This document shows, in pieces, positions 1-64,000 of a stretch of DNA of 64,000 nt. Location: contig QQUF01000033.1 of NCBI GenBank assembly GCA_008501735.1, forward strand, positions 1-64,000. The letters run 5' to 3'. The stretch is from Calditrichota bacterium. Lineage in GTDB: Bacteria; CLD3. The translations under genes and the position numbers were made by a program. Under the pieces are notes generated by a model, which ran no database searches, had not been told where the DNA came from, and saw only the letters and a list, made by a program, of their open reading frames with translations. The first letter of the stretch is position 1. Every line of letters begins with the position of its first letter.

Positions 1-494
1 GATTCCTCAAAAGCGACGTTGAGCAATTTGTCACCTTTGTTTCGTTTTAGAAACTGAATATTTTGCAAAACACTTTCTTGAGTCTTTGAACCAAAACCGT
101 CCAAATCAACTAAACGATTTTCAAGACAAGCGTACTCAAGCTCACCGAGTGTAGAAATTTGTAACTTATCCAAAATTACTTTTACCTTTTTAACTCCAAG
201 ACCTTTTATCTGAAATATTTCAAAAATGCCTTGTGGAATTTCTTTTGCTAAAGTTTCATAAGTTTCAGAAGAGCCATTTTCAACAAACTCTGTAATGTCT
301 AATAAAAGTCCCTTTCCAATTCCTTTAACTTTTCCAAGTTGTTTCTTTTCAAGGAGTTCTTTTGCATCTTCTTTCAGAAACCTAATTACTCTTGAGCCAT
401 TTTGATAAGCTCTGATTTTAAAAGGGTTTGCCTCTGTAATTTCTAATAATTTAGAAATTTTATCTAAATGTTTTGAAATTCTGTAATTGTCCAT
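1..494 (-). CDS. DNA polymerase X family protein (PolX), N-terminal part, cut by the window edge
   Basis: I translated the minus strand from the ATG at 494 and it stays open to the window edge (about 164 codons). The product begins MDNYRISKHLDKISKLLEI and continues with an ANPFKIRAYQNGSRVI stretch and two helix-hairpin-helix-like motifs (KVKGIGKGLLLDI and QIKGLGVKKVKVIL). This is the usual N-terminal 8-kDa/HhH region of bacterial family X polymerases, which normally continue into a polymerase fold and a PHP 3'-5' exonuclease domain. Those parts lie beyond position 1 and cannot be checked. The family acts in gap filling during base excision repair. The gene is transcribed away from everything else shown here. 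Confidence 0.8.
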   Translation of the reverse strand, partial: MDNYRISKHLDKISKLLEITEANPFKIRAYQNGSRVIRFLKEDAKELLEKKQLGKVKGIGKGLLLDITEFVENGSSETYETLAKEIPQGIFEIFQIKGLGVKKVKVILDKLQISTLGELEYACLENRLVDLDGFGSKTQESVLQNIQFLKRNKGDKLLNVAFEE

Positions 495-1008
495 AAATGA
501 AAAAGTTCCCTAATTAGTAACAAAGTGAAATCGAAATCTCGTCAAAATTTTACGGTATTGCAAAAAGTGTTTTTTAAATACTTTGCGAAATTTAATCAAA
601 TTTGCATTTCTTTCAACAAATTACGTAAACTTTCAATTGGCACACATTTTGATACAATAATTGGCAGAGCAAAACTACTCACTTTAAAAAATCCTCATTT
701 TTGGGTTTTCCAGTTCGTGGGGAACATTTTAACGAAAACCCAAACCTTCCTTAATTATTTAGCCTTTCGAAGAAGATGCATAGCTTTTAAGGTGTTACTA
801 AGGGGTTAGTAACACCTTTCTTTTTGTACAAAACTTTAAGCCTAAATTATTTTTCTTGTTTATAATTTTTCTAAACTACATAAAATTGATTTTCATCACA
901 TTTTTTTGTTGTTTGGTCGAAAACAATTTGGTTCTTAAAGGGACATTTATTAAAATTCACAAGCATTTATTTATAACTTATCCTATCAAACTCAAGGAGA
1001 ACTTCACA
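495..1008. other. 514-bp intergenic region with a structured segment and a terminator
   Basis: No convincing gene is present. The only long frame here (525-809, plus strand) has no recognisable composition and runs into the terminator at 789-825. The region does hold a strong stem: an 11-bp perfect pair (700-710 with 734-744), inside which GTTC (713-716) pairs with GAAC (722-725). It lies 45 bp upstream of a perfect intrinsic terminator. A TTGGCAC-N5-TTGA element at about 638-652 resembles a sigma-54 type -24/-12 box with one mismatch at the -12 C. Together these could make a short non-coding RNA of about 160 nt. After the terminator, 826-1008 is the leader of the next gene. Confidence 0.4.
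789..825 (+). terminator. Strong rho-independent terminator
   Basis: A 13-bp perfect stem (789-801 with 806-818) closes a GGGG tetraloop and is followed by TCTTTTT. It is oriented to stop plus-strand transcription, yet no gene precedes it on that strand, so it implies a short upstream transcript. Confidence 0.8.
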
Positions 1009-1674
1009 ATGTCCAAAAATTTCATCGAGTGGAAAAATACTTTTGAAAATGAAATTGACAACTTTGATGATTTATTAAGTTGCCTTAAAGCCCTTAAAAG
1101 TCGTTGTAGAGTAGAATTCGATTTAAAATTATTAAGGCAAGAATTTGACCAAGACATTGTCGAAACTTACCCCTATATGGCAAGACTCGAAGAAGATTTA
1201 GAAATGAGAGAATTTGAAGCAGAATTAGCTTCTCAGCCTCAAAAAAAAAATACTTTTAGAGCCTCAACTTTAAAAACATCAACTCCAGAGCCTACAAAAG
1301 CAGAAGCAATGATTCCACCACCAAGGCCACAACCTCGACAAGAAACAGTTATTCCTCCAAAGAGAGAAAGTGTTTTTGCACCAAAAAATGAAGTAATTTT
1401 TTCTTCTAAGCCTAAAGTAGAAGAGACACAAGAAGAGGAAGAAGCAACTCCAGAAATTAAAACAATGCTTCTAACAAACAATTATAAAGGCGAAATTATT
1501 AAGCGTAATGGTCTTTATTTTGGAAAAGTCTTAAGCCCAATGGGTGAAGAGATAATTACCGAAAAAGAATTTTTGGAAAAGTACCCAGAAGGATTTCGAA
1601 CATTAAATGCTACTTATACTGCTCTTGAGAAAATGAACATTGAAGCAAATAACTTTACTAAAAGAACAATCTAA
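1009..1674 (+). CDS. Hypothetical protein with Pro/Glu-rich linker
   Basis: The frame is open from 856, but the likely start is the ATG at 1009, which has AAGGAG ten bases upstream (994-999); the 51 extra N-terminal residues would be low-complexity. The 221-residue product has a helical N-terminal part (residues 1-80, starting MSKNFIEWKNTFENEIDNF). A long linker follows, rich in Pro, Lys and Glu (about 85-155, with PPPRPQPRQ and EETQEEEEATPE). A compact C-terminal domain of about 65 residues contains YKGEIIKRNGLYFGKVLSPMG. No signal peptide or membrane segment is seen. I do not recognise the family. It lies 19 bp before the HD-domain gene in the same direction and may be cotranscribed with it. 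Confidence 0.7.
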   Translation: MSKNFIEWKNTFENEIDNFDDLLSCLKALKSRCRVEFDLKLLRQEFDQDIVETYPYMARLEEDLEMREFEAELASQPQKKNTFRASTLKTSTPEPTKAEAMIPPPRPQPRQETVIPPKRESVFAPKNEVIFSSKPKVEETQEEEEATPEIKTMLLTNNYKGEIIKRNGLYFGKVLSPMGEEIITEKEFLEKYPEGFRTLNATYTALEKMNIEANNFTKRTI

Positions 1675-1693
1675 AATTAGGCTTTAAAAATAA

Positions 1694-2230
1694 ATGCGTA
1701 ACAAAGTAATTGAGATTTGGCCAGAAATAAATTGGATTAAAGACGAATCTCTTAGAGAGAAAGTAACTGACTGTTGGGTTTATGCAATTGAAAACAGTGT
1801 CCTTTCACCAGAGGATTTAGAAACAATTCCATTTTCACTTTTGATTAAAGATTGTAACGTTAGTTTTATGAACCATAAAAGAACTTGTGTTCATTTAGCT
1901 GTTGAGAATGCAAATATTATGCTCAAAAATTTTGGTGATTCTATAAAAGTTAATATGGACGTGATGATTGCAGGTGCAATTTTAATTGATGTAGGAAAAC
2001 TCCTTGAATATGAATTAAAAGAAGATGGAACTCTCACAACAAGTGCAGCAGGTAAAATTTTGAGACACCCTTTCAGTGGCGTTTCGGTTGCTGACAGATT
2101 TGGACTGCCTGTTGAAGTTCAGCACATCATTGCAACTCATTCAAAAGAAGGCGATTTGGGAAAAAGAACCGTTGAGTCAATTATTGTTCACCACGCAGAT
2201 TTTGTGAGTTTTGAACCATTTAAAGCATAA
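1694..2230 (+). CDS. HD-domain phosphohydrolase-like protein with altered HD motif
   Basis: The 178-residue soluble protein has the HD superfamily layout: a first metal His in HKRTCVH, the metal doublet region GAILIDVGKLLEY, then HPFSG, ATHS and HHAD. The HD superfamily comprises metal-dependent phosphohydrolases acting on nucleotides, RNA or cyclic dinucleotides. The canonical His-Asp doublet reads Ile-Asp here (codons ATT GAT), so one metal ligand is missing although the later histidines and aspartate are kept. The enzyme may therefore bind one metal only or be inactive. Its stop codon abuts the ATG of the lipoprotein gene, so the two are translationally close. The substrate is unknown. Confidence 0.75.
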   Translation: MRNKVIEIWPEINWIKDESLREKVTDCWVYAIENSVLSPEDLETIPFSLLIKDCNVSFMNHKRTCVHLAVENANIMLKNFGDSIKVNMDVMIAGAILIDVGKLLEYELKEDGTLTTSAAGKILRHPFSGVSVADRFGLPVEVQHIIATHSKEGDLGKRTVESIIVHHADFVSFEPFKA

Positions 2231-2683
2231 ATGAAAAATTTCCTTTTACAATTGATTTTTATCTCCTTTGCTTTGGTTTCTTGTAAAACAACAAACCAAA
2301 GTTCAAACTCGCAACCATTTAAAAATTATTCAAATTTTAGTTCGCCAATTCAAATACGATTTGGCGAGCAGCTTTTTTTTGAAGATAATCTTGAAGTTAC
2401 TTTCCAAAGTGTTTTAAATGATTCACGTTGCCCACAAAATGTTCAATGTGCTTGGCAGGGAAATGCTGAAATTATTTTAACAATCAAAAATGCCGATAAA
2501 AGTATTTCTGAATTTGTCAATTTAGTTATTGATGGAAAAAATGACAGAAATAGTTCAAACCATCAAGTCATTAATTCAAACAATTACAATTTTATTCTTC
2601 TTGAATTAAACCCTTACCCACAGACTAATCAAAATAATAATTTTATGAGTTACGAAGCCCTCATTTCAATCGAAAAATTATAG
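2231..2683 (+). CDS. Small lipoprotein with DSRCP-x5-CxWxGNA domain
   Basis: The N-terminus MKNFLLQLIFISFALVSC is a lipoprotein signal with the lipobox LVSC (Cys18), so the mature protein is probably lipid-anchored. The mature part has one beta-rich domain with NDSRCPQNVQCAWQGNAEI, a two-cysteine motif I have seen in many uncharacterised Bacteroidota secreted proteins; no function is established. The 150-residue length fits a single domain. The ATG follows the upstream TAA directly, and the homoaconitase start is 9 bp downstream, so 1694-4660 may form one transcript although the products look unrelated. Confidence 0.75.
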   Translation: MKNFLLQLIFISFALVSCKTTNQSSNSQPFKNYSNFSSPIQIRFGEQLFFEDNLEVTFQSVLNDSRCPQNVQCAWQGNAEIILTIKNADKSISEFVNLVIDGKNDRNSSNHQVINSNNYNFILLELNPYPQTNQNNNFMSYEALISIEKL

Positions 2684-2692
2684 GTCAAGAAA

Positions 2693-4660
2693 ATGCCTCA
2701 AACTTTAGTCGAAAAAATTGCACAAAAATATGCAGTTGACTTTCCTTCAAATAAATTAGTAAAAAGTGGTGATTACATTTCAATTAAACCTGCTCACGTG
2801 ATGACTCACGATAACACAGGTGCTGTAATCCCGAAGTTCAAATCAATTGGTGCAACCAAAATCTTTAATCCGAGACAAGTTGTTTTCACACTTGACCATA
2901 ATGTTCAAGACAAAAGTGAAAAGAACTTGGCGAAGTATTCCAGAATCGAAAATTTTGCTAAAGAAATGGGAGTTGATTTCTATCCAGCAGGTCGAGGAAT
3001 CGGACATCAAATTATGTGCGAAGAAGGTTATGCATTCCCGGGAACAATGGCAGTTGCTTCCGATTCTCATTCAAATATGTACGGAGGTTTGGGCTGTCTT
3101 GGAACTCCAATCGTAAGAACTGATGCTGCTTCAATTTGGGCAACAGGAAGAACTTGGTGGCAAGTTCCGCAAATTGCAAAAGTTGAGTTAATCGGAAAAT
3201 TACAAAAAGGCGTTACAGGTAAAGATGTAATCATTACGCTTTGTGGTTTCTTTAACAACGATGAAGTTTTGAATCACGCAATCGAATTTGTTGGTGAAGG
3301 AATTTCAGAACTTTCGATTGAAGAGAGACTCACAATTGCAAATATGACAACTGAATGGGGAGCTTTAGTCGGAATTTTCCCAATTGACGAAAAAACAATT
3401 TCTTGGTTAAAAAATCGTGCAAAAGTTATTTCACTTCGAGGACTCGAAGGAGTTCCTTCTGATTCTGACGGAAATGGGATTCAACCAAGAATGAATTTGA
3501 AACGGATTGAAGAATTAGAAAACAATCCAATTTTTGCTGATTCAGACTCAAATTACTCAAAGGAATTAATTTTTGATTTAAATACAGTTGAACCTCACGT
3601 CTCTGGTCCAAACACTGTAAAAGTTATGACCTCAGTTTCTGAGATGCAGAAAAGAGAAGTGAAAATTCAAAAAGCCTACTTGGTTTCTTGCGTAAACAGT
3701 CGTTTATCTGACATCGCAGAAGCTGCCAAAATTGTAAAAGGCAAAAAAGTCGCAGAAGGTGTTGAATTTTACGTTTCATCAGCTTCAAGTGAAGTTCAGG
3801 CAGAAGCAGAAAAAAGTGGCGATTGGCAAACTTTGATTGATTCTGGAGCAAAAACTTTGCCTCCTGGTTGTGGTCCTTGCATTGGACTTGGAACAGGACT
3901 TCTTGAAGATGGCGAAGTTGGAATTTCCGCAACAAATCGAAATTTTAAAGGAAGGATGGGTTCTCCGTCTGCTGAAGCTTACTTGGCTTCTCCTGCTGTT
4001 GTTGCTCATTCGGCGATTCAAGGAAAAATTTCATTTGATTTTCCTTTTTCAGACCAAAAACTGAAAGGCGAAATTAAATCTACTCCAAAAATTATTGCTG
4101 AAAAATCTGAAACAGAAATCCTTGATGGATTTATGGAAACTTTAGAAGGTGATTTAATTTTCTGCGACCAAAATAACCTCAACACAGACGGAATTTATCC
4201 TGGGAAATACACTTACAATGACGAGATGACTTCTGAACAACAAGCTCAAGTTGTAATGGAAAATTATGACACAAGTTTTAATTCAAAAGTCAAAGAAGGC
4301 GATTTCCTTGTGAGCGGATTCAATTTTGGAACAGGAAGTTCACGTGAACAAGCAGCAACAGCCTTGAAACACAGAGGAATTAAATTGGTATTAGCAGGTT
4401 CATTTTCTGAAACTTACAAAAGGAATGCTTTGAACAACGGCTTTCTAGTAATTGAAGCACCTGAATTAGTAAACGATTTAAGCACAAAATTTGGCAATAA
4501 AACTCTAACAGTTCAAACTAAGATTAAAGCTAAAATTGATTTTAAAAACTCTACCCTTTCCGCTAACGGTAAAAATTATTCAATTTCATCAGTTGGACCA
4601 GCAGCTCAAGAATTGGTTTTAGTTGGTGGATTAGAAAACTGGGTAAAGAAAAATATTTAA
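2693..4660 (+). CDS. Homoaconitase-like hydratase, fungal LYS4 type (single-chain)
   Basis: The 655-residue aconitase-superfamily enzyme has the large (cluster) domains and swivelling domain in one chain. Cluster ligands are Cys333 (SCVNSR) and Cys393/Cys396 (GCGPCIG). The swivel domain has [14 protein letters not shown] and the substrate-binding [11 protein letters not shown]. Stretches such as [54 protein letters not shown] and VLNHAIEF recall fungal homoaconitase (Lys4) rather than AcnA, AcnB or LeuC. Homoaconitase converts homocitrate to homoisocitrate in the alpha-aminoadipate route to lysine. No other gene of that route is in this window, so aconitase activity on citrate is an alternative. 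A terminator follows. Confidence 0.8.
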
Positions 4661-4695
4661 AGAAAAAGTATAAAAATTAACTTCATAAATTTTTT

Positions 4696-4722
4696 AAAAG
4701 GCGTAACTTAACGCCTTTTTTA
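4696..4722 (+). terminator. Rho-independent terminator after the homoaconitase gene
   Basis: AAAAGGCGT pairs with ACGCCTTTTT around a short AACTTA loop and runs into T residues. It sits 35 bp after the stop at 4660 and before typA. Confidence 0.85.
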
Positions 4723-4778
4723 GTTCTAATGCGAAAACTATTTTTTCGCAAAATCAAAAATAATTTCAAGGTAAATAA

Positions 4779-6602
4779 ATGCGTAAAGATAATTTTAGAA
4801 ATATTGCAATAATTGCACACGTTGACCACGGAAAAACTACTCTCGTTAACGGAATGCTTGAGCAAAGTGGAGCTTTCAACGTTCGTGAAGAAGTTCAAGA
4901 CAGAGTTATGGATTCTGGAGATTTGGAGAAGGAACGTGGAATTACAATTACTGCCAAAAATACAGCAATCCAGTACGGCGACACGAAAATAAATATTGTT
5001 GACACTCCAGGTCACGCCGACTTTGGTGGAGAAGTTGAAAGAAGTTTAAACCTTGTTGATGGAGCTTTATTGCTTGTTGATTCAAGCGAAGGTCCTTTAC
5101 CACAAACTCGTTTTGTAGTTAGAAAAGCTTTAGAGAAAGATTTGCCTATAATTTTAGTCATAAACAAAATTGACAGAAGCGATGCGAGAATTGACGAAGT
5201 TATTGAAGAAGTTTACGACCTATTTATTGACCTTGATGCGACTGAAGAGCAAATTGAATTTCCAATTCTTTACACAAATGCTAAAGAAGGATTTGCCAAA
5301 TTAGACTTAGAAGATGAAAGCAATAATTTGCAACCTCTTTTCCAAGAAATTCTTTCTTACTTCCCAGGTCCAGAAGCAAACGACGACGAAGTGCCACAAT
5401 TCTTAGTTACTAATTTGGATTACGACTCTTTTGTCGGACAAATTGCAGTTGGAAGGCTTTCAAATGGAACTTTAGAAATGAACAAACAATACACACTTTG
5501 TACTGAAAATGAAAATATTAACAATATTAAATTTTCTGCCCTTTACACTTTTAAAGGATTGGAAAAAGTTAAAGTTCCGCAGGTTGTTGCAGGAGATATT
5601 ATTGCAGTTGCAGGAGTTAGCGAAATTTACATCGGCGACACAATCACTTCACAAGATAACCCAAAACCTTTACCAAGAATTAAAGTTGACGAGCCAACAG
5701 TTTCAATGATTTTTTACGTAAACGACAGTCCTTTTGCAGGAAAAGAAGGAAAGTTTTTAACCTCAAGACACATAAGAGCTCGTTTGGAAAAGGAATCTCT
5801 CAAAAATGTTTCCATTAAAATCAAAGATGTAGAAAACAGAGCTGATGCTTTTGAAGTTTGTGGACGTGGCGAACTCCAAATGGCTGTTTTGATTGAAACA
5901 ATGAGAAGAGAAGGTTATGAATTAATGGTTTCAAAACCACAAGTAATCACAAAAGAAGTTGATGGCAAAACTCACGAACCTGTTGAAAGAGTCTTTTTAG
6001 ATTTACCAGAAGAATTTGTTGGAGTAATTACCGAAAATCTCTCTACAAGAAAAGGTAGAATGGAGAAATTAATCAATCACGGTTCAGGAAGAGTGAATAT
6101 GGAATTTTTAATTCCTTCACGTGGTTTGATTGGATTCAGAAGCCAATTTTTGACAAACACCAAAGGTGCAGGAATTATGAATACTTTAATCGAAGGTTAC
6201 GAGCCTTGGTTTGGAGTAATTCCACAAAGGTCAACAGGTGCAATGGTGGCAGACAGAACTGGAAAAGTAATTACTTATGCTTGTTTGGCAATGCTTGACA
6301 GAGGTGAATTAATTGTTGAAGTTGGAACAGATGTTTACTGTGGAATGGTTATCGGTGAAAGAAATAAAGTTGGCGACTTGAATGTCAACATCACTAAAGA
6401 AAAGAAACTTACGAATATGAGAAGTTCAACCTCAGAAGCAACTGTAACTTTGAGACCTCCAAGAACTTTATCTTTAGACCAAACAATTGAATTCATTGCT
6501 GAAGATGAACTGCTCGAACTTACTCCATTAAACATCAGAATCCGAAAAATGGAATTAGACCCTAATAAAAGAGCATCTAAGAAGAAAAAAGATTTAATGT
6601 AA
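4779..6602 (+). CDS. typA: Translational GTPase TypA/BipA
   Basis: The 607-residue protein matches the usual TypA length. GTPase motifs are complete: G1 AHVDHGKTT (residues about 14-22), the switch region RGITITAKNT, G3 DTPGHADFGGE, and G4 NKIDR. They are followed by EF-G-like domain II and domains III and V, with ERVFLDLPEEFVG and the TypA-specific C-terminal part (ending PLNIRIRKMELDP). TypA binds the 70S ribosome in the EF-G site and supports ribosome assembly and stress adaptation. The gene stands alone between terminators. It converges with the glycosyltransferase gene, sharing a terminator at 6610-6640. Confidence 0.97.
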   Translation: MRKDNFRNIAIIAHVDHGKTTLVNGMLEQSGAFNVREEVQDRVMDSGDLEKERGITITAKNTAIQYGDTKINIVDTPGHADFGGEVERSLNLVDGALLLVDSSEGPLPQTRFVVRKALEKDLPIILVINKIDRSDARIDEVIEEVYDLFIDLDATEEQIEFPILYTNAKEGFAKLDLEDESNNLQPLFQEILSYFPGPEANDDEVPQFLVTNLDYDSFVGQIAVGRLSNGTLEMNKQYTLCTENENINNIKFSALYTFKGLEKVKVPQVVAGDIIAVAGVSEIYIGDTITSQDNPKPLPRIKVDEPTVSMIFYVNDSPFAGKEGKFLTSRHIRARLEKESLKNVSIKIKDVENRADAFEVCGRGELQMAVLIETMRREGYELMVSKPQVITKEVDGKTHEPVERVFLDLPEEFVGVITENLSTRKGRMEKLINHGSGRVNMEFLIPSRGLIGFRSQFLTNTKGAGIMNTLIEGYEPWFGVIPQRSTGAMVADRTGKVITYACLAMLDRGELIVEVGTDVYCGMVIGERNKVGDLNVNITKEKKLTNMRSSTSEATVTLRPPRTLSLDQTIEFIAEDELLELTPLNIRIRKMELDPNKRASKKKKDLM

Positions 6603-6609
6603 TTTCTAT

Positions 6610-6640
6610 GTCGAAGCAGTTAATTTATAACTGCTTCGAC
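6610..6640. terminator. Bidirectional terminator between convergent genes
   Basis: A 13-bp perfect stem (GTCGAAGCAGTTA at 6610-6622 with its complement at 6628-6640) starts eight bases after the typA stop and overlaps the stop codon of the minus-strand glycosyltransferase at 6620-6622. T-rich flanks lie on both sides, so it can serve both genes. Confidence 0.75.
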
Positions 6641-7765
6641 TAATTTTCCCCACGAATATTTTTTCTTTTCTTCTTTAATATTTTCAGAAAACTTCCCGAC
6701 TAATTCCTTTTCATAAAAATCTATAATTTTCTCTGCAAAGTCATTTGGATTGTTTGGTTCTGCTAAAAGTCCAATTTCATTTTCTTTTACAACCTCAGGA
6801 ATTCCGCCGATTCTAGAAGCAATTATTGGCTTTTCAAATCCAAAGGCAATTTGCACAATTCCACTTTGTGTTGCACTTGTGTAAGGCAAGACTACCACAT
6901 CGGAAGGAGAGAAATATTTGTAAACTTCCTCGTTTGAAACGTAAGAGTCCACTAATTTTATATGTTTTTCGATTTTAAGTTCTTTTACTAATTCGTGAAA
7001 TTCTGTTTTTGGATAATAAAATTCACCAACAATTAAAAGCATTACGTCTCCTTCAAAATGCTTAATCACTTTTGACATTGCTTTTAGAAGAACGTTTAAA
7101 CCTTTGTATTTTTTGATGAATCCGAAAAATAAAATCACTCTGCTCGTTTTGATTCCAAGATTTTCTTTTAACTCGGCTTTGCTTTCTTCCACTTTTTCTG
7201 AAAGATAAAAATCATAAATTGGGTGTCTTGATTTCAAAAGTTGAGATTCTTTAACTTTTGGATAAATTGTTTTCAAGTCTTCTACTACCGATTCTGATAA
7301 CACTAAAAACTTGTCAGCTTGTGAAAAAGCCAATTTTGTTAGCAATTTTACGAGGGGCCATTTTTCGTGTGGAATTGCATTGTGGACTAAAAAAATGATT
7401 TCTGTTTTTGTAAACTTTTTGACCAAAAAGCTCACACAAAAGTAAGAAGGAGCAAAAAATGGAATCCACCAATTTAAAATCAAAGAATCTGGTTTTTCAT
7501 TTTTAACAACTTTGTAAGTCTTGAACCAGCTAAAAGGTGAAAGTGGTGCAAAAACTCTACTCTCTTCTACTTTGAGAAAATTTTTAGAATTGTCAATTTG
7601 TGTTTCTCCCGGGAAAAGCCAATTTGGAAATTGTTTCACAAAAGAAACTATTTTTGCTTCGTGTCCAAACTCTTTTAACTTTTGATAAAAAATTGAAGCG
7701 AATTGAACCATTCCTCCTCGAAAAGGATAAGCAGGAGATAAAATGTAAATCTTTTTCTTTCTCAA
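6620..7765 (-). CDS. Glycosyltransferase, GT4-like (GT-B fold)
   Basis: The 381-residue protein has the GT-B two-domain plan. The N-terminal Rossmann half starts KIYILSPAYPFRGGMVQFA, and the C-terminal nucleotide-sugar half contains ILFFGFIKKYKGLNVLLKA, a VVLPYTSATQSGIVQIAFGF stretch with the acidic/Ser acceptor loop, and ASRIGGIPEVV. This pattern matches retaining GT4 enzymes that use activated sugars in glycan or glycolipid synthesis; donor and acceptor cannot be read from sequence. The start is TTG, embedded in TTGA that also carries the TGA of the upstream DUF445 gene (4-bp overlap), suggesting translational coupling. Confidence 0.85.
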   Translation of the reverse strand: MRKKKIYILSPAYPFRGGMVQFASIFYQKLKEFGHEAKIVSFVKQFPNWLFPGETQIDNSKNFLKVEESRVFAPLSPFSWFKTYKVVKNEKPDSLILNWWIPFFAPSYFCVSFLVKKFTKTEIIFLVHNAIPHEKWPLVKLLTKLAFSQADKFLVLSESVVEDLKTIYPKVKESQLLKSRHPIYDFYLSEKVEESKAELKENLGIKTSRVILFFGFIKKYKGLNVLLKAMSKVIKHFEGDVMLLIVGEFYYPKTEFHELVKELKIEKHIKLVDSYVSNEEVYKYFSPSDVVVLPYTSATQSGIVQIAFGFEKPIIASRIGGIPEVVKENEIGLLAEPNNPNDFAEKIIDFYEKELVGKFSENIKEEKKKYSWGKLVEAVIN

Positions 7766-8340
7766 ATTACGAACAGAACTCCTTGAACTAAGCCAATCAA
7801 TCCACCAAGGATTCCACCAAAATAAGTTACGTAACGAAGTTCCTTGTTCACAACTTGTAGAATCAAACTTTCCAAATCCTCTAAAGGAAATGATAAAACT
7901 TTTTCTCGAACGATTTCCTTAAGTTGAACTTGTTCTAAGATTTCAGGCAATTCGGTTTCAATCATTTCAATGATTTTGACAGCCAATTTTCCTTTCATTT
8001 CTTGCGGAATGAAACCTGCCAAAGGTCCAGCAACTTCTGCAATTCCTTTGTCTAATTTATTTTCTACACTTTTTAAAGTATGCTCAGTTTTTATAACTTT
8101 TGAAATTTCATCAGCAGTTACAAGGTGTTCACCAACAACGTTTCCGATTTTTTCAGCCAGTTTTTCTCGGTCTTTAGGAATAATTCCGGGTGTAAAAGGG
8201 ATTGTGAAATTGCCGATTTTCTTGGCTTCAAAAGGTCTAAAAATCATTTTCAGTGCGAGCCAATTTGTTACCAAACCAATAACTGCTCCGATAGAAACAG
8301 AAATTAATATTTTAAATTCAGGTGTCATTTTCTTCTTCAA
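7762..8340 (-). CDS. DUF445 family membrane protein
   Basis: The 192-residue protein begins with a membrane segment (ILISVSIGAVIGLVTNWLAL) followed by MIFRPFEAKKIG and FTPGIIPKDREKLAEKIG. This N-terminal signature is characteristic of DUF445 (YheB/YjiN-like) proteins. A central helical region follows, then a C-terminal membrane helix (YFGGILGGLIGLVQGVLFV). The two-anchor layout with a helical middle is the short form of the family; no biochemical role is established. It is the first gene of a two-gene unit with the glycosyltransferase and is divergent from the gene at 8450, with a 109-bp shared promoter region. Confidence 0.85.
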   Translation of the reverse strand: MKKKMTPEFKILISVSIGAVIGLVTNWLALKMIFRPFEAKKIGNFTIPFTPGIIPKDREKLAEKIGNVVGEHLVTADEISKVIKTEHTLKSVENKLDKGIAEVAGPLAGFIPQEMKGKLAVKIIEMIETELPEILEQVQLKEIVREKVLSFPLEDLESLILQVVNKELRYVTYFGGILGGLIGLVQGVLFVI

Positions 8341-8449
8341 TAATTAAGTTTGCTAAAGTTAAAAATAAAAAATGAATTCTACCTTGAAAAATTAGGATTT
8401 TAATTTTAATTTCATTGCTCAAAATTAAAACTAAAGGTTTTTTAAAAGA

Positions 8450-9328
8450 ATGAAAAAAATATTAACATTTTTGGGTTTGAGTTTAGTTATCACAAGCCTT
8501 GCATTCTCTCAAAAAAATGAGGAAGTTATCAAAAAAGAAGCAACTGAAAGAATGAAAAACCTTTCAATTTACTTCACTGAAAACTTGGGACAATGGCACG
8601 AAGACGTTAGATTTAAAGCTAATGGAAAAGGTGCAACACTCTTCTTTACCGAATATGGAACTACATTTTTGCTTTCAAGAAAAAAACAAGGTGTGAAACC
8701 TGAACCTCCAAAAGATGACTTTTTCAGAGACAGACCAGAACCTCCGCCAATGGAGTATTGGTCTGTAAAATTATTTTTTGAGCAATGCAATGACTCAGTT
8801 TCTTACGACGGCGACGACAAAAGGTCTTGGAACAATAATTATTTTCTCGGAAACGACTCTACCAAATGGAGACCAAACGTTCCCAATTGGGGAAAAATTG
8901 ACCTCAAAAATGTTTGGGACGGAATTACAATGAGTTACTTTGAAAATGGCGATGAAATAAAGTATTCAATGATTGTAGAGCCTTTCGCAAACCCTGAACA
9001 AATTGTTATGCGTTACGATTTTGGAGATAAAGATGGGAAGTCGGGAATTAAAATCACAGAACTTGGAACTTTAGAAGTCGAAACTCCTTTTGGAAAATTT
9101 GTCGAAGGAGTCCCTTATGTTTTTCAAGAAATTGATGGAGAAAAGACACAAGTAGAATGTTCTTACAAAACTGTTGACCACGTTGACAAAAGAAAAACTG
9201 CCTCAAATGTTGTAGGTCCTAACATTGATTTTATTGAAGATGCTTATTCTTTCCAACTTGGAGATTACGACCCATCAAAACCACTTTACATTGATCCAAT
9301 CTACGATTTCTCAACTTTAGACAAATAA
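8450..9328 (+). CDS. Secreted protein consisting only of the SBBP-associated N-terminal domain
   Basis: A signal peptide (MKKILTFLGLSLVITSLAFS) precedes a 270-residue beta-rich domain that opens FTENLGQWHEDVRFKANG. It contains NNYFLGNDSTKWRPNVPNWGKIDLKNVWDGI and closes with YDPSKPLYIDPIYDFSTLDK. This matches the domain that normally precedes SBBP beta-propeller repeats in large Bacteroidota surface proteins, where the text after PLYIDP continues as a YSTYLGG repeat. Here the frame stops exactly at that point, so the protein is the lone N-domain or a truncated version of a longer gene. No T9SS sorting domain is present. It converges with the membrane-protein operon, 2 bp apart. Confidence 0.75.
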   Translation: MKKILTFLGLSLVITSLAFSQKNEEVIKKEATERMKNLSIYFTENLGQWHEDVRFKANGKGATLFFTEYGTTFLLSRKKQGVKPEPPKDDFFRDRPEPPPMEYWSVKLFFEQCNDSVSYDGDDKRSWNNNYFLGNDSTKWRPNVPNWGKIDLKNVWDGITMSYFENGDEIKYSMIVEPFANPEQIVMRYDFGDKDGKSGIKITELGTLEVETPFGKFVEGVPYVFQEIDGEKTQVECSYKTVDHVDKRKTASNVVGPNIDFIEDAYSFQLGDYDPSKPLYIDPIYDFSTLDK

Positions 9329-9330
9329 GA

Positions 9331-9987
9331 CTATTGAATTGAATCTTTAACTTTTACCTCTTGGAGAGCTGCAATTTTTTCTGAATAAATTAGCCAAGCG
9401 TAACGAAAAAGGAAAATTCCTGACCAAGTTTTTGCTAAGTCTTCTGCGGAAAGTCTGACAGAGCGAATCGCATTAAAAATCCAAGTTCCTTCAGGAATCC
9501 AGAATTGGTCAATGAAAATCATTAAACCGAACATTGCTCCAGCGAGGAAAAGAGTTATTTTTATTTCTGTGCTTTTTTCAAGAATTTTGCCAAAAAAGAA
9601 AAGTGAGAATAATTCGAGTCCTCCGAAGAAAAGCAAAGTTATTGAATCCTTAATTCCAAATTTTTCCTCTAAGAGTTCGTGAACTAAAAATCTGTCGTCA
9701 AATCCTAAGAAAGCGAAGATGAAAATTTGTGAGTAAAAGAACAGTCTTTCCCTTGGATATTCTTTATCCATAGAATTTAAACAAGACAAACTCATCGCAA
9801 AAATTAACGAAACTCCCCAAAGTAAAAAGACGGAAATCGTTGTATTAATGGCATAAAAAGGAATATTGTCTTCTGTAATATCTGAAAAGAAATGCCTTAC
9901 AAATGAAGTAGAATATTTGTAATCAATGAAAAGCATAATTAAAGAATAAATTACGAAAGGTAAAATCCAGTAAGGAATTTTTTTCAT
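9331..9987 (-). CDS. Uncharacterised multi-pass membrane protein (third of a three-gene set)
   Basis: The 218-residue protein has about six hydrophobic segments and no signal peptide. Near the middle is FLGFDDRFLVHELL, placing Asp97, Asp98, His103 and Glu104 at a membrane boundary; later acidic points include IDQFWIPEG and RLSAEDLAKTW. The same pattern (an acidic doublet, sometimes with a His, and then an acidic pair in a C-terminal helix) recurs in the two upstream genes. I recognise no named family. Its start overlaps the upstream stop by 4 bp (9984-9987), so the three genes are almost certainly one operon. Confidence 0.7.
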   Translation of the reverse strand: MKKIPYWILPFVIYSLIMLFIDYKYSTSFVRHFFSDITEDNIPFYAINTTISVFLLWGVSLIFAMSLSCLNSMDKEYPRERLFFYSQIFIFAFLGFDDRFLVHELLEEKFGIKDSITLLFFGGLELFSLFFFGKILEKSTEIKITLFLAGAMFGLMIFIDQFWIPEGTWIFNAIRSVRLSAEDLAKTWSGIFLFRYAWLIYSEKIAALQEVKVKDSIQ

Positions 9988-10709
9988 TTCATTTTTAGAT
10001 TTCTGTTAATGAATAGTCTGTTGTTTATGTAAACGTAAAGAAAACTTCCCATTCCAATTAACAGTTCAATAAATTCTGAAACTCGTTGCAGATAAATGTC
10101 AAATCTTTCTTGAATTGGATAATAATCATTGTAAACATCAATTATTGAATGAAAGGTAATTATTAGATAATAAAAAATTATAGATTTTGGAATACTTATT
10201 CTTCTTAAAAATGGGAAATAGTAAAAGGCAATTCCGATTAATCCAGCTAAGCCAAAAATTAATCTCATAAACTCTGAACGACCTTGTAATTCACCAATAT
10301 TGTGTAAAGTCGTTTCACCTTGCTTGTTAATTTCTTGCAAAGATTCAGGAGTTGCAAAACCAAAAAAAGATTGTCCCCAAGCAATTTCTTCCATTGCAAC
10401 GACAAACATTACAAATCCAAAAACTGCATAAAAGCCATAAACAAAGAATAACTCATTTTGCTTCTTAGCTAACCAAAAGTCTTTAAATGACCAAATCGAG
10501 GCTAAAAATAGAAAAATAAAAGTTGCAACTTCCACAGGTCTATTTTCTTCAAGAAGCCATAACGTTAAACCTCTTGTTTGAGGAGCAATCAAACCCAATA
10601 CACAAAATACTGTAATGTAAACTGGAAAATACAAAAATAGACTTGAAGATTCATTTACTCCAAGAAATGAAATGACTTTTCTATTTTCCAAATGACTATT
10701 CCTTTTCAA
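9984..10709 (-). CDS. Uncharacterised multi-pass membrane protein with MEEIAWGQ motif
   Basis: The 241-residue protein has about six membrane segments. The most conserved-looking stretch is VVAMEEIAWGQSFFGF (Glu107, Glu108), followed by a loop TPESLQEINKQGETTLHNIGEL with His136. I have seen a similar EEISWGQ...LHN signature in hypothetical membrane proteins of Bacteroidota and cyanobacteria, none with an assigned function. Further on are FHSIIDVYNDYY and RVSEFIELLIG, the latter matching the C-terminal acidic helix of its neighbours. It overlaps both neighbours (4 and 14 bp). The buried Glu/His/Asp set suggests an intramembrane enzyme or an ion-coupled protein; this is inference only. Confidence 0.7.
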   Translation of the reverse strand: MKRNSHLENRKVISFLGVNESSSLFLYFPVYITVFCVLGLIAPQTRGLTLWLLEENRPVEVATFIFLFLASIWSFKDFWLAKKQNELFFVYGFYAVFGFVMFVVAMEEIAWGQSFFGFATPESLQEINKQGETTLHNIGELQGRSEFMRLIFGLAGLIGIAFYYFPFLRRISIPKSIIFYYLIITFHSIIDVYNDYYPIQERFDIYLQRVSEFIELLIGMGSFLYVYINNRLFINRNLKMK

Positions 10710-11409
10710 AGCCTTTAATTAAAATATTATTACAAACTAAGAAACTTATCAAAGTCATAAATTCGATACCTTCTTCAAAACAAGGAAAAATTGTATCAAC
10801 CTTATTTTCAAACCAGAAAAAGCCTTCGACAACTTCCATTAAAACAGTACTAATTGCACCGATAATTATAAGAATTACAAATTTTTTACCGACTTTATAA
10901 CTTTTCCCATCTAATTCTTTTAATAATTTACTCCAGATTGACCAAACGAAAAACGAACCAACAAAAACAATAGGAGCATAAATCAAAATCCAACCAAAAC
11001 CAACTTCTTCAATGTTTGTTCCTTCGGTTATACCTGTTCGATTTTCAACAAATTTTCCTAAATATTCATGAACTGATATCATTTCATCAAGAGCTAAAAA
11101 CACAAACCCAAAAACTGAAATCTGAAAAAAGAATTTTACAAATTTATTAAATTCAGTTTTTAATTCTTTGCTAAATCCAAGCGGGACAAAAGATAGAGCT
11201 ACTAAAAGAAATAGATTACTCTCAAACCATACAGCAACGTTATTTTCTCTACGAATATCAAATTTTCGGATTATCCAACCATACTTAAGATTTACAAAAT
11301 TATCATTAAAATGAAGCAAGAAAGCAATAATTATTATGCCAATAGAGATGTAAACTAAAGGTTTTATTAAATAAGAAATGAGGTCGCTAATTTTCACTTT
11401 TTGTTCCAA
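10696..11409 (-). CDS. Uncharacterised multi-pass membrane protein with LDEMISVHE motif
   Basis: The 237-residue protein has about six hydrophobic segments. Its mid-protein motif FLALDEMISVHEYLGKF (Asp108, Glu109, His114, Glu115) corresponds in position and spacing to FDDRFLVHE in the third gene of the operon. The C-terminal helix carries CFEEGIEFMTLISF. It is the first gene of the operon and overlaps the next by 14 bp. Upstream, 11410-11562 separates it from the aconitase-family gene and should hold the operon promoter; I cannot point to clear boxes. No known family is assigned. Confidence 0.7.
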   Translation of the reverse strand: MEQKVKISDLISYLIKPLVYISIGIIIIAFLLHFNDNFVNLKYGWIIRKFDIRRENNVAVWFESNLFLLVALSFVPLGFSKELKTEFNKFVKFFFQISVFGFVFLALDEMISVHEYLGKFVENRTGITEGTNIEEVGFGWILIYAPIVFVGSFFVWSIWSKLLKELDGKSYKVGKKFVILIIIGAISTVLMEVVEGFFWFENKVDTIFPCFEEGIEFMTLISFLVCNNILIKGFEKE

Positions 11410-11562
11410 AAGTTAAGTATAGGATTAAATAAGAATTAAAGAAAAAATACTACACAACAAAAATTTGTAGGTATGAGCCTGTGTCTATTCGCACAAAAAT
11501 AAAAAATTGGTTACCAAAATCTGACAACCAATTTAAGAACAATTCACAAAATTTACAAAAGA

Positions 11563-13506
11563 TTAAAGATGTGAAAAAACATCTTGTCCGAATTTTTTAT
11601 AAAGGTTTACAATTCCATCGCCTATCAAAATCGAAGAAATTGTGCTTGCAACTTTATCGTATTTAAAAGCTTTACCTTCAACGAGAATTTCTCCAGTCTC
11701 AAAATTAACTTCAACTTTAGAGCCTTCTTTAACTGTCTCAAAAAAGTTTTCGTCTTTCACACTCACAAAAGGAATTCCCATATTTGCAAGGTTACGGTAG
11801 TGAATGTAAGCAAAAGATTTTGCAATTACGATTTTCACACCCGAACCTTTTAAAGCTCTTGCAGCTTCTTCTCTTGAACTTCCTGAACCCCAACCTTGCC
11901 CAGCAACAATTATATCAAATCCATCTTGAACACTTTCGTAAAACCCGTCTTTTGTATTTTTGAATGCGTGTTTTCCTAAATCAATGTTTGATTCAAAATG
12001 GCAGTATTGTCCAGGGATAATTGCATCAGTGTCGATGTTATCGCCGAATTTTTGAACTTTGCCTTCAAGTTTTCCTGTCAACCCACCAACTCCGCTTATT
12101 TCTGTTTTTTCGTTTTCGGAAACTTTTGGATTTGGCTCGGTAATTTCAATTTCAATTGGATTTGTTTTGCGACCTAACATTTTGAAATATTTGTCTCTGT
12201 CCAATTTATTTAGTAATTCAGATGGGTCTTTTAATTCCATTCCAAAACTTGAAGCAGAAACAGTTGCAGCAGAACAAATGTTTGCATAAGAGCCTTTGCC
12301 CATTCGATTTGGAAAATTTCGGTTTTGACTTGAGAGCCAAGTTTCACCATCGCCTGCAACATCAGCAGCAATTCCAAGACACATTGAGCAACCAGGAGCT
12401 CCAATGTAAAATCCAGCTTTTTCATAAATTTCTAGAAGTCCAAGATTCTTAAGATTTTCAGAAATTTCGACACTTCCAGGGGTAACAATCCTTTGCCCCT
12501 TTACATTAGCAGATTTTCCATTTTTCATTCCTTCCTCCAAGACCAAAGCTCCAAGAATCAACTCTTCTTCTGTTGTCGTACAAGCTCCAATGAAAACTCC
12601 GTTATATTTTTGACCTTCAATGTCTTTTACATTTTTCACATTGTCAGGTGAAGGATATTGAGCGACTAAATGTTTAGTTTTTGAAAGGTCAATCTTAAAA
12701 GTCTCAACGTATTCTGCACCTTCGTCAGCTCTGAAATAAAGTGCCTCATTTTTGTATTCGTTAGGTCTTCCTGAAATATAATTTGCAGTAACTTCGTCAG
12801 CAGGAAAAATTCCAGCTAAACCACCAAGTTCAGCAGTCATATTTGAAACAGTAAATCTTGCGTCAGCACTCAAATGCTGAATATTTCCCGTGAACTCCAC
12901 TGCTCTTTCAAGTGCAAAAGTATTTCTTTTAAGTTGTTTTAAAACTTCTAAAATCACTTCTTTTCCACTAACTCCAAATCCTGGTTCACCAACAAATTCT
13001 ACTTTAATTGATTCAGGAACTTGAATCCAAGTTTCGCCTGTAACCATTGCAAGAACAACGTCAGCAGCTCCAAGCCCAATTGCAATTGAACCAAGTCCTC
13101 CGTGACTTGTTGAGTGAGAATCAGCTCCAATAATTACCATTCCTGGTTGTACTAGTTGTCGATAAAATTCCGTATGAAGAATAGTTTTATTTGCTCCGTA
13201 GAAGTGTTTCAAACCTGCTTCTTTTGCAAAATCTTCAGAAAGTTTTATTAGTTTTTGTCTTCCTTCCTCGTGGTTTACTCTTGGGTCAACAACGTGGTCA
13301 ACTGCAAGAAAAAATCTGTCAGGTCTTGGCAATTTAGGTCTTCCGAGAATTTCGTAAGTTGTATTCATTCCTTTCCAAGCAAGTTCACTTGCAAGAGTCC
13401 AATCAACTTTTGTCCTAATTACATCTCCTGGTTTGATAAATTTATTCTTTAATCCGATTCCGTGGTGAGAAAATATTTTTTCTGTTAAAGTTAGAGGTCT
13501 GTTCAT
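11563..13506 (-). CDS. Aconitase-superfamily hydro-lyase, LeuC-LeuD-like domains fused in one chain
   Basis: The 647-residue enzyme has cluster ligands in GACTTT (around residue 308) and GCSMC (around 372 and 375), plus a substrate loop GADSHSTSHGGLGSIAIG. A fused swivel domain contains NIDTDAIIPGQY and GSGSSREEAARAL. The large part resembles LeuC/homoaconitase-like proteins, while classical IPM isomerase in bacteria is usually two separate subunits. Possible substrates are isopropylmalate, citrate, homocitrate or a methylmalate; sequence alone does not decide. It differs clearly from the LYS4-like paralogue at 2693, so the genome has at least two divergent members. No leu or lys genes flank it. 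Confidence 0.75.
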   Translation of the reverse strand: MNRPLTLTEKIFSHHGIGLKNKFIKPGDVIRTKVDWTLASELAWKGMNTTYEILGRPKLPRPDRFFLAVDHVVDPRVNHEEGRQKLIKLSEDFAKEAGLKHFYGANKTILHTEFYRQLVQPGMVIIGADSHSTSHGGLGSIAIGLGAADVVLAMVTGETWIQVPESIKVEFVGEPGFGVSGKEVILEVLKQLKRNTFALERAVEFTGNIQHLSADARFTVSNMTAELGGLAGIFPADEVTANYISGRPNEYKNEALYFRADEGAEYVETFKIDLSKTKHLVAQYPSPDNVKNVKDIEGQKYNGVFIGACTTTEEELILGALVLEEGMKNGKSANVKGQRIVTPGSVEISENLKNLGLLEIYEKAGFYIGAPGCSMCLGIAADVAGDGETWLSSQNRNFPNRMGKGSYANICSAATVSASSFGMELKDPSELLNKLDRDKYFKMLGRKTNPIEIEITEPNPKVSENEKTEISGVGGLTGKLEGKVQKFGDNIDTDAIIPGQYCHFESNIDLGKHAFKNTKDGFYESVQDGFDIIVAGQGWGSGSSREEAARALKGSGVKIVIAKSFAYIHYRNLANMGIPFVSVKDENFFETVKEGSKVEVNFETGEILVEGKAFKYDKVASTISSILIGDGIVNLYKKFGQDVFSHL

Positions 13507-13527
13507 TTAATTAATTATTCCTAATTT

Positions 13528-13860
13528 TTATAATTTATTAATTAATGTAGTAATTTCAATTTTTAAACTTGGTAGTTCATTTTCAACAACATTCCACACA
13601 ATTTTTGTATCAATTCCAAAATAATCGTGAACTAAAATATTTCGCATTCCTTTTATTTTTTTCCAAGGAATTTCAGGATTGTCTTTTTTCGTAGAGTGGC
13701 TAATTTTACTTAGTGCTTCTCCAATAATTTGCAAATGATGTAAAATCCAATTTTGAATTAATTCCTCATCATCAAACAATGTTTTTCCTTGACCTGAATA
13801 CTTTTCAATTCTTTCAATAGCTTCCAAGACATCTAAAAAACGTTCTTTATCAGACTTCAT
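13528..13860 (-). CDS. HepT-like HEPN toxin (DUF86)
   Basis: The 110-residue all-helical protein carries the HEPN signature RNILVHDYF (R-x4-H followed by Asp/Tyr) near residue 72. It begins DKERFLDVLEAIERIEKY and contains HHLQIIGEALSKIS, both typical of DUF86/HepT. HepT proteins are RNases, or targets of AMPylation, in HEPN-MNT (type VII) toxin-antitoxin pairs. In characterised pairs MntA silences HepT by adding AMP to a Tyr of the R-x4-H-x-Y motif. Here the tyrosine is two residues after the His (HDY), in keeping with that mechanism. The gene follows its antitoxin with a 4-bp overlap. Confidence 0.85.
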   Translation of the reverse strand: MKSDKERFLDVLEAIERIEKYSGQGKTLFDDEELIQNWILHHLQIIGEALSKISHSTKKDNPEIPWKKIKGMRNILVHDYFGIDTKIVWNVVENELPSLKIEITTLINKL

Positions 13861-14144
13861 AATTCACTTGCTTCTTCTAAAACTTGTTGCTGGATTCGTT
13901 TTCTTAGTCCGTTTTTTGTAATCACATCTACTTTTTTACCCAAAAGCTCTTCAAGTTCCACTTGCATTCCACCTAAGTCAAAAAGACTTCTACCTTCTTC
14001 CAACGTTACAAGAAAATCTAAATCACTATTTTCAGTATCGCAACCTTTAGCAACTGAACCGAAAAGTTTGATTTCAATAGCACCAAAGTCTTTAGCTATT
14101 TTGAATATTTCAGCTTTATTCTGTTGAATTAATTTTCTATTCAT
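13857..14144 (-). CDS. MntA-like nucleotidyltransferase antitoxin
   Basis: The protein has the minimal nucleotidyltransferase motif GSVAKGCDTENSDLDFLV (GS-x10-DxD), and GRSLFDLGGMQVELEELLGKKVDVIT matches MNT antitoxins. The frame extends back to 14195, but the ATG at 14144 gives the usual 28 residues before the GS motif and has AAGAG at a proper distance, so I chose it; the product is 95 residues. The stop overlaps the hepT start in ATGA. This pair is a common stand-alone type VII module and may stabilise the locus. The antitoxin lies first, as usual for this class. Confidence 0.85.
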   Translation of the reverse strand: MNRKLIQQNKAEIFKIAKDFGAIEIKLFGSVAKGCDTENSDLDFLVTLEEGRSLFDLGGMQVELEELLGKKVDVITKNGLRKRIQQQVLEEASEL

Positions 14145-14271
14145 CTTTTGCATCTCTTGATTTAAACGAATTATAAATTTACAAAATCTTTTCAATTTCC
14201 ACTTAAGAAAAAATTATGGAAACCGTTTCTAAAATTGTTAAATTCGACTTCCTTAAACGAAAGAAAATACG

Positions 14272-16242
14272 ATGAATCAAAAATTAAAAATTGCATTTCT
14301 ATGGCATCAACACCAACCACACTACAAAAATGTTGAAACTGGAAAATTTATGATGCCTTGGACACGGCTTCACGGAGTCAAAGATTATGTAGATATTTTA
14401 AAAACCCTTGAACAATTCCCAAAAGTTAAATTTAACGTCAATCTCGTGCCTACAATGTTAGAACAAATTGAAGAATATTATTTAAAAGGCACAACTGATA
14501 ACGTTATGGATTTGACTTTAAAAAATCCAATAAATTTTACAGAAGAAGATTACGAAGAATTTTATAATTTTTTCTTTAGTATTAATGAAGAAAACCTTGT
14601 TTCGAGACTTCCTCGATACAAAACATTATTTTCACGAAAAGAAACAAAAGATTTAAACATTGATGAAATTCGCGATGTCCAAGCATTATTCAACCTTTCT
14701 TGGCTCGGTGAACACAGTCGTAGAAAAGAAGCCTTTCAAAATCTTTTTGAGAAAGGAAGAGATTTTACAGAGGAAGACAAAAAAACAATAATCAAAGGGC
14801 ATTTAGAGATTTTAAAGGAAGTAATTCCAATTCACAAAAAACTATCTAAAAACGGCCAAATTGAATTGAGTCTAACTCCTTTTTATCACCCTATTTTACC
14901 TTTACTTTGCGACTCTAGTGTTGGCAAAATTGCAAACCCAAACGGAGCGAGCCCTAAATTAAAATTTTCCTACTCAGAAGATGCGAAAACTCAAATTGAA
15001 CTTTCACAAAAGTATTTCAAAAAGAAATTTGGTAAAAAATCTCAAGGAATGTGGCCCTCTGAAGGAAGTGTTTCCGAAGAAGTTTTGAAAATTGCTAAAG
15101 AATCAGGAATTAATTGGGTTGCAACTGACGAAGAAATTTTATTCAAGTCTCTTAACTCTTGGGACAGGCATAAGCTTTTCCAAGTTTATGAATACGATGG
15201 TGTGAAAATTCTTTTCAGAGACCACGGACTTTCCGATTTGATTGGTTTTACTTATTCCAAATGGAAACCAATTGATGCAGCAATGAATTTGGTAAAACAT
15301 TTTGAAAATATTCATAGAGATTTAATTAATTCAGGTAGTGATTTAAGCGATAAAATTGTTTCGGTAATTCTTGATGGAGAAAATTGTTGGGAATATTACA
15401 AAAATAATGGAAAAGAATTTTTAGAACATCTTTGCAGATTTTTAAGCCTATCACAAACTTTGGAAACCGTAAAGATTTCAGACTTTTTGGACTCACAGGA
15501 AAATTTTGAGCAACTTCCAAAAGTTTCTCCGGGTTCGTGGGTTTATGGAAATTTTGATATTTGGATTGGAAGTCCTGAAAAAAATAATGCTTGGGACTTA
15601 CTAACAAAAACTAGAAATTTAATCGCAGATGAAGAAGCCAAAGAAACTTCAAAAAAGTTAATTTCGAAAGCTAAAGAATTCATTTTTGTAGCCGAAGGTT
15701 CTGATTGGTTTTGGTGGTACGGCGACCAAAACCAAACTGATTTTGCAAATGAATTTGACAGGCTTTTTAGAATAAATTTGATTGAGGTCTATAAAGTGTT
15801 TGGTAAAAAGATACCAAAAGATTTAGAGGTTCCTGTTTTTGAATCTAAAGATTTGGAAAGCAGGTTTTCAGAATTCCAACCCTACTCGGCTTTGGATTGG
15901 CAAGATGTCAACGAGATTCACGAAATTTCTCTAATTGAATCTGGTGGAACAATGCACACTGCAAAGAAAGAAAATGTTATAAAAAAAATATTTTATGGAA
16001 ACTCTGAATCAGGAATCAATTTCGGAATTCTTTTTGAAAACGACGTTACAATTAACAACTTTAAATTGATTTTGGAAGACAAAGACAATCGATTCATTCT
16101 AAACTCACTAAATCAAGATTTAGAAATTTTTGTTAAAGGTCAAAATTTTATTGAATTAAAATTAAACTCGGATTCAAATAATTTTAATTTATTGCTTTGT
16201 GAAAGCTCAAAAATCCTCAAAGAGTTAGAATTAACATTTTAA
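14272..16242 (+). CDS. Glycoside hydrolase family 57 (alpha-amylase / 4-alpha-glucanotransferase type)
   Basis: The 656-residue protein begins with the GH57 hallmark FLWHQHQPHYKN and has PWTRLHGVKDYVDIL. The catalytic nucleophile is Glu264 in GMWPSEGSV and the acid/base is Asp368 in ILDGENCWEYY. LTPFYHPILPLL and GSWVYGNFDIWIG are also typical. A C-terminal helical and beta domain contains GSDWFWWYGDQ. Lack of a signal peptide implies a cytoplasmic enzyme working on glycogen or malto-oligosaccharides. It stands alone, with a MntA/HepT pair divergent upstream and a terminator downstream. The exact specificity within GH57 is not readable. Confidence 0.92.
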   Translation: MNQKLKIAFLWHQHQPHYKNVETGKFMMPWTRLHGVKDYVDILKTLEQFPKVKFNVNLVPTMLEQIEEYYLKGTTDNVMDLTLKNPINFTEEDYEEFYNFFFSINEENLVSRLPRYKTLFSRKETKDLNIDEIRDVQALFNLSWLGEHSRRKEAFQNLFEKGRDFTEEDKKTIIKGHLEILKEVIPIHKKLSKNGQIELSLTPFYHPILPLLCDSSVGKIANPNGASPKLKFSYSEDAKTQIELSQKYFKKKFGKKSQGMWPSEGSVSEEVLKIAKESGINWVATDEEILFKSLNSWDRHKLFQVYEYDGVKILFRDHGLSDLIGFTYSKWKPIDAAMNLVKHFENIHRDLINSGSDLSDKIVSVILDGENCWEYYKNNGKEFLEHLCRFLSLSQTLETVKISDFLDSQENFEQLPKVSPGSWVYGNFDIWIGSPEKNNAWDLLTKTRNLIADEEAKETSKKLISKAKEFIFVAEGSDWFWWYGDQNQTDFANEFDRLFRINLIEVYKVFGKKIPKDLEVPVFESKDLESRFSEFQPYSALDWQDVNEIHEISLIESGGTMHTAKKENVIKKIFYGNSESGINFGILFENDVTINNFKLILEDKDNRFILNSLNQDLEIFVKGQNFIELKLNSDSNNFNLLLCESSKILKELELTF

Positions 16243-16253
16243 AATAACATTTT

Positions 16254-16286
16254 GTTACTATCTTAGCACACTGTTACCATAGTAAC
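16254..16286. repeat. Inverted repeat GTTACTAT...ATAGTAAC
   Basis: Arms at 16254-16261 and 16279-16286 are perfect 8-bp complements 17 bp apart. It lies 12 bp after the GH57 stop and before the terminator. It could be part of the 3' structure or an operator; nothing else supports either role. Confidence 0.4.
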
Positions 16287-16320
16287 GTTCAGATAAAAAC
16301 ACATAAATTCCATAATCCCT

Positions 16321-16356
16321 AAAACCTTAATTAAAAGTATTAAATTAAGGTTTTTT
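16321..16356 (+). terminator. Rho-independent terminator after the GH57 gene
   Basis: AAAACCTTAATT (16321-16332) pairs with AATTAAGGTTTT and is followed by a T run. It separates the GH57 gene from the BNR-repeat gene. Confidence 0.75.
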
Positions 16357-16360
16357 GATT

Positions 16361-16377
16361 TTGGCACGAAAATTACA
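16361..16377 (+). promoter_or_regulatory. Possible sigma-54-like -24/-12 element upstream of the BNR protein gene
   Basis: TTGGCACG-N4-TTACA has the exact 12-bp spacing of a -24/-12 promoter, with one mismatch (A for G) in the -12 GC. The ATG at 16432 would then lie about 45 bases after the start point. The same bases could also be read as part of a Bacteroidota-type TAnnTTTG promoter (TACATTG), so the assignment is tentative. Confidence 0.35.
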
Positions 16378-16431
16378 TTGACTTTAGGTGAAAATTCAAT
16401 TCATTTTAAACATTACCTAAGGACTAATAAA

Positions 16432-19400
16432 ATGAAATACTTCAATTCGACACTTAAACTTTCTCTCTTAACCTTACTTTTGGCTTTTTCACCCAAACAG
16501 TCTCAAGCACAAACTGTAACCACAAATCTTGGACTTTATGGCTGCACAGGACAAAATGTAGTTGTTGACGAAAACGGAATCGTTTATTTAGGAGTTAATG
16601 GACCTCAACCTATTTACATTTCCTCAAACAACGGAACTTCTTGGTCTGGTGGACTTCCAACAGATTCTCTAGAAACTCAAGGTGGAAATAACACTGGCTT
16701 GGACGTTTTTGCAGACAGTGTTTACTTTTCAACTGACAATGGAGTTTTTAGAACTGATGACGCAGGTTCCACTTGGAGTCCGATTTTACTTCCTTCAAGT
16801 GGAAAGAGTAACTATCAACAAATTGCAATCAATTCGAATCACGATATATTTATTGGAAACAGGAGCGGAGAAATTTACTACTCTGATGATTTAGGAGTAA
16901 GTTTTACCACTCAATCTGTTACAGGAACTGTTGGAGATGCTGCACAAAATATTCGTTTTGACCCTAGCAACACAACAAATATTTTCTCAGTTTTTGAAGA
17001 CGCGAGCAACAACGGCTTTCTTTACAAATCTACTGACACAGGTTCTTCTTGGGCAAAATTAACTGTTACTGACACAAGTTCAGCTACTGAGATTACTAAC
17101 ATTCACAAATTCGGAGTTCACCCATCTTCTGCAGACACAATTTATGTAGGAACTTTAGACAACAAAGTTTACAAAACTACTGACGCTGGTGTGAATTGGA
17201 AAAACCTTCCTTCCTACCAAGTGAATTATGGTTTACCTAATTTTTTCTTTGAAGATGACACAGTTTATGTTGCAGGTTACAGAAGTTTAGACCACGGAGT
17301 TACTTTTCAAAAACTAAACGGAGACATCGATTCAAAAGGAATTGCTCTAGACCCGAATAATGACAGTTTCTACTACGCATTTGGTGCTTTAGGAATTAAT
17401 GTTAGTACTGATGGTGGTGCAAGTTACAATATTAGTAATACTGGAATTGAAGCTGTTCAGATTTCAAAAATGTCTCAACTTCCTGCACAAAAAGATACTG
17501 TTTGGGTTGCAACAGAAAGCGGTTTAGCTCGTGGAATTAATTTCACAACAACTCCAATATGGACTTTTCCAGTTGATGTAGGCTTTGACGTTAGCGGACA
17601 CAATGCAGTCGAAATAGATTCTTCAAACACAAGCAATGTTTATTCTGCAAACGTAAGAATTCACCAAACGACAAACTTTGGCACAAATTGGAACATTGTT
17701 TACGACGAAGGGCTTTCTTTGGTTGAGCAATACCAATTTTCAGAAATTCTTGCAATTCCTGATACAATTTCAACAATTACTTCACAAATCGTTGTAGCAA
17801 CGGCAAGAAAAACGGACTCTTCTGTAAATGGTTACATTATTCGAAGTGTTGACGGTGGAGCAAATTGGACAAAAGTTTTTACTGGAACTCCAGTTAATAC
17901 AGTCGTGAGAAACCCACACAATGGCAAACTTTACGCTGGAGTTGGTGATTCTGACCAAGACACAGTTCAAGGTGGAATTTATGTAAGTTCTGACGACGGT
18001 GCAACTTGGACACAAATGACAACTTCAAGTGGAGTTGATATTACAACTTACGTTGTTAATCATATTGAATTTCACCCAACTTTTTCTAATTTGATGTTTG
18101 TTTCTTGTGGAGCAAATAATTCTTCTGGTGCGATTTTACGTTCAATGAATTACGGAACAACTTTTACTGATTTATCTCCAACCCCTGCACCTCAATCTAA
18201 AGTTGTAAGTTCAGTGATTGATTTAGACAAACCTTATTTAATCTACTCTTGTTCTGGAAATCAAGTTTTCAAAAGAAATCACTTTCTTGGAGGTTGGTCA
18301 CTTTCTTACACTGGTTTACCGGGTGAGCAAATTAATTTCTTGTTTTACGATGGTCTTGTTATGGGAACTTCAACAGGCTTTTATGGAATCGAAATTCCTG
18401 ATACAACAGTGATTAGTTCAGTTGCAAGTTCAAGTGCAAATTCATCAGCTTACGATATTTCTGCAGGTGGAAGTACAAACATTGAAGACGGTTCAGGAAA
18501 CATCATAGCAACAGTTACAAACTCTGGTGCAAATGCGACTTCTGTCCAAATTGCTTTAAATATTGAAGACCCAATTGTTGATGGAGGATTACCGGACGAA
18601 GGTTGGAATTACGGTTTACGTTGGTGGAATATTAATGTTGTAAATCATACAAGTGGAATTAATGACCCAGTAATTGTTACCTTTTACATTGACGAAACTG
18701 AACTTAATGGTATTGACCCAAATGATTTAAGAGTTTACCACTACGATTCTGGAGATTCGGAATACGACTTACTTTCAGATTATATTGTTGACCTTTCAAA
18801 TTTGCCCAAAATTGCGATTACAGTAGTTGCTGATGAATTTTCACCTTTCATTCCAGGAGCAGGAAACACAGATGAACCTCTAAGCGTTGAGCTGAAATCA
18901 TTTTATGCGAAACAAATTGAACGGAAAGTAAAACTTTATTGGAGAACTGAAACAGAAACAAATAATGTTGGATTTAAAATTTATCGCTCAAATAACAATT
19001 CAGATTTTTCAATGATTGCTGATTACAGAAACTTTGAAGAGTTGACAGGGCAATTGAATTCAACTACAGAAAACTCTTATAGTTTTGTGGATTCAAAAGT
19101 AGAAATTGGAAATGAGTATTCTTACAAAATCTCTGATATTAACTTGGACGCCAAAGAAACTATTCATAGTCAAGTCATAAAGCTTTATTTAGATGAAGAC
19201 TTGGAAAATCCGATTGAAAACTTGCGTTATGAATTAAAACAGAATTTTCCAAACCCTTTTAATCCTTCAACAACAATTGGTTTTTCCATTAAAAACGAAG
19301 GTTTTACGAAACTGTCAATTTTTAACATTCTTGGACAAAGAGTTAAAAATATTTTGGCAACGAAACTAGAAAAAGGAAATTATGAAATTGGTTGGAATGG

Positions 19401-19500
19401 AACCGACGAAAGAGGAAATTTAGTTTCAAACGGAATTTATTACTACAAGTTAGAATCTGGAACTTACTACTCAATTCGAAAAATGATTTTACTAAAGTAA
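16432..19500 (+). CDS. Secreted BNR/sortilin-repeat protein with T9SS C-terminal sorting domain
   Basis: I chose the ATG at 16432 because it directly opens a signal peptide (MKYFNSTLKLSLLTLLLAF, then SQAQ); the frame upstream to 16378 overlaps promoter-like DNA. The mature protein (1,022 residues with signal) contains many BNR-type beta-propeller blades: YYSDDLGVSFT, KSTDTGSSWAKL, KTTDAGVNWKNL, RSVDGGANWTKV, SSDDGATWTQM. A domain ending in VELKSFYAKQIERKVKLYWRT follows, and then a type A sorting signal with NFPNPFNPSTTI, FNILGQRVK, NGIYYYK and a terminal MILLK. It is expected to cross the outer membrane by T9SS and be anchored or released. The ligand is unknown. Confidence 0.88.
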   Translation: MKYFNSTLKLSLLTLLLAFSPKQSQAQTVTTNLGLYGCTGQNVVVDENGIVYLGVNGPQPIYISSNNGTSWSGGLPTDSLETQGGNNTGLDVFADSVYFSTDNGVFRTDDAGSTWSPILLPSSGKSNYQQIAINSNHDIFIGNRSGEIYYSDDLGVSFTTQSVTGTVGDAAQNIRFDPSNTTNIFSVFEDASNNGFLYKSTDTGSSWAKLTVTDTSSATEITNIHKFGVHPSSADTIYVGTLDNKVYKTTDAGVNWKNLPSYQVNYGLPNFFFEDDTVYVAGYRSLDHGVTFQKLNGDIDSKGIALDPNNDSFYYAFGALGINVSTDGGASYNISNTGIEAVQISKMSQLPAQKDTVWVATESGLARGINFTTTPIWTFPVDVGFDVSGHNAVEIDSSNTSNVYSANVRIHQTTNFGTNWNIVYDEGLSLVEQYQFSEILAIPDTISTITSQIVVATARKTDSSVNGYIIRSVDGGANWTKVFTGTPVNTVVRNPHNGKLYAGVGDSDQDTVQGGIYVSSDDGATWTQMTTSSGVDITTYVVNHIEFHPTFSNLMFVSCGANNSSGAILRSMNYGTTFTDLSPTPAPQSKVVSSVIDLDKPYLIYSCSGNQVFKRNHFLGGWSLSYTGLPGEQINFLFYDGLVMGTSTGFYGIEIPDTTVISSVASSSANSSAYDISAGGSTNIEDGSGNIIATVTNSGANATSVQIALNIEDPIVDGGLPDEGWNYGLRWWNINVVNHTSGINDPVIVTFYIDETELNGIDPNDLRVYHYDSGDSEYDLLSDYIVDLSNLPKIAITVVADEFSPFIPGAGNTDEPLSVELKSFYAKQIERKVKLYWRTETETNNVGFKIYRSNNNSDFSMIADYRNFEELTGQLNSTTENSYSFVDSKVEIGNEYSYKISDINLDAKETIHSQVIKLYLDEDLENPIENLRYELKQNFPNPFNPSTTIGFSIKNEGFTKLSIFNILGQRVKNILATKLEKGNYEIGWNGTDERGNLVSNGIYYYKLESGTYYSIRKMILLK

Positions 19501-19510
19501 AGACAATATT

Positions 19511-19543
19511 AAAAAGGCTTAAGATTTTTTCTTGAGCCTTTTT
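19511..19543. terminator. Bidirectional terminator
   Basis: AAAAAGGCTTAAG (19511-19523) pairs with CTTGAGCCTTTTT (19531-19543) with one mismatch or wobble. A- and T-runs on both sides let it serve the BNR gene and the convergent small gene ending at 19546. Confidence 0.85.
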
Positions 19544-19545
19544 AA

Positions 19546-19773
19546 TTACGGCAAGCTATCAAAAATTATTGTCAAAGTTAAAAAAATTATTAAAAATGAA
19601 ATAATCCCGATTATTACCTTCTTCTTGTGCAAACTGCCTTTTCTTGGAGTATTTGATGAAGAGCCTCGATAGCCACAACTATGACATTTAAAAGTTTTTC
19701 TAAAATGATCTTTGTGAACACTAAGTTTCTCGCCACATTCAGGACAATTCGCACCTACTAAAGATTGAATCAT
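19546..19773 (-). CDS. Small zinc-ribbon membrane protein
   Basis: The 75-residue protein has two CxxC knuckles (CPECGEKLS and CHSCGYRG, 18 residues apart) forming an N-terminal zinc ribbon, a basic linker (TPRKGSLHKKK), and a C-terminal hydrophobic helix (VIIGIISFLIIFLTLTII). This is a tail-anchored topology with the ribbon probably in the cytoplasm. The family is not recognised. It is divergent from dnaX, with 145 bp between them, and shares a terminator with the BNR gene. Confidence 0.65.
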   Translation of the reverse strand: MIQSLVGANCPECGEKLSVHKDHFRKTFKCHSCGYRGSSSNTPRKGSLHKKKVIIGIISFLIIFLTLTIIFDSLP

Positions 19774-19918
19774 TTTCTCTCCCTGCTTAGAACTAAATTC
19801 CTCTAAAATAATATTTTAAACAAAATTATAAAAGTAATTATTTTTTTAAAATTTCTATTGCTCTTTAACCTTCAATTTATGAACTTTTGGGAATTCTAAT
19901 TTTCTCTTAAAGGAATAA

Positions 19919-21616
19919 ATGTCTTACCTCGCAACAGCTCGTAAATGGCGACCACAAATTTTTGAAGATTTAATTGCCCAAGAAAGCATAACGCAGACCT
20001 TAAAAAAAGCAATTGAATCAGAAAGGATTGCTCAGGCTTATCTTTTTTCTGGTCCAAGAGGAGTCGGAAAGACAACTGCTGCAAGAATTTTGGCAAAAGC
20101 TGTAAATTGCACAAAATTGCAAAATGGAAACCCTTGTGGTGAATGTGCAAATTGCAAAAATGCATTTACAGGTCGTGGTTTAGATATTTTTGAAATTGAT
20201 GGAGCTTCAAACAACAGTGTTGACGACGTTCGTGAGCTAAGAGAAAGCGTAAAGTTTCCACCGATAAATTCTCATTACAAAGTATTTATCATAGATGAGA
20301 TTCATATGCTTTCAAAATCGGCTTTTAATGCACTTTTGAAAACTTTAGAAGAACCTCCTCCTCATTTGGTTTTCATTTTTGCAACAACTGAACCTCATAA
20401 ATTGCTTCCGACAGTTCTTTCTCGTTGTCAAAGGTATGATTTTAAATCTATTCCAATTGACCGAATCGTAGAAAGACTAAAATTCATTGCCAAAGAAGAA
20501 AATTTCAAAATTGATGAAGGCTCATTAAACTTAATTGCAAAAACTGCAAATGGTGGAATGCGTGATGCAGAAACCATTTTTGACCAAGTTGTTGCTTACT
20601 GCGGAACTGAAATCCATCTTGAAAATGCACAAGTTGCAATCGGTGCTTTTAGCGAAGAGACATTTTTCGAATTAACAAATTCAATCAAAACGAAAGAGAT
20701 TGGAATTGTTTTCCAAATGGTTGAAAAAGTCGTCAAAGGTGGATTCGACTTAGTGGAATTTTCAAAGGGAGTTACTGAGCATTTCAGAAATCTTCTTGTT
20801 TGTAATTCTCTACAATCACCTGATTTGGTTCCTCTTTCTGAAATTTATCGCAAAAAATATTTTGAAGAATCGCAATACTTTTCAACAAAAGATTTAGTTA
20901 GGCTTTTCGACAAATCAACCGAAATGGAAAATGGAATTCGTCATTCAGAACAAAAAAGATTTTTCCTTGAAAATTCGTTAGTTCAAATGGTGAAAATGGA
21001 TAAATCAATTGAAATCGAAAAACTGATTCAGCGAATTCAAGAGCTAAAAAAAAAATTTGAAAACGCAAACTTAAGCGTTTCCCCACCAAAAATTAAAGTT
21101 TTACAACCCCAAGTTAATTATTCAAAAATTGCCTCAAAACCTCAAAGGCAAGAATCTGTTGCCAAATTTGAAGAACCTGAAAAAATTGTTCCCAAAGAAC
21201 TTCCAAAGCAAGTAGAACCTTCTCCAAAATTCCAAAACTCGTTTGAAGCACAAAAAATCTATTCAAATTTTATGGCTTCAATAAAAGAAGAAATGCCTGT
21301 TTACAATTCTGTTCTTAAAAATTGTAGTTTTGAGAACTTTGAAAATAACACACTTTTTATAAAAGTAATTTTGAACAATGAATTTGCAAAGGAAAGGTTA
21401 GATTCAAAAACTAAAGAATTAGAGAAATTTTTAATAAAAATCACTAACCAAGATTTGAGACTCAATTTTTTGCAAATCTGTGATTTTTCAAAGGAGCCAC
21501 AAAAAGAATTAGAGCACTCAGAAATTATTGAGAATGTCAAAAAATCTGACCCAATTGTTGGAGAAGTTCTTAATTTGTTTGGTGGCAAATTAACAAAAAT
21601 TGAAACAACAAAATAA
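19919..21616 (+). CDS. dnaX: DNA polymerase III subunit gamma/tau
   Basis: The clamp-loader AAA+ ATPase of 565 residues starts MSYLATARKWRPQIFEDLI. It has Walker A GPRGVGKTTAAR, a zinc module (NCTKLQNGNPCGECANC), Walker B and sensor text IIDEIHMLSKSAFNALLKTLEEPP, and SRCQRYDF. Domains I-III end near residue 375. A charged, Pro-rich linker follows and then a tau-like C-terminal domain (about 440-565). At codons 376-379 a run of ten A residues could give a shorter gamma form (separate entry). The start has no strong SD but is the first Met of the conserved N-terminus. ybaB lies 32 bp downstream, the common dnaX-ybaB arrangement. Confidence 0.95.
   Translation: MSYLATARKWRPQIFEDLIAQESITQTLKKAIESERIAQAYLFSGPRGVGKTTAARILAKAVNCTKLQNGNPCGECANCKNAFTGRGLDIFEIDGASNNSVDDVRELRESVKFPPINSHYKVFIIDEIHMLSKSAFNALLKTLEEPPPHLVFIFATTEPHKLLPTVLSRCQRYDFKSIPIDRIVERLKFIAKEENFKIDEGSLNLIAKTANGGMRDAETIFDQVVAYCGTEIHLENAQVAIGAFSEETFFELTNSIKTKEIGIVFQMVEKVVKGGFDLVEFSKGVTEHFRNLLVCNSLQSPDLVPLSEIYRKKYFEESQYFSTKDLVRLFDKSTEMENGIRHSEQKRFFLENSLVQMVKMDKSIEIEKLIQRIQELKKKFENANLSVSPPKIKVLQPQVNYSKIASKPQRQESVAKFEEPEKIVPKELPKQVEPSPKFQNSFEAQKIYSNFMASIKEEMPVYNSVLKNCSFENFENNTLFIKVILNNEFAKERLDSKTKELEKFLIKITNQDLRLNFLQICDFSKEPQKELEHSEIIENVKKSDPIVGEVLNLFGGKLTKIETTK
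21046..21055 (+). promoter_or_regulatory. A10 slippery run in dnaX, candidate gamma-producing site
   Basis: Ten consecutive A residues lie in codons CTA AAA AAA AAA TTT of dnaX, right after domain III. One extra A in the transcript, or a -1 slip, leads to ATT TGA: one codon and then stop. Losing one A also reaches a stop within eight codons. Both alternatives give a gamma-like protein of about 380-385 residues, as known for dnaX in Thermus (transcript slippage) and E. coli (frameshifting). Confidence 0.5.
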
Positions 21617-21648
21617 ATTGAAATTTTAAATTAAGAAAAGGTAAAAAA

Positions 21649-21996
21649 ATGGCTAAAGGTAATCAACCTGACTTCGGACAACTACTTAAACAAGCTCAAA
21701 AAATGCAGCAAGAAATGCAAAAAAATCAAGAAAAATTAGCAGACGTTATTGTTGAAGGAATCTCTGGAGGTGGAATGGTTAAAGTAAAAGTAAACGGTAA
21801 ACAAGAGGTTTTGGAAATCAAAATTGACCCAGAAGTTGTCGAAGCTGGCGATGTAGAGTTAGTTGAAGATTTAGTTTTAACAGCAGTGAATCAGGCAATG
21901 CAAAAAGCTAATGGTGAAGCAAATGATTCGATGTCAAAACTCGCTGGAAATTTTATGCCTGGTGGACTTCCTGGTGGAATGAAATTACCATTTTAA
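21649..21996 (+). CDS. ybaB: YbaB/EbfC family nucleoid-associated protein
   Basis: The 115-residue protein has the family layout: helix with LLKQAQKMQQEMQKNQEKLAD, a central sheet VEGISGGGMVKVKVNGKQEVLEIKIDPE, and a C-terminal helix with DLVLTAVNQAMQKANG, ending in a Gly/Met-rich tail. YbaB dimers bind DNA, and the gene is habitually found after dnaX, as here. It has an upstream AAGAAAAGG that may act as ribosome binding site. The AhpD-like selenoprotein gene begins 4 bp after its stop, so dnaX-ybaB-ahpD are probably cotranscribed. Confidence 0.95.
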   Translation: MAKGNQPDFGQLLKQAQKMQQEMQKNQEKLADVIVEGISGGGMVKVKVNGKQEVLEIKIDPEVVEAGDVELVEDLVLTAVNQAMQKANGEANDSMSKLAGNFMPGGLPGGMKLPF

Positions 21997-21999
21997 TTT

Positions 22000-22560
22000 A
22001 TGAGCTGGATAAAAGAAGCAAAATCTCCTAAAGAACATAAAGTTTTAGAAGAAACTTTTGGTGAAATTGACAACTTTGACAAAGTCGCTAACATAATTAG
22101 TGTAGAAACTTTAAACCCAAAAGCACTTTCTCATCACTTGAAATTTTATCGAGAAGTTATGTTTGGAAAAAGTGGTCTTTCGCGGTCTGAACGCGAAATG
22201 GCTGCAGTTGTGGTTTCTAAAGTGAATGGTTGTCATTACTGAATTATTCATCACGGTGAAGTTCTCGCCCAACTTGAAAAAAGTAGAGATTTGCTAGAAA
22301 CAATTGTAAAAGACGAAATTGTAAACTTGAATGACAGACAAAAAGCAATAATTTCTTACACAGAGAAATTAACAAAGACTCCAGCGGATATGCTCCAAGA
22401 AGACCTTCTTCCTTTAAAGTCAGTTGGATTAAATGACAAAGATATTTTGGATTTGGCGTTCGTAGTTTCGTATTTCAATTTTATTAATAGAATTGCCGAC
22501 GGACTTGGTGTTGAGCTAGAAGAATCTTATAAACAATTTGAAAGTTTTTATCAATGTTAG
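22000..22560 (+). CDS. AhpD-like peroxidase-related protein with in-frame UGA (candidate selenoprotein, CxxU)
   Basis: Two frames (22000-22242 and 22291-22560) are in the same phase and are separated only by TGA at 22240-22242. Read through, they form one 186-residue member of the uncharacterised peroxidase-related branch of the AhpD family: LNPKALSHHLKFYREVMFG, LSRSEREMAAVVVS, then VNGCHY-U-IIHHGEVL. The family motif is NGCHYCxxHHG, so the UGA falls exactly at the second Cys of the catalytic CxxC, the residue closest to the essential His. Homology continues undisturbed to VVSYFNFINRIADGLGVELE. A stem-loop suited to a bacterial SECIS follows (22255-22269). AhpD-like selenoproteins have been reported from metagenomes. 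A nonsense mutation or sequencing error is the alternative. Confidence 0.82.
22255..22269 (+). promoter_or_regulatory. Candidate bacterial SECIS stem-loop
   Basis: GGUGA (22255-22259) pairs with UCGCC (22265-22269), including one G-U, around the loop AGUUC, which has G at its second position. The loop starts 17 nt after the UGA, within the spacing seen for bacterial SECIS elements. The stem is short, so this supports but does not prove selenocysteine insertion. Confidence 0.5.
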
Positions 22561-22823
22561 GAATTTTCACAATCATTGGCGTTTCACTTCTAATTTTCTT
22601 TTTATTGGCTTCTTTTATGAAACCAATTCCAAAAGAATTTGACGGAGAAGTTGAAATAAATTTAGTCGAATGTGCAATCTGCCACGACGACTTTGACGAG
22701 AATATTGTTTTTACAAAAAGAATGGGACCTCTAAACAATAACTACCATTTTTGTGAAAGTTGTTCGGAGGAATTTTATCAAGAATACCAAGAGCAAAGAA
22801 TCGAAAGAGTCGCTCAATCATAA
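22554..22823 (+). CDS. Small membrane-anchored protein with two CxxC motifs
   Basis: The 89-residue protein has an N-terminal hydrophobic anchor (LGIFTIIGVSLLIFFLLASF) followed by a soluble part with CAICHDDFDEN and FCESCSEEFY. The two CxxC pairs could bind zinc or form disulfides. Its start overlaps the end of the AhpD-like selenoprotein gene by 7 bp, suggesting coupling and perhaps a redox relationship, which is inference. I do not recognise the family. Confidence 0.65.
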   Translation: MLGIFTIIGVSLLIFFLLASFMKPIPKEFDGEVEINLVECAICHDDFDENIVFTKRMGPLNNNYHFCESCSEEFYQEYQEQRIERVAQS

Positions 22824-22832
22824 ATTTTTTAT

Positions 22833-23483
22833 TTGTCTTTGAAAAAAATTAAAAAAATTTTGATGCTTCTGAACGGTGCAAAACCAAGTAGAAAGTTGTT
22901 TGAAAAATCAACCTACAATTCCCAACTATTAGTTGGAGTTGACGGTGGAACGAATTGGCTTGTTAGAAATAATTTCAAAGTCGATTTGATTCTTGGAGAT
23001 TTGGATTCGGTAACAAATGAAACTTTAAAGAAATCTAAAAACTTCCAAATTATCAAACTCAAAAACCAAAACTTAACTGATTTTGATAAAAGCGTAAGAT
23101 TTTTGATAAATAAATACGAAGTTGGGGAAATTGAGGTTTGGGGAGCAACAGGAAAAAGAATCGACCATTTTTTAGCAAACCTTTCAATTTTGAAAAAACT
23201 TACAAAGAAGGTTAAAATTACTTTTTGCGACGATTATTCAGAATCAATTTTAATTTTTGAAGATTCAATTTTAAAGGGTAAAATTGGTCAACAGATTTCA
23301 TTAATTCCAATTTGTAATGCAAAAGAAGTTACCCTCAAAGGCTTTAAGTTTGAAACGACAAAGATGGATTTAGTTTTTGGACAGAGAGTAAGCAGTTCAA
23401 ATCAATTTGCAAAAACAAAGGCAAAAGTCAGCCTCAAAAAAGGTTGTTTATTTGTTTCAAAAATTCGATTAGGTAAAGAATGA
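22833..23483 (+). CDS. Thiamine pyrophosphokinase
   Basis: The 216-residue enzyme transfers pyrophosphate from ATP to thiamine, giving the cofactor ThDP. Visible motifs are LLNGAKPS, VGVDGGTNWLV, DLILGDLDSV, LTDFDKSVRFL, WGATGKRIDHFLANLSIL and, near the C-terminus, RVSSSNQF. These are the substrate and metal sites of the TPK catalytic and B1-binding domains. The start is TTG (22833; a second TTG lies at 22839), 9 bp after the previous stop. The stop overlaps the next gene in ATGA. Confidence 0.88.
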   Translation: MSLKKIKKILMLLNGAKPSRKLFEKSTYNSQLLVGVDGGTNWLVRNNFKVDLILGDLDSVTNETLKKSKNFQIIKLKNQNLTDFDKSVRFLINKYEVGEIEVWGATGKRIDHFLANLSILKKLTKKVKITFCDDYSESILIFEDSILKGKIGQQISLIPICNAKEVTLKGFKFETTKMDLVFGQRVSSSNQFAKTKAKVSLKKGCLFVSKIRLGKE

Positions 23484-23989
23484 AAAAGTTTCAAGATGGA
23501 TTAGCTTTAATACTTTTTGGTCTTTCAACAGGCGGTTTTTTAATTTCATTCGGACTCTTCGTTTTGACTTACTTTAATTTGTACAACGAAGAATTCACAA
23601 TCACTTTGCACTCTGCTTTACTTATTTTTCTTCCAGCAATTATCCTTTCTTCAGTAAGATTAAAAAATAATTTCCCTGAAAATAAATCTAAAATTTTACT
23701 TTTTTCTTCGTTGCCAAAAATAATCTTGGTAATCGGAGTAATTTTGATTCTGAATATTTTGTGGCACTTTGAAATCATAAATTTCAAAACAATTGCAATC
23801 AATCATTTTCAGAAGTATTTTTTTCACGATATTTATACCAAAAAGACTTTCCCAGTTACTGAAGACACTTATAGAGCTTTTAAAATTCTGACTTTAAGAG
23901 GTTTTACAACAATTTGGATGTGCATTTATTTTTGGACTTCTTCAATTCTTGGAAACGTTTTCTTTGAGGACCAAGAAGACGAAAATTAG
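23480..23989 (+). CDS. Hypothetical four-helix membrane protein
   Basis: The 169-residue protein has four hydrophobic segments (around residues 8-33, 42-58, 72-95 and 140-160). A soluble loop between the third and fourth contains FHDIYTKKTFPVTEDTYRAF. There is no signal peptide and no motif I recognise. The start overlaps the thiamine pyrophosphokinase stop by 4 bp, so it is translated in the same unit; whether it has a link to thiamine is unknown. Confidence 0.6.
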   Translation: MKKFQDGLALILFGLSTGGFLISFGLFVLTYFNLYNEEFTITLHSALLIFLPAIILSSVRLKNNFPENKSKILLFSSLPKIILVIGVILILNILWHFEIINFKTIAINHFQKYFFHDIYTKKTFPVTEDTYRAFKILTLRGFTTIWMCIYFWTSSILGNVFFEDQEDEN

Positions 23990-24002
23990 ATTTTTAAATT
24001 TT

Positions 24003-26339
24003 ATGAAAAAAACTTTTTTGACATTTTCGATTTTCCTTCTCTCTTTAGAACCTTCCTTTGCACAGCTAACTGCAAGTTTTCCAGATTCAAGTTTTACATT
24101 TTTTTCTGAATCTCAAATCACTGAAACAACAATTCCAGTTTGGATTTCAAACGCTGACACTTCGCACCAAGCCATTTCCTTTGACTTCAATTTCTACTAC
24201 AAGCTTGGAGATTTGCGAGTGAAAAATGTCTCAATGATTCCATCGGGTAGTTTCGAATTCTCAGTAAATCCTGACGGGCAAAATGAAAATGAAGTTGTAA
24301 GTGCTGCTGGAGTTTTGAACTCTGAATTAGTCGGCAACATTCATTTGCTTGACGTTACTTTTGAAATTCCAACAAATTTACATTCTGGTTTTGAAAGAAA
24401 AATTGATTGGGTAAACTTTCGTTTTACACCTAAACAACCTCAAATAATTTTAGAAGACGGTGTTCTCACTTTAGCAAAAAATGGAGATTTCGATAAAAGT
24501 AACGAACTTGACTCCACTGACGCGATTTTACTTTTAGACAAACTCACTTCAAATGGTCAATTTTCAGGCTATCATAATTTTGTTTCTGACTTTGATAGAA
24601 ATGGTAAAATTCAAGCTTTCGATTGTGCAAAAATTTTAGAATTTGCTCAGTCTGGAGTATTTACACCTGAGATTTTCTCTTTTACAGTTTCCGATTTTGA
24701 AGGTGAAACTTTTGCTACAACTTTTACACCCTACTCTTTTAAAATCAATTTGAATAATTCAGTTAGTTTAAACGCAGTTTCAGCAAAAGTGCAAATTCCA
24801 AATTCTGATTTTGTATTAGATTCTGTAAAAATTTCAAATGATTTTTCAGGTTTCATTAATTCTATTTCCTCAACAATTGAAAATGAGTTTTGGGAAATAA
24901 ATTTGGGCTTAGCTTCCTCAAACAAAATCGTAAACGGGAATTTAACACTCTGTGAAATTTTCTTGACTCCTATACAATCAAAAAGTTCTACTGAAATCAC
25001 TTTAAGCAATTTGGTCACTAACATAGAACCGGAACAAGCCAAGAAAAATTACCAAATTGAAATTTTAGAAAATTCATTAAACGACACTTTAAAATTATTT
25101 TTTGCAGAAACAAAATTTATTGAGATGGGGGAAGAAGTTAAACTTTCAATTTTCACTCCTAGAATCAGCTCTTTTTGGCAAGTTGAAGATGTAAATTTTG
25201 AAATTCACTTTCCAATATCGAAAATGAAATTAGAATCTTTTTCTAGTAATTATTTTGAAGATATTTCCAAAAGAACTTTTGAAGATTTCATTCAGTTTGT
25301 AACACACGAAACAAATCCAAAAGATTTTTCAGGGAATTTGATGGAATTTACATTTTCACCTATTTCAGAAAATCTTATACCAAAAGACTCAGTAATATTT
25401 CAGGTTCGAGAATTTAGAATTTTATCAGAAGATCCAAACACAGAGTTTCCACATATATTTTTAGAAAATAATTCTTTATTAATTCCTTACAAACTAGGCG
25501 ACTTTAATGGTGATAATATCTCAAATCAAACTGACTTTCAATCATCATTGACAAAACTATCTTTGTTTGAAAAATTCGATGATTTTGAAACTAAAACCAT
25601 TGACTTTGATAATTCTGAGGACATAACTTCTTTTGATTTAAGCCTTCTTCTAAAATTCTTAAACAATCAAGACACAAACTTATCTAAATCATTTGAAGGC
25701 TCTCACAATTTCATTTTTCCTGACTCAACTCTTAAATTTAAGAGTTTTTTATTGAAGCTAAACCTTACAGAAGCTCGAAATATTTTTGGTGGTCGTGGCA
25801 AAATCTCTTGGAAAGAAAGTGATTTTAGACTTCTTAATAGCAATTTTTCAAACTCAGACACCAGTTTGGGATTTGCTTGGAATAATTTTGGCTTTTGTTT
25901 TGCTTCTCAAAACCCGATTCAAAATGAAGTTTTTGAACTTGAACTTTTGCCTTTAAAAGAAGGTGATTTGGAAATTTCAATTAAAGATTTGGAAATCAAT
26001 GGAATTTCACAAAATTCTCAAAATTTGACAATTTTTGTAAAAGAAAATTCCGAAACTTCTGAATTGATTTTTAGTCTTCCTTATCCAAATCCAAATCTTA
26101 ATGGGGTTTTGAAAGTGGATATTTTTGAAGATTTTGATTCTGTAAATTTCGAAATTTTTAATATTCTCGGTCAAAGAGTTCTAAAAGGTGAACAAATTCC
26201 AAATTCTTCAAAAATTGAAATCCCATTGCTAAACTCAAAGAATAAAAGATTAGCAAATGGAGTTTATTTTTTAAATCTTAAAGGTAACTCTCTTACAAAT
26301 TCAAAAGAGAGGAATAGAAGTTTTACAATATTAAAGTAA
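24003..26339 (+). CDS. Secreted cohesin/dockerin-like protein with T9SS sorting domain
   Basis: The ATG at 24003 opens a signal peptide (MKKTFLTFSIFLLSLEPSFAQ); the frame extends to 23949 only by overlapping the previous gene. The 778-residue product alternates cohesin-like beta domains (starting near ETTIPVWISNADTSHQAISFDF) with dockerin-like calcium loops: GDFDKSNELDSTDAILLL, DFDRNGKIQAFDCAKIL, GDFNGDNISNQTDF and DFDNSEDITSFDLSLLL. It ends in a T9SS-type domain with PYPNPNLNG, FNILGQRVLKGE, NGVYFLNLKG and FTILK. The usual NPFNPST is replaced by NPNLNGV, a divergent CTD. It is probably a surface or released protein. Confidence 0.82.
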   Translation: MKKTFLTFSIFLLSLEPSFAQLTASFPDSSFTFFSESQITETTIPVWISNADTSHQAISFDFNFYYKLGDLRVKNVSMIPSGSFEFSVNPDGQNENEVVSAAGVLNSELVGNIHLLDVTFEIPTNLHSGFERKIDWVNFRFTPKQPQIILEDGVLTLAKNGDFDKSNELDSTDAILLLDKLTSNGQFSGYHNFVSDFDRNGKIQAFDCAKILEFAQSGVFTPEIFSFTVSDFEGETFATTFTPYSFKINLNNSVSLNAVSAKVQIPNSDFVLDSVKISNDFSGFINSISSTIENEFWEINLGLASSNKIVNGNLTLCEIFLTPIQSKSSTEITLSNLVTNIEPEQAKKNYQIEILENSLNDTLKLFFAETKFIEMGEEVKLSIFTPRISSFWQVEDVNFEIHFPISKMKLESFSSNYFEDISKRTFEDFIQFVTHETNPKDFSGNLMEFTFSPISENLIPKDSVIFQVREFRILSEDPNTEFPHIFLENNSLLIPYKLGDFNGDNISNQTDFQSSLTKLSLFEKFDDFETKTIDFDNSEDITSFDLSLLLKFLNNQDTNLSKSFEGSHNFIFPDSTLKFKSFLLKLNLTEARNIFGGRGKISWKESDFRLLNSNFSNSDTSLGFAWNNFGFCFASQNPIQNEVFELELLPLKEGDLEISIKDLEINGISQNSQNLTIFVKENSETSELIFSLPYPNPNLNGVLKVDIFEDFDSVNFEIFNILGQRVLKGEQIPNSSKIEIPLLNSKNKRLANGVYFLNLKGNSLTNSKERNRSFTILK

Positions 26340-26351
26340 TGGTTTTTCAAA

Positions 26352-26843
26352 ATGCTTGACGAATATTTTTTCAACAACAACAATCATATGTTTAGCCCAA
26401 TTGCAAAAATTATTGGGGTTTTTATGGTTTGGTTCTTTGTAATTATGGCTTACTACATTCTTTACGAAGAAGCAGGAAGTTTTTCTGAAATTCAAAATTC
26501 ACTACACAACAAAATTTTATCGATTCTTGTTTTTGTTGGCGGAATTTATATGATTGTCCAAAGTTTATTTCACCTCAAAGAGCCAAAAGATGAAGTTACT
26601 ATTTCTGAAAACGACATTGTTTTCATTGAAGATAACAATGAAATAAAAGTGAATTTTAATGATGTAGCCGAAACTAAAATAGATTTAAAAGAACCAACAG
26701 ACAGGAAATTAGCTTGTGAAATTGACCTAAAGACCAAAAGTGGAAGTTCACATAAAATTCAAATAAAAAAATCTGTTCATTACACTGATGAGTATTTTGT
26801 AAAAGGAATTGATTTTTTTAAAAAGAAATTAGAAATTGAGTGA
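26352..26843 (+). CDS. Hypothetical two-helix membrane protein with PH-like soluble tail
   Basis: The 163-residue protein has two membrane helices (PIAKIIGVFMVWFFVIMAYYIL and ILSILVFVGGIYMIVQSL) and a cytoplasmic tail with alternating strands (VTISENDIVFIEDNNEIKVNF, ACEIDLKTKSGSSHKIQI). This organisation resembles bacterial PH-domain membrane proteins, but no specific family is identifiable. It starts 13 bp after the T9SS gene and is followed by a terminator. Confidence 0.6.
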   Translation: MLDEYFFNNNNHMFSPIAKIIGVFMVWFFVIMAYYILYEEAGSFSEIQNSLHNKILSILVFVGGIYMIVQSLFHLKEPKDEVTISENDIVFIEDNNEIKVNFNDVAETKIDLKEPTDRKLACEIDLKTKSGSSHKIQIKKSVHYTDEYFVKGIDFFKKKLEIE

Positions 26844-26879
26844 ATTTTTCTAATCTTCAAAATTTAGAAAACTCCTTAC

Positions 26880-26906
26880 AAAATGCTTTATTTTAGCATT
26901 TTTTTA
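26880..26906 (+). terminator. Rho-independent terminator
   Basis: AAATGCT (26881-26887) pairs with AGCATTT (26895-26901) followed by T residues. It is 38 bp after the stop at 26843 and ends the run of genes that began with dnaX. Confidence 0.75.
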
Positions 26907-26959
26907 TTTCGTGAATTAAATTACCTCTCAATCGAAAAACAACAAACTAAAGAAACCAT

Positions 26960-27382
26960 TTGTTTAAACTCAACAAAAGCACCAGAATTGCACTCTACTC
27001 TATCTTCGAATTAAGCAAAAATCCTAAAGAAAAATTCTCTGCTAGTCAAATTGCCGATAAATACGACATTTCTGAACACCACGTTATTAAAGTTCTCCAA
27101 CAATTAGCAAGAGCAGGTTTTGTAAAAAGTTCACGCGGAATTAATGGAGGTTTCCAAATTTCTCTGAACCCCAAAAATATCACGATGTTTGATGTTGTGC
27201 AAATTTTTGAACCATCTCAATCTGAAACAAAATGTTCAATTTTAGAGACAAATGAAACTTGCAAGTTTAAAAATGCAACTTGCTCAATTGGAACAGTAAT
27301 TAATGAAATAAAAGAACAAGCTGATTTTACACTAAAATCCATCACAATCGCTACATTAATTGCTCCTAAAAAGATTTTCTAA
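26960..27382 (+). CDS. Rrf2 family transcriptional regulator with Cys triad
   Basis: The 140-residue protein starts at a TTG (26960) and opens KLNKSTRIALYSIFELSKNP. A winged helix follows (FSASQIADKYDISEHHVIKVLQQLARAGFVKSSRGINGGFQIS), and then the Rrf2 cysteine region C-x7-C-x6-C (KCSILETNETCKFKNATC). In IscR, NsrR and RirA such cysteines hold an Fe-S cluster that senses Fe-S status, NO or iron, so this is a probable cluster-bearing repressor. No obvious target adjoins it; it is monocistronic and converges with a methyltransferase. Confidence 0.9.
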   Translation: MFKLNKSTRIALYSIFELSKNPKEKFSASQIADKYDISEHHVIKVLQQLARAGFVKSSRGINGGFQISLNPKNITMFDVVQIFEPSQSETKCSILETNETCKFKNATCSIGTVINEIKEQADFTLKSITIATLIAPKKIF

Positions 27383-27415
27383 AATCGTTTACACTTTGGA
27401 AGTAAGATTTTTCAG

Positions 27416-28036
27416 TTAAGAAATTTTTCTACAAATCATAAGAAACAATGGATATTTTAAATTTTTTCCATCCTCATTTACTTCAATTTCAAAACATTCC
27501 GAATAATATTTTACTTCAAAGCCACTTTGGTTTAACATTTTGCTAAGTTCTTCTTTTTCAAATCCATTGTGACCGTCAAAATCCTTAATGTGAGAATGAA
27601 AAGAACCATCTTCCTTTACTAAATCAGCAATGCAAAAATATCCATTCATTGTTAAAATTGAATTCAAAATGTTAAATGTATGATTAATATCCGGAATGTG
27701 GTGAAGAGTCATTAAAGTATAAATTACATCAATACTTGGAAATTGAGGTTTTTCTGAAAGTAAGTCTGTTTGAAGAGGTATAAAATTTTTAATTCCCTGA
27801 ATTTCTATCTTTTTCTTCAAAACATCAATCATACCTTTTGAAGTGTCTGCCAAGAAAATTGTTTTAAAAGAGTTTTTTAAATTAAAACTAAGCAAACCTG
27901 TTCCACATCCGAATTCAAGTGCATTTAGTTTCTGATTTGGTTTAATAAAATTATTTATTTCTTTTGCGATAATTTCAGCTCTTTTTAACCTTTGGGTACT
28001 TTTATCCCATTCTTGAGCTTTTTTATCAAAATTCAT
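27416..28036 (-). CDS. Class I SAM-dependent methyltransferase
   Basis: The 206-residue protein has motif I ALEFGCGTGLLSFNL, an acidic residue ending strand 2 (FLADTSKGMI), motif II-like DVIYTLMTLHHI and a C-terminal FLMICRK. It opens FDKKAQEWDKSTQRLKRAEIIA, a common opening for UbiE/BioC-like small-molecule methyltransferases. The substrate cannot be inferred. It lies 42 bp downstream of another methyltransferase in the same direction. Confidence 0.85.
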   Translation of the reverse strand: MNFDKKAQEWDKSTQRLKRAEIIAKEINNFIKPNQKLNALEFGCGTGLLSFNLKNSFKTIFLADTSKGMIDVLKKKIEIQGIKNFIPLQTDLLSEKPQFPSIDVIYTLMTLHHIPDINHTFNILNSILTMNGYFCIADLVKEDGSFHSHIKDFDGHNGFEKEELSKMLNQSGFEVKYYSECFEIEVNEDGKNLKYPLFLMICRKIS

Positions 28037-28078
28037 ATTTAAACATCTCCGAAATTTGTTTTTTAATTCTACAGATAA

Positions 28079-28729
28079 CTACAAAGAAACTACAGTTTTT
28101 TGTAATGCAATGAACCTGTCAGTTAATTTGACTATTTGAAGATTATTTCCATTAGCAATAAACTCAATTGTTTCTTTCCTATAAATAAAAACGTGTGTTG
28201 GGTCTTCTCGGTAATTCCACCTTTTGAAATCAATTTGGTCATTAAATAACATTGTCATAATTAGCAACATTCCATTTTCTTTTAATAAAGAAATGAGTCT
28301 GTCAATTTCTTTTTTTGGGTTATTAAAGTGTTCAACCACTTCACAACAAACAATGTAGTCAAACTTGTTTTTAAAAATATGATGATTTGGAGCAAAGAAT
28401 GGGTCGTATTGAACAATGTCATAATTTTTTTTCATTAACATACTTGAAATTACAGGACCTGTTCCACTTCCAAAATCCAATCCTTTATGGCTTGGTAGAA
28501 AATTCTCAAAAACGAAATTAGTTATAGGAAAGGTAAAATTTTGATACCCAACATCATTGACATCATTATTGTGAGTTTCATACCTCGCTTTTTCTTCTTC
28601 GGCTGTTAAGTAAATTTTCTTATCCAACACAATTGCTTTACAAACCTCACAATCAAAATAATTTTCATCGATTTTGTTTTTAAGTGCAGAACCACAAAGT
28701 GTGCAAATCATTTTAGCATTACTTTTCAT
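28079..28729 (-). CDS. Class I SAM-dependent methyltransferase with N-terminal zinc ribbon
   Basis: The 216-residue protein begins with a zinc-ribbon-like segment (CTLCGSALK and CEVCKAI, 14 residues between pairs) and continues into a methyltransferase fold with GLDFGSGTGPVISSML, YDPFF, DYIVCCEVVEHFNNPKKEID and LLKENGMLLIMT. The VVEHF motif after strand 4 is typical of class I enzymes acting on small molecules or glycans. DPTHVFIYRKETIEF near the end is common in this zinc-ribbon subgroup. The substrate is unknown. Confidence 0.82.
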   Translation of the reverse strand: MKSNAKMICTLCGSALKNKIDENYFDCEVCKAIVLDKKIYLTAEEEKARYETHNNDVNDVGYQNFTFPITNFVFENFLPSHKGLDFGSGTGPVISSMLMKKNYDIVQYDPFFAPNHHIFKNKFDYIVCCEVVEHFNNPKKEIDRLISLLKENGMLLIMTMLFNDQIDFKRWNYREDPTHVFIYRKETIEFIANGNNLQIVKLTDRFIALQKTVVSL

Positions 28730-28839
28730 TTTTTAGATTATTCAATCAATTGCAGAATGAAGAGATTTTGTTGTTAAGAATTATATGAAAACTAATTTAG
28801 AAAGTTGAATTAATACTTTCATCTTTTAAAATTTAGATT

Positions 28840-29742
28840 TCAATCCTTGTTTTCTATTAGTTTTTGTAGCTCTTTCTTACTCGGTAAAACTGTTTGATAC
28901 TTACTTGCAAAAATCTGTTTGTTGTCTTCCGGAAGAGTGATTTTTACTAATGTATCATTTTTCTTTTTACACAAAACTATTCCAATTGTCTTATTTTCGG
29001 TATCAAGTTTTACGAAACGGTCATAGTAATTGACATACATTTGCATTTGCCCTAAATCTTGATGGCTTATTTCTCCAATTTTCAAATCAACCAAAACAAA
29101 ACACTGAAGCAATCTGTTGTAGAAAACTAAATCCACTCTAAAATGTTTGTCGTCAAAAGTGAACCTTACCTGTCTTCCAACAAAAGTATAACCTTTTCCT
29201 AATTCAAGTAAAAATTGCTCTAATTTATCAATGATTTTTTGTTCTAAATCAGTTTCTAAATATCTGCTATTCTCTGGCAATCCAACAAATTCAAGAACGT
29301 ACGGATCTTTCATTGTGTCTTCGGGATTTTCAATAATTTGTCCTTTTTCTGACAATTCTTTTATAGCTTCTTTGTCTCGACTTAGTGCTAATCTTTCATA
29401 CAAAGATGTATCAAATTGTCTTCTTAATTCTCTCAAACTCCAATTGTTTTTAAATGCCTCAATTTCATAAAAATCTCTTTCAGCTTTATTTTCTATTCTC
29501 ATCAGATTTAGGTAATGAGACCAACTTAAGTTGAATTCCGCAGACGGTGTCTGCGTTTTTGAATAAATCAAATAAAACTGCCTCATTTGCTCAAGATTTC
29601 TTTGCGAAAACCCTTTGCCAAATTCAGTTTTCAATTTATCAGAAAGCCCTTTTAACAACTGTTTTCCATATTCTGCACGTTCTTTTCCATTTTGCTCTTC
29701 CTCAACAATCATTCTACCGATTTCAAAATAAGTGTAAACCAT
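28840..29742 (-). CDS. DUF1016/YhcG-like PD-(D/E)XK nuclease, probably missing its N-terminal start
   Basis: The 300-residue product has the N-terminal YhcG winged-helix part (TYFEIGRMIVEEEQNG, GFSQRNLEQMRQFYLIY, LSWSHYLNLMRI, NNWSLRELRRQ). The C-terminal nuclease core has FRVDLVFYNRLLQCFVLVDLKIG, the D...(D/E)xK pattern. Family homology continues upstream of the Met at 29742 in the same frame (about 28 more codons, including EILRNACNSVVQTVNRT). There is no ATG, GTG or TTG in that part before an in-frame TAA, so either a rare start is used or the 5' end is damaged. DUF1016 proteins often sit near restriction or defence genes; none is visible here. Confidence 0.8.
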   Translation of the reverse strand: MVYTYFEIGRMIVEEEQNGKERAEYGKQLLKGLSDKLKTEFGKGFSQRNLEQMRQFYLIYSKTQTPSAEFNLSWSHYLNLMRIENKAERDFYEIEAFKNNWSLRELRRQFDTSLYERLALSRDKEAIKELSEKGQIIENPEDTMKDPYVLEFVGLPENSRYLETDLEQKIIDKLEQFLLELGKGYTFVGRQVRFTFDDKHFRVDLVFYNRLLQCFVLVDLKIGEISHQDLGQMQMYVNYYDRFVKLDTENKTIGIVLCKKKNDTLVKITLPEDNKQIFASKYQTVLPSKKELQKLIENKD

Positions 29743-29915
29743 TGTTCTGTTAACAGTTTGAACAACACTGTTACAAGCATTTCGTAAAATCTCTGTTACT
29801 TTTTCAAAAAAGACTGATTTGAGAATTTATATATTTATAAATTACTTTTAATTTTACGGATACCACAATACTCTTTTCATCATTGTTTGTCCTTTATTTC
29901 ATTGAATTTGTGAAA

Positions 29916-31058
29916 TTAAATTGACATTTTAAAATCAATATCAGAATGTTTTACAACAAGGCGTTTGAGTTTGCAAAATTTAATAAATTGATTTAAAGTT
30001 TCACTCAACTTTTCATTTACAATTAGAACTCCATTATTTTCAAATAAAAAACCAGCATCTATCATTTCTTTGGTCATATGTAACCCACTTTCGAGTCTAT
30101 AAAATTGATCAGTATATCTTTTAAGATTATCACATTTTTCTTTTTCTTTCTTTAAGTTTTCTTTTAAAGCAAAATATTTTTCACTAAAACTATTAATATC
30201 TGTCAAATCTTCTTGAATTGAAAGTAAGTAATGGTCATTTCCATTTGCATAATAATCAAATATTACTGAATCTATATTTTTAAAAGTATAATTACTTGAT
30301 TTTTTAAATTGTTCAATTTTTTTCAGCCGATTCTTTTTTATTCTCCATTCGGTAAATTTATCGGAAGAAGTTGTAATGACAACAATCAATAATACCATTA
30401 TTAGAAAGTAAATTATACTTTTAACAATTTGAACTAATATATTTCCTAAAAATACTTGTTCTAAAAAAGGTAAATCAATTTCAGGTTCAAATAAACTTAA
30501 ATTGATTTTTCCTTTAATGCCCGCAATTTTCCCAACAATTTCAAATTCAGGAGTAGTCCCAATGTTTACCAAGGTTAAAAGTTTAAATGTAAAATGTTCA
30601 TTAACATCAATTATTACTTTAGAGAAATATGCTGCTCCTAATGTATCAAGTTGAATATCAAGGTTGCGTTTTAAATAATGATTAGACGTCTCAATAACTT
30701 CTGGTTTTTCAATAATTTCACCGATTTTAGGGAAAATTCCAAATTTAGCATTCTCATCATAAAATGTTTTTAAAATATCCTCTGTACCATTATTCTTTAT
30801 CTTTATTATTACAAGCTTCAGATTTTTATTTTCTGCTTTTAAACTTTTTTGTTTGAAAAGAATATCCAAATCTGAAATATCAGTATTAATATCTAACACA
30901 TTGGTAATAGATATTATATCACATTGTAAGCTAACTTTTCTTTGACTTGAAATTATCGCATAAATTGATGCTAAGGAACCTAAGACTCCTAAAAGTGAAA
31001 TAATCACAGTTAATAAATGTTTGAATTTCAAACTATCTTTGATTTTTTCCTTTGTCAT
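29916..31058 (-). CDS. Hypothetical membrane protein with periplasmic domain and coiled-coil tail
   Basis: The 380-residue protein has a first membrane helix (HLLTVIISLLGVLGSLASIYAII), an extracytoplasmic domain of about 170 residues and a second helix (IVKSIIYFLIMVLLIVVIT). Its cytoplasmic tail is rich in Lys and Glu, with a probable coiled coil around FALKENLKKEKEKCDNLKRYTDQF. A C-terminal helical bundle follows. No family is recognised. It stands alone: the flanks are the DUF1016 gene (173 bp away, same strand) and the divergent benzoyl-CoA cluster. Local codon use is more AT-rich than in the neighbours by eye. Confidence 0.6.
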   Translation of the reverse strand: MTKEKIKDSLKFKHLLTVIISLLGVLGSLASIYAIISSQRKVSLQCDIISITNVLDINTDISDLDILFKQKSLKAENKNLKLVIIKIKNNGTEDILKTFYDENAKFGIFPKIGEIIEKPEVIETSNHYLKRNLDIQLDTLGAAYFSKVIIDVNEHFTFKLLTLVNIGTTPEFEIVGKIAGIKGKINLSLFEPEIDLPFLEQVFLGNILVQIVKSIIYFLIMVLLIVVITTSSDKFTEWRIKKNRLKKIEQFKKSSNYTFKNIDSVIFDYYANGNDHYLLSIQEDLTDINSFSEKYFALKENLKKEKEKCDNLKRYTDQFYRLESGLHMTKEMIDAGFLFENNGVLIVNEKLSETLNQFIKFCKLKRLVVKHSDIDFKMSI

Positions 31059-31251
31059 AAAAATGCTAATTTATCTCCTATTTCAAAAGGAAGTTTTAAA
31101 AAATGTGAAGGTATTATTCCCTTCTTTAACCATATTTATTTCTCAATATAAAATGATAACCATTCAAAGTAAAATATTACTTCACCTAATTTTACTTAAT
31201 AATAAATCTGTATAAAACTTTTTCTTGCAAATGAAAAATAAATTTCTTTTC

Positions 31252-31287
31252 TTAAACAAGTAAACAAGTACTGCTTTACCTGTTTAA
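31252..31287. promoter_or_regulatory. 36-bp dyad upstream of the benzoyl-CoA cluster, candidate operator
   Basis: TTAAACAAGTAAA (31252-31264) and TTTACCTGTTTAA (31275-31287) form a 13-bp inverted repeat with one mismatch, separated by 10 bp. It ends 19 bp before the had start codon. A direct repeat AAACAAGT overlaps the left arm. The position and symmetry suit a dimeric repressor (TetR or MarR size class) or activator; the regulator is not in the window. Confidence 0.5.
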
Positions 31288-31306
31288 ATTTTAGGACTAA
31301 AAATAA

Positions 31307-32392
31307 ATGTTTGAAATCAATGCTTGGCGAATGAAAAATGTCGCTGAACCGATGAATCTTGAAAAGATTACTTTACCAAAATTAAATGACAATGAAGTTT
31401 TAGTGAAAGTCAGTGGTTGTGGTGTTTGCCACACGGATTTGGGATTTTTCTACGACGGAGTAAAACCTGTTAAAGAAATGCCAATGACTTTGGGACACGA
31501 AATAAGTGGCTTTATCGAAAGTGCCGGAGAAAATGCTCAAGAATGGCTTGGAAAAGCTGTTATCGTTCCTGCTGTAATGCCTTGTGGTGAATGCGAACTT
31601 TGTAAAAAAGGTCGTGGCACAATTTGCCGAAAACAGCAAATGCCCGGAAATCACGTTGATGGAGGTTTTGCCTCACATCTTGTTGTTCCAAAAACATACC
31701 TTTGCGAAGTTGACGTAAAAGACGACAACGAAATTTTTGGCGATTCAGGAGTTACTCTAAAAGAACTTTCAGTAATAGCCGATGCAATCACGACTCCTTA
31801 CCAAGCTGTGAAAAATGCAGGTTTGGTCGAAGGAGATTTGGCGATTTTCGTTGGAGTTGGCGGAGTCGGAGGTTACGGAGTTCAGATTGCAAAAGCATTC
31901 GGTGCAAAAGTCGTTGCGATTGACATTGATAACAGAAAATTAGAAAAACTAAAGGATTTTGGAGCGGACTTAATTCTCAATTCCAAAGAACTTGACGAAA
32001 GAACAATTAAAAAGACAATTAAAGAATTTGTAAAAGAAAGTTCAGCAAATCCTTTCGAGTGGAAAATCTTTGAAACTTCGGGAAATCCTGCAGGACAAAA
32101 TTTAGCTTACAGTTTGCTTACTTTCGGTGCAACTCTTAGCGTCGTCGGTTTTACGATGGCAAAATTAGAACTCAGATTGAGCAATTTGATGGCTTACGAT
32201 GCAAAAGCAATTGGAAATTGGGGTTGTTTACCAAAATATTATTCCAATGTTTTAGAGTTAGTCAAATGCGGAAAAATCCAACTTGCACCTTTTGTCCAAA
32301 CTTTCCCTTTGAGCGAAATCAATTCAGTCTTTGAACGCTCACACAAACACGAAATTGAAAATAGACCAATTTTAATTCCAGATTTTAATTAA
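31307..32392 (+). CDS. had: 6-hydroxycyclohex-1-ene-1-carbonyl-CoA dehydrogenase
   Basis: The 361-residue zinc-type alcohol dehydrogenase has the catalytic zinc set (GCGVCHTDLG, TLGHEISG), the structural zinc loop (PCGECELCKKGRGTIC) and the NAD-binding GVGGVGGYGVQIAKAFGA with VVAIDID. CRKQQMPGNHVDGGFASHLVVP is the part I associate with Had of Thauera and its relatives. The enzyme oxidises the 6-hydroxy group formed after hydration of the cyclohexadienoyl-CoA, using NAD+. It is the first gene of the cluster, 19 bp after a strong dyad, and is followed by oah after 14 bp. Confidence 0.88.
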   Translation: MFEINAWRMKNVAEPMNLEKITLPKLNDNEVLVKVSGCGVCHTDLGFFYDGVKPVKEMPMTLGHEISGFIESAGENAQEWLGKAVIVPAVMPCGECELCKKGRGTICRKQQMPGNHVDGGFASHLVVPKTYLCEVDVKDDNEIFGDSGVTLKELSVIADAITTPYQAVKNAGLVEGDLAIFVGVGGVGGYGVQIAKAFGAKVVAIDIDNRKLEKLKDFGADLILNSKELDERTIKKTIKEFVKESSANPFEWKIFETSGNPAGQNLAYSLLTFGATLSVVGFTMAKLELRLSNLMAYDAKAIGNWGCLPKYYSNVLELVKCGKIQLAPFVQTFPLSEINSVFERSHKHEIENRPILIPDFN

Positions 32393-32406
32393 GAGGTAAA
32401 ATTTAA

Positions 32407-33486
32407 ATGTTTAAAAATCACGATTTAGTTCCGGATTATCAGTTCAAAGAAGTTAAATACGAACTTAAACCTTGCCTTGACCATCAAGGAAATCCTGTTG
32501 AAGGACTATTCAATGCTTGGATTACACTCAACAATCCAAGGCAATTCAATTCCTACACAACCCAAATGGTTAAAGATGTAATTTTGGCTTTCAGAAAAGC
32601 TTCGAATTCAAGAAATGTTGTTTCGGTAGTTTTTACAGGCGAAGGTGAAAAAGCATTTTGCACAGGTGGAAATACTAAAGAATACGCAGAATATTACGCA
32701 GGACAACCTGACGAATACAAACAATATATGCGACTTTTCAACGATATGGTTACAGCGATTTTGCATTGCGACAAACCTGTAATTTGTCGTGTGAACGGAA
32801 TGAGAATTGCAGGCGGACAAGAAATCGGAATGGCTTGTGATTTCACAGTTGCAAGTGATATGGCAATGTTTGGACAAGCAGGACCAAGACACGGTTCAGC
32901 TCCAGATGGCGGTTCAACAGACTTTCTCGCACTTTTTGTTGGAATCGAAAATGCAATGATTTCTTGCACTTATTGCGAAATGTGGAGTGCTTTTAAAGCA
33001 AAAAGATTAGGATTAATTACAGACTTCGCACCAGTTCTCAAAAAAGAAGGAAAATTTATTCCGAACCCTTTAGTAGAAACTGAAAAATATTTAGATTCTT
33101 TTGGTAAAATTGTTTACGGAGAATACAAAACAGGGGAAGCGAAAAACCAAGCAAAAGCATTAATGGCTGAATGCGAAGTTGACCTTTCACTTTTAGACAA
33201 AGAAGTAAATAAAATTTCTACTGCTTTAATGTATTTAGTACCAAATTGTGTTGCCAAAACAATCGAATCCCTCAGAAAACAAAAACTCCAACACTGGGAT
33301 AAAAACCGCGAAACAAACCGTTCTTGGCTCGGACTCAATATGATGACAGAAGGAAAAGCAGGTTTCAAGGCTTTCAACGAAGGTCCAAAAGGAAATCGTG
33401 AACTCGATTTTGTAAAACTTCGCCAACTACTCGCAAACGGCGAAAAATGGGGCGACGAATTAATCGAAAAAGTAATGCCTCGTTGA
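32407..33486 (+). CDS. oah: 6-oxocyclohex-1-ene-1-carbonyl-CoA hydrolase
   Basis: The 359-residue crotonase-superfamily protein is longer than ordinary enoyl-CoA hydratases, as Oah proteins are. Oxyanion-hole regions are GEKAFCTGGNTKEYAEYY and VNGMRIAGGQEIGMACDFTVASD; GQAGPRHGSAPDGGSTDFL is typical of this subfamily. Oah adds water twice to open the ring, yielding 3-hydroxypimelyl-CoA. It is the ring-cleavage enzyme and a good marker of the benzoyl-CoA pathway. It lies directly after had and is separated from the rest of the cluster by a 147-bp spacer containing a repeat-like inverted element. Confidence 0.92.
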   Translation: MFKNHDLVPDYQFKEVKYELKPCLDHQGNPVEGLFNAWITLNNPRQFNSYTTQMVKDVILAFRKASNSRNVVSVVFTGEGEKAFCTGGNTKEYAEYYAGQPDEYKQYMRLFNDMVTAILHCDKPVICRVNGMRIAGGQEIGMACDFTVASDMAMFGQAGPRHGSAPDGGSTDFLALFVGIENAMISCTYCEMWSAFKAKRLGLITDFAPVLKKEGKFIPNPLVETEKYLDSFGKIVYGEYKTGEAKNQAKALMAECEVDLSLLDKEVNKISTALMYLVPNCVAKTIESLRKQKLQHWDKNRETNRSWLGLNMMTEGKAGFKAFNEGPKGNRELDFVKLRQLLANGEKWGDELIEKVMPR

Positions 33487-33503
33487 TAATTAAGACTAAG
33501 ACT

Positions 33504-33600
33504 GTGCGTTTTGCAGCGTTCAACCCGATAATTTTGATGTTTTTCAAATAGGAAAAATTTTCCGATTTAGCGGGTCGAATGCGAAGCAGGCGAAACGCAC
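33504..33600. repeat. Imperfect inverted-repeat element, possible dispersed intergenic repeat
   Basis: The outer arms GTGCGTTTTGC... and ...GCGAAACGCAC are near-complementary, followed inward by CAACCCGATAA against the complement of TTAGCGGGTCG. The centre contains the palindrome GGAAAAATTTTCC. At 97 bp it is notably more GC-rich and more structured than other spacers here, and sits between oah and the GNAT gene. It looks like a non-autonomous dispersed repeat; copy number cannot be tested here. Confidence 0.5.
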
Positions 33601-33633
33601 CAAACCAAAATTCTAACAAAGAAAGAAAAAAAA

Positions 33634-34071
33634 TTGAATTACACTATCCGAAAAATCGAAATCAAAGACACACAGGCAATAATTGAAATTGACGGAATCC
33701 ATTCCGGTGAGAAAAAACTTGATTACTGGGAAAAAAGAATCAAACACTTTGTAGATGAACAAGAAAACCTAACACTTGGTTTTGTCGCCGAAGATGAAAA
33801 TAAAATTATCGGTTTCATTCTTGCAGAAGGTCGAGCTTGGGAATTTGGTTCTCCACTTTGTGGCTGGATTTTTGGAATTGGAGTTCTTCCTGAGTATCAA
33901 AGGTCAGGAATCGCTGTTGAACTTTGTAAACAGGTTTGTACAAAATTCAACTCATTGGGAATTTCAACTATTCGCACTATGGTAAAAAAAGACGATTTAA
34001 ACGTTCTCAGCTTTTTTCGTTCAGTCGGATTTAAGGCAGGAACTTTTTTTGAACTTGAATTGGAAATTTAA
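33634..34071 (+). CDS. GNAT family N-acetyltransferase within the benzoyl-CoA cluster
   Basis: The 145-residue protein has the GNAT fold: YTIRKIEIKDTQAIIEID, a core strand GWIFGIGVLPEYQRSGIAVELCKQV carrying the acetyl-CoA loop (Q/RxxGIA variant), and a C-terminal FFRSVGFKAGTFFELEL. The start is TTG (33634), preceded by an A/G-rich stretch GAAAGAAAAAAA; no ATG exists before the conserved N-terminus. It lies 3 bp before dch, so it is cotranslated with pathway enzymes. Lysine acetylation by GNAT enzymes controls benzoyl-CoA ligase in Rhodopseudomonas, which offers a possible but untested role. Confidence 0.8.
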   Translation: MNYTIRKIEIKDTQAIIEIDGIHSGEKKLDYWEKRIKHFVDEQENLTLGFVAEDENKIIGFILAEGRAWEFGSPLCGWIFGIGVLPEYQRSGIAVELCKQVCTKFNSLGISTIRTMVKKDDLNVLSFFRSVGFKAGTFFELELEI

Positions 34072-34074
34072 AAA

Positions 34075-34848
34075 ATGACAAATTACAATAAAATTAATGT
34101 CGCTCATTCCTACGAAGGTCAAATCCTTTCAATTATTTTGGATTCGCCAAAAGGTAATGTTTTGGACGGTGAAATGATGTCTGAAATTCTTTCGGTTCTA
34201 CAAAACGAAGCAACTGACAAAAATGTCAAAGCTCTCATTTTCAAAGCAGAAGGAAAGCATTTTTCTTTTGGAGCAAGCGTTCCTGAACACACAAAAGATA
34301 AAGTCGGCGAAATGCTCACAGCCTTTCACGCAATTTTCAAAGAAATGGTTAAACTTTGCAAACCGACGTTTTCTGTCGTTCAAGGTCAATGCCTTGGTGG
34401 AGGAATGGAATTGGCGATTTTCAGCAATTGGATTTTTGCTTCAAGCGATGCAAAATTCGGTCAACCCGAAGTGAATCTCGGAGTTTTTCCACCGATTGCT
34501 TCTGTGATTTTGCCTTACTTAATCGGACTTGCAAAATCCGACGATTTAATCTTAAGTGGAAGAACAATAACTGCTCAAGAAGCTCTCGAAATGCACTTGG
34601 TTCATTCTGTTTCTGAGAATCCTGAAACGAAATTAAAGGATTTTATTGAAACACACATTCTTCCAAAAAGTGCCGTTGCACTTCATTTTTCAGTAAAATC
34701 TGCTCGTTACGACTACTACCATCATTTTAACAAAAACATTAACTCTCTCGAAAAAATGTACATCGAAGAATTGATGGAAACTAAAGACGCAAACGAAGGG
34801 ATTAATTCATTTTTGGAAAGACGCAAACCAAACTGGACAAATGAATAA
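34075..34848 (+). CDS. dch: Cyclohexa-1,5-diene-1-carbonyl-CoA hydratase
   Basis: The 257-residue crotonase-fold protein has LDSPKGNVLDGEMM, oxyanion-hole segments FKAEGKHFSFGASVPEH and VQGQCLGGGMELAIFSNWIFAS, and FGQPEVNLGVFPPIASVILP. The FSFGASVPEH stretch, with Ser-Val after the Ala, is characteristic of dienoyl-CoA hydratases (Dch/BadK-like/BzdX) rather than beta-oxidation hydratases. The enzyme adds water to the benzoyl-CoA reductase product. Its stop TAA is directly followed by the ATG of the SDR gene. Confidence 0.85.
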   Translation: MTNYNKINVAHSYEGQILSIILDSPKGNVLDGEMMSEILSVLQNEATDKNVKALIFKAEGKHFSFGASVPEHTKDKVGEMLTAFHAIFKEMVKLCKPTFSVVQGQCLGGGMELAIFSNWIFASSDAKFGQPEVNLGVFPPIASVILPYLIGLAKSDDLILSGRTITAQEALEMHLVHSVSENPETKLKDFIETHILPKSAVALHFSVKSARYDYYHHFNKNINSLEKMYIEELMETKDANEGINSFLERRKPNWTNE

Positions 34849-35571
34849 ATGTTAAGTTTTGACTTCACAAACAAAATTGCTCTCGTAACAGGTGGGAACG
34901 GTGGAATCGGTTCTGCAATTGCAAAATTATTTTTGGAAGCAAGTGCAACTGTTGTTTGTGTGGATTTGAAGAAACCCGAAAATCCTTTGGAAAATTGCCA
35001 CTACTTTGAAGCTGACGTTTCAAGTTTTGATTCAGTAGAAAATTGCATTTCTCAAGTCATTGAAAAATTCGGCAAAATTGATTTCCTCATCAACAACGCA
35101 GGAATTTCAAGAGATTCCGTTGTTTGGAAAATGTCAGAAAACGACTGGAATTCAGTTTTGGACGTAAACTTGAAAGGTGCTTTTAATTTCATCAGACAAG
35201 TTTCACCTCATTTCAAAACAAGTGGTTTTGGCAAAATCGTCAATGTTTCTTCAATCAACGGAATGCGTGGAAAATTCGGTTTGGCAAACTACTCTGCTTC
35301 CAAAGCAGGTTTGATTGGTTTAACCAAAACAGTTGCGAAAGAACTCGGGAAATTTAACGTAAACGTGAACGCAGTTGCTCCGGGAATTGTCGGAACGAAT
35401 TTAGTTAAAAAATTGCCTGAAAATATTTTGGCAAAAGCACTTACCGAAACAGTTTTAAACCGATTTGCAGAACCAGAAGACGTTGCAAAAGCAATTCTAT
35501 TTTTGTGCTCAGATTTCGCAAGACACATTACAGGCGAAGTTATTAAAGTCGATGGCGGACAATACATTTAA
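34849..35571 (+). CDS. SDR family oxidoreductase (FabG-like), likely 3-hydroxyacyl-CoA dehydrogenase role
   Basis: The 240-residue classical SDR has the cofactor loop [22 protein letters not shown], catalytic Ser in [22 protein letters not shown] (Tyr and Lys) and [11 protein letters not shown], ending in [12 protein letters not shown]. An Asp at the end of strand 2 (VVCVDLKKP) suggests NAD(H) preference. Placed between dch and the reductase subunits, it could oxidise 3-hydroxypimelyl-CoA or another hydroxyacyl-CoA in the lower pathway; this follows from context only. A perfect 32-bp palindrome follows its stop. Confidence 0.8.
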
Positions 35572-35573
35572 AA

Positions 35574-35605
35574 TTGTAGAGACGCAATGCATTGCGTCTC
35601 TACAA
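35574..35605. repeat. Perfect 32-bp palindrome
   Basis: TTGTAGAGACGCAATG is followed immediately by its exact complement, ending at 35605. It begins 3 bp after the SDR stop. The GTAGAGACGC...GCGTCTCTAC type is a short palindromic repeat I have seen dispersed in Bacteroidota and cyanobacterial genomes. It may also shape the mRNA between the SDR gene and the reductase genes. Confidence 0.75.
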
Positions 35606-35641
35606 CGACAAATAGAAAATTTAATTTTTTAGGAAAATAAA

Positions 35642-36808
35642 ATGGCTCAAAAGTTTTTTGAAGATTGGAAAGGGAAAAACTTAGACGAAGTTTTTGAATT
35701 TTGTCGAGAACTTTCTGAAGACCCTGATTATCCAATTGTAAAACAATGGCGAGAAGCAGGCGGAAAAGTTATTGGACATTTTCAAGTTTACTTTCCCGAA
35801 GAAATCGCTCACGCAGCAGGTGTTTTGCCTGTAAAAATTTGTGGAGCTCAAGTTACAGGAATGGAAGCTGAATCTCATTTCGGTTCTTATCTCTGCTCTG
35901 TTATAAAAACTTCTCTTGAACTTGCTCTAACTGATAAAATCCAACTCGATATGTTTGTTACTCACCCAATTTGTGATGCTGCAAGAAATCTCGGAGCAAT
36001 TTGGGGAAGAAATTTTGACTACAAATGCCAAATCCTTTACTTACCTCAAAATCCAAATTCAAAACATTCGATTACTTACTTGACTGACGAATACAACAGA
36101 ATAAAAAGAGATGTTGAAGAAATCGCAGGAAGAAAAATCACAGACGACGATTTGAGAAATTCAATCACGGTTTTGAACGAAACTCGGTCTTTGATTCGTG
36201 AGCTTTACGCGATTAAAAATAAAACTCCTTGGTTAATAAATCCCGAAGATGCTTACGCTTTGGTTGCAGTTTCGAGTTTCATTCCAAAAGAAGAATACAA
36301 TGAATTTATGAAAACAATTCTTCCACAAATCAAAGCTCAAGACATTAAAAAACAAGACAAAATGCGAATCGTTTTTGAAGGCGGATTTTGTGAACAACCT
36401 CCTTTAGACTTGCTTCAAGCGATTGGTCGTTCTTGTTACGTTGTTGACGACGATTTGCTAATCGGCTTGCGTTACATTCTTGAAGACGTTGGCACAGACG
36501 GAAATCCAATGTATAATTTGGCAGAAGCCTACATCGAAAAATCTTCTTACAGTCCTGTTCAGCACGATTTGAGAAAATTAAAAGAAGATATGCTTTTGGA
36601 AAGAATCAAAAATTCCAACGCTGAAACTGCGATAATTACTGCCGCAAAAATGTGCGAACCTGGTTTGGAAGAGCAAGTTACTTACAGCAAAGCATTGGAC
36701 GAAGAAGGCATTCCTTACTTCATTAATGAATTTGAGGAAAATCAAACAACTTTCGACAGTTTGAGCATTCAGCTTGAGACTTTCGTTGAAAATTTACTTT
36801 TTGATTAA
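35642..36808 (+). CDS. bzdN: Benzoyl-CoA reductase subunit, BcrC/BzdN type
   Basis: The 388-residue protein is of the HgdB/BcrBC (2-hydroxyacyl-CoA dehydratase-like) fold: [28 protein letters not shown], then [31 protein letters not shown] and [27 protein letters not shown]. Its cysteines supply ligands for the Fe-S cluster of the catalytic half. With the BcrB-type subunit it binds benzoyl-CoA and carries out the two-electron ring reduction driven by ATP hydrolysis in the ATPase half. A start at 35642 follows AGGAAAATAAA. The length matches BcrC/BzdN (about 380-390). Alone it could be a hydroxyacyl-CoA dehydratase; the had-oah-dch context decides. Confidence 0.9.
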
Positions 36809-36820
36809 GGAAAAATAAAA

Positions 36821-38104
36821 ATGGTTGATAAAAATATAGTTGGAAGAGGTAACAAAGACGGTGCAGCTTTATTCAGAGATTGGTTTAGTTCTCTTAACGA
36901 CGTTGCTGAAAGAAATGAAAGAAGTGCTTACGTTTTTGTAATGGGAAGTTTGAATGAAATTTTAAAATCATTCGATATGCCCGTTTCATTCCCTGAAATT
37001 AATTCTTTACAAACAGCAGTTAGAAAACAATCTCACGATTTGTTGACGCAAGCAGAAGATTACGGTTACTCTCCTGACATTTGCGGTTATGTGAAAGCTG
37101 ACGTTGCAGTTCAGCTCGCAGGCGGAGAACACCCAATGGGAAAAATCCCAAAACCTTCGATTGCAGTTTTGACAAACGCTTGTAACACTTACATCAAATG
37201 GGCTGAAATTTGGGAAAGAATGTACGGAACTCCAATTGTAACTCTTGACGTTCCGGGAACTCGTTCACAAGGAACTCAGACTTGGCAAGGAAATTCCGAT
37301 TTTGAAAATGACAAACGTTACGTCTCAGCTCAACTCAAAGAATTAATCGAAACTTGTGAAAAAGTTACAGGCAAAAAATTCGACATCGACAAATTCCGTG
37401 AAGTTCTTGGTTACGCAAACGATATGAGTGTTTCTTGGAAAAGAATTCTTGAACTAAATCAGGCTTGTCCTTCTGTTTTTAATGCTTTGACTGACGGAAC
37501 AATCTTTCTTGGAGTTGCTAACGGTTTCCGTGGTACAAAGGAAGGAAGCGAGTATTTTAAGAATTTAGTTGAAGAAATGGAATTCAAAGTCGCTAACGAA
37601 ATCGGAACTCTTTCTGAAGAGAAATTCCGTTTGGCTTTTGTTGGTGTTCCTTGTTACCCAATTTTCAGAAGATTCAATGAATTCTTCACTGATTGGGGCG
37701 GAAATTTTGTCCACTCTACTTACTTATGGTTTGCAGCTGGCGGAACAAATCTTGGCTTTGAATACGACTTGAAAAATCCAATCGACAGTTTAGCCGAAGG
37801 ACTTTTGATTAGTGTGCGTGATGCGATGGATTCAATGTTTTACCAAGACGAATCAATAATGTCAATGATTGATTCTTACAAACTTGACGGAGTTGTTTAC
37901 CACCCGATTAAAAGTTGTAGAACTGTTTCGACCGGACTTTCAGACGGTAGAAGAAGTATTATGAAACAACGCCCTGAGATTTCAACTTTGTTCATTGAAT
38001 CGGATATGATGGACAAAAGAGTTGTTTCCGAAGCTCAAATGAAAAACAGAATTGATGCTTACTTTGAAGGAATGATTTCCAGAAAACAGCAAGTTAGTGT
38101 TTAA
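36821..38104 (+). CDS. bzdO: Benzoyl-CoA reductase subunit, BcrB/BzdO type
   Basis: The 427-residue partner of the previous subunit has the same fold: SPDICGYVKADVAVQLAGGEHP, VLTNACNTYIKWAEIWERMYG, TLDVPGTRSQGTQTWQGN, then FVGVPCYPIFRRFNEFFTDWGG and HPIKSCRTVSTGLSDGRR. The cysteines in these stretches are cluster ligand candidates. BcrB/BzdO proteins are 430-450 residues, so it is full length. AAGGAAAAATAAAA precedes the ATG, 12 bp after the BzdN stop. A hairpin and a 63-bp spacer follow before the ATPase subunits. Confidence 0.9.
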   Translation: MVDKNIVGRGNKDGAALFRDWFSSLNDVAERNERSAYVFVMGSLNEILKSFDMPVSFPEINSLQTAVRKQSHDLLTQAEDYGYSPDICGYVKADVAVQLAGGEHPMGKIPKPSIAVLTNACNTYIKWAEIWERMYGTPIVTLDVPGTRSQGTQTWQGNSDFENDKRYVSAQLKELIETCEKVTGKKFDIDKFREVLGYANDMSVSWKRILELNQACPSVFNALTDGTIFLGVANGFRGTKEGSEYFKNLVEEMEFKVANEIGTLSEEKFRLAFVGVPCYPIFRRFNEFFTDWGGNFVHSTYLWFAAGGTNLGFEYDLKNPIDSLAEGLLISVRDAMDSMFYQDESIMSMIDSYKLDGVVYHPIKSCRTVSTGLSDGRRSIMKQRPEISTLFIESDMMDKRVVSEAQMKNRIDAYFEGMISRKQQVSV

Positions 38105-38113
38105 ACAATTTCA

Positions 38114-38144
38114 GTGAGAGCCTGACTTTGAGTCAGACACTCAC
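38114..38144 (+). promoter_or_regulatory. Intra-operon hairpin between catalytic and ATPase subunit genes
   Basis: GTGAG (38114-38118) pairs with CTCAC (38140-38144), and CTGACT pairs with AGTCAG (38122-38127 with 38131-38136) around a TTG loop. There is no strong T-run, so it is more likely an mRNA stability or processing element than a terminator. Confidence 0.5.
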
Positions 38145-38167
38145 AATTTTTAAGAAAGGTTAAAAAT

Positions 38168-38983
38168 ATGGCTTACGCAGCAGGAGTTGACGTTGGTTCG
38201 ACTCAAACAAAAGCGATAATTATTGATGAAGATAAAAATATTGTTGGAAGAGCTTTAATTTACACTGGAGCGAATGTTACACAAGCAGCAGAAAAATCAT
38301 TCCAACAAGCTCTCAAAGATGCAAACATCGGCGAAGAAGAGGTCGAATACGTAATCGGAACAGGTTACGGAAGATACAAAGTTACTTTCGGGAACAAGCA
38401 AATCACAGAAATTAGCTGTCACGGAAGAGGTGCAGTTCATATGTTTCCAAAAACAAAAACTGTAATCGATATGGGCGGACAAGACAGTAAAGCGATTTCT
38501 GTTAGTCCAAACGGCGAAATTGTGGATTTTTGTATGAATGACAAATGTGCCGCAGGAACAGGAAGATTTCTCGGAGCTGCTTCAATGGCTTTGGACATTC
38601 CTTTAGACGACCTTGGACCAACTTCATTAAATGCAGAAAAACCTGTTAGAATCAGTACTACTTGTACTGTTTTTGCAGAATCTGAAATCCTTTCTTGGCT
38701 CGGAAAAGGTAAAAAAGTTGAAGACATTCTTTGGGGAGTTCACCAATCAATTTCTTCACGTTCAATCGGACTTTTAAGAAGAGTCGGAATTGAAGAAGAA
38801 GTTACTTTCACTGGCGGTGTTGCAAGAAATACAGGAATGATAAAAGCAATGGAAGACGGATTAAAGAAGAAAATTAATGTTTGTGAAGATTCGCATTACA
38901 TCGGAGCTTTGGGAGCTGCACTTTTTTCACTCGACCACATTTTTGCAAGCCGTAAACCAAAAGTAAAGGAATTAGCAAAATGA
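38168..38983 (+). CDS. bzdP: Benzoyl-CoA reductase ATPase subunit (BzdP/BcrA-D type), first of two
   Basis: The 271-residue ASKHA-fold ATPase of the BcrAD/BadFG family has phosphate loop 1 [14 protein letters not shown], a second loop [12 protein letters not shown], adenosine-site text [11 protein letters not shown], and the Cys pair that holds the bridging [4Fe-4S] cluster ([15 protein letters not shown] and [11 protein letters not shown]). It hydrolyses ATP to push low-potential electrons to the catalytic half. Thauera-type BcrA is about 430 residues, whereas both ATPase subunits here are 271. This points to the Bzd (Azoarcus) type; assignment to P rather than Q rests on gene order. The last bases overlap the next start in ATGA. 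Confidence 0.85.
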
Positions 38984-39795
38984 ATTACACATTAGGACTT
39001 GACGTAGGTTCAACTTACACAAAAGCTATAATTCTTAACGAAGACCACCAAATCATTAATAAAAAAATGATGCAAACAGGCTCAAGATTATTGAAAGTAG
39101 CTGAACAAATTACAGATGAAATCACAAAAGAAGCAAATTTGAGCAAAGACCAAATTTCTTACACAATCACAACAGGATACGGAAGACATTTAGTGCCTTT
39201 CAGAGATTTGCAAGTTACAGATTTGACAGCGGCGGCAAGAGGTGCAAAATTCCTTTTTCCAAACACAAAGACAATTCTTGACATCGGCGGACAAACAATG
39301 AAAGCGAGTCGAATTGACGACAAATCTAAAGTTGTTACTTTCAGACTCAACGACAAATGTGCTTCGGGAACAGGTGCATTTTTGGAAAAAACTGTCCGTT
39401 ATATGGGCTATGAAACCGAAGAAATTGGTTCATTGCTTAATCTTTCTAAAGAGAAGGTTACAATTTCAGGTGTTTGTGCAGTTTTTGCGGAATCGGAAGT
39501 TATCAGTCATCTTTCAGAAGGAGTTCCACCGGAAGACATAATGTTTGGTGCGATTTTATCTTTGACTGACCGTTCAACTCAGTTAATGAAAAGAATCAAA
39601 GCAGAACCGGAATACACTTTAATCGGTGGAATTCTACGTTGGAAAAAAATGGCGGAAGTCATCAGCGAAAGGCTAAACTCCGAAGTGAACGTTCCAGAAG
39701 GTGAAATGCCACAATTTACGGCAGCTTTAGGCTGTGCAATTTTGGGACATTTAAGACTCAAAACACTTAAAGAAACAGAAGCTGTTGTAGGATAA
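38980..39795 (+). CDS. bzdQ: Benzoyl-CoA reductase ATPase subunit (BzdQ/BcrA-D type), second of two
   Basis: The 271-residue paralogue of the preceding subunit has [51 protein letters not shown] and [12 protein letters not shown] in equivalent places. The two subunits form a heterodimer that shares one Fe-S cluster, each contributing two Cys, consistent with the conserved pairs seen in both. The sequences are well diverged, as expected for an old duplication. The 4-bp overlap with bzdP indicates coupled translation and balanced stoichiometry. The hemerythrin-like gene follows after 4 bp. Confidence 0.85.
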
Positions 39796-39799
39796 AATT

Positions 39800-40381
39800 A
39801 TGAAAGCAACACAGATTTTAACCGAAGAACACAAAATTATTCTTAAAGCCCTTGATTGTTTGGAAAAATTCGTTTTGGAGTCAAAAGCCCAAAACGAATT
39901 GGACGCTGCAATTGCTGAAATCTTTTTTGATTTTATTGAAAATTTTGCTGACAAAACTCACCACAGCAAAGAAGAAGATTTGCTTTTTATTGCAATGAAT
40001 AAGTACGGACTTTCAATGGAAATGGGTCCAATTGCAGTAATGCTCGAAGAACACGAACAAGGAAGAAACTGTGTTCTTGGAATGAAAGATGCACTTGAAT
40101 CTTCAAACATCGAAGGCTTTTCAGTAAATGCGACCAATTTTATTGGAATGCTAAGAAATCATATTTACAAAGAAGACAACATTCTTTATCCGATGGCAAA
40201 CAATTCATTTCCTGAATCGGAGTCCACAAAATTGTTGAATGATTTTCACGAAGTTGAAGCACTTAATGGAAACATAAGAATTCGCAATTTTTACAACTTA
40301 GCCAAGAATCTTTGTAAAAAGTATGAAGTTCCATTTTTAGCAGATTCTGAAATTCCAAATTTAAAATCGGAATTTTTATAA
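39800..40381 (+). CDS. Hemerythrin-like (HHE domain) protein
   Basis: The 193-residue helical protein has a metal-ligand set in order: LTEEHKIILKAL, KTHHSKEEDLLF, LEEHEQGR and LRNHIYKEDNILYPM. This is the His/Glu pattern of a four-helix bundle diiron site. Such proteins bind O2 or NO or store iron. It starts 4 bp after bzdQ, so it is produced with an enzyme whose clusters are destroyed by oxygen; a scavenging or sensing role is plausible but inferred. The C-terminal 40 residues extend past the HHE bundle and have no clear motif. Confidence 0.85.
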   Translation: MKATQILTEEHKIILKALDCLEKFVLESKAQNELDAAIAEIFFDFIENFADKTHHSKEEDLLFIAMNKYGLSMEMGPIAVMLEEHEQGRNCVLGMKDALESSNIEGFSVNATNFIGMLRNHIYKEDNILYPMANNSFPESESTKLLNDFHEVEALNGNIRIRNFYNLAKNLCKKYEVPFLADSEIPNLKSEFL

Positions 40382-40382
40382 A

Positions 40383-40619
40383 ATGGTAAGTCCAAACACA
40401 TCAAGTTGCAAACTAGTTGACGATGACCATCTCATTGCAAAAGGTTGGAAAAAGCGTTACATCGCTGACCCAAGAATGGCAAGAGAAGCAAAAGACAATT
40501 ACGAAACTCTTGGCTACGAAGTACACTTTGAGCCATTCGATTCTGAAAATGTTGAAGAAGAATGTCAGGGTTGCAGAATGGTTTTGGAAAAATTCGTTAC
40601 GGTTTACACTCGGAAATAA
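40383..40619 (+). CDS. Small CxxC protein at the end of the benzoyl-CoA cluster
   Basis: The 78-residue soluble protein starts MVSPNTSSCKLVDDDH and contains KGWKKRYIADPRMAREAKDNYETLGYEVHFEPFD and ECQGCRMVLEKFVTVYT. The CQGC pair with Cys9 could bind a metal or act in redox. The middle resembles the ferredoxin-like alpha/beta fragment of proteins that fetch metal or measure amino acids, but I cannot assign it. It starts immediately after the hemerythrin gene (1 bp between), so it belongs to the same transcript. It converges with tamB with only 7 bp between them and no visible terminator. Confidence 0.7.
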   Translation: MVSPNTSSCKLVDDDHLIAKGWKKRYIADPRMAREAKDNYETLGYEVHFEPFDSENVEEECQGCRMVLEKFVTVYTRK

Positions 40620-40626
40620 TAAAATT

Positions 40627-43600
40627 TTACCACTCATATTTCCAAATCAAATCTAAGCCTGAACTTCCATTTCGTTGTTTCTCTGCTTGAATAAAAAGAT
40701 TTAAGAAAACTACTTCTTTGGGCAATTTGTATTCCAACTCTACTCTTTGCCCATCTTCTGAACCAAACTCTTGACTGACACTTACAAAGACATTTGGAGT
40801 TAAATATTTCCCAACTTTCACAGTTGAATTTTGTAAAGATTTGCCTTTTTCAATTTCAAAAATATCCAAGTTCAATTCTTTGCCAATTTTGTTAGAAATC
40901 CCTTTTAAAACTTGAGTTGTAATTACACTTCCTGCTTGACTACTTGTACTCGAATTATTTGAAACTCCCTTTCTTTGGCTATGCGAAAGTTGGTCGAAAG
41001 TTTGCCCAAATAAAAGAATCGAAATCACGTCTTTTTGCTCAACTTCATTGCCGTCAAGTGTAAAGTTCAAAATTGGAATTTCCATTGTTCCTGTAATTTT
41101 AACGCCTAATTCTCTTTGCTCAAAACCACCAACTTCAGTTTTGTTACGAAAAGCATTAATCGCATAAATATTCAAATCAGGGTTAATTTTTGGATTACCC
41201 TTAAAATTCAATTCACCTTCTTCAATCTGAAAACGATTTCCTTGAAGTTCATAATAACCTCTAACAGTATTCAGCGTTCCGTAAATCAAAAAGTTTTCAC
41301 TATTTTTTTCTTTAACTAAATCTAAATCACCTTCAACTTCAATGTTCGCTTCAGTGCTTTTCAGCCAAGTGTTTCTTGGAAGGCTAATTTTCAGATTACC
41401 TTTAACTTTTTTCAGCATTTTTGCTAAGTCTTCACTTGAAGAAAGAATGACTTCACTTTCTTGAAATTTTTTAGCATTTTTGGGATTTAGAAAATCTCTG
41501 TTTTCACCAATCACAAAAAATGGTGTGTCGGTAAGTTCAAGACTTTCATCTTCGGGAATTAAGTCACTGTAATAAATTTTCGACTCAGGAATCACCAATT
41601 TCCCATTAAACAAAATCTCCTGAATGCTTCCTGAAACTTCAATCCTTCCAGCAGAAATGAGTTTAATTTTCTTTGTGTCAATCAAAGGGAACTTATTCGC
41701 GACTATTGTTGTTGTGAAATTTTCAGGCTGATTTTTGGCAATTGAAAGACTTCCATTTTCGATTTTCAGACTTCCTTTTCCAGCATAAATTTCAAATTTT
41801 TCAAATGAAAGTTCACGTTTTTTAAGTCTCGCTAAGACATTCATATTTTTGTATTTATTGCCTAAATCTTTAATTTCAAAAGAAGTGTTTTCAATTTTCA
41901 CAAAACCATTTCCTTCTAAATTCTTCAAAGAATTTGTCAGATTAATTTCAGACGTAAAAGTACCGTTTAAACCTTTTAAATCTTGAACAAACCCTTGCAA
42001 AAAGCCAAGTTCTAAAGCCTTACTCTTCAAACTAAAATTTAAAGAATCATCTTCATTAACCACAAAATTAAAAGGCGACAAACTGAATTCTATCGGCACA
42101 AAACCCAAAATTTTTAAAATCGAATCTTTCTTAGTGCGATGAATTCTAAAGTCGAATTTCCCTCGATTCGGATTTACCTCAAAATTTCCCTTAATTTCTC
42201 TCAAACTAAAATTTTGATACTTGTTTTCAAAAACTTCAATTTTACCGCTAATTTTTGGCTCAAAAAATGTCTCTGTAAAATTAAAGTCAAAATTCAAAAA
42301 CCCACTGTAACCTTGCAAATCCTCCACTTTTTGGAATGCTTTTTCTAAGTCAATCTGAGAGATTTTGAGGTTAAAATCATTTTTCTTTTCAGAGTCAATC
42401 TCACCAAAAATTTGAACTTTTTGATTACTTGACTCTAAGGTAAAATCCTCAATTCTGACATTTGTGCCACTAATTTTTATTTTTGGATTTTTTTCACCTT
42501 GAGACCAAATCTGTTCTTGGAAATCAAAATTAAACTTCTCAAATTCCAATCCAATCTTGTCCTCTTCAAGCAAAAAGTTTGATTTAGTTTCAAACTTAAA
42601 GAGTCCATTTTTTTGAGCTAAAATTTCAAAATCTCCGACTGCGACTGTGTCTTTTAATGAAATTGATAACTTCGTTTCCAAGCTATCAGTTTCACCGACA
42701 GTAATTTTCGAAGATTCTAAATTGATTTTAGCTTGAGTTTGAGCGTTAGTTTTTAGAGCTTCGAAATCACCAATTAAATTTAAAATCTTGTTTTTCTCTT
42801 GTACAATTTGAGGAAAATCCAAATTTCCAGAAACTTCGATTGAATCCAAAACTCCTTGAATTTGAGCGTTGATTTTTCCATTGCCAATAAAGTTTAGAGA
42901 AGTATCAATCTTTGATAAATTTTGCAAGTCTTCCAAAAGAATCTCTAAGTTCAAAGTTCCTTTTCTTTCGACTCCGATTCCGCCTTTCCCAATTACTTCA
43001 ACAAAAGGCAAATCCACTTGAAACTCTTTTAAAGTCAGGAATTCATTTTTCCAAATTCCTTTAAAATCAAATTTTTCAAGCCTAAAGTCGTTAATTTTTG
43101 AATCATAAAAATTCAATTTAAATTCCGAAATAATTTTCTCGGGTTCTGTTCCTTGACCATTTAATTTTAATTTTGCATTCAAATTTGTTTTGTAACCAAA
43201 ATCTTTAACAAAATTTTCAATCCTTATCTTTGCAAAGTCGGCATCAATTTTATAGCTGAGTTCATTTTTAAAATTCAAACTTCCATTAAGTTTAGTTTTT
43301 ACAGCTTTGTGATTGAGTTCAGTTTGAAAGTTGAGTTCTTCATTTTGGAATTTTCCGTTGATTTTGGAAGCTAAAATTTCCTGTTCAAGAACTTCACTTG
43401 GCAAAATATTTACAGCAAAAATTACATTGGGATTTTGAGAATTTTGCAATTCGCCTTTTGCTTCAAAATCCAAATTCAAATCACTTTTTAAATCTTTTTG
43501 ACCTAACCATTTTTCAAGGTTTAGTTTTTTCAATTTGCCATTCAAGTCAAAAGTAAAATCTTCATTTCTGACTCCAAGAAAGCCTTTCATTTGAAAATCA

Positions 43601-44490
43601 GTTTCAAAATTTTGGACACCTAAATCAATCTCAAAATTTTCGATTCCGCCTTTTGCCTTCAAAGATATTTTTGGATTTCCGTAAACACTCAAACTATCTG
43701 AAAACTTAGCAACATCAGTTAAAGAAAGTGGGCTTAAAGAAAGGTTAAAGTCAAAATTTGGCTTAGTGAAATTTTCCAAAAACAAACTCGTAACTAAATT
43801 TGTTGAGTCTGTTTGAAGTTTAAAATTTTGGATTTTTAGAGTTTCGTTCTCTTGCTCAATTTCGGTTTTTAATGCTAAATTGAAATCGGGTTCAGAAGTT
43901 TTAAAATTTAAACTTTTAAGTTCCAATTCGATTTTTTGAGAAACGTAATTTGCATTCAAATTCAAGTTTAGGTTTTCAATTTTTCTTGGAATTTTTACCA
44001 AAGCCGAATCAATTGTAGAAACTTTTACTTTTGCAGATTTTATGCTTAATTCATTTAGGTAAATGTCAAAATCGAAACTTGAACTGTCGCTCTGCTCTTC
44101 TTCGGAAGGTTTAGCAATTTTTTCAAAATTCCAAGTTGAGTCGCTTAGCTGTGTTAAAGCAAAAGTTGGGTTTTTGATTCTGACAAAATTAACTTGAATG
44201 CCCTTTTGAAAGATTTTTGTCAAATCGTAGCCTAAAGAAATTTCTTCGATTTTGACTAAAGTTTCATTTTCTGTTTTTAGTTCTAAACCTTCCAAAATTA
44301 AAGTTGAGTAAAAATTTCCACTTAAATTTTTAACCGATAATTCAGCATTCAAGAACTCGCCTGATTTTTCCAAAGCGAAATCTTTTAGCCAACTTTTGAA
44401 AGTTCTACTTTGTGTAAAAAAGGCTGCTCCCAAAATGAGCAAAATTAAGCCCAACAGTCCGAAAGTGAATATTTTTAGAATACTTTTCAT
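40627..44490 (-). CDS. tamB: Translocation and assembly module subunit TamB (AsmA-like/DUF490)
   Basis: The long protein (1,287 residues) has one N-terminal anchor (MKSILKIFTFGLLGLILLILGAAFF) followed by about 1,100 residues of repetitive beta-strand sequence rich in Asn, Asp and Lys. This is the extended beta-taco architecture of AsmA-like proteins. The C-terminal DUF490 domain has GTLNTVRGYYELQGNRFQIEEGELNFKGNP and EVEQKDVISILLFGQTFDQL. TamB spans the periplasm and supplies phospholipid or assists outer-membrane insertion with TamA. The frame extends to 44511, but the ATG at 44490 opens the anchor directly, 4 bp after the tamA stop, so I prefer it. It is cotranscribed with tamA. Confidence 0.9.
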   Translation of the reverse strand: MKSILKIFTFGLLGLILLILGAAFFTQSRTFKSWLKDFALEKSGEFLNAELSVKNLSGNFYSTLILEGLELKTENETLVKIEEISLGYDLTKIFQKGIQVNFVRIKNPTFALTQLSDSTWNFEKIAKPSEEEQSDSSSFDFDIYLNELSIKSAKVKVSTIDSALVKIPRKIENLNLNLNANYVSQKIELELKSLNFKTSEPDFNLALKTEIEQENETLKIQNFKLQTDSTNLVTSLFLENFTKPNFDFNLSLSPLSLTDVAKFSDSLSVYGNPKISLKAKGGIENFEIDLGVQNFETDFQMKGFLGVRNEDFTFDLNGKLKKLNLEKWLGQKDLKSDLNLDFEAKGELQNSQNPNVIFAVNILPSEVLEQEILASKINGKFQNEELNFQTELNHKAVKTKLNGSLNFKNELSYKIDADFAKIRIENFVKDFGYKTNLNAKLKLNGQGTEPEKIISEFKLNFYDSKINDFRLEKFDFKGIWKNEFLTLKEFQVDLPFVEVIGKGGIGVERKGTLNLEILLEDLQNLSKIDTSLNFIGNGKINAQIQGVLDSIEVSGNLDFPQIVQEKNKILNLIGDFEALKTNAQTQAKINLESSKITVGETDSLETKLSISLKDTVAVGDFEILAQKNGLFKFETKSNFLLEEDKIGLEFEKFNFDFQEQIWSQGEKNPKIKISGTNVRIEDFTLESSNQKVQIFGEIDSEKKNDFNLKISQIDLEKAFQKVEDLQGYSGFLNFDFNFTETFFEPKISGKIEVFENKYQNFSLREIKGNFEVNPNRGKFDFRIHRTKKDSILKILGFVPIEFSLSPFNFVVNEDDSLNFSLKSKALELGFLQGFVQDLKGLNGTFTSEINLTNSLKNLEGNGFVKIENTSFEIKDLGNKYKNMNVLARLKKRELSFEKFEIYAGKGSLKIENGSLSIAKNQPENFTTTIVANKFPLIDTKKIKLISAGRIEVSGSIQEILFNGKLVIPESKIYYSDLIPEDESLELTDTPFFVIGENRDFLNPKNAKKFQESEVILSSSEDLAKMLKKVKGNLKISLPRNTWLKSTEANIEVEGDLDLVKEKNSENFLIYGTLNTVRGYYELQGNRFQIEEGELNFKGNPKINPDLNIYAINAFRNKTEVGGFEQRELGVKITGTMEIPILNFTLDGNEVEQKDVISILLFGQTFDQLSHSQRKGVSNNSSTSSQAGSVITTQVLKGISNKIGKELNLDIFEIEKGKSLQNSTVKVGKYLTPNVFVSVSQEFGSEDGQRVELEYKLPKEVVFLNLFIQAEKQRNGSSGLDLIWKYEW

Positions 44491-44494
44491 AAGG

Positions 44495-46321
44495 CTAAAA
44501 CGCATTTCCAATACTTAAGAAAAAGGCAAAACTTCCACTGTCAACTTTTTGTTTGTTGATTTTCCAAGCAAAATCGAGTCTGATTGGACCAATTGGAGTT
44601 GAGTAACGCAAACCTGTTCCCCAAGCAAACTTTAAGTCAGTTGGTTTAAACCCGTTCCAATCACTCCAGACATTTCCGTAATCCAAAAACAACGCACCTG
44701 AAAGGTCTTTGTAAATTGGAAAACGTTGTTCAAAATTTCCTTCAATTTTACTGTTTCCACCGACAGGAATTAACTCGTCTGAATCTTCTGAAAAATTTCT
44801 CGGTCCAAGTGCTTGCCTTTGCCAACCTCTAACAGAATTTGCTCCACCAGAATAAAATCTTTCGTCAACAGGAGTGTTTCGACTTGAACCGTGAGGTTTC
44901 ATTGTTCCGACTGAAATTCTACTCGCCAAAACAAAATTTTCAAACACCTCTTTGTAAACTCTAAATCCGACAGATGCTTTGTAATAATTAAAGTTTGACT
45001 TATAAAGTAAACCTGACTCTTCAATTTCAAACTTAGAAATTGTTCCTTCGGTTGGTGCAAAAAGTTTGTTTGTTGTGTTTCTTACAACTCCTGTTTTGAC
45101 AACAGACTTGAAATAAAAATCACTAAGTTCATTTTCTAAATCAATACTCTTTGCTCTGACAGTATCTCTTTCAACTTTTGTTGTTACGTAAAAATTCGTT
45201 TCCTTTGTCAATTGTCTGTCAAAGATTGCTTCAATACCAATTTTTTTGGATTCGTAACTTTCTTCGTCTTGCCAAACAAAATAAGGTCTTACTGTCAAAT
45301 TGTTTTGGTTGTCTAAGAAGAACGGTTGGCTAAGTTTGACTTCTAATTTTAGTGGTAAAATTTTCCCTGCGTGTTTTGCTTCCGTTCTAAGAATTCTCGC
45401 ACCGCCAAGAAAATTTCTGTTTGTCCAAATAATTTTCGTTCTGTAAGTCTCTTCAGTTCCGTAACCAATTCCGTAAGTCAGTGAATTTGGGTCTTTTTCT
45501 TTGACAACAACTGTAACAGGAATTTCATTTTGTTCGTTTGGAGTTTCCGTTTGGATGTTTACAGTTTGAAACAATTCTAACCTGTAAATTTGCGAATGTG
45601 AGACTTCTAATTTTGATTGATTAAAAACTTCTCCCCTTTTAAACTCAAGACCTTTTTTTACAACTTTAGCAGTAACACCTTCATTTCCTTCAACTTTAAT
45701 TTCACCAAAAGTATGAAAAGCTCCAGGATTTAAGAGCCACTCCAAATCAACTTCGTTTGAAACTGTGTCAACGATTGGTTTTACTCTTGCTTCGATGTAA
45801 GGATAACCTGAATTACTGAATTTGTCCAAAATCCCATCGTAGTCTTTAACTAAATCCTCTTCTCGAAATCTTTTACCATCTTTTAGTTTAAGTTTCTTCG
45901 TAAAATTTTCGATTGTTGGCAAAGTGTCATTTTCGACGTTACTAAAATTTATAAGATTAATTTTAGCTTGTTTCCCTTCACTTATTGAAATCGAAATTTT
46001 TACAATTTCTTTTTTCTCATTAAAATTCAAATTGTAATCAACTACTTTAGCTTCAAGAAAACCCTCTTGTTTGTAAAGTTTTTCAATTCTCAAAAGGTCG
46101 TTTAAAAATGAAGATTCCAAGAAGAGGTTCTTCTTTTTCCAAAATAAAACACTGTTGTACCAAGGGTCTTCTTTTGTCTTAAGACTTTGCTCAATCAAAC
46201 TTTTGGAGATGTGTTTTACACCAATAAATTTGATTTCTTCAACAACAAAATCTTGTGCGAAAACGGACTTAGTAAAAATAAAAAAAAGTAAAAATGGGAA
46301 AAATATTTTCAAAGCAATCAA
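44495..46321 (-). CDS. tamA: BamA/TamA family outer-membrane protein (POTRA + Omp85 barrel)
   Basis: The 608-residue protein has a signal peptide (ALKIFFPFLLFFIFTKSVFAQ). Three or four POTRA repeats follow (EEIKFIGVKHISKSLIEQSL, PYIEARVKPIV, GEIKVEGNEGVTAKVVKKGL), then a 16-strand barrel with GTEETYRTKIIWTNRNFLGGARIL, VRGWQRQALGPRNFSEDS and the loop-6-like VRGW in place of VRGF/Y. The barrel ends GTGLRYSTPIGPIRLDFAW...FFLSIGNAF, a typical Omp85 terminus. It starts at TTG (46321). The short size and adjacency to TamB favour TamA over BamA. Confidence 0.9.
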   Translation of the reverse strand: MIALKIFFPFLLFFIFTKSVFAQDFVVEEIKFIGVKHISKSLIEQSLKTKEDPWYNSVLFWKKKNLFLESSFLNDLLRIEKLYKQEGFLEAKVVDYNLNFNEKKEIVKISISISEGKQAKINLINFSNVENDTLPTIENFTKKLKLKDGKRFREEDLVKDYDGILDKFSNSGYPYIEARVKPIVDTVSNEVDLEWLLNPGAFHTFGEIKVEGNEGVTAKVVKKGLEFKRGEVFNQSKLEVSHSQIYRLELFQTVNIQTETPNEQNEIPVTVVVKEKDPNSLTYGIGYGTEETYRTKIIWTNRNFLGGARILRTEAKHAGKILPLKLEVKLSQPFFLDNQNNLTVRPYFVWQDEESYESKKIGIEAIFDRQLTKETNFYVTTKVERDTVRAKSIDLENELSDFYFKSVVKTGVVRNTTNKLFAPTEGTISKFEIEESGLLYKSNFNYYKASVGFRVYKEVFENFVLASRISVGTMKPHGSSRNTPVDERFYSGGANSVRGWQRQALGPRNFSEDSDELIPVGGNSKIEGNFEQRFPIYKDLSGALFLDYGNVWSDWNGFKPTDLKFAWGTGLRYSTPIGPIRLDFAWKINKQKVDSGSFAFFLSIGNAF

Positions 46322-46463
46322 TTCTTAAATTTAAAACCTTCAAACAAGGGCTGAATTTAACATTTTATTTTTTTAGAAACAGATTATTTTTCTATTTGAA
46401 TATTCTTCAAAACCTCTTTATTTTCAACTATCTATCAAAACTCAAAACTCTTTGGAGGAAAAA

Positions 46464-49400
46464 ATGAAACTCTTTATTTCATTTCTAATTTTCGCTCTTC
46501 CTTTACTCACACAAGCTGAAGAATTTTATTATTACAAAAATGATAAAATTTACATTCAGGAATCCGAAAAAATCTTAATTGAGCTTCATTCAATTAACGA
46601 TAATTTTGTAAAATCAATTTTAGTTGATAACTCTGAACTCGTAAAACCATTTCAAAAAGATACGAGACTTTGCTACGAAAATTACAGCAGATTTCTTACA
46701 CTTTACGAAATCGAATTTTTACCAAACTCAAGTTTGCTTTCAAGGAAAGAATTTATTGAAACCCTAAAACAAGAACCTGAAATCTATTCTGTTTTTCAAG
46801 CCTACAATCACGAACAAAATGGAATGTTAGTCTTTGGAGAAATGATAGTTCAGTTTAAACCAAATGTTCCACGAACAGAAATTAACAAAATTATTACGAA
46901 CAATAATTTATCTGTTATAGAAGATTCAGAATTCATTTACAATAATTTTGTGTTAAAAATTGCTCAAGGAAGCGAAAGTAATTTTTTTGAAACTGTAAAC
47001 GAACTTCATTTTCTAAATCAAGTCGAATTTGCTCAACCAAATTTTTTGATTCAAAATTTGCTACTTGCAAACGACCCACTTTTCCCGCAACAATGGGGAA
47101 TGCACAATACAGGACAAAACAATGGAACTCCTGATGCAGATGTTGATGCTTTGGAAACTTGGGATTACATTACAAAAGGTGATACAAGTTTAATAATCGG
47201 AGTTTTGGACACTGGAGTTGACTTTACCCACCCAGATTTAGCAGCTGATTTACTTCCTGGTTACAATGCTACAAACAACGGTTCAACTCCACCTGTTGAC
47301 CAACCTGCTGATGGACACGGAACAGCAACTTCTGGAATTGCTGCTGGAATTGGAGATAATTTCGAGGGCATTCACGGAATGGCGGCAAATTGCAAAATTA
47401 TGCCAATAAAAATATTTTATCCTTTTGTAGAGTCTGCAACAGCAAATGCAATCAATTTTGGTTGGCAAAATGGAGCTGATGTTTTAAGCAATTCTTGGGG
47501 AGGTTCAGCACCTTCAACGGCTTTGGAAACTGCATTTAACCAAGCAAAGCAAAATGGTAGAAATGGCTTAGGTTGTGTGAATCTTGCTTCAAGTGGAAAT
47601 AACAATAATCCAAATACAAATTATCCAAGTGGCTATGCTAGTACAATTTCAGTTGGTTCAATGTCACCTTGCTACGAGAGGAAAAGTATGCAAAGTTGCG
47701 ACAATGTTACAAATTGGGGTTCAAGTTATGGCGACCAACTTAATGTTGTTGTCCCCGGAACTTTGATTCAAACAACTGACATTACTGGAACAGGTGGTTA
47801 TTCGAATGGAAATTACACTGCGACTTTTGGCGGAACTTCAAGTGCTTGTCCTTTAGCAGCTGGAATTGCAGCTTGCATTCTTTCAGTTGATACAACTCTA
47901 ACTTCTGATGAAGTCCAAGACTTAATGGAAACTACTTGTGAAAAAGTCGGGAATTATTCTTACAATCAAACAAAAGCAAACGGTTCTTGGGATAATGAAA
48001 TGGGTTACGGTTTAGTAAATGCTTATGAAGCTGTTGCTAAGGCTTGTAAGCCTGAAACATTCAATTTATTAGGTCCACCAGATTTAACGACTTTTGTTGT
48101 TGGAACTACAATTGAATTTTCTTGGGAAAAGTCTTTAACTCAAAACAAACTAGACACAATTAATTATGAATTGGAAATTTCTCCTAATAATACATTTAAT
48201 ACAATTACTTTTTCAGAAACCATTACTGACACTTTTTATACTTGGCAAGCAATTGTAACTCCTCAAATTTATTCTTGGAGAGTTACAGCGAGAAGTCCTG
48301 TAAATGGCTCAACAATCGTTTGTGTTGGTGAAAGTGGAAATGCTTACGATAATATCTCAATCGTTCAACCAACTGGACCTTATTTAATTTACAATTCTTT
48401 AGTCGTAAATGACCAAAATGAAGATAACGATGGATTAGCAGATTTTTATGAAACAGTTGATTTAGAAGTAATTGTTGAAAATGTTGGAATCCAAAACACT
48501 TCGAATACAAATGGAACAATAACTTCAACAGACCCTTTTGTAACGATTCAAAATGCAAATGCAAGTTTTGCAGCTGTAAATGCTGGAGACACTTCAACTG
48601 TCGCAAGTAATTTTACGATTTCAGTTGCAGGAGATACTCCTGACAATCACAAAGCTAAATTTAATTTGAGCATCACAGATGGGACTGAAACTTGGAATTC
48701 TTTTTTCTTTGTTTTCTTACACTCTCCAATTTTTGAATTTGAAGAAACTCAACTTTCTGAAGTTACAGGTAATGGAGACTTACTTTTTCAACCAAACGAA
48801 ACTGGAACCGTTTCAATTGGATTAAAAAACATTGGAACTGGAAATGCCCAAAATGTCAATCTTTCTGTTTCAAGTTTTTCTGCAAATATGATTTTTCAAA
48901 ATGAACAAGTTGCCATTTCAACTATTGGTTCAAATGATGCAATTTCTTACTCAACAACTTTTCAAACAAGTATTTCTCAAAATGCCACTTTCGGTGAAGA
49001 AATACCAATTGAGATTTTAATTACTATCGGAAATGACTACTCGAAAACTTTGCAAGGGATTTTAAAAATTGGTGAAAGAAGTAGCCTTTTAGATGTTTTT
49101 TCAAACAACGTAAATCAATGGCTTTTTGAAAATGATGTTCCTGACAATGAATGGAAAATGGACTCAACAGCTTCACAAATTGGTAATTCTTCTGCTTATA
49201 AAAGTGCTCCTTACAGTTTGAATTTTAATAATGGAATTAACTTTTTAAGCGGTTTGGAACCAACTAACGGAACTGCAACCTCTCCTAAAATTGACATTTC
49301 AAACCTTGCAAATCCTGTTTTGAGATTATGGACTCTTCACGACACAGAAATGACAAATGACAAAGACAAAAGATGGATTGAAATTAGCAATAATAATTTC

Positions 49401-51005
49401 GATTCTACTGTTTTTGCAATCCAACTTGATAACAATGATTTGCAACAAAGTTGGCTTTCTAAGTTTTATAATTTAGACAGTAATTGGGGAATTATCCAGG
49501 TTCGGTTCAGATTTGAATCGGTTGATAATTTAGGAAATTCTGGCAAAGGTTGGTACATAGATAATTTTATCGTTGCTGACTCTCCACCAACACCAAACAT
49601 TAATTTATCACAATCTTTGCTTTACAAAACTGTTCCACAGGACTCTGTAAAATCACAAACTGTAGTTCTCGGCAATACTGGAAATTCTGCAATCACTTAC
49701 TCAATTGATGCGAATGTCGTAACTTTCCCTAATTCCAAGGAATCAAAAGACTATAGTAACCTTTTAAAAAAGAAATCTAAAATTAAAGACTTTTTGAAAT
49801 CAAATTCTGATTTAAGCAGAGAAGCACTTTCAAAAATTAAAGAAGATTTAGACGAAGTAAATTTCAAAATTGGTAAACTCCAAAAAGGTGCAACAATTTC
49901 AGGAACTGACCAAGTCCCTTGGTTAAATCTAAGTTTAAGTACTGGCTCAATTTCTATTGGAGATTTTGCATTCTTAAACGTTCAATACGTTCCATTGCAA
50001 ATTACAGAAGGAATTTACAACGCTCAGATTGTAATCACTTCTAACGATCCAAATTCTCCAACTTTAATTGATGTTACAATGAACGTTGACAACACTCCAA
50101 TGGAAATCGGTTACATTCCACCAATTGTAGCTTTTGAAGACATTCAAAAAGATATTCCTTTAGCTGATTTAGTTACTGAAGGAAACCCAAATTTAATTTC
50201 GTGGACAGTCGAAGTAAACGACCCATTTATTACTCCACAAATAATTCCGTTTTGGAATTTCTTAAGTATTAGTGCAAATCAAAATTACTTCACAGCTTCA
50301 CCAAAACAATTGATTTTAACTGCTACTCACAATCTTGGTGGAGATTATTGGACAGATACAACAACTGTTTCAATTTTGCCAATAAATGACCCTCCAACTC
50401 CATTTGACATTTTAACTCCAACTGATTTCCAATGGATTTTTGACCCTCCACAAAACCAAGTAACTTTTACTTGGGAAAAATCTTATGATGCAGAAACTCT
50501 TGAACCTGATTACGTAATTGAAATGTCAAATAATCAAGGATTCCAACCAAGCGAATTGACTTTAGTTGGAGCTGACACTTTTACGACCGTTACTTTTGAT
50601 ACAAGTGGTTGGGTTTACTGGCGAGTTTTTGTTAACGACGGAGAAGTTGAGCAACTTTGTCAAAATTTCTTTAAAGTTGTAAATGTTGTCTTGACAACTG
50701 ATTCTGAGGAAAATGCAAATTTACCTACAGAATTTGCTTTGAGACAAAATTATCCAAACCCTTTTAATCCACAAACTAAAATTGCCTTTTCAATTCCTGA
50801 AAGTCAATTTACAAGTCTTGAAATTTTTAACATTTTAGGCCAAAAGGTTAAAACGTTAATTTCACAAGACTTGACTATTGGAAATTATGAAGCTGTTTGG
50901 AATGGAACAGATAAAAATGGAAAATTGGTTTCAAATGGTGTGTATTTTTACAAAATGAAAAGTGGTAATTTTTCTGAAACAAAGAAAATGTTATTTTTGA
51001 AATAG
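46464..51005 (+). CDS. Secreted S8 (subtilisin) peptidase with T9SS sorting domain
   Basis: The ATG at 46464 has GGAGG 6 bp upstream and opens a signal peptide (MKLFISFLIFALPLLTQA). A propeptide of about 200 residues is followed by a subtilase catalytic domain with Asp at about 249 (IGVLDTGVDFTHPDL), His at about 285 (DGHGTATSGIAAG) and Ser at about 459 (GGTSSACPLAAGIA). Downstream are fibronectin-like and CARDB-like beta domains. They are interrupted near residues 1,090-1,140 by a highly charged helix (SNLLKKKSKIKDFLK and SKIKEDLDEVNFKIGKL). The C-terminus has NYPNPFNPQTKI, FNILGQKVK, NGVYFYK and MLFLK. The 1,513-residue enzyme is likely a T9SS-exported surface protease. Confidence 0.92.
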   Translation: MKLFISFLIFALPLLTQAEEFYYYKNDKIYIQESEKILIELHSINDNFVKSILVDNSELVKPFQKDTRLCYENYSRFLTLYEIEFLPNSSLLSRKEFIETLKQEPEIYSVFQAYNHEQNGMLVFGEMIVQFKPNVPRTEINKIITNNNLSVIEDSEFIYNNFVLKIAQGSESNFFETVNELHFLNQVEFAQPNFLIQNLLLANDPLFPQQWGMHNTGQNNGTPDADVDALETWDYITKGDTSLIIGVLDTGVDFTHPDLAADLLPGYNATNNGSTPPVDQPADGHGTATSGIAAGIGDNFEGIHGMAANCKIMPIKIFYPFVESATANAINFGWQNGADVLSNSWGGSAPSTALETAFNQAKQNGRNGLGCVNLASSGNNNNPNTNYPSGYASTISVGSMSPCYERKSMQSCDNVTNWGSSYGDQLNVVVPGTLIQTTDITGTGGYSNGNYTATFGGTSSACPLAAGIAACILSVDTTLTSDEVQDLMETTCEKVGNYSYNQTKANGSWDNEMGYGLVNAYEAVAKACKPETFNLLGPPDLTTFVVGTTIEFSWEKSLTQNKLDTINYELEISPNNTFNTITFSETITDTFYTWQAIVTPQIYSWRVTARSPVNGSTIVCVGESGNAYDNISIVQPTGPYLIYNSLVVNDQNEDNDGLADFYETVDLEVIVENVGIQNTSNTNGTITSTDPFVTIQNANASFAAVNAGDTSTVASNFTISVAGDTPDNHKAKFNLSITDGTETWNSFFFVFLHSPIFEFEETQLSEVTGNGDLLFQPNETGTVSIGLKNIGTGNAQNVNLSVSSFSANMIFQNEQVAISTIGSNDAISYSTTFQTSISQNATFGEEIPIEILITIGNDYSKTLQGILKIGERSSLLDVFSNNVNQWLFENDVPDNEWKMDSTASQIGNSSAYKSAPYSLNFNNGINFLSGLEPTNGTATSPKIDISNLANPVLRLWTLHDTEMTNDKDKRWIEISNNNFDSTVFAIQLDNNDLQQSWLSKFYNLDSNWGIIQVRFRFESVDNLGNSGKGWYIDNFIVADSPPTPNINLSQSLLYKTVPQDSVKSQTVVLGNTGNSAITYSIDANVVTFPNSKESKDYSNLLKKKSKIKDFLKSNSDLSREALSKIKEDLDEVNFKIGKLQKGATISGTDQVPWLNLSLSTGSISIGDFAFLNVQYVPLQITEGIYNAQIVITSNDPNSPTLIDVTMNVDNTPMEIGYIPPIVAFEDIQKDIPLADLVTEGNPNLISWTVEVNDPFITPQIIPFWNFLSISANQNYFTASPKQLILTATHNLGGDYWTDTTTVSILPINDPPTPFDILTPTDFQWIFDPPQNQVTFTWEKSYDAETLEPDYVIEMSNNQGFQPSELTLVGADTFTTVTFDTSGWVYWRVFVNDGEVEQLCQNFFKVVNVVLTTDSEENANLPTEFALRQNYPNPFNPQTKIAFSIPESQFTSLEIFNILGQKVKTLISQDLTIGNYEAVWNGTDKNGKLVSNGVYFYKMKSGNFSETKKMLFLK

Positions 51006-51016
51006 AATCGAATTTT

Positions 51017-51050
51017 AAGCCTCTAATTTTTTAGAGGCTTTTTTATTTTT
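51017..51050. terminator. Terminator between convergent genes
   Basis: AAGCCTCTAA (51017-51026) pairs with TTAGAGGCTT (51031-51040) around TTTT and is followed by TTTTATTTTTT. It serves the protease gene and overlaps the 3' end of the minus-strand kinase gene (stop at 51043). Confidence 0.88.
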
Positions 51051-51990
51051 TGAGTGGAAACTCTACAAAGAAATCAGTTCCTTTTCCGACTTCCGACTCA
51101 ACCCAAATTTTACCAAAATGTAATTCAACTAATCTTTTTGTGATTGACATCCCAAGCCCTGTAGAACTTTCGCCTTTTGTTCCTTTACGGCTCGCTTTGG
51201 TGAATTTATCAAAAAGAATTGGTATTTTCTCTGGAGGAATTCCGATTCCATTGTCTGAGAATTTTATTAAAACTTTATCGTCTTTAAGTTCAGTTGAAAC
51301 AATAATCGTCCCACCATTTTCCGTAAACTTGACTGCATTTGTGATTAAATTTGAGACAAGTTGCCAAATTCTTTCTCGATGAGCCATTACAATTATTTCT
51401 TCTTCTCCTAATTCTAAAGATAGATGAATTGATTTATCATCAAATTTTTCCGCTAGTCTTTCAATAGCTTCGCGAATCAATACACAAATATTTTCAGGTT
51501 GAACTTCTAAAGCATAGTCATCTGATTCTAATTTTGCAACTTCAAGTAAATCATTGATTAGAAAATTCATTGAATCACAGCTACCTTGAATCATCTGAAC
51601 ATATTCTTTGCCTTCTTCTCCCATTTCTTCTTCAAAATCATCTTCAATTAATTCACAAGTCCAACTTATTGCTGTAATTGGGTTTCTCAAATCGTGAGCA
51701 ACAATTCCAAGAATTTCTTCTTGTGCCTTATTAAGTTTCTGAACTTTTTGGAATTGTTCTTGAATAGTGTCGTTTGCTTTTAACAATTTTTGCTGAAAAG
51801 AATCACCGATTTTGGTCATTTTTACAGTATCATTTAGAAGTAAATCATACTTTTCAGAAAGCAATTTATACTCTTTCAAAAGTTCTTCATTTGACAAATT
51901 GTCTTTGTCTTTGATAAATTTTTGCGATTTTTTTAAAGTATCAAATTCAGTTTTATAAACTTCCTGATACTTTTCGTATTTTGAAGACAT
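51043..51990 (-). CDS. Soluble sensor histidine kinase
   Basis: The kinase has no membrane segment. An N-terminal coiled coil (about residues 1-90) leads into HisKA with the phospho-acceptor His in IVAHDLRNPITAISW (near 98), then HATPase: N box QLVSNLITNAVKFT, G1 DNGIGIPPEKI, G2 STGLGMSITKRL, ending GTDFFVEFPLK. The ATG at 51990 (MSSKYEKYQ) is my choice; a TTG at 52008 adds six residues. No sensor domain is visible, so the coiled coil must receive the signal. Its partner is unknown; porX lies 1 kb further along on the same strand. Confidence 0.85.
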   Translation of the reverse strand: MSSKYEKYQEVYKTEFDTLKKSQKFIKDKDNLSNEELLKEYKLLSEKYDLLLNDTVKMTKIGDSFQQKLLKANDTIQEQFQKVQKLNKAQEEILGIVAHDLRNPITAISWTCELIEDDFEEEMGEEGKEYVQMIQGSCDSMNFLINDLLEVAKLESDDYALEVQPENICVLIREAIERLAEKFDDKSIHLSLELGEEEIIVMAHRERIWQLVSNLITNAVKFTENGGTIIVSTELKDDKVLIKFSDNGIGIPPEKIPILFDKFTKASRKGTKGESSTGLGMSITKRLVELHFGKIWVESEVGKGTDFFVEFPLKK

Positions 51991-52104
51991 TGGAAAGAAT
52001 TCTTTCAAGTTGTTTTGTAAAATCAGTCTGTTAAGTTAAAAAAATTTTGATTAACTTCGCAAAATTTATTTTTTAAAGCTAAAATCCTTTGGGAGAAACT
52101 TAAA

Positions 52105-52551
52105 ATGAAAATTGAAATTAGAAAAATTAACCCCGAAGAAACATTTGTTTTAAGACAAAAAATTCTAAGACCAAATCAAACATTAAATGACTGTCAATAT
52201 TCTGGAGATTTGGAAAAATCAAGCTCACACTTTGGAGCATTCGCAAACAATAAACAAATCGGAATTGCCTCAATTTATAACCAAAATGAGAAAGGTGAAA
52301 TTGAAGAAGGAATTTGGAGAATTCGCGGAATGGCTGTCTTAGAAGAATTTCGTGGTTCCGAAATTGGTGCAAAACTTTTACAAAGTTGCATTAAATACGC
52401 AAAAAGTCAAAATGCAAAAAATGTTTGGTGTAACGGTAGAAGTACTGTTGTTGGTTTTTACTCTAAATTTGGATTTTCACCAAAAGGCGAAGAATTTGAA
52501 ATCGAAGGAATTGGACCACATTTTGTTATGGAAATTAATCTTCAAAAATAA
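52105..52551 (+). CDS. GNAT family N-acetyltransferase
   Basis: The 148-residue protein has the GNAT topology: IEIRKINPEETFVLRQKILRP, HFGAFANNKQIGIASIY, the acetyl-CoA site RGMAVLEEFRGSEIGAKLL (R-G-x-E-x-G variant of QxxGxG/A) and a C-terminal VVGFYSKFGFSPKGEEFEIEGIGPHFVM. The last segment is reminiscent of ElaA/YitI-like acyltransferases. The substrate is unknown. GGGAG lies 11 bp upstream of the ATG. Its end overlaps the convergent tsaE gene by 17 bp. Confidence 0.85.
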   Translation: MKIEIRKINPEETFVLRQKILRPNQTLNDCQYSGDLEKSSSHFGAFANNKQIGIASIYNQNEKGEIEEGIWRIRGMAVLEEFRGSEIGAKLLQSCIKYAKSQNAKNVWCNGRSTVVGFYSKFGFSPKGEEFEIEGIGPHFVMEINLQK

Positions 52552-52969
52552 TTTCTCGCTCGTTTTCTGAAAGAATTTTAATAGAAATTGATTTTGTTTT
52601 AGAAGGTAAAAATTCTTTAGCTTTTTCGTGCCACTCAATCAGTGAAATTGAATTTTCGTCAAAGTATTCTTCGATTCCAAGATTATAGAATTCATCAGAA
52701 GACTCAATTCTGTAAAAATCGAAATGAACAACTCTCTCTAAACCAATTAAAATCTTATCTCCAATTTCATAATCATTTACGATTGTAAAAGTTGGACTTG
52801 TGATAATTTTTTTGACTCCAAGGCTTTCACAAATTCCTTTACTAAGGTTTGTTTTCCCTGCTCCCAAATCACCATTAAGTAAAATTACATCGCCACAAAC
52901 AAATGTTTTTGCAATTTCTATTCCGATTTGGAAAGTCTCTTTTTCACTTTTTGAATAAAATTTTTTCAT
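52535..52969 (-). CDS. tsaE: tRNA threonylcarbamoyladenosine biosynthesis ATPase TsaE
   Basis: The 144-residue P-loop protein has Walker A LNGDLGAGKTNLSKGICESLG, SPTFTIVNDYEIG (switch-like TSPTF), HFDFYRIESSDEFYNLGIEEYF and SLIEWHEKAKEFLP. These are the standard TsaE motifs in order. TsaE drives turnover of the TsaBD complex that makes t6A37 on tRNAs reading ANN codons. The start codon directly follows the porX terminator and lacks a Shine-Dalgarno. It overlaps the convergent GNAT gene by 17 bp. Confidence 0.95.
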   Translation of the reverse strand: MKKFYSKSEKETFQIGIEIAKTFVCGDVILLNGDLGAGKTNLSKGICESLGVKKIITSPTFTIVNDYEIGDKILIGLERVVHFDFYRIESSDEFYNLGIEEYFDENSISLIEWHEKAKEFLPSKTKSISIKILSENEREIIFED

Positions 52970-53002
52970 AAAAAAATGAGAGTCTAAAAAATTAGACTCT
53001 CA
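52970..53002 (-). terminator. Rho-independent terminator after porX
   Basis: An 11-bp perfect stem (52977-52987 with 52992-53002) is followed on the minus strand by a T run that ends one base before the tsaE ATG. This leaves tsaE with almost no leader if it has its own promoter, so read-through or a downstream start may be used. Confidence 0.8.
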
Positions 53003-53009
53003 GGCAAAT

Positions 53010-54569
53010 TTAAATTTTGCTTTCAAGAGTTACCACAGGAAGAACCATCTCTTCTAATGAAATTCCTCCGTGCTGAAAACTGTCATAGTAATGATTCAAA
53101 TACTTGTGATAATTTGTTGGGTAAACAAAGTAATAATCTTCTTTTGCAAGAATGTAAGTTGTGTTTACACCTCTTCTTGGTAATCTCCAAAGTTCAGGTT
53201 GTGTAATGTAAATTGCGTGTTTGGGATTCGCTTGCAAACTTCTTCCGTATTTGTAACGAAGACTTGTCGAAGTGTCTCTGTCGCCAATAACTTTTGTTCC
53301 GTGTAAAACTCTGATACTTCCGTGGTCTGTTGTAACAACTACTTTGACTTTCTTTTCAGCCATAGTTTTAAAAACATTGTAAAGCGGTGAATGTTTGAAC
53401 CAAGAATAAGTCAAGGAGCGATAAGCAGCTTCGTTTGGAGCAAGTTCTTTTAAAACTCTTGAATCTGCTCTTGAATGAGCCAAAATATCTACAAAGTTAA
53501 ACACAATAGCATTCAAGTCATTTGCGTCAATTAATCGACCTATATTTTTTTCTAATCTTTTTGAATCGTCGTGATTTACAATTTTTTCGTAACCAAATTT
53601 TTTATTACTTAATCCAAGTCTTTGTAAGTGCATTTCCAAAAGTTCTCGCTCATAACGATTTCGGCTGTTGTCATCGTCGTCTCCTGTTTGCCATAAATCA
53701 GGGTAACGTTTTTCAATTTCACTTGGGTAAAGCCCACTAAAAATCGCATTTCTTGAATAAGGAGTTGCAGTCGGCAAAATTGAGTAGTGGAAATCTGTTT
53801 CAACTTTGAAAAAATCTTTTAAAACTTCCTCCATCATTAACCATTGGTCGTAGCGTAAGCAATCAACTAAAAGAAAAACTGTTTTTTCATCATTTTCGAG
53901 TTGAGGTTTTACCCATTTTTTAATTACATCAGGTGAAAGCGTTGGACCTTCTTGTTCTTGATTAATCCAACTTAAATAATTTTTGTCAATGTATTTTCCA
54001 AACTCAATATTACTCTCAAATCTTTGGTCATCAAGTGTTTGTCTCAAATTCATTTCAGAATGAGCATCAACTTTGAGTTCTAAATCGGTAATTTTTTTGT
54101 AAAGGTCAATCCATTGAGTGTGAGAAAGTGGCTCCATCAACATATAAGAAATTTTACTAAACTCTAAATGATAAGCTTGAGAAAATTTCTCTTTTTGAAT
54201 TTCAGTTCCTTTTAAAATCTTTTTGCAAGCAAGGAGAATTTGACTTGGGTTTACAGGCTTTGTTAAGTAATCAGTAATTTTGTGACCGATTGCTTCTTCC
54301 ATCAAAGTTTCTTCTTCACTTTTTGTAATCATCACAACAGGAATCTCTGGGTAAAGTTCTTTGAGTTTAGTTAAAACTGAAAGTCCGTCCATTCCTGGCA
54401 TCATTTCGTCAAGAAGAACTAAATCAAATAATTTCTGTTCGGCTTCGTGAATTGCATCAAAACCATTTGAGACAGGTGTTACTTCGTAGCCTTTTTGCTT
54501 GAGAAAAATAATGTGTGGTTGTAAACGTTCAATTTCATCGTCAACCCATAGGATTTGAGGATTTGACAT
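53010..54569 (-). CDS. porX: T9SS-associated response regulator PorX (REC + PglZ)
   Basis: The 519-residue protein has an N-terminal receiver domain (QILWVDDEIERL; phospho-acceptor Asp54 in LVLLDEMMPGMDG; VMITKSEEETLMEEA; YLTKPVNPSQILL). A helical linker connects it to a C-terminal PglZ/alkaline-phosphatase-like domain with metal-site text VFLLVDCLRYDQWLMM, TATPYSRNAIFSG, VVTTDHGSIRV and FQHGGISLEEMV. This is the PorX architecture and length; PorX controls T9SS gene expression and hydrolyses cyclic or linear oligonucleotides when phosphorylated. AAGGAAA precedes the ATG. It agrees with the several T9SS cargo genes in the window. Confidence 0.93.
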   Translation of the reverse strand: MSNPQILWVDDEIERLQPHIIFLKQKGYEVTPVSNGFDAIHEAEQKLFDLVLLDEMMPGMDGLSVLTKLKELYPEIPVVMITKSEEETLMEEAIGHKITDYLTKPVNPSQILLACKKILKGTEIQKEKFSQAYHLEFSKISYMLMEPLSHTQWIDLYKKITDLELKVDAHSEMNLRQTLDDQRFESNIEFGKYIDKNYLSWINQEQEGPTLSPDVIKKWVKPQLENDEKTVFLLVDCLRYDQWLMMEEVLKDFFKVETDFHYSILPTATPYSRNAIFSGLYPSEIEKRYPDLWQTGDDDDNSRNRYERELLEMHLQRLGLSNKKFGYEKIVNHDDSKRLEKNIGRLIDANDLNAIVFNFVDILAHSRADSRVLKELAPNEAAYRSLTYSWFKHSPLYNVFKTMAEKKVKVVVTTDHGSIRVLHGTKVIGDRDTSTSLRYKYGRSLQANPKHAIYITQPELWRLPRRGVNTTYILAKEDYYFVYPTNYHKYLNHYYDSFQHGGISLEEMVLPVVTLESKI

Positions 54570-54622
54570 TGTGTTTCCTTAATTTTGTTTGTTAGAATAA
54601 ACTACGGTAACAATTTTTATAT

Positions 54623-55216
54623 TTATTCTCCATTTTGGATTAGCGTTTCAAAACGACTAATTATTTTTCTGATTCTTTCGTAATCATTTTGCAAATTCAA
54701 CGAAATCTCTTTTCCTGCTTTCACAAGAATCTGCAAATTTCTATCTTCAATTTCGTAAATTTTTGAAATTAATTTAAAAACTAATTCATCAGTTAAATTC
54801 GACTCTGACAAAAATAAGAACCTTAAAAAACTCAGATTATTTCCTAAAACATTAAAATCAATATCATCAAGAAGTTGAGCTTGGTCGTGAATCAACGGAG
54901 GTTTTGTAGGAATGTTTGGAGAAAAATCTAGTACATCGCCGTAACCAATAATTATTGCTTCAAATCTTGTTTTGAGTAATTGAGTAAGTTGCGGGTGAGT
55001 TTTAGTGAGTTCAGTTCTTGACATTCCAAAAGCGACAGGTTGTCTTTCGTAAGTTCCTTGATTGAAAATATTAGTTACAACTCCCCAAACTGGGAATTCA
55101 CGTTGTTCGTCAAAGATTTTGACAACCGAACCGAATTCAATTTCAAATTCGTCAGAATAAAGTTCAGCCAAAAAACTTGTTGAGGTGCTTTCTAAAACTT
55201 CGGCAATTGCAGACAT
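54623..55216 (-). CDS. HAS-barrel-like domain protein
   Basis: The ATG at 55216 (MSAIAEVLESTSTSFLAEL) follows AGAG and is preferred over the longer frame to 55246. The 197-residue protein has an N-terminal small beta barrel (EFEIEFGSVVKIFDEQREFPVWGVVTNIFNQGTYERQPVAFG) resembling the HAS-barrel found before HerA-like ATPases. A helical C-terminus follows (DNFNVLG-like DDIDFNVLGNNLSFLRFL and LISKIYEIEDRNLQILV). No ATPase follows it here. It lies upstream of porX on the same strand with a 53-bp gap. I do not know its function. Confidence 0.65.
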   Translation of the reverse strand: MSAIAEVLESTSTSFLAELYSDEFEIEFGSVVKIFDEQREFPVWGVVTNIFNQGTYERQPVAFGMSRTELTKTHPQLTQLLKTRFEAIIIGYGDVLDFSPNIPTKPPLIHDQAQLLDDIDFNVLGNNLSFLRFLFLSESNLTDELVFKLISKIYEIEDRNLQILVKAGKEISLNLQNDYERIRKIISRFETLIQNGE

Positions 55217-55414
55217 AAATTTCTCTATTAAAATTATCAAAACCACATTTCTAAAAATATAGCAAATTTTTATTTAGGATTTAAGATTTGTAATTATTAG
55301 ATAAAATTAATTTAAGGTTAAGTGTTTTTAGGGGATTTTGTAAAGAATAAAATACTTGGGAACTTTTCAATTTATTAGTTTGTTTAAAGTCTAAATCATT
55401 TGAGAGAAAAAGTT

Positions 55415-56986
55415 ATGCAACATAAGTTAATATTTACTACCATTTTAATAATTTTTCATAGCTTATTATTCATTTCAAATAGTCAAGCTCAATGGTCAAC
55501 AACACCAGACACAGCAATTTATTTAGGTCAAGGAGAACCTGTTGGTTTAATCAAAGACGAAAAAGGTGGTGCTTACTTAGGTTATTATTCCGGAGACCTT
55601 GTAGTAAACCGAGTTGATAAGTTCGGTTATTTGCAGTGGAATCCGCCAATTTCAGCAGTGAAACAATCAGTTCCTCCTTATTGGCAATATGAAGGTTCAA
55701 TAGCTTCCGGTGATGATGGTAGCATTTTTGCAGCAACAACAGAAGTGCTTCCCGTTACTCAGTTTGATTGGGAAGAGAGAGTTTGGGTAAATAAATTGGA
55801 TTCAACAGGAACAAAGTTGTGGGGAAACAATGGAGTTAGAGTCAGTCTTGATAATTTAGACAATAGAATCCCCAGAATAATTTCAGACCAAAACGGTGGT
55901 TGTTACGTTACTTACAAACAAGGGACAAGCATTTACATTCAACACTTTGATTCACTTGGAACAAGGTTGTTTGGAAACTCTTCACTTCAACTAAACACAA
56001 TTCCTTCAAATACTTCAACAGATTTGGATTTAATCAAAACAAGTGATGGCTGTATTGTTTTGACAGGTTTGGGTTACAGCAGAATAGATTCAAGTGGTTT
56101 AGTTTGGTTTACTAATGTTCCGAGTGGTTCACAATTTGGATTAGGAGTTGTAGGAGCAACAGGTGACGGAAGTGATGGAGTTGTTTGTCTTGGACAATAT
56201 GGGAATAACCAAACACAAACTATTGATGCAATTTCAATACGAGTAGATTCAAGTGGAAGTTTTGTTTGGAACAATTTTACAAATCTTGGTGGGATTCCGT
56301 GGGGAGGTGTTGAAATTTATGAAGAACGTTTTATTCAAAGAAATTTTAATAACTCTTTTTCAAATTTTTGGTCGTTTAAGTTCCCTGATTCAAGCACAGG
56401 AAGTAATACTTATAATTTAAATGTTCAAGCCAATAGTTTAGATGGGAATTTATTAAATAGTTTTTACTCTCCAATCTTAAATTCGACAGGGAGAATTGTT
56501 CAAGGGTTAATTAAAAGTAATAATCTGAATAATCTTTTTTTCTGGACAGATGATACAACACCTAATAGAATCGGTTTTGTACAAATGATGGATTTAAATG
56601 GAAATAAATTATGGGGCAATAATGGTCAGTTATTCACTAATAAAACCTTTTCATTAGTAAAATCACTTTCAGATACAAGAGGAGGAGCGATATTATTATG
56701 GAGCGGTATAAATGGAATGCTTTGGTTACAACAAATTAGCCGACACGGAAATCTTGGAGAAATTTTAAATGATTATGGAGACTTAAATGAAGATGGAGTT
56801 ATTGACACTTTGGATTCTCAAATAGTTTTAAACTCTGTTGTGGGAACAGATACTTTAACCCAAAATCAATTTGAAGTTGGAGATGTTGACGGAGATGGAA
56901 AAGTAAAAGTAAATGATGCAAGTTTGATTTTACAAAAAGCGAAAGGATTAATAAAAGAATTTCCAATTCACGAATTGGAAGAGTAA
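55415..56986 (+). CDS. Secreted protein with C-terminal dockerin-type repeats and no T9SS domain
   Basis: The ATG at 55415 opens a signal peptide (MQHKLIFTTILIIFHSLLFISNSQAQ). About 420 residues of repeated strand motifs follow, such as GGAYLGYYSGDLVVNRVDKFGYLQW, LDSTGTKLWGNNGVRV and DLNGNKLWGNNGQLF, recalling propeller-like 'KLWGNNG' repeats. The C-terminal 60 residues hold two dockerin-type calcium loops: DLNEDGVIDTLDSQIVL and DVDGDGKVKVNDASLIL. It ends without the NPFNPST sorting domain seen in the other cargo proteins. A perfect 9-bp inverted repeat at 56961-56980 lies inside the last codons. Confidence 0.78.
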   Translation: MQHKLIFTTILIIFHSLLFISNSQAQWSTTPDTAIYLGQGEPVGLIKDEKGGAYLGYYSGDLVVNRVDKFGYLQWNPPISAVKQSVPPYWQYEGSIASGDDGSIFAATTEVLPVTQFDWEERVWVNKLDSTGTKLWGNNGVRVSLDNLDNRIPRIISDQNGGCYVTYKQGTSIYIQHFDSLGTRLFGNSSLQLNTIPSNTSTDLDLIKTSDGCIVLTGLGYSRIDSSGLVWFTNVPSGSQFGLGVVGATGDGSDGVVCLGQYGNNQTQTIDAISIRVDSSGSFVWNNFTNLGGIPWGGVEIYEERFIQRNFNNSFSNFWSFKFPDSSTGSNTYNLNVQANSLDGNLLNSFYSPILNSTGRIVQGLIKSNNLNNLFFWTDDTTPNRIGFVQMMDLNGNKLWGNNGQLFTNKTFSLVKSLSDTRGGAILLWSGINGMLWLQQISRHGNLGEILNDYGDLNEDGVIDTLDSQIVLNSVVGTDTLTQNQFEVGDVDGDGKVKVNDASLILQKAKGLIKEFPIHELEE

Positions 56987-56997
56987 AACAATTTGAT

Positions 56998-57055
56998 ACT
57001 CTGAGTGAAACGAAGAGTCTTTAAAAGATTCTTCACATTCGTTCAGAATGACAAA
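56998..57055. repeat. Imperfect palindromic intergenic repeat
   Basis: ACTCTGAGTGAAACGAAGAGTC is near-complementary to the downstream GATTCTTCACATTCGTTCAGAAT, with an AAAGA centre. The 'TTCGTTCAGAATGACAAA' style matches a dispersed short repeat I associate with many bacterial genomes, Bacteroidota among them. It sits between the dockerin gene and the IS982 left end. Confidence 0.55.
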
Positions 57056-57070
57056 ACACATTTATAAATT

Positions 57071-58072
57071 AACGTGAATTCGATATAAAATTACTGAATT
57101 ACTAAAGCCTGATTTTCATTTAAGAAGCAATCAAAATTAATGTTGACTGATGGTTTCTTTTCCTTGAAACAGTAAGCAATTAAACCTGAAAATAAATTTA
57201 CGAAAAAATTATCTAGGCTTCTGTGCCTTGAATGCTCTATTTGAGAAATATTTTTAAGCTGGTCATTGATACTTTCAATCACTGCTCGTTTACGTAAAAG
57301 TAGTTTATCAAATACATTTACAACTCTCGCTTTCATATTTTTTCTCACTTTAGTTATCAATTCAATTCCACTTTCTGATAAAAATGAACTCAACTCTTTA
57401 GAAATGTAACCTTTATCTCCTATCAACTTTCCAAATATACCTTTGATGAAACTTATGAATTTTAAAGGGTTTCTATCATTTTTGTTACCTGAAGTGATAA
57501 AGAATTTCAATATCTCACCTTTTTCATTTACAATTAAGTGAAGTTTGAAACCATAAAACCAACCTGTCGAACTTTTACCTCTGCCTGCTATTCCATCAAA
57601 CACTTTATGACTTGAAATTCTTCGATTATGACTTACTCGAATAGGAGTCGAATCTATAAAAGAAATTCCTGTTGTTTTTCCTTTTCCTTGAATAACCAAG
57701 TAAGCAAAGATATAAATTAAAACATTCTTTTGGAGCTCTACAAAACGATTGTAACTTACGAGAGTAGGAAATTCTTTTACAACACGAGAGTTGTAATAAT
57801 GTTTAAAGGTTCTATAATCGATGTATGAAAGTAAACAATTATGGTAATTATTTCACTTGTTGAAAGTGAAGGTTTAAGCCCTCGATTTTCTTTTCTTTTA
57901 CCGTTTGGTAGCAAATGTGGATTAAATTGTTTATCAAAGTTTTGAACAAAATCGTCTATTTCACAGAATATTTTTGTTAACATTTTAACACCTATCTTTT
58001 TGTTGGTTTTAGTTGCTTTTATTTCAACATTTTGATAGGTGTTTTTATTTAGTTTTTTATCGAACTCACGTT
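57071..58072 (-). mobile_element. IS982-family insertion sequence, about 1.0 kb
   Basis: Terminal inverted repeats AACGTGAATTCGATA (left, from 57071) and AACGTGAGTTCGATA (right, read inward from 58072) differ at one base. They enclose a DDE transposase reading leftwards. The promoter end contains a 10-bp hairpin (57987-57996 with 58034-58043), which could hide the ribosome site in read-in transcripts. I see no clear target-site duplication in the flanks (TATAAATT on the left, GTTCTTAA on the right), so the insertion is old or recombined. Confidence 0.8.
57091..57983 (-). pseudogene. IS982 transposase broken by a -1 frameshift
   Basis: The 5' part (from 57983) reads MLTKIFCEIDDFVQNFDKQF and KPSLSTSEIITIIVYFHTS. 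It then shifts -1 near 57823 into the frame YRTFKHYYNSRVVKEFP, continuing through VSYNRFVELQ to the DDE part: SFIDSTPIRV (first Asp), WFYGFKLHLIVNEKGEI, GDKGYI (second Asp) and VIESINDQLKN (Glu). Joined, the product is about 297 residues, the normal IS982 transposase length. The shift site (TCGATTATAG) is not a slippery heptamer, so this looks like a one-base deletion rather than programmed frameshifting. The element is probably immobile unless complemented in trans. Confidence 0.82.
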
Positions 58073-58158
58073 GTTCTTAATATTAATTCAAAAAAATAGA
58101 TTGCTTAGTTTTTTCAAATGTAAGCTCTGATAAAAAAGTAAAAGTGTCTCTAAACAAA

Positions 58159-58185
58159 AAAGGTCGATTTAAAAAACCGACCTTT
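58159..58185 (-). terminator. Rho-independent terminator
   Basis: AAAGGTCG (58159-58166) pairs with CGACCTTT (58178-58185). On the minus strand it is followed by TTTTTTG. It ends transcription of the T9SS gene whose stop is at 58206. Confidence 0.8.
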
Positions 58186-58205
58186 AGAAGAAATAATCTT
58201 CAAAT

Positions 58206-59606
58206 TTATTTCACTAGTAGCATTTTGCCTCTTTGGATTGAATTTTGGTAACTGACTTGGTAAAGGTAAACTCCAGAAGGAGAAACATTTCCATTTTTAT
58301 CAGTTCCGTCCCAAGAGATAAAATTTGTTCCAATTTTTGAAACTTTATCTTTGGCGAGAGTGTTCACAAGTTCACCAAGAATGTTGTAAATCTGCACTGA
58401 AAAAACAGATTCAGAAGGCGTTTCAAATTCAATTCTTGTTGAAGGATTAAAAGGATTTGGGAAGTTACCTTTTAACTCAAAACGAATATCTTTTGCTAAA
58501 CTTTGTTCGTAAACAACTTTCACCAAATTTTCAGAATGAATAGTTTCTCTTCCTTCCAAATCAATGTCAGAAAGTAAGTATTCGTAAGTTTCGTTTTGCT
58601 TTAATTCTTTACTGTCAAAGAAAGTGTAGAAAGTTGGATTAGTTGAGTTTCCTTGCCCTGTTAAAGAATTGTCTCTTTCGTAAGAAGCAATTTCAACAAA
58701 AGTTTCTTGGCTCAAAGCTCTTCTTTTAATTACAAAACCTTTGTTATCAACTTCTGATTCAGTTTGCCATTTTAATTGAACTCCACCATTTCTAACTTCT
58801 GCATTAAAAAATGAAAGTTCAACAGGAAGTGGTGCATCAGGAGTTGTGTGATAAGTTCCACCTGCCATTGTGTTGAAGTTTGGAGTAAAACCTGGATTTC
58901 CCGTCGCAACATTTCCAGGAACAGTTACATCAGCGAAAAAGCCAGTATTACTAGTTACAAAAGTAAACACTTTCATAAAACCAGCATTTGTAACTCCAAG
59001 CGAAGCAAAAGGAATACTCATTTCGAAACCTTGATTAGCTCCTCCACCATTATTAAATGCAAAACTAATTTGATTAGTATTAAAAACTCCATCACTACCT
59101 GGACCAGTAGTAGAAGTTCCTGTTTGATTACTTGAACCAATAAATTGTGCAGTTCCAGTAGCATCATTGAAACCAGTAGCATCAAAAAATACGTCTGTTG
59201 CACCACCTCCAGGATTAAGGGCAAACATATAATCTACTTCAAAATCAGCAACAAAAGATGAAGAACCCATATAATGTCCACCACTTGGAATAAATCCCAT
59301 TGGAATTCCTGCATCGCTTCCATCTACTTCATCAAACCCTAACCAAACTCCGATGCCATTAGAATTTCCTGTATCCAATTTTCCTTCAATTCCGAGATAC
59401 AATGTGCTTGTAGCAACGTCTGCATAATATTTGATTGTAGAGACATCAATATTAGCACCGAAGCCTGCATTTGCATTTTCTTTAGTCCCAATTGTTGTAT
59501 AATCGGCGTCAGAAATATCTCCATCAATTGTTGGTGCAGCAAAAGTATTACTTGTTAACAATGCTGTTCCCATTACTACAGTAAAAAGTAAATAATTATT
59601 TTTCAA
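58206..59606 (-). CDS. Secreted protein with T9SS sorting domain
   Basis: A signal peptide (MKNNYLLFTVVMGTALLTSNTFAA) precedes a domain starting APTIDGDISDADYTTIG, with YYADVATSTLYLGIEGKL and GFEMSIPFASLG. This resembles the DOMON/carbohydrate-binding (CBM9-like) folds used by many secreted proteins. Then comes VELSFFNAEVRNGGVQLKWQT, a bridge domain shared with other T9SS cargo, and a type A sorting signal with NFPNPFNPSTRI, YNILGELVN, GVYLYQV and MLLVK. The 466-residue product is of normal cargo size. It has Gly/Asn-rich low-complexity stretches around residues 130-190. The ligand is unknown. Confidence 0.85.
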   Translation of the reverse strand: MKNNYLLFTVVMGTALLTSNTFAAPTIDGDISDADYTTIGTKENANAGFGANIDVSTIKYYADVATSTLYLGIEGKLDTGNSNGIGVWLGFDEVDGSDAGIPMGFIPSGGHYMGSSSFVADFEVDYMFALNPGGGATDVFFDATGFNDATGTAQFIGSSNQTGTSTTGPGSDGVFNTNQISFAFNNGGGANQGFEMSIPFASLGVTNAGFMKVFTFVTSNTGFFADVTVPGNVATGNPGFTPNFNTMAGGTYHTTPDAPLPVELSFFNAEVRNGGVQLKWQTESEVDNKGFVIKRRALSQETFVEIASYERDNSLTGQGNSTNPTFYTFFDSKELKQNETYEYLLSDIDLEGRETIHSENLVKVVYEQSLAKDIRFELKGNFPNPFNPSTRIEFETPSESVFSVQIYNILGELVNTLAKDKVSKIGTNFISWDGTDKNGNVSPSGVYLYQVSYQNSIQRGKMLLVK

Positions 59607-59736
59607 AATTTACTCCTGAAAATTTTATTTTAGATTTGATAAATTGTCTAGATTATAGCTTTTAAACATCGTTAAAGTTAATTTATTTTTTTTAGAATGC
59701 AATTAGTTAAGTTTAAATTTTAAATAAAAACTAAAC

Positions 59737-60078
59737 TTAATCAATTAAAATAACTTCAATACTTTCGCCGTGAGTAAGACAAGGGCATTTTCTCGCAATT
59801 TCATTTGCTTTTTCAATAGATTCAACTTCAATAACAAAATAACCGTTAAGAGCTTCATTCGTATTTTTATAAGCTTCTTTTTTGAATTTTATTTCGCCAT
59901 CAATCGTTTCAAATTTACTTGAAACATTTGATAAATGAGCTCCAGATTGGAAGTTGTAATTAGCTTTTACTTCTTGAAAATATTCTTGATATTTTTTGAG
60001 TAAATTTTGCTTTACAGTTACCTCAATACTTTCCCAAATCGAATAATTTCCACGCATAACTAAAATGAATTTTGGCAT
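59737..60078 (-). CDS. YCII-related domain protein
   Basis: The 113-residue protein starts PKFILVMRG and ends with SIEKANEIARKCPCLTHGESIEVILI; the GYFVIEVESIEKANEIAR...P pattern is the usual YCII/DGPF fold. In this fold a His and Asp are often conserved; here His appears in LTHGESIEV. The family includes small enzymes and regulators with few known roles. It lies 18 bp after the thioesterase gene on the same strand and probably ends that transcript. Confidence 0.75.
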   Translation of the reverse strand: MPKFILVMRGNYSIWESIEVTVKQNLLKKYQEYFQEVKANYNFQSGAHLSNVSSKFETIDGEIKFKKEAYKNTNEALNGYFVIEVESIEKANEIARKCPCLTHGESIEVILID

Positions 60079-60095
60079 TTACTTAATCCTAAATT

Positions 60096-60497
60096 TTAAT
60101 CTTGTTCAAAAGCTTCTTTAAAAAAATCAGGGATTGGAATTGGTCTTTTCCCATCAGTAAAAGCGATTACAGCTTGGGCATCAACAATTAACTTTCCATT
60201 TTCCTTGTTAAAGATTTCGTGCTTCAAACGAATGCTTGTGTTACCAAAATGAATAATTTCTCCAGTTACAATTAGAACTTCGTCAACAAAACTTTCTGCT
60301 CTGTAATTTATTGAAGTATGAACTAAAGCGAAAAAAACTCCTCTTGCCATTAATTGCTTATAAGACATTTCTTTTAAAGCCAAAAACTCGTTTCGTGCTT
60401 GTTCCAAATAATTCATATAAGTTGCATTATTTACGTGACCATAAATATCAACTTCGTAAGAGCGAACTTTAAATTCGACTTTGTAATTTTCTGACAT
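60096..60497 (-). CDS. Acyl-CoA thioesterase (4HBT hot-dog fold)
   Basis: The ATG at 60497 (MSENYKVEFKVRSYEVDIYGHVNN) overlaps the upstream GNAT stop in TAATG, which decides the start; the frame extends to 60521. The hot-dog signature YEVDIYGHVNNATYMNYLEQARNEF carries the 4HBT catalytic Asp (D before the YGHVNN) and the N-terminal helix. FFALVHTSINYRAES and IRLKHEIFNKENGKLIVDAQAVIAFTD complete the fold. The 133-residue enzyme hydrolyses acyl-CoA thioesters; the acyl group is unknown. YbgC-like members are linked to the Tol-Pal system, but no tol genes adjoin. Confidence 0.85.
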   Translation of the reverse strand: MSENYKVEFKVRSYEVDIYGHVNNATYMNYLEQARNEFLALKEMSYKQLMARGVFFALVHTSINYRAESFVDEVLIVTGEIIHFGNTSIRLKHEIFNKENGKLIVDAQAVIAFTDGKRPIPIPDFFKEAFEQD

Positions 60498-61030
60498 TAT
60501 TCGAAGTCCAAATCTTTCCAATTTACAGGAGTTAGCTTATTACTTTCCCAATCTTCTTTTAAAATTCCATACCCAACTGCATCAAACAAAATTCCTGTAT
60601 CCGAATTCCAAGCTTTTCTGTGGTGTGCTTCTTTGACAAAACCACTTTTATTTAAAATTTTCCGCATTGCAAGATTGTCTTCTCTTGTATAAGCCTCTAC
60701 TCTATTTATTTCGGTAAAAGTCGTAAAAATGTAATCAACTATCCACTTAACCGCCTTTTCACCAAAGCCTAAACTTCTAAATTCTGTTTTAAGTCTAATA
60801 TCAAAAAGCGGAGTTGGGTCTTGTAAGTCATAAATTTTTAGAAATCCAACTTTTACTCTATCTTCATTAATTACCCAAAAACATTTAGTTTTTTCATTAA
60901 AAAACATTGATTCATTTAAATCTTCGGGAGTTAATTTTGTCTTTCCAAAATAATCCCAAGTATCGCTACAAAGCCATTTTTCTAAAGATTTGTAATCTTT
61001 AGATTTTAATTGAGAAAATGATACATCCAT
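60497..61030 (-). CDS. GNAT acetyltransferase (RimJ/RimL-like)
   Basis: The ATG at 61030 (MDVSFSQLKSKDYKSLEKWL) is preferred over a TTG at 61045 that would overlap the previous gene. The 177-residue protein has GFLKIYDLQDPTPLFDIRLKTEFRSLGFGEKAVKWIV (acetyl-CoA binding R/S-x-x-G-x-G) and the RimJ/L-type NRVEAYTREDNLAMRKILNKSGFVKEAHHRKA. These enzymes acetylate protein N-termini, aminoglycosides or small amines. It overlaps the thioesterase start in TAATG and starts 4 bp after the outer-membrane gene, so the four genes 59737-62603 form one operon. Confidence 0.85.
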   Translation of the reverse strand: MDVSFSQLKSKDYKSLEKWLCSDTWDYFGKTKLTPEDLNESMFFNEKTKCFWVINEDRVKVGFLKIYDLQDPTPLFDIRLKTEFRSLGFGEKAVKWIVDYIFTTFTEINRVEAYTREDNLAMRKILNKSGFVKEAHHRKAWNSDTGILFDAVGYGILKEDWESNKLTPVNWKDLDFE

Positions 61031-61034
61031 TTTT

Positions 61035-62603
61035 TTACCAACCAAATTTTAATTGACCTAACCAAACTCTTTCATCTATAAAATTATCATAAGCATAAGC
61101 TAAGTCAAATTGAACAATTTTCAAATTAACTCCTGCTCCGAAAGTAAAATTATTATCAGCTAAACCAGCCCTTATTGCAAAAATATTTTTCAATAACCTG
61201 TATTCACTTCCTAATCTAACTCTTTCGAAAAAATTATCGAAGTTTTCATTTTGCATAAATAAATCCACTAAATCACAAGAAACGTCCCATTCGCTATTGA
61301 TTTTGTGAAATGAACCTATATTGACCAAAAGTGGAACTCGGAGTTCAAATGGAGAATTTACATTTATCTTTGTTTCTGTAACTGAAATTAATGTATCTCC
61401 AGCAATTGTTTCCCCAAAGGCTTGTTGAATCTCTTCTTCTGTGTAAAAATTGCCTTCAAAATCGAATAAACCGACAATTTTTTCACCTGTTTGCTCATCT
61501 AAGATATAAGAATTTTCAGATTCTAAATAGCTGAATTGTGTTAAAGATTTTATCTTATTCACTGGAATAACATTTTGAATTGATAATCCAAATTCTGTCT
61601 TCCAAGGTTTATAATTATAGATTGCTCCCAAATCAGCTGTAAAAGCATTTAACGGACTTCCAAAATCTTTTGATATTTCATCTACAACACCATCAAGATT
61701 ATTTAAATCTAAATTTTTAGTCGAAAATCTTCGGTTTAAATACTTCAAATTTGCTCCTATGCTCAAATCTTCACTAACAGTATGTGCATAACCTGCAGTA
61801 TAAACTTGGTCGATATAACTTATTGCAAAAACTTCAGGAGTAGTTTCAGGAGTAACATTTCCATTTGCATCAAGTGCAGCGTTTACAATTTCAGCTAACT
61901 CTAAAAGAACAGGAGCTGCAATATCTTCCTCTGTTGTTGGAAGACGCAAGTTTAATGCTTTTTCAATAGTCTCTCCTGGGGAAGCTTCAAAACCTATTGC
62001 CATTAAAGCGTGATAAGAAAAACCAAAATTTTGAATTTGAAAACTTAAAGAAGGCAAAATCGTAATGTTATGATTTTTAGGATTATTGTTACTTCCTAAA
62101 ATATTTTCAGCAAATTCACGTGGAAATTCCAAAGCTGAATTAATTTTATTTATTGCTGTTAATTTATCGTCAAAAGAAGCAGCATTTTCATATTCATTGT
62201 AAGCACTTTCTAATTGTCTAAAATAATTTCCATTCGATAATTCACTACTGTTATCATTAATATAGCCCACTGCATCAATTGAAGATTTAGGAATTCCAAC
62301 TTGAATTGAAAATAAATCAAAAGAAACTCTTTTTCTTGAAAGTAATGCAGGATTATCCATCATCGAATTAAACCTATATCCATTTGCAACTTGAGTTTTT
62401 CCCATTCCAATCGCTTTTACATTCTGTGGATTTGGATTAACGTAAACTCCGCTTTTTTTTGCATTAATTGTCTCTGTAGGAAGAACTTCTTCTTCTCCAA
62501 CTATGTATCCACCTCCGACTCCTTCTATTTGTGCTTGGGAAATCGTATAATTTGATGCCATTATTATTCCAGCTACTATTTGTATCAATAAATATTGTTT
62601 CAT
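61035..62603 (-). CDS. Outer-membrane beta-barrel protein, PorV/FadL-like
   Basis: The 522-residue protein has a signal peptide (MKQYLLIQIVAGIIMASNYTISQAQ) and a long series of amphipathic strands: NVKAIGMGKTQVANGYRFNSMMDNPALLSRKRVSFDLF, AVGYINDN, NLKYLNRRFST and PFELRVPLLVNIGS. It ends FTFGAGVNLKIVQFDLAYAYDNF...LGQLKFGW with a terminal aromatic residue. The NPALL element near the start is typical of PorV/UPF0164 and FadL barrels, which move hydrophobic molecules or, in T9SS, shuttle cargo. With four T9SS cargo genes here a PorV relation is plausible but not certain. It is the first gene of the operon. Confidence 0.75.
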   Translation of the reverse strand: MKQYLLIQIVAGIIMASNYTISQAQIEGVGGGYIVGEEEVLPTETINAKKSGVYVNPNPQNVKAIGMGKTQVANGYRFNSMMDNPALLSRKRVSFDLFSIQVGIPKSSIDAVGYINDNSSELSNGNYFRQLESAYNEYENAASFDDKLTAINKINSALEFPREFAENILGSNNNPKNHNITILPSLSFQIQNFGFSYHALMAIGFEASPGETIEKALNLRLPTTEEDIAAPVLLELAEIVNAALDANGNVTPETTPEVFAISYIDQVYTAGYAHTVSEDLSIGANLKYLNRRFSTKNLDLNNLDGVVDEISKDFGSPLNAFTADLGAIYNYKPWKTEFGLSIQNVIPVNKIKSLTQFSYLESENSYILDEQTGEKIVGLFDFEGNFYTEEEIQQAFGETIAGDTLISVTETKINVNSPFELRVPLLVNIGSFHKINSEWDVSCDLVDLFMQNENFDNFFERVRLGSEYRLLKNIFAIRAGLADNNFTFGAGVNLKIVQFDLAYAYDNFIDERVWLGQLKFGW

Positions 62604-62703
62604 AGAGATATAATTTCTTACTTAAGATGTTATTTTAAGTACCTTCTTTTTTTTAGTTGGTTTTTTATTTAATTTCTGAGAATATAACAAAGGATAATTT
62701 TTA

Positions 62704-63814
62704 ATGTTTGAAGAATTAAAAGAAAATATAAAAATCTCAGAAGACAAAATAAACAACCTATGGAGGTATCTTTGACATTCCTTCTTTACAGAAAGAAGTA
62801 GCAAAGTTTCAGGTAAAAACTGAAGACCCTAATTTTTGGTCAAATAATCAAACTGCTCAAGTAATCATCAAAGAAATAAAAAAAAGAAACGATTGGATTG
62901 AACCTCTTGAGAATTGTAAAATTACTCTAAAAGATTCATTAGAGTTTATTGAAATGGCAGAAATGGAGAACGATGAAACTTCTTTAGAGTTGGTTGTTAA
63001 TGACTTGAAGGAAGTTGACCAAAAAATTGAAGAACTTGAATTTAAAAAAATGCTCAGTGGAAAAGATGACCACAAAAATGCTATTTTAACAATTCACCCT
63101 GGAGCTGGCGGAACAGAAAGTCAGGATTGGGCTCAAATGTTAATGAGAATGTATGAGCGTTGGTCAGAAAAAAATAAAATGAATGTTGAAATTCTTGATT
63201 ACCAAGATGGCGAAACTGCTGGAATTAAATCTGTTTCTTTAGAAATTAAAGGTGAATATGCTTTTGGTTATCTTCAAGCAGAAATTGGTGTTCACAGACT
63301 TGTAAGACTTTCACCTTTTGATTCAAATCAACGAAGACACACTTCTTTTGCGTCTGTTTTTGTTTTACCTGAAATTGAAGATGATAATTCTGAAATTGTA
63401 ATAAATCCATCCGAAATAAGAATTGACACTTACAGAGCTTCTGGAGCTGGAGGTCAACACGTAAATAAAACAGAATCTGCGATACGTATCACACATTTAC
63501 CTACTAACACTGTTGTAACTTGTCAGACTCAAAGGTCTCAACACAAAAATAAAGAAAGTGCTATGAAACTTTTAAAATCGAGACTTTACGAACAGAAACT
63601 CAAAGAAGAGCGTAAAGAATTAGCAGTTTTGGAGGATTCAAAATCTGAAATTGGTTTTGGAAGTCAAATTCGTTCTTACGTTTTTCACCCTTACCAACTC
63701 GTTAAAGACCACAGAACTAAAGAAGAAACAGGGAATACTCAAGGTGTGATGGACGGAGGAATAGATTTATTTATCAAAGCATTTTTATCACAAAGAAAAC
63801 ATACAAATCTTTAA
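62704..63814 (+). CDS. prfB: Peptide chain release factor 2, programmed +1 frameshift
   Basis: The gene starts at ATG 62704 (AAAGGA upstream) and reads 23 codons (MFEELKENIKISEDKINNLW, then RYL) to an in-frame TGA at 62773-62775. After a +1 shift it continues from GAC at 62774 to 63814. RF2 marks are the SPF tripeptide in VRLSPFDSNQRRHTSF and the GGQ loop in SGAGGQHVNKTESAIRITHLPT. Total length is about 369 residues, as expected. RF2 ends translation at UGA and UAA; the shift lets RF2 regulate its own level. Since UGA may also encode selenocysteine in this organism, RF2 activity is worth noting. Confidence 0.96.
62761..62776 (+). promoter_or_regulatory. prfB programmed +1 frameshift site
   Basis: GGAGG (internal Shine-Dalgarno), then TAT CTT TGA C, matches the classical RF2 recoding signal. 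The slip is at CTT, and TGA C is the weak stop context. Confidence 0.95.
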
Positions 63815-63838
63815 TTTTTTGATTTAGGAGATAATCAA

Positions 63839-64000
63839 ATGAAAAAACTCATTACTCTACTCTTAACTCTTGCATTTGCAAGTTTTAGTTTTGCTCAAGG
63901 TTTCAACCTTACAGAGCCAATTAACAGCGACACTGTTGAGGTCTTTGCTTTAGATTTCGATTGGAGTTCTGCCCCATCTGGTTCATTTAGTGGACAAGTT
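63839..64000 (+). CDS. Secreted protein, N-terminal part, cut by the window edge
   Basis: The ATG at 63839 (TTAGGAG 8 bp upstream) begins a signal peptide MKKLITLLLTLAFASFSFAQ with cleavage after FAQ. It is followed by FNLTEPINSDTVEVFALDFDW and a Ser/Gly-rich stretch up to the window end (54 codons, still open). It is a likely surface or T9SS cargo protein, but the diagnostic parts lie outside the window. It follows prfB by 25 bp. Confidence 0.7.
   Translation, partial: MKKLITLLLTLAFASFSFAQGFNLTEPINSDTVEVFALDFDWSSAPSGSFSGQV

Follow-up and report, generated by a model that had tools for sequence, protein, structure and literature searches.

The window, the whole stretch of 64,000 nucleotides that we analysed, is positions 1 to 64000 of contig C52 (C52:1-64000) in a genome of 4.14 Mb and 59 contigs (100% complete, 0.67% contamination). 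It contains an AhpD-like gene in which the start codon, an in-frame TGA and the terminal TAG all stand in one frame (Table 1). Apart from that TGA, the 186-codon frame shows no other stop and no frameshift. The gene lies in a head-to-tail series formed by dnaX, ybaB, the AhpD-like gene itself and a small ORF (19919-22823), with small gaps or an overlap between them, and ybaB and the AhpD-like gene are probably co-transcribed. In many bacteria ybaB is followed by recR, whose usual place is taken here by the AhpD-like gene. The 89-aa product of the small downstream ORF has a hydrophobic segment at its N-terminus, contains two CxxC pairs (CAIC and CESC) and gave no Pfam match above the cut-off. 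The ATG of this ORF overlaps the stop codon of the AhpD-like gene, and its translation may therefore depend on read-through by selenocysteine (Sec). Two large secreted-type proteins are encoded further out, one at 16378-19500 with a PNPFNPSTTI-type C-terminal domain, the other at 23949-26339 with dockerin-like repeats and a comparable tail that has diverged further.

Table 1. Features of the AhpD-like locus (positions in the window).
Feature	Position	Strand	Remarks
YbaB/EbfC nucleoid-associated protein gene, upstream neighbour	21649..21996	+	ends 3 nt before the ATG of the AhpD-like gene
Putative AhpD-like selenoprotein gene (TIGR01926/COG2128)	22000..22560	+	186 aa including Sec81; ATG 22000, TAG 22558-22560
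Glu66 codon (GAA)	22195..22197	+	putative proton-relay Glu by spacing (E+12 = C)
Cys78 codon (TGT)	22231..22233	+	predicted partner of Sec81 in CxxU; invariant across the family
Predicted Sec81 codon (in-frame UGA)	22240..22242	+	second residue of the catalytic C78-H-Y-U81
Candidate bSECIS including lower helix	22247..22278	+	lower helix UUCA (22247-22250)/UGAA (22275-22278)
His85 codon (CAC)	22252..22254	+	putative proton-relay His (Sec+4)
Candidate bSECIS upper stem-loop	22255..22269	+	GGUGA-AGUUC-UCGCC; pairs 22255-22259/22265-22269
Small downstream ORF with CxxC pairs	22554..22823	+	ATG overlaps the end of the putative selenoprotein gene

Translated with UGA as Sec, the gene gives a protein with the active site NGCHYU-IIHHG (NGCHYUIIHHGEV with the next two residues). 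This read-through protein matches TIGR01926 ('peroxidase-related enzyme') over residues 16-172 (E 6e-43; 146.7 bits against a cut-off of 81.8) and the Pfam CMD profile PF02627 (E 1.3e-9). The original prediction, made from the DNA letters alone, had placed the stop on the second Cys of an NGCHYC-xx-HHG motif, with family homology on both sides, and had warned that an ORF caller would split the gene and lose its catalytic site. All of this was borne out. The standard ORF list gives two pieces, 22000-22242 (80 aa) and 22291-22560 (89 aa), and the active site is lost. Column 81 of the alignment is Cys or Sec in 118 of 118 relatives, a uniformity that is partly by construction because the relatives were collected with motifs requiring one of these residues there. 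On average the window protein is 35% identical to these relatives before the UGA and 37% identical after it, and nearly all strongly conserved columns of the family are kept. The presence of a UGA at the catalytic CxxC of an AhpD-like gene is thereby confirmed. A DNA pattern for the TGA-containing active site has a single match in the window; 100 shuffled versions had none. The search for UGA-spanning coding frames within the 64-kb window revealed no second convincing selenoprotein; the sole other frame listed, at 40294-40596 on the minus strand, looks like a chance open frame.

The genome encodes a full machinery for Sec. We found a tRNA-Sec at C16:2174-2268 (61 bits against a 47-bit cut-off), to which ARAGORN assigned the anticodon TCA (UCA), together with selB (C32:240017-241891, E 6.4e-111), selD (C46:187289-188221, E 1.0e-109) and selA (C52:154251-155588, E 1.8e-147), the latter on the window's own contig and 90 kb past the window. 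Besides the AhpD-like gene, at least four genes of the genome have a UGA at a classical Sec position: selD itself (CAGUAS within VKCAGUASKL), a SelW-like gene (C12:42699, CVVU), a formate dehydrogenase alpha gene (C41:121877, CAATUHAPTVAGL) and a Prx gene (C32:91912, ADTPGUT). Two AhpC-TSA matches, at C20:23847 and C32:117724, contain one TGA each. Among eight other genomes of the same small phylum, selA scored over the cut-off in three and was partial in two more.

We then asked how the Sec form is distributed. Scanning public genomes with a degenerate DNA pattern in which TGA was fixed, which selects for UGA and thus shows the spread of the Sec form and not its frequency, gave at least 116 loci. 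Of the 116 matches listed, 113 belong to the family and carry their UGA at this same codon, and the other three (L113, L127 and L136) are chance matches whose surrounding frame is not of the family. The listed UGA loci come from Gemmatimonadota, Acidobacteriota, Planctomycetota, Chloroflexota, Bacillota, Fidelibacterota/Marinimicrobia, Calditrichota, Actinomycetota, Cloacimonadota, Latescibacterota, Bacteroidota and others. When a sample of 290 genomes was searched irrespective of that codon, 22 of the 47 TIGR01926 matches had exactly one internal TGA. Some genomes carry more than one TIGR01926 paralogue with an internal UGA (G056 on C2/C22/C23, G119 and G256), and one (G073, C8:42003) has a more distant form with the active site GCRYU-xxAH.

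The window protein is a divergent member of this set. It shares 44-46% identity with the most similar Sec forms and about 44% with the nearest Cys form, so that the best identity to any relative found is about 46%. A protein-seeded scan of genome contigs found no close relatives. None of the eight other genomes examined from the phylum has a TIGR01926 match over the cut-off, which leaves the window gene as the only such AhpD-like case among nine. In the maximum-likelihood tree the protein sits on a long branch (1.09) and in no supported group, and for this reason we claim no donor for a transfer of the gene.

Just 3' of the UGA, the original prediction had noticed a short stem-loop with a G near the start of its loop, 17 nt downstream, and the hairpin at 22255-22269 agrees with that description. 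A 5-bp stem closes a 5-nt apical loop (AGUUC, 22260-22264) that starts 17 nt after the UGA and has G at its second position. Published rules for bSECIS elements give a loop of 3-9 nt, an upper stem of 4-16 bp, a G at loop position 1 or 2, a distance of 16-37 nt between UGA and loop, and an energy limit of -7.5 kcal/mol (PMC13188914). The window hairpin obeys those on loop size, stem length, loop G and spacing, and its fold energy of -7.0 kcal/mol over 37-40 nt (37 nt for 22243-22279) is just weaker than the limit. A 64-nt stretch folds at -8.6 kcal/mol, but takes in a second hairpin, and the z-scores of the window fold reach only -1.2 to -1.7. Of 2,000 synonymous recodings that followed local codon usage, only 1.05% yielded a model hairpin this stable, and 2% of synonymous recodings of the segment reached an equal fold energy. 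The Rfam model SECIS_1 (RF00031) gave no match in the genome, nor in controls including E. coli, and is uninformative here.

The homologues provide a broader comparison. A hairpin that fits the model is present in each of the 111 Sec homologues tested, and the loop lies 16-20 nt after the UGA in 109 of them, versus two of nine Cys homologues. Synonymous shuffles based on the family's own short-segment codon usage, a poor control, were as stable in a median of 20% of cases; when each gene's remaining codons were used instead, the median was 8.5%. The excess of stability across the family is thus moderate, and the stronger argument is the position-specific match. In the commonest register of the family, the wobble position of a Gly codon, a purine in 106 of 111 Sec sequences, pairs with the U of the Leu codon that comes next. 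This position is a U in the window gene, whose hairpin uses another pairing register that some relatives seem to share, and the apical loop contains GG in most of the family versus AGUUC in the window. We take the window hairpin as a candidate SECIS element. More tentatively, the shifted register and AGUUC loop could represent a lineage-specific bSECIS, in a gene acquired or kept alone within a small Sec-decoding phylum otherwise lacking the family; we consider this possible, if rather doubtful.

The residues around the UGA resemble the proton relay of AhpD proteins, which comprises Glu118/Cys130/His132/Cys133/His137 in M. tuberculosis AhpD and Glu36/Cys48/Tyr50/Cys51/His55 in PA0269 (PMC3141380). 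E66, C78, Y80, U81 and H85 of the window protein match the relay spacing E-(11)-C-X-Y-C/U-XXX-H, and the same columns (with C or U at 81) are invariant in the family alignment. An AlphaFold2 model with Cys standing in for Sec (pLDDT 92.3) has the AhpD-like all-helical fold. Its Foldseek matches include 6k40, 3c1l and 2oyo at TM 0.8-0.87, with the D. radiodurans AhpD (6k40) at 0.87, as well as 2pfx and 2prr.

The best explanation for these results is a single gene for an AhpD-like, antioxidant-type selenoprotein, whose UGA is decoded as Sec under the direction of the downstream stem-loop, to which we give a probability of about 0.96. The original prediction of a candidate selenoprotein thus stands. 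It had named selA, selB, selC (tRNA-Sec) and selD as the genes to look for, and all four are present; it had regarded scattered frame damage downstream as a sign to the contrary, and we saw none in the gene or its relatives; and the family is a known one.

The alternatives are all improbable, to different degrees. A Cys-type AhpD-like gene might have suffered a nonsense mutation from TGC or TGT to TGA and now be decaying, and the isolation of the gene in its phylum sample would suit a single stop as the first step of decay. Yet the codon affected is the very one that is UGA in nearly all listed pattern loci, the downstream half is conserved as well as the upstream half, a second lesion is absent, and the gene has a SECIS-like hairpin at the right distance in a genome with full Sec machinery and at least four other selenoprotein genes; we judge decay very unlikely. 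In bacteria, Sec insertion has to compete with termination. The UGA might accordingly act mostly as a stop that yields an 80-aa N-terminal protein, with read-through serving regulation according to selenium supply, an arrangement into which possible translational coupling of the overlapping downstream ORF would also fit. The 80-aa product, however, would lack the catalytic second residue and half of the fold, and shows no sign of use, which makes a gene with two products about as improbable as decay. An error of one base in sequencing or assembly, hiding a true TGC or TGT, is less probable still: it would have had to strike by chance the family's one Sec codon in a genome with Sec machinery, and relatives in many phyla carry UGA at the same codon; the genome copy has the same base, though it comes from the same assembly. 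Reassignment or read-through of UGA throughout the genome (for example as Trp, or by a near-cognate suppressor) could account for several genes with in-frame UGA, but is the least credible option, as these UGAs lie at known Sec positions, tRNA-Sec, selA, selB and selD are present, and UGA terminates nearby reading frames as usual, at 23481-23483 (thiamin pyrophosphokinase gene) and 26841-26843 (the end of an ORF), which indicates a standard code with Sec insertion and no general recoding.

If the gene is a selenoprotein gene, as is almost certain, SelB and Sec-tRNA(UCA) would decode the UGA at 22240-22242, directed by the stem-loop whose loop begins 17 nt away, and Sec would be inserted there to give one AhpD-like (COG2128/TIGR01926) thiol/selenol oxidoreductase. 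Sec81 would then stand where the AhpD CxxC has its second Cys (Cys133 in M. tuberculosis AhpD), and with Cys78, Glu66, Tyr80 and His85 would rebuild the AhpD proton-relay site. Catalysis would proceed via a selenol/selenenylsulfide cycle. From this rebuilt site, we infer that the protein most likely uses its selenol to reduce (alkyl) hydroperoxides or serves as a redox adaptor for peroxiredoxin, presumably together with a physiological partner.

This reading corrects the gene model, since standard callers give an 80-aa and an 89-aa piece, neither with a complete catalytic site. It also provides a well-supported selenoproteome (AhpD-like, SelD, SelW-like, Prx and formate dehydrogenase alpha) for a genome of a sparsely sampled phylum. 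With UGA at one codon and the hairpin loop 16-20 nt after it, the more than 100 homologues form a clean study set, suited to the analysis of how a SECIS is maintained inside a fixed protein motif (HHGxxLR).

AhpD-like selenoproteins were already known from metagenomic surveys, as the original prediction had stated: 27 COG2128 AhpD-like CxxU selenoproteins were described in the Sargasso Sea in 2005 (PMC1088965) and 299 sequences in the GOS data in 2008 as 'AhpD-like 1', COG2128 (PMC2398784), and a 2026 review has the entry 'AhpD-like protein, TIGR01926, CxxU' (PMC13188914). The window protein shares with them TIGR01926/COG2128 membership, a CxxU with Sec second and a predicted bSECIS just after the UGA; it differs in its divergence (at most about 46% identity), its AT-rich genome, and a SECIS candidate that is slightly weak and in another pairing register. 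The Cys-type peroxidase-related structures 2pfx, 3c1l, 6k40, 2oyo and 2prr share the fold of the window protein (TM 0.8-0.87) and the arrangement of its active site, but have Cys in place of Sec and no need of a SECIS. M. tuberculosis AhpD and P. aeruginosa PA0269 share the Glu-(11)-Cys-X-(His/Tyr)-Cys-XXX-His relay, but belong to other subfamilies (AhpD differs also in topology) and use Cys, not Sec. The AhpD_rel_CFYUT selenoprotein (NF041238) and the distant AhpD selenoprotein NF041047 also have CxxU in an AhpD core, but are different families: the window protein scores 50 bits against a cut-off of 175 for the former, and the latter is not among the profile matches listed for it. The window gene is thus a divergent new member of the already catalogued CxxU AhpD-like family, and not a conceptually new one.
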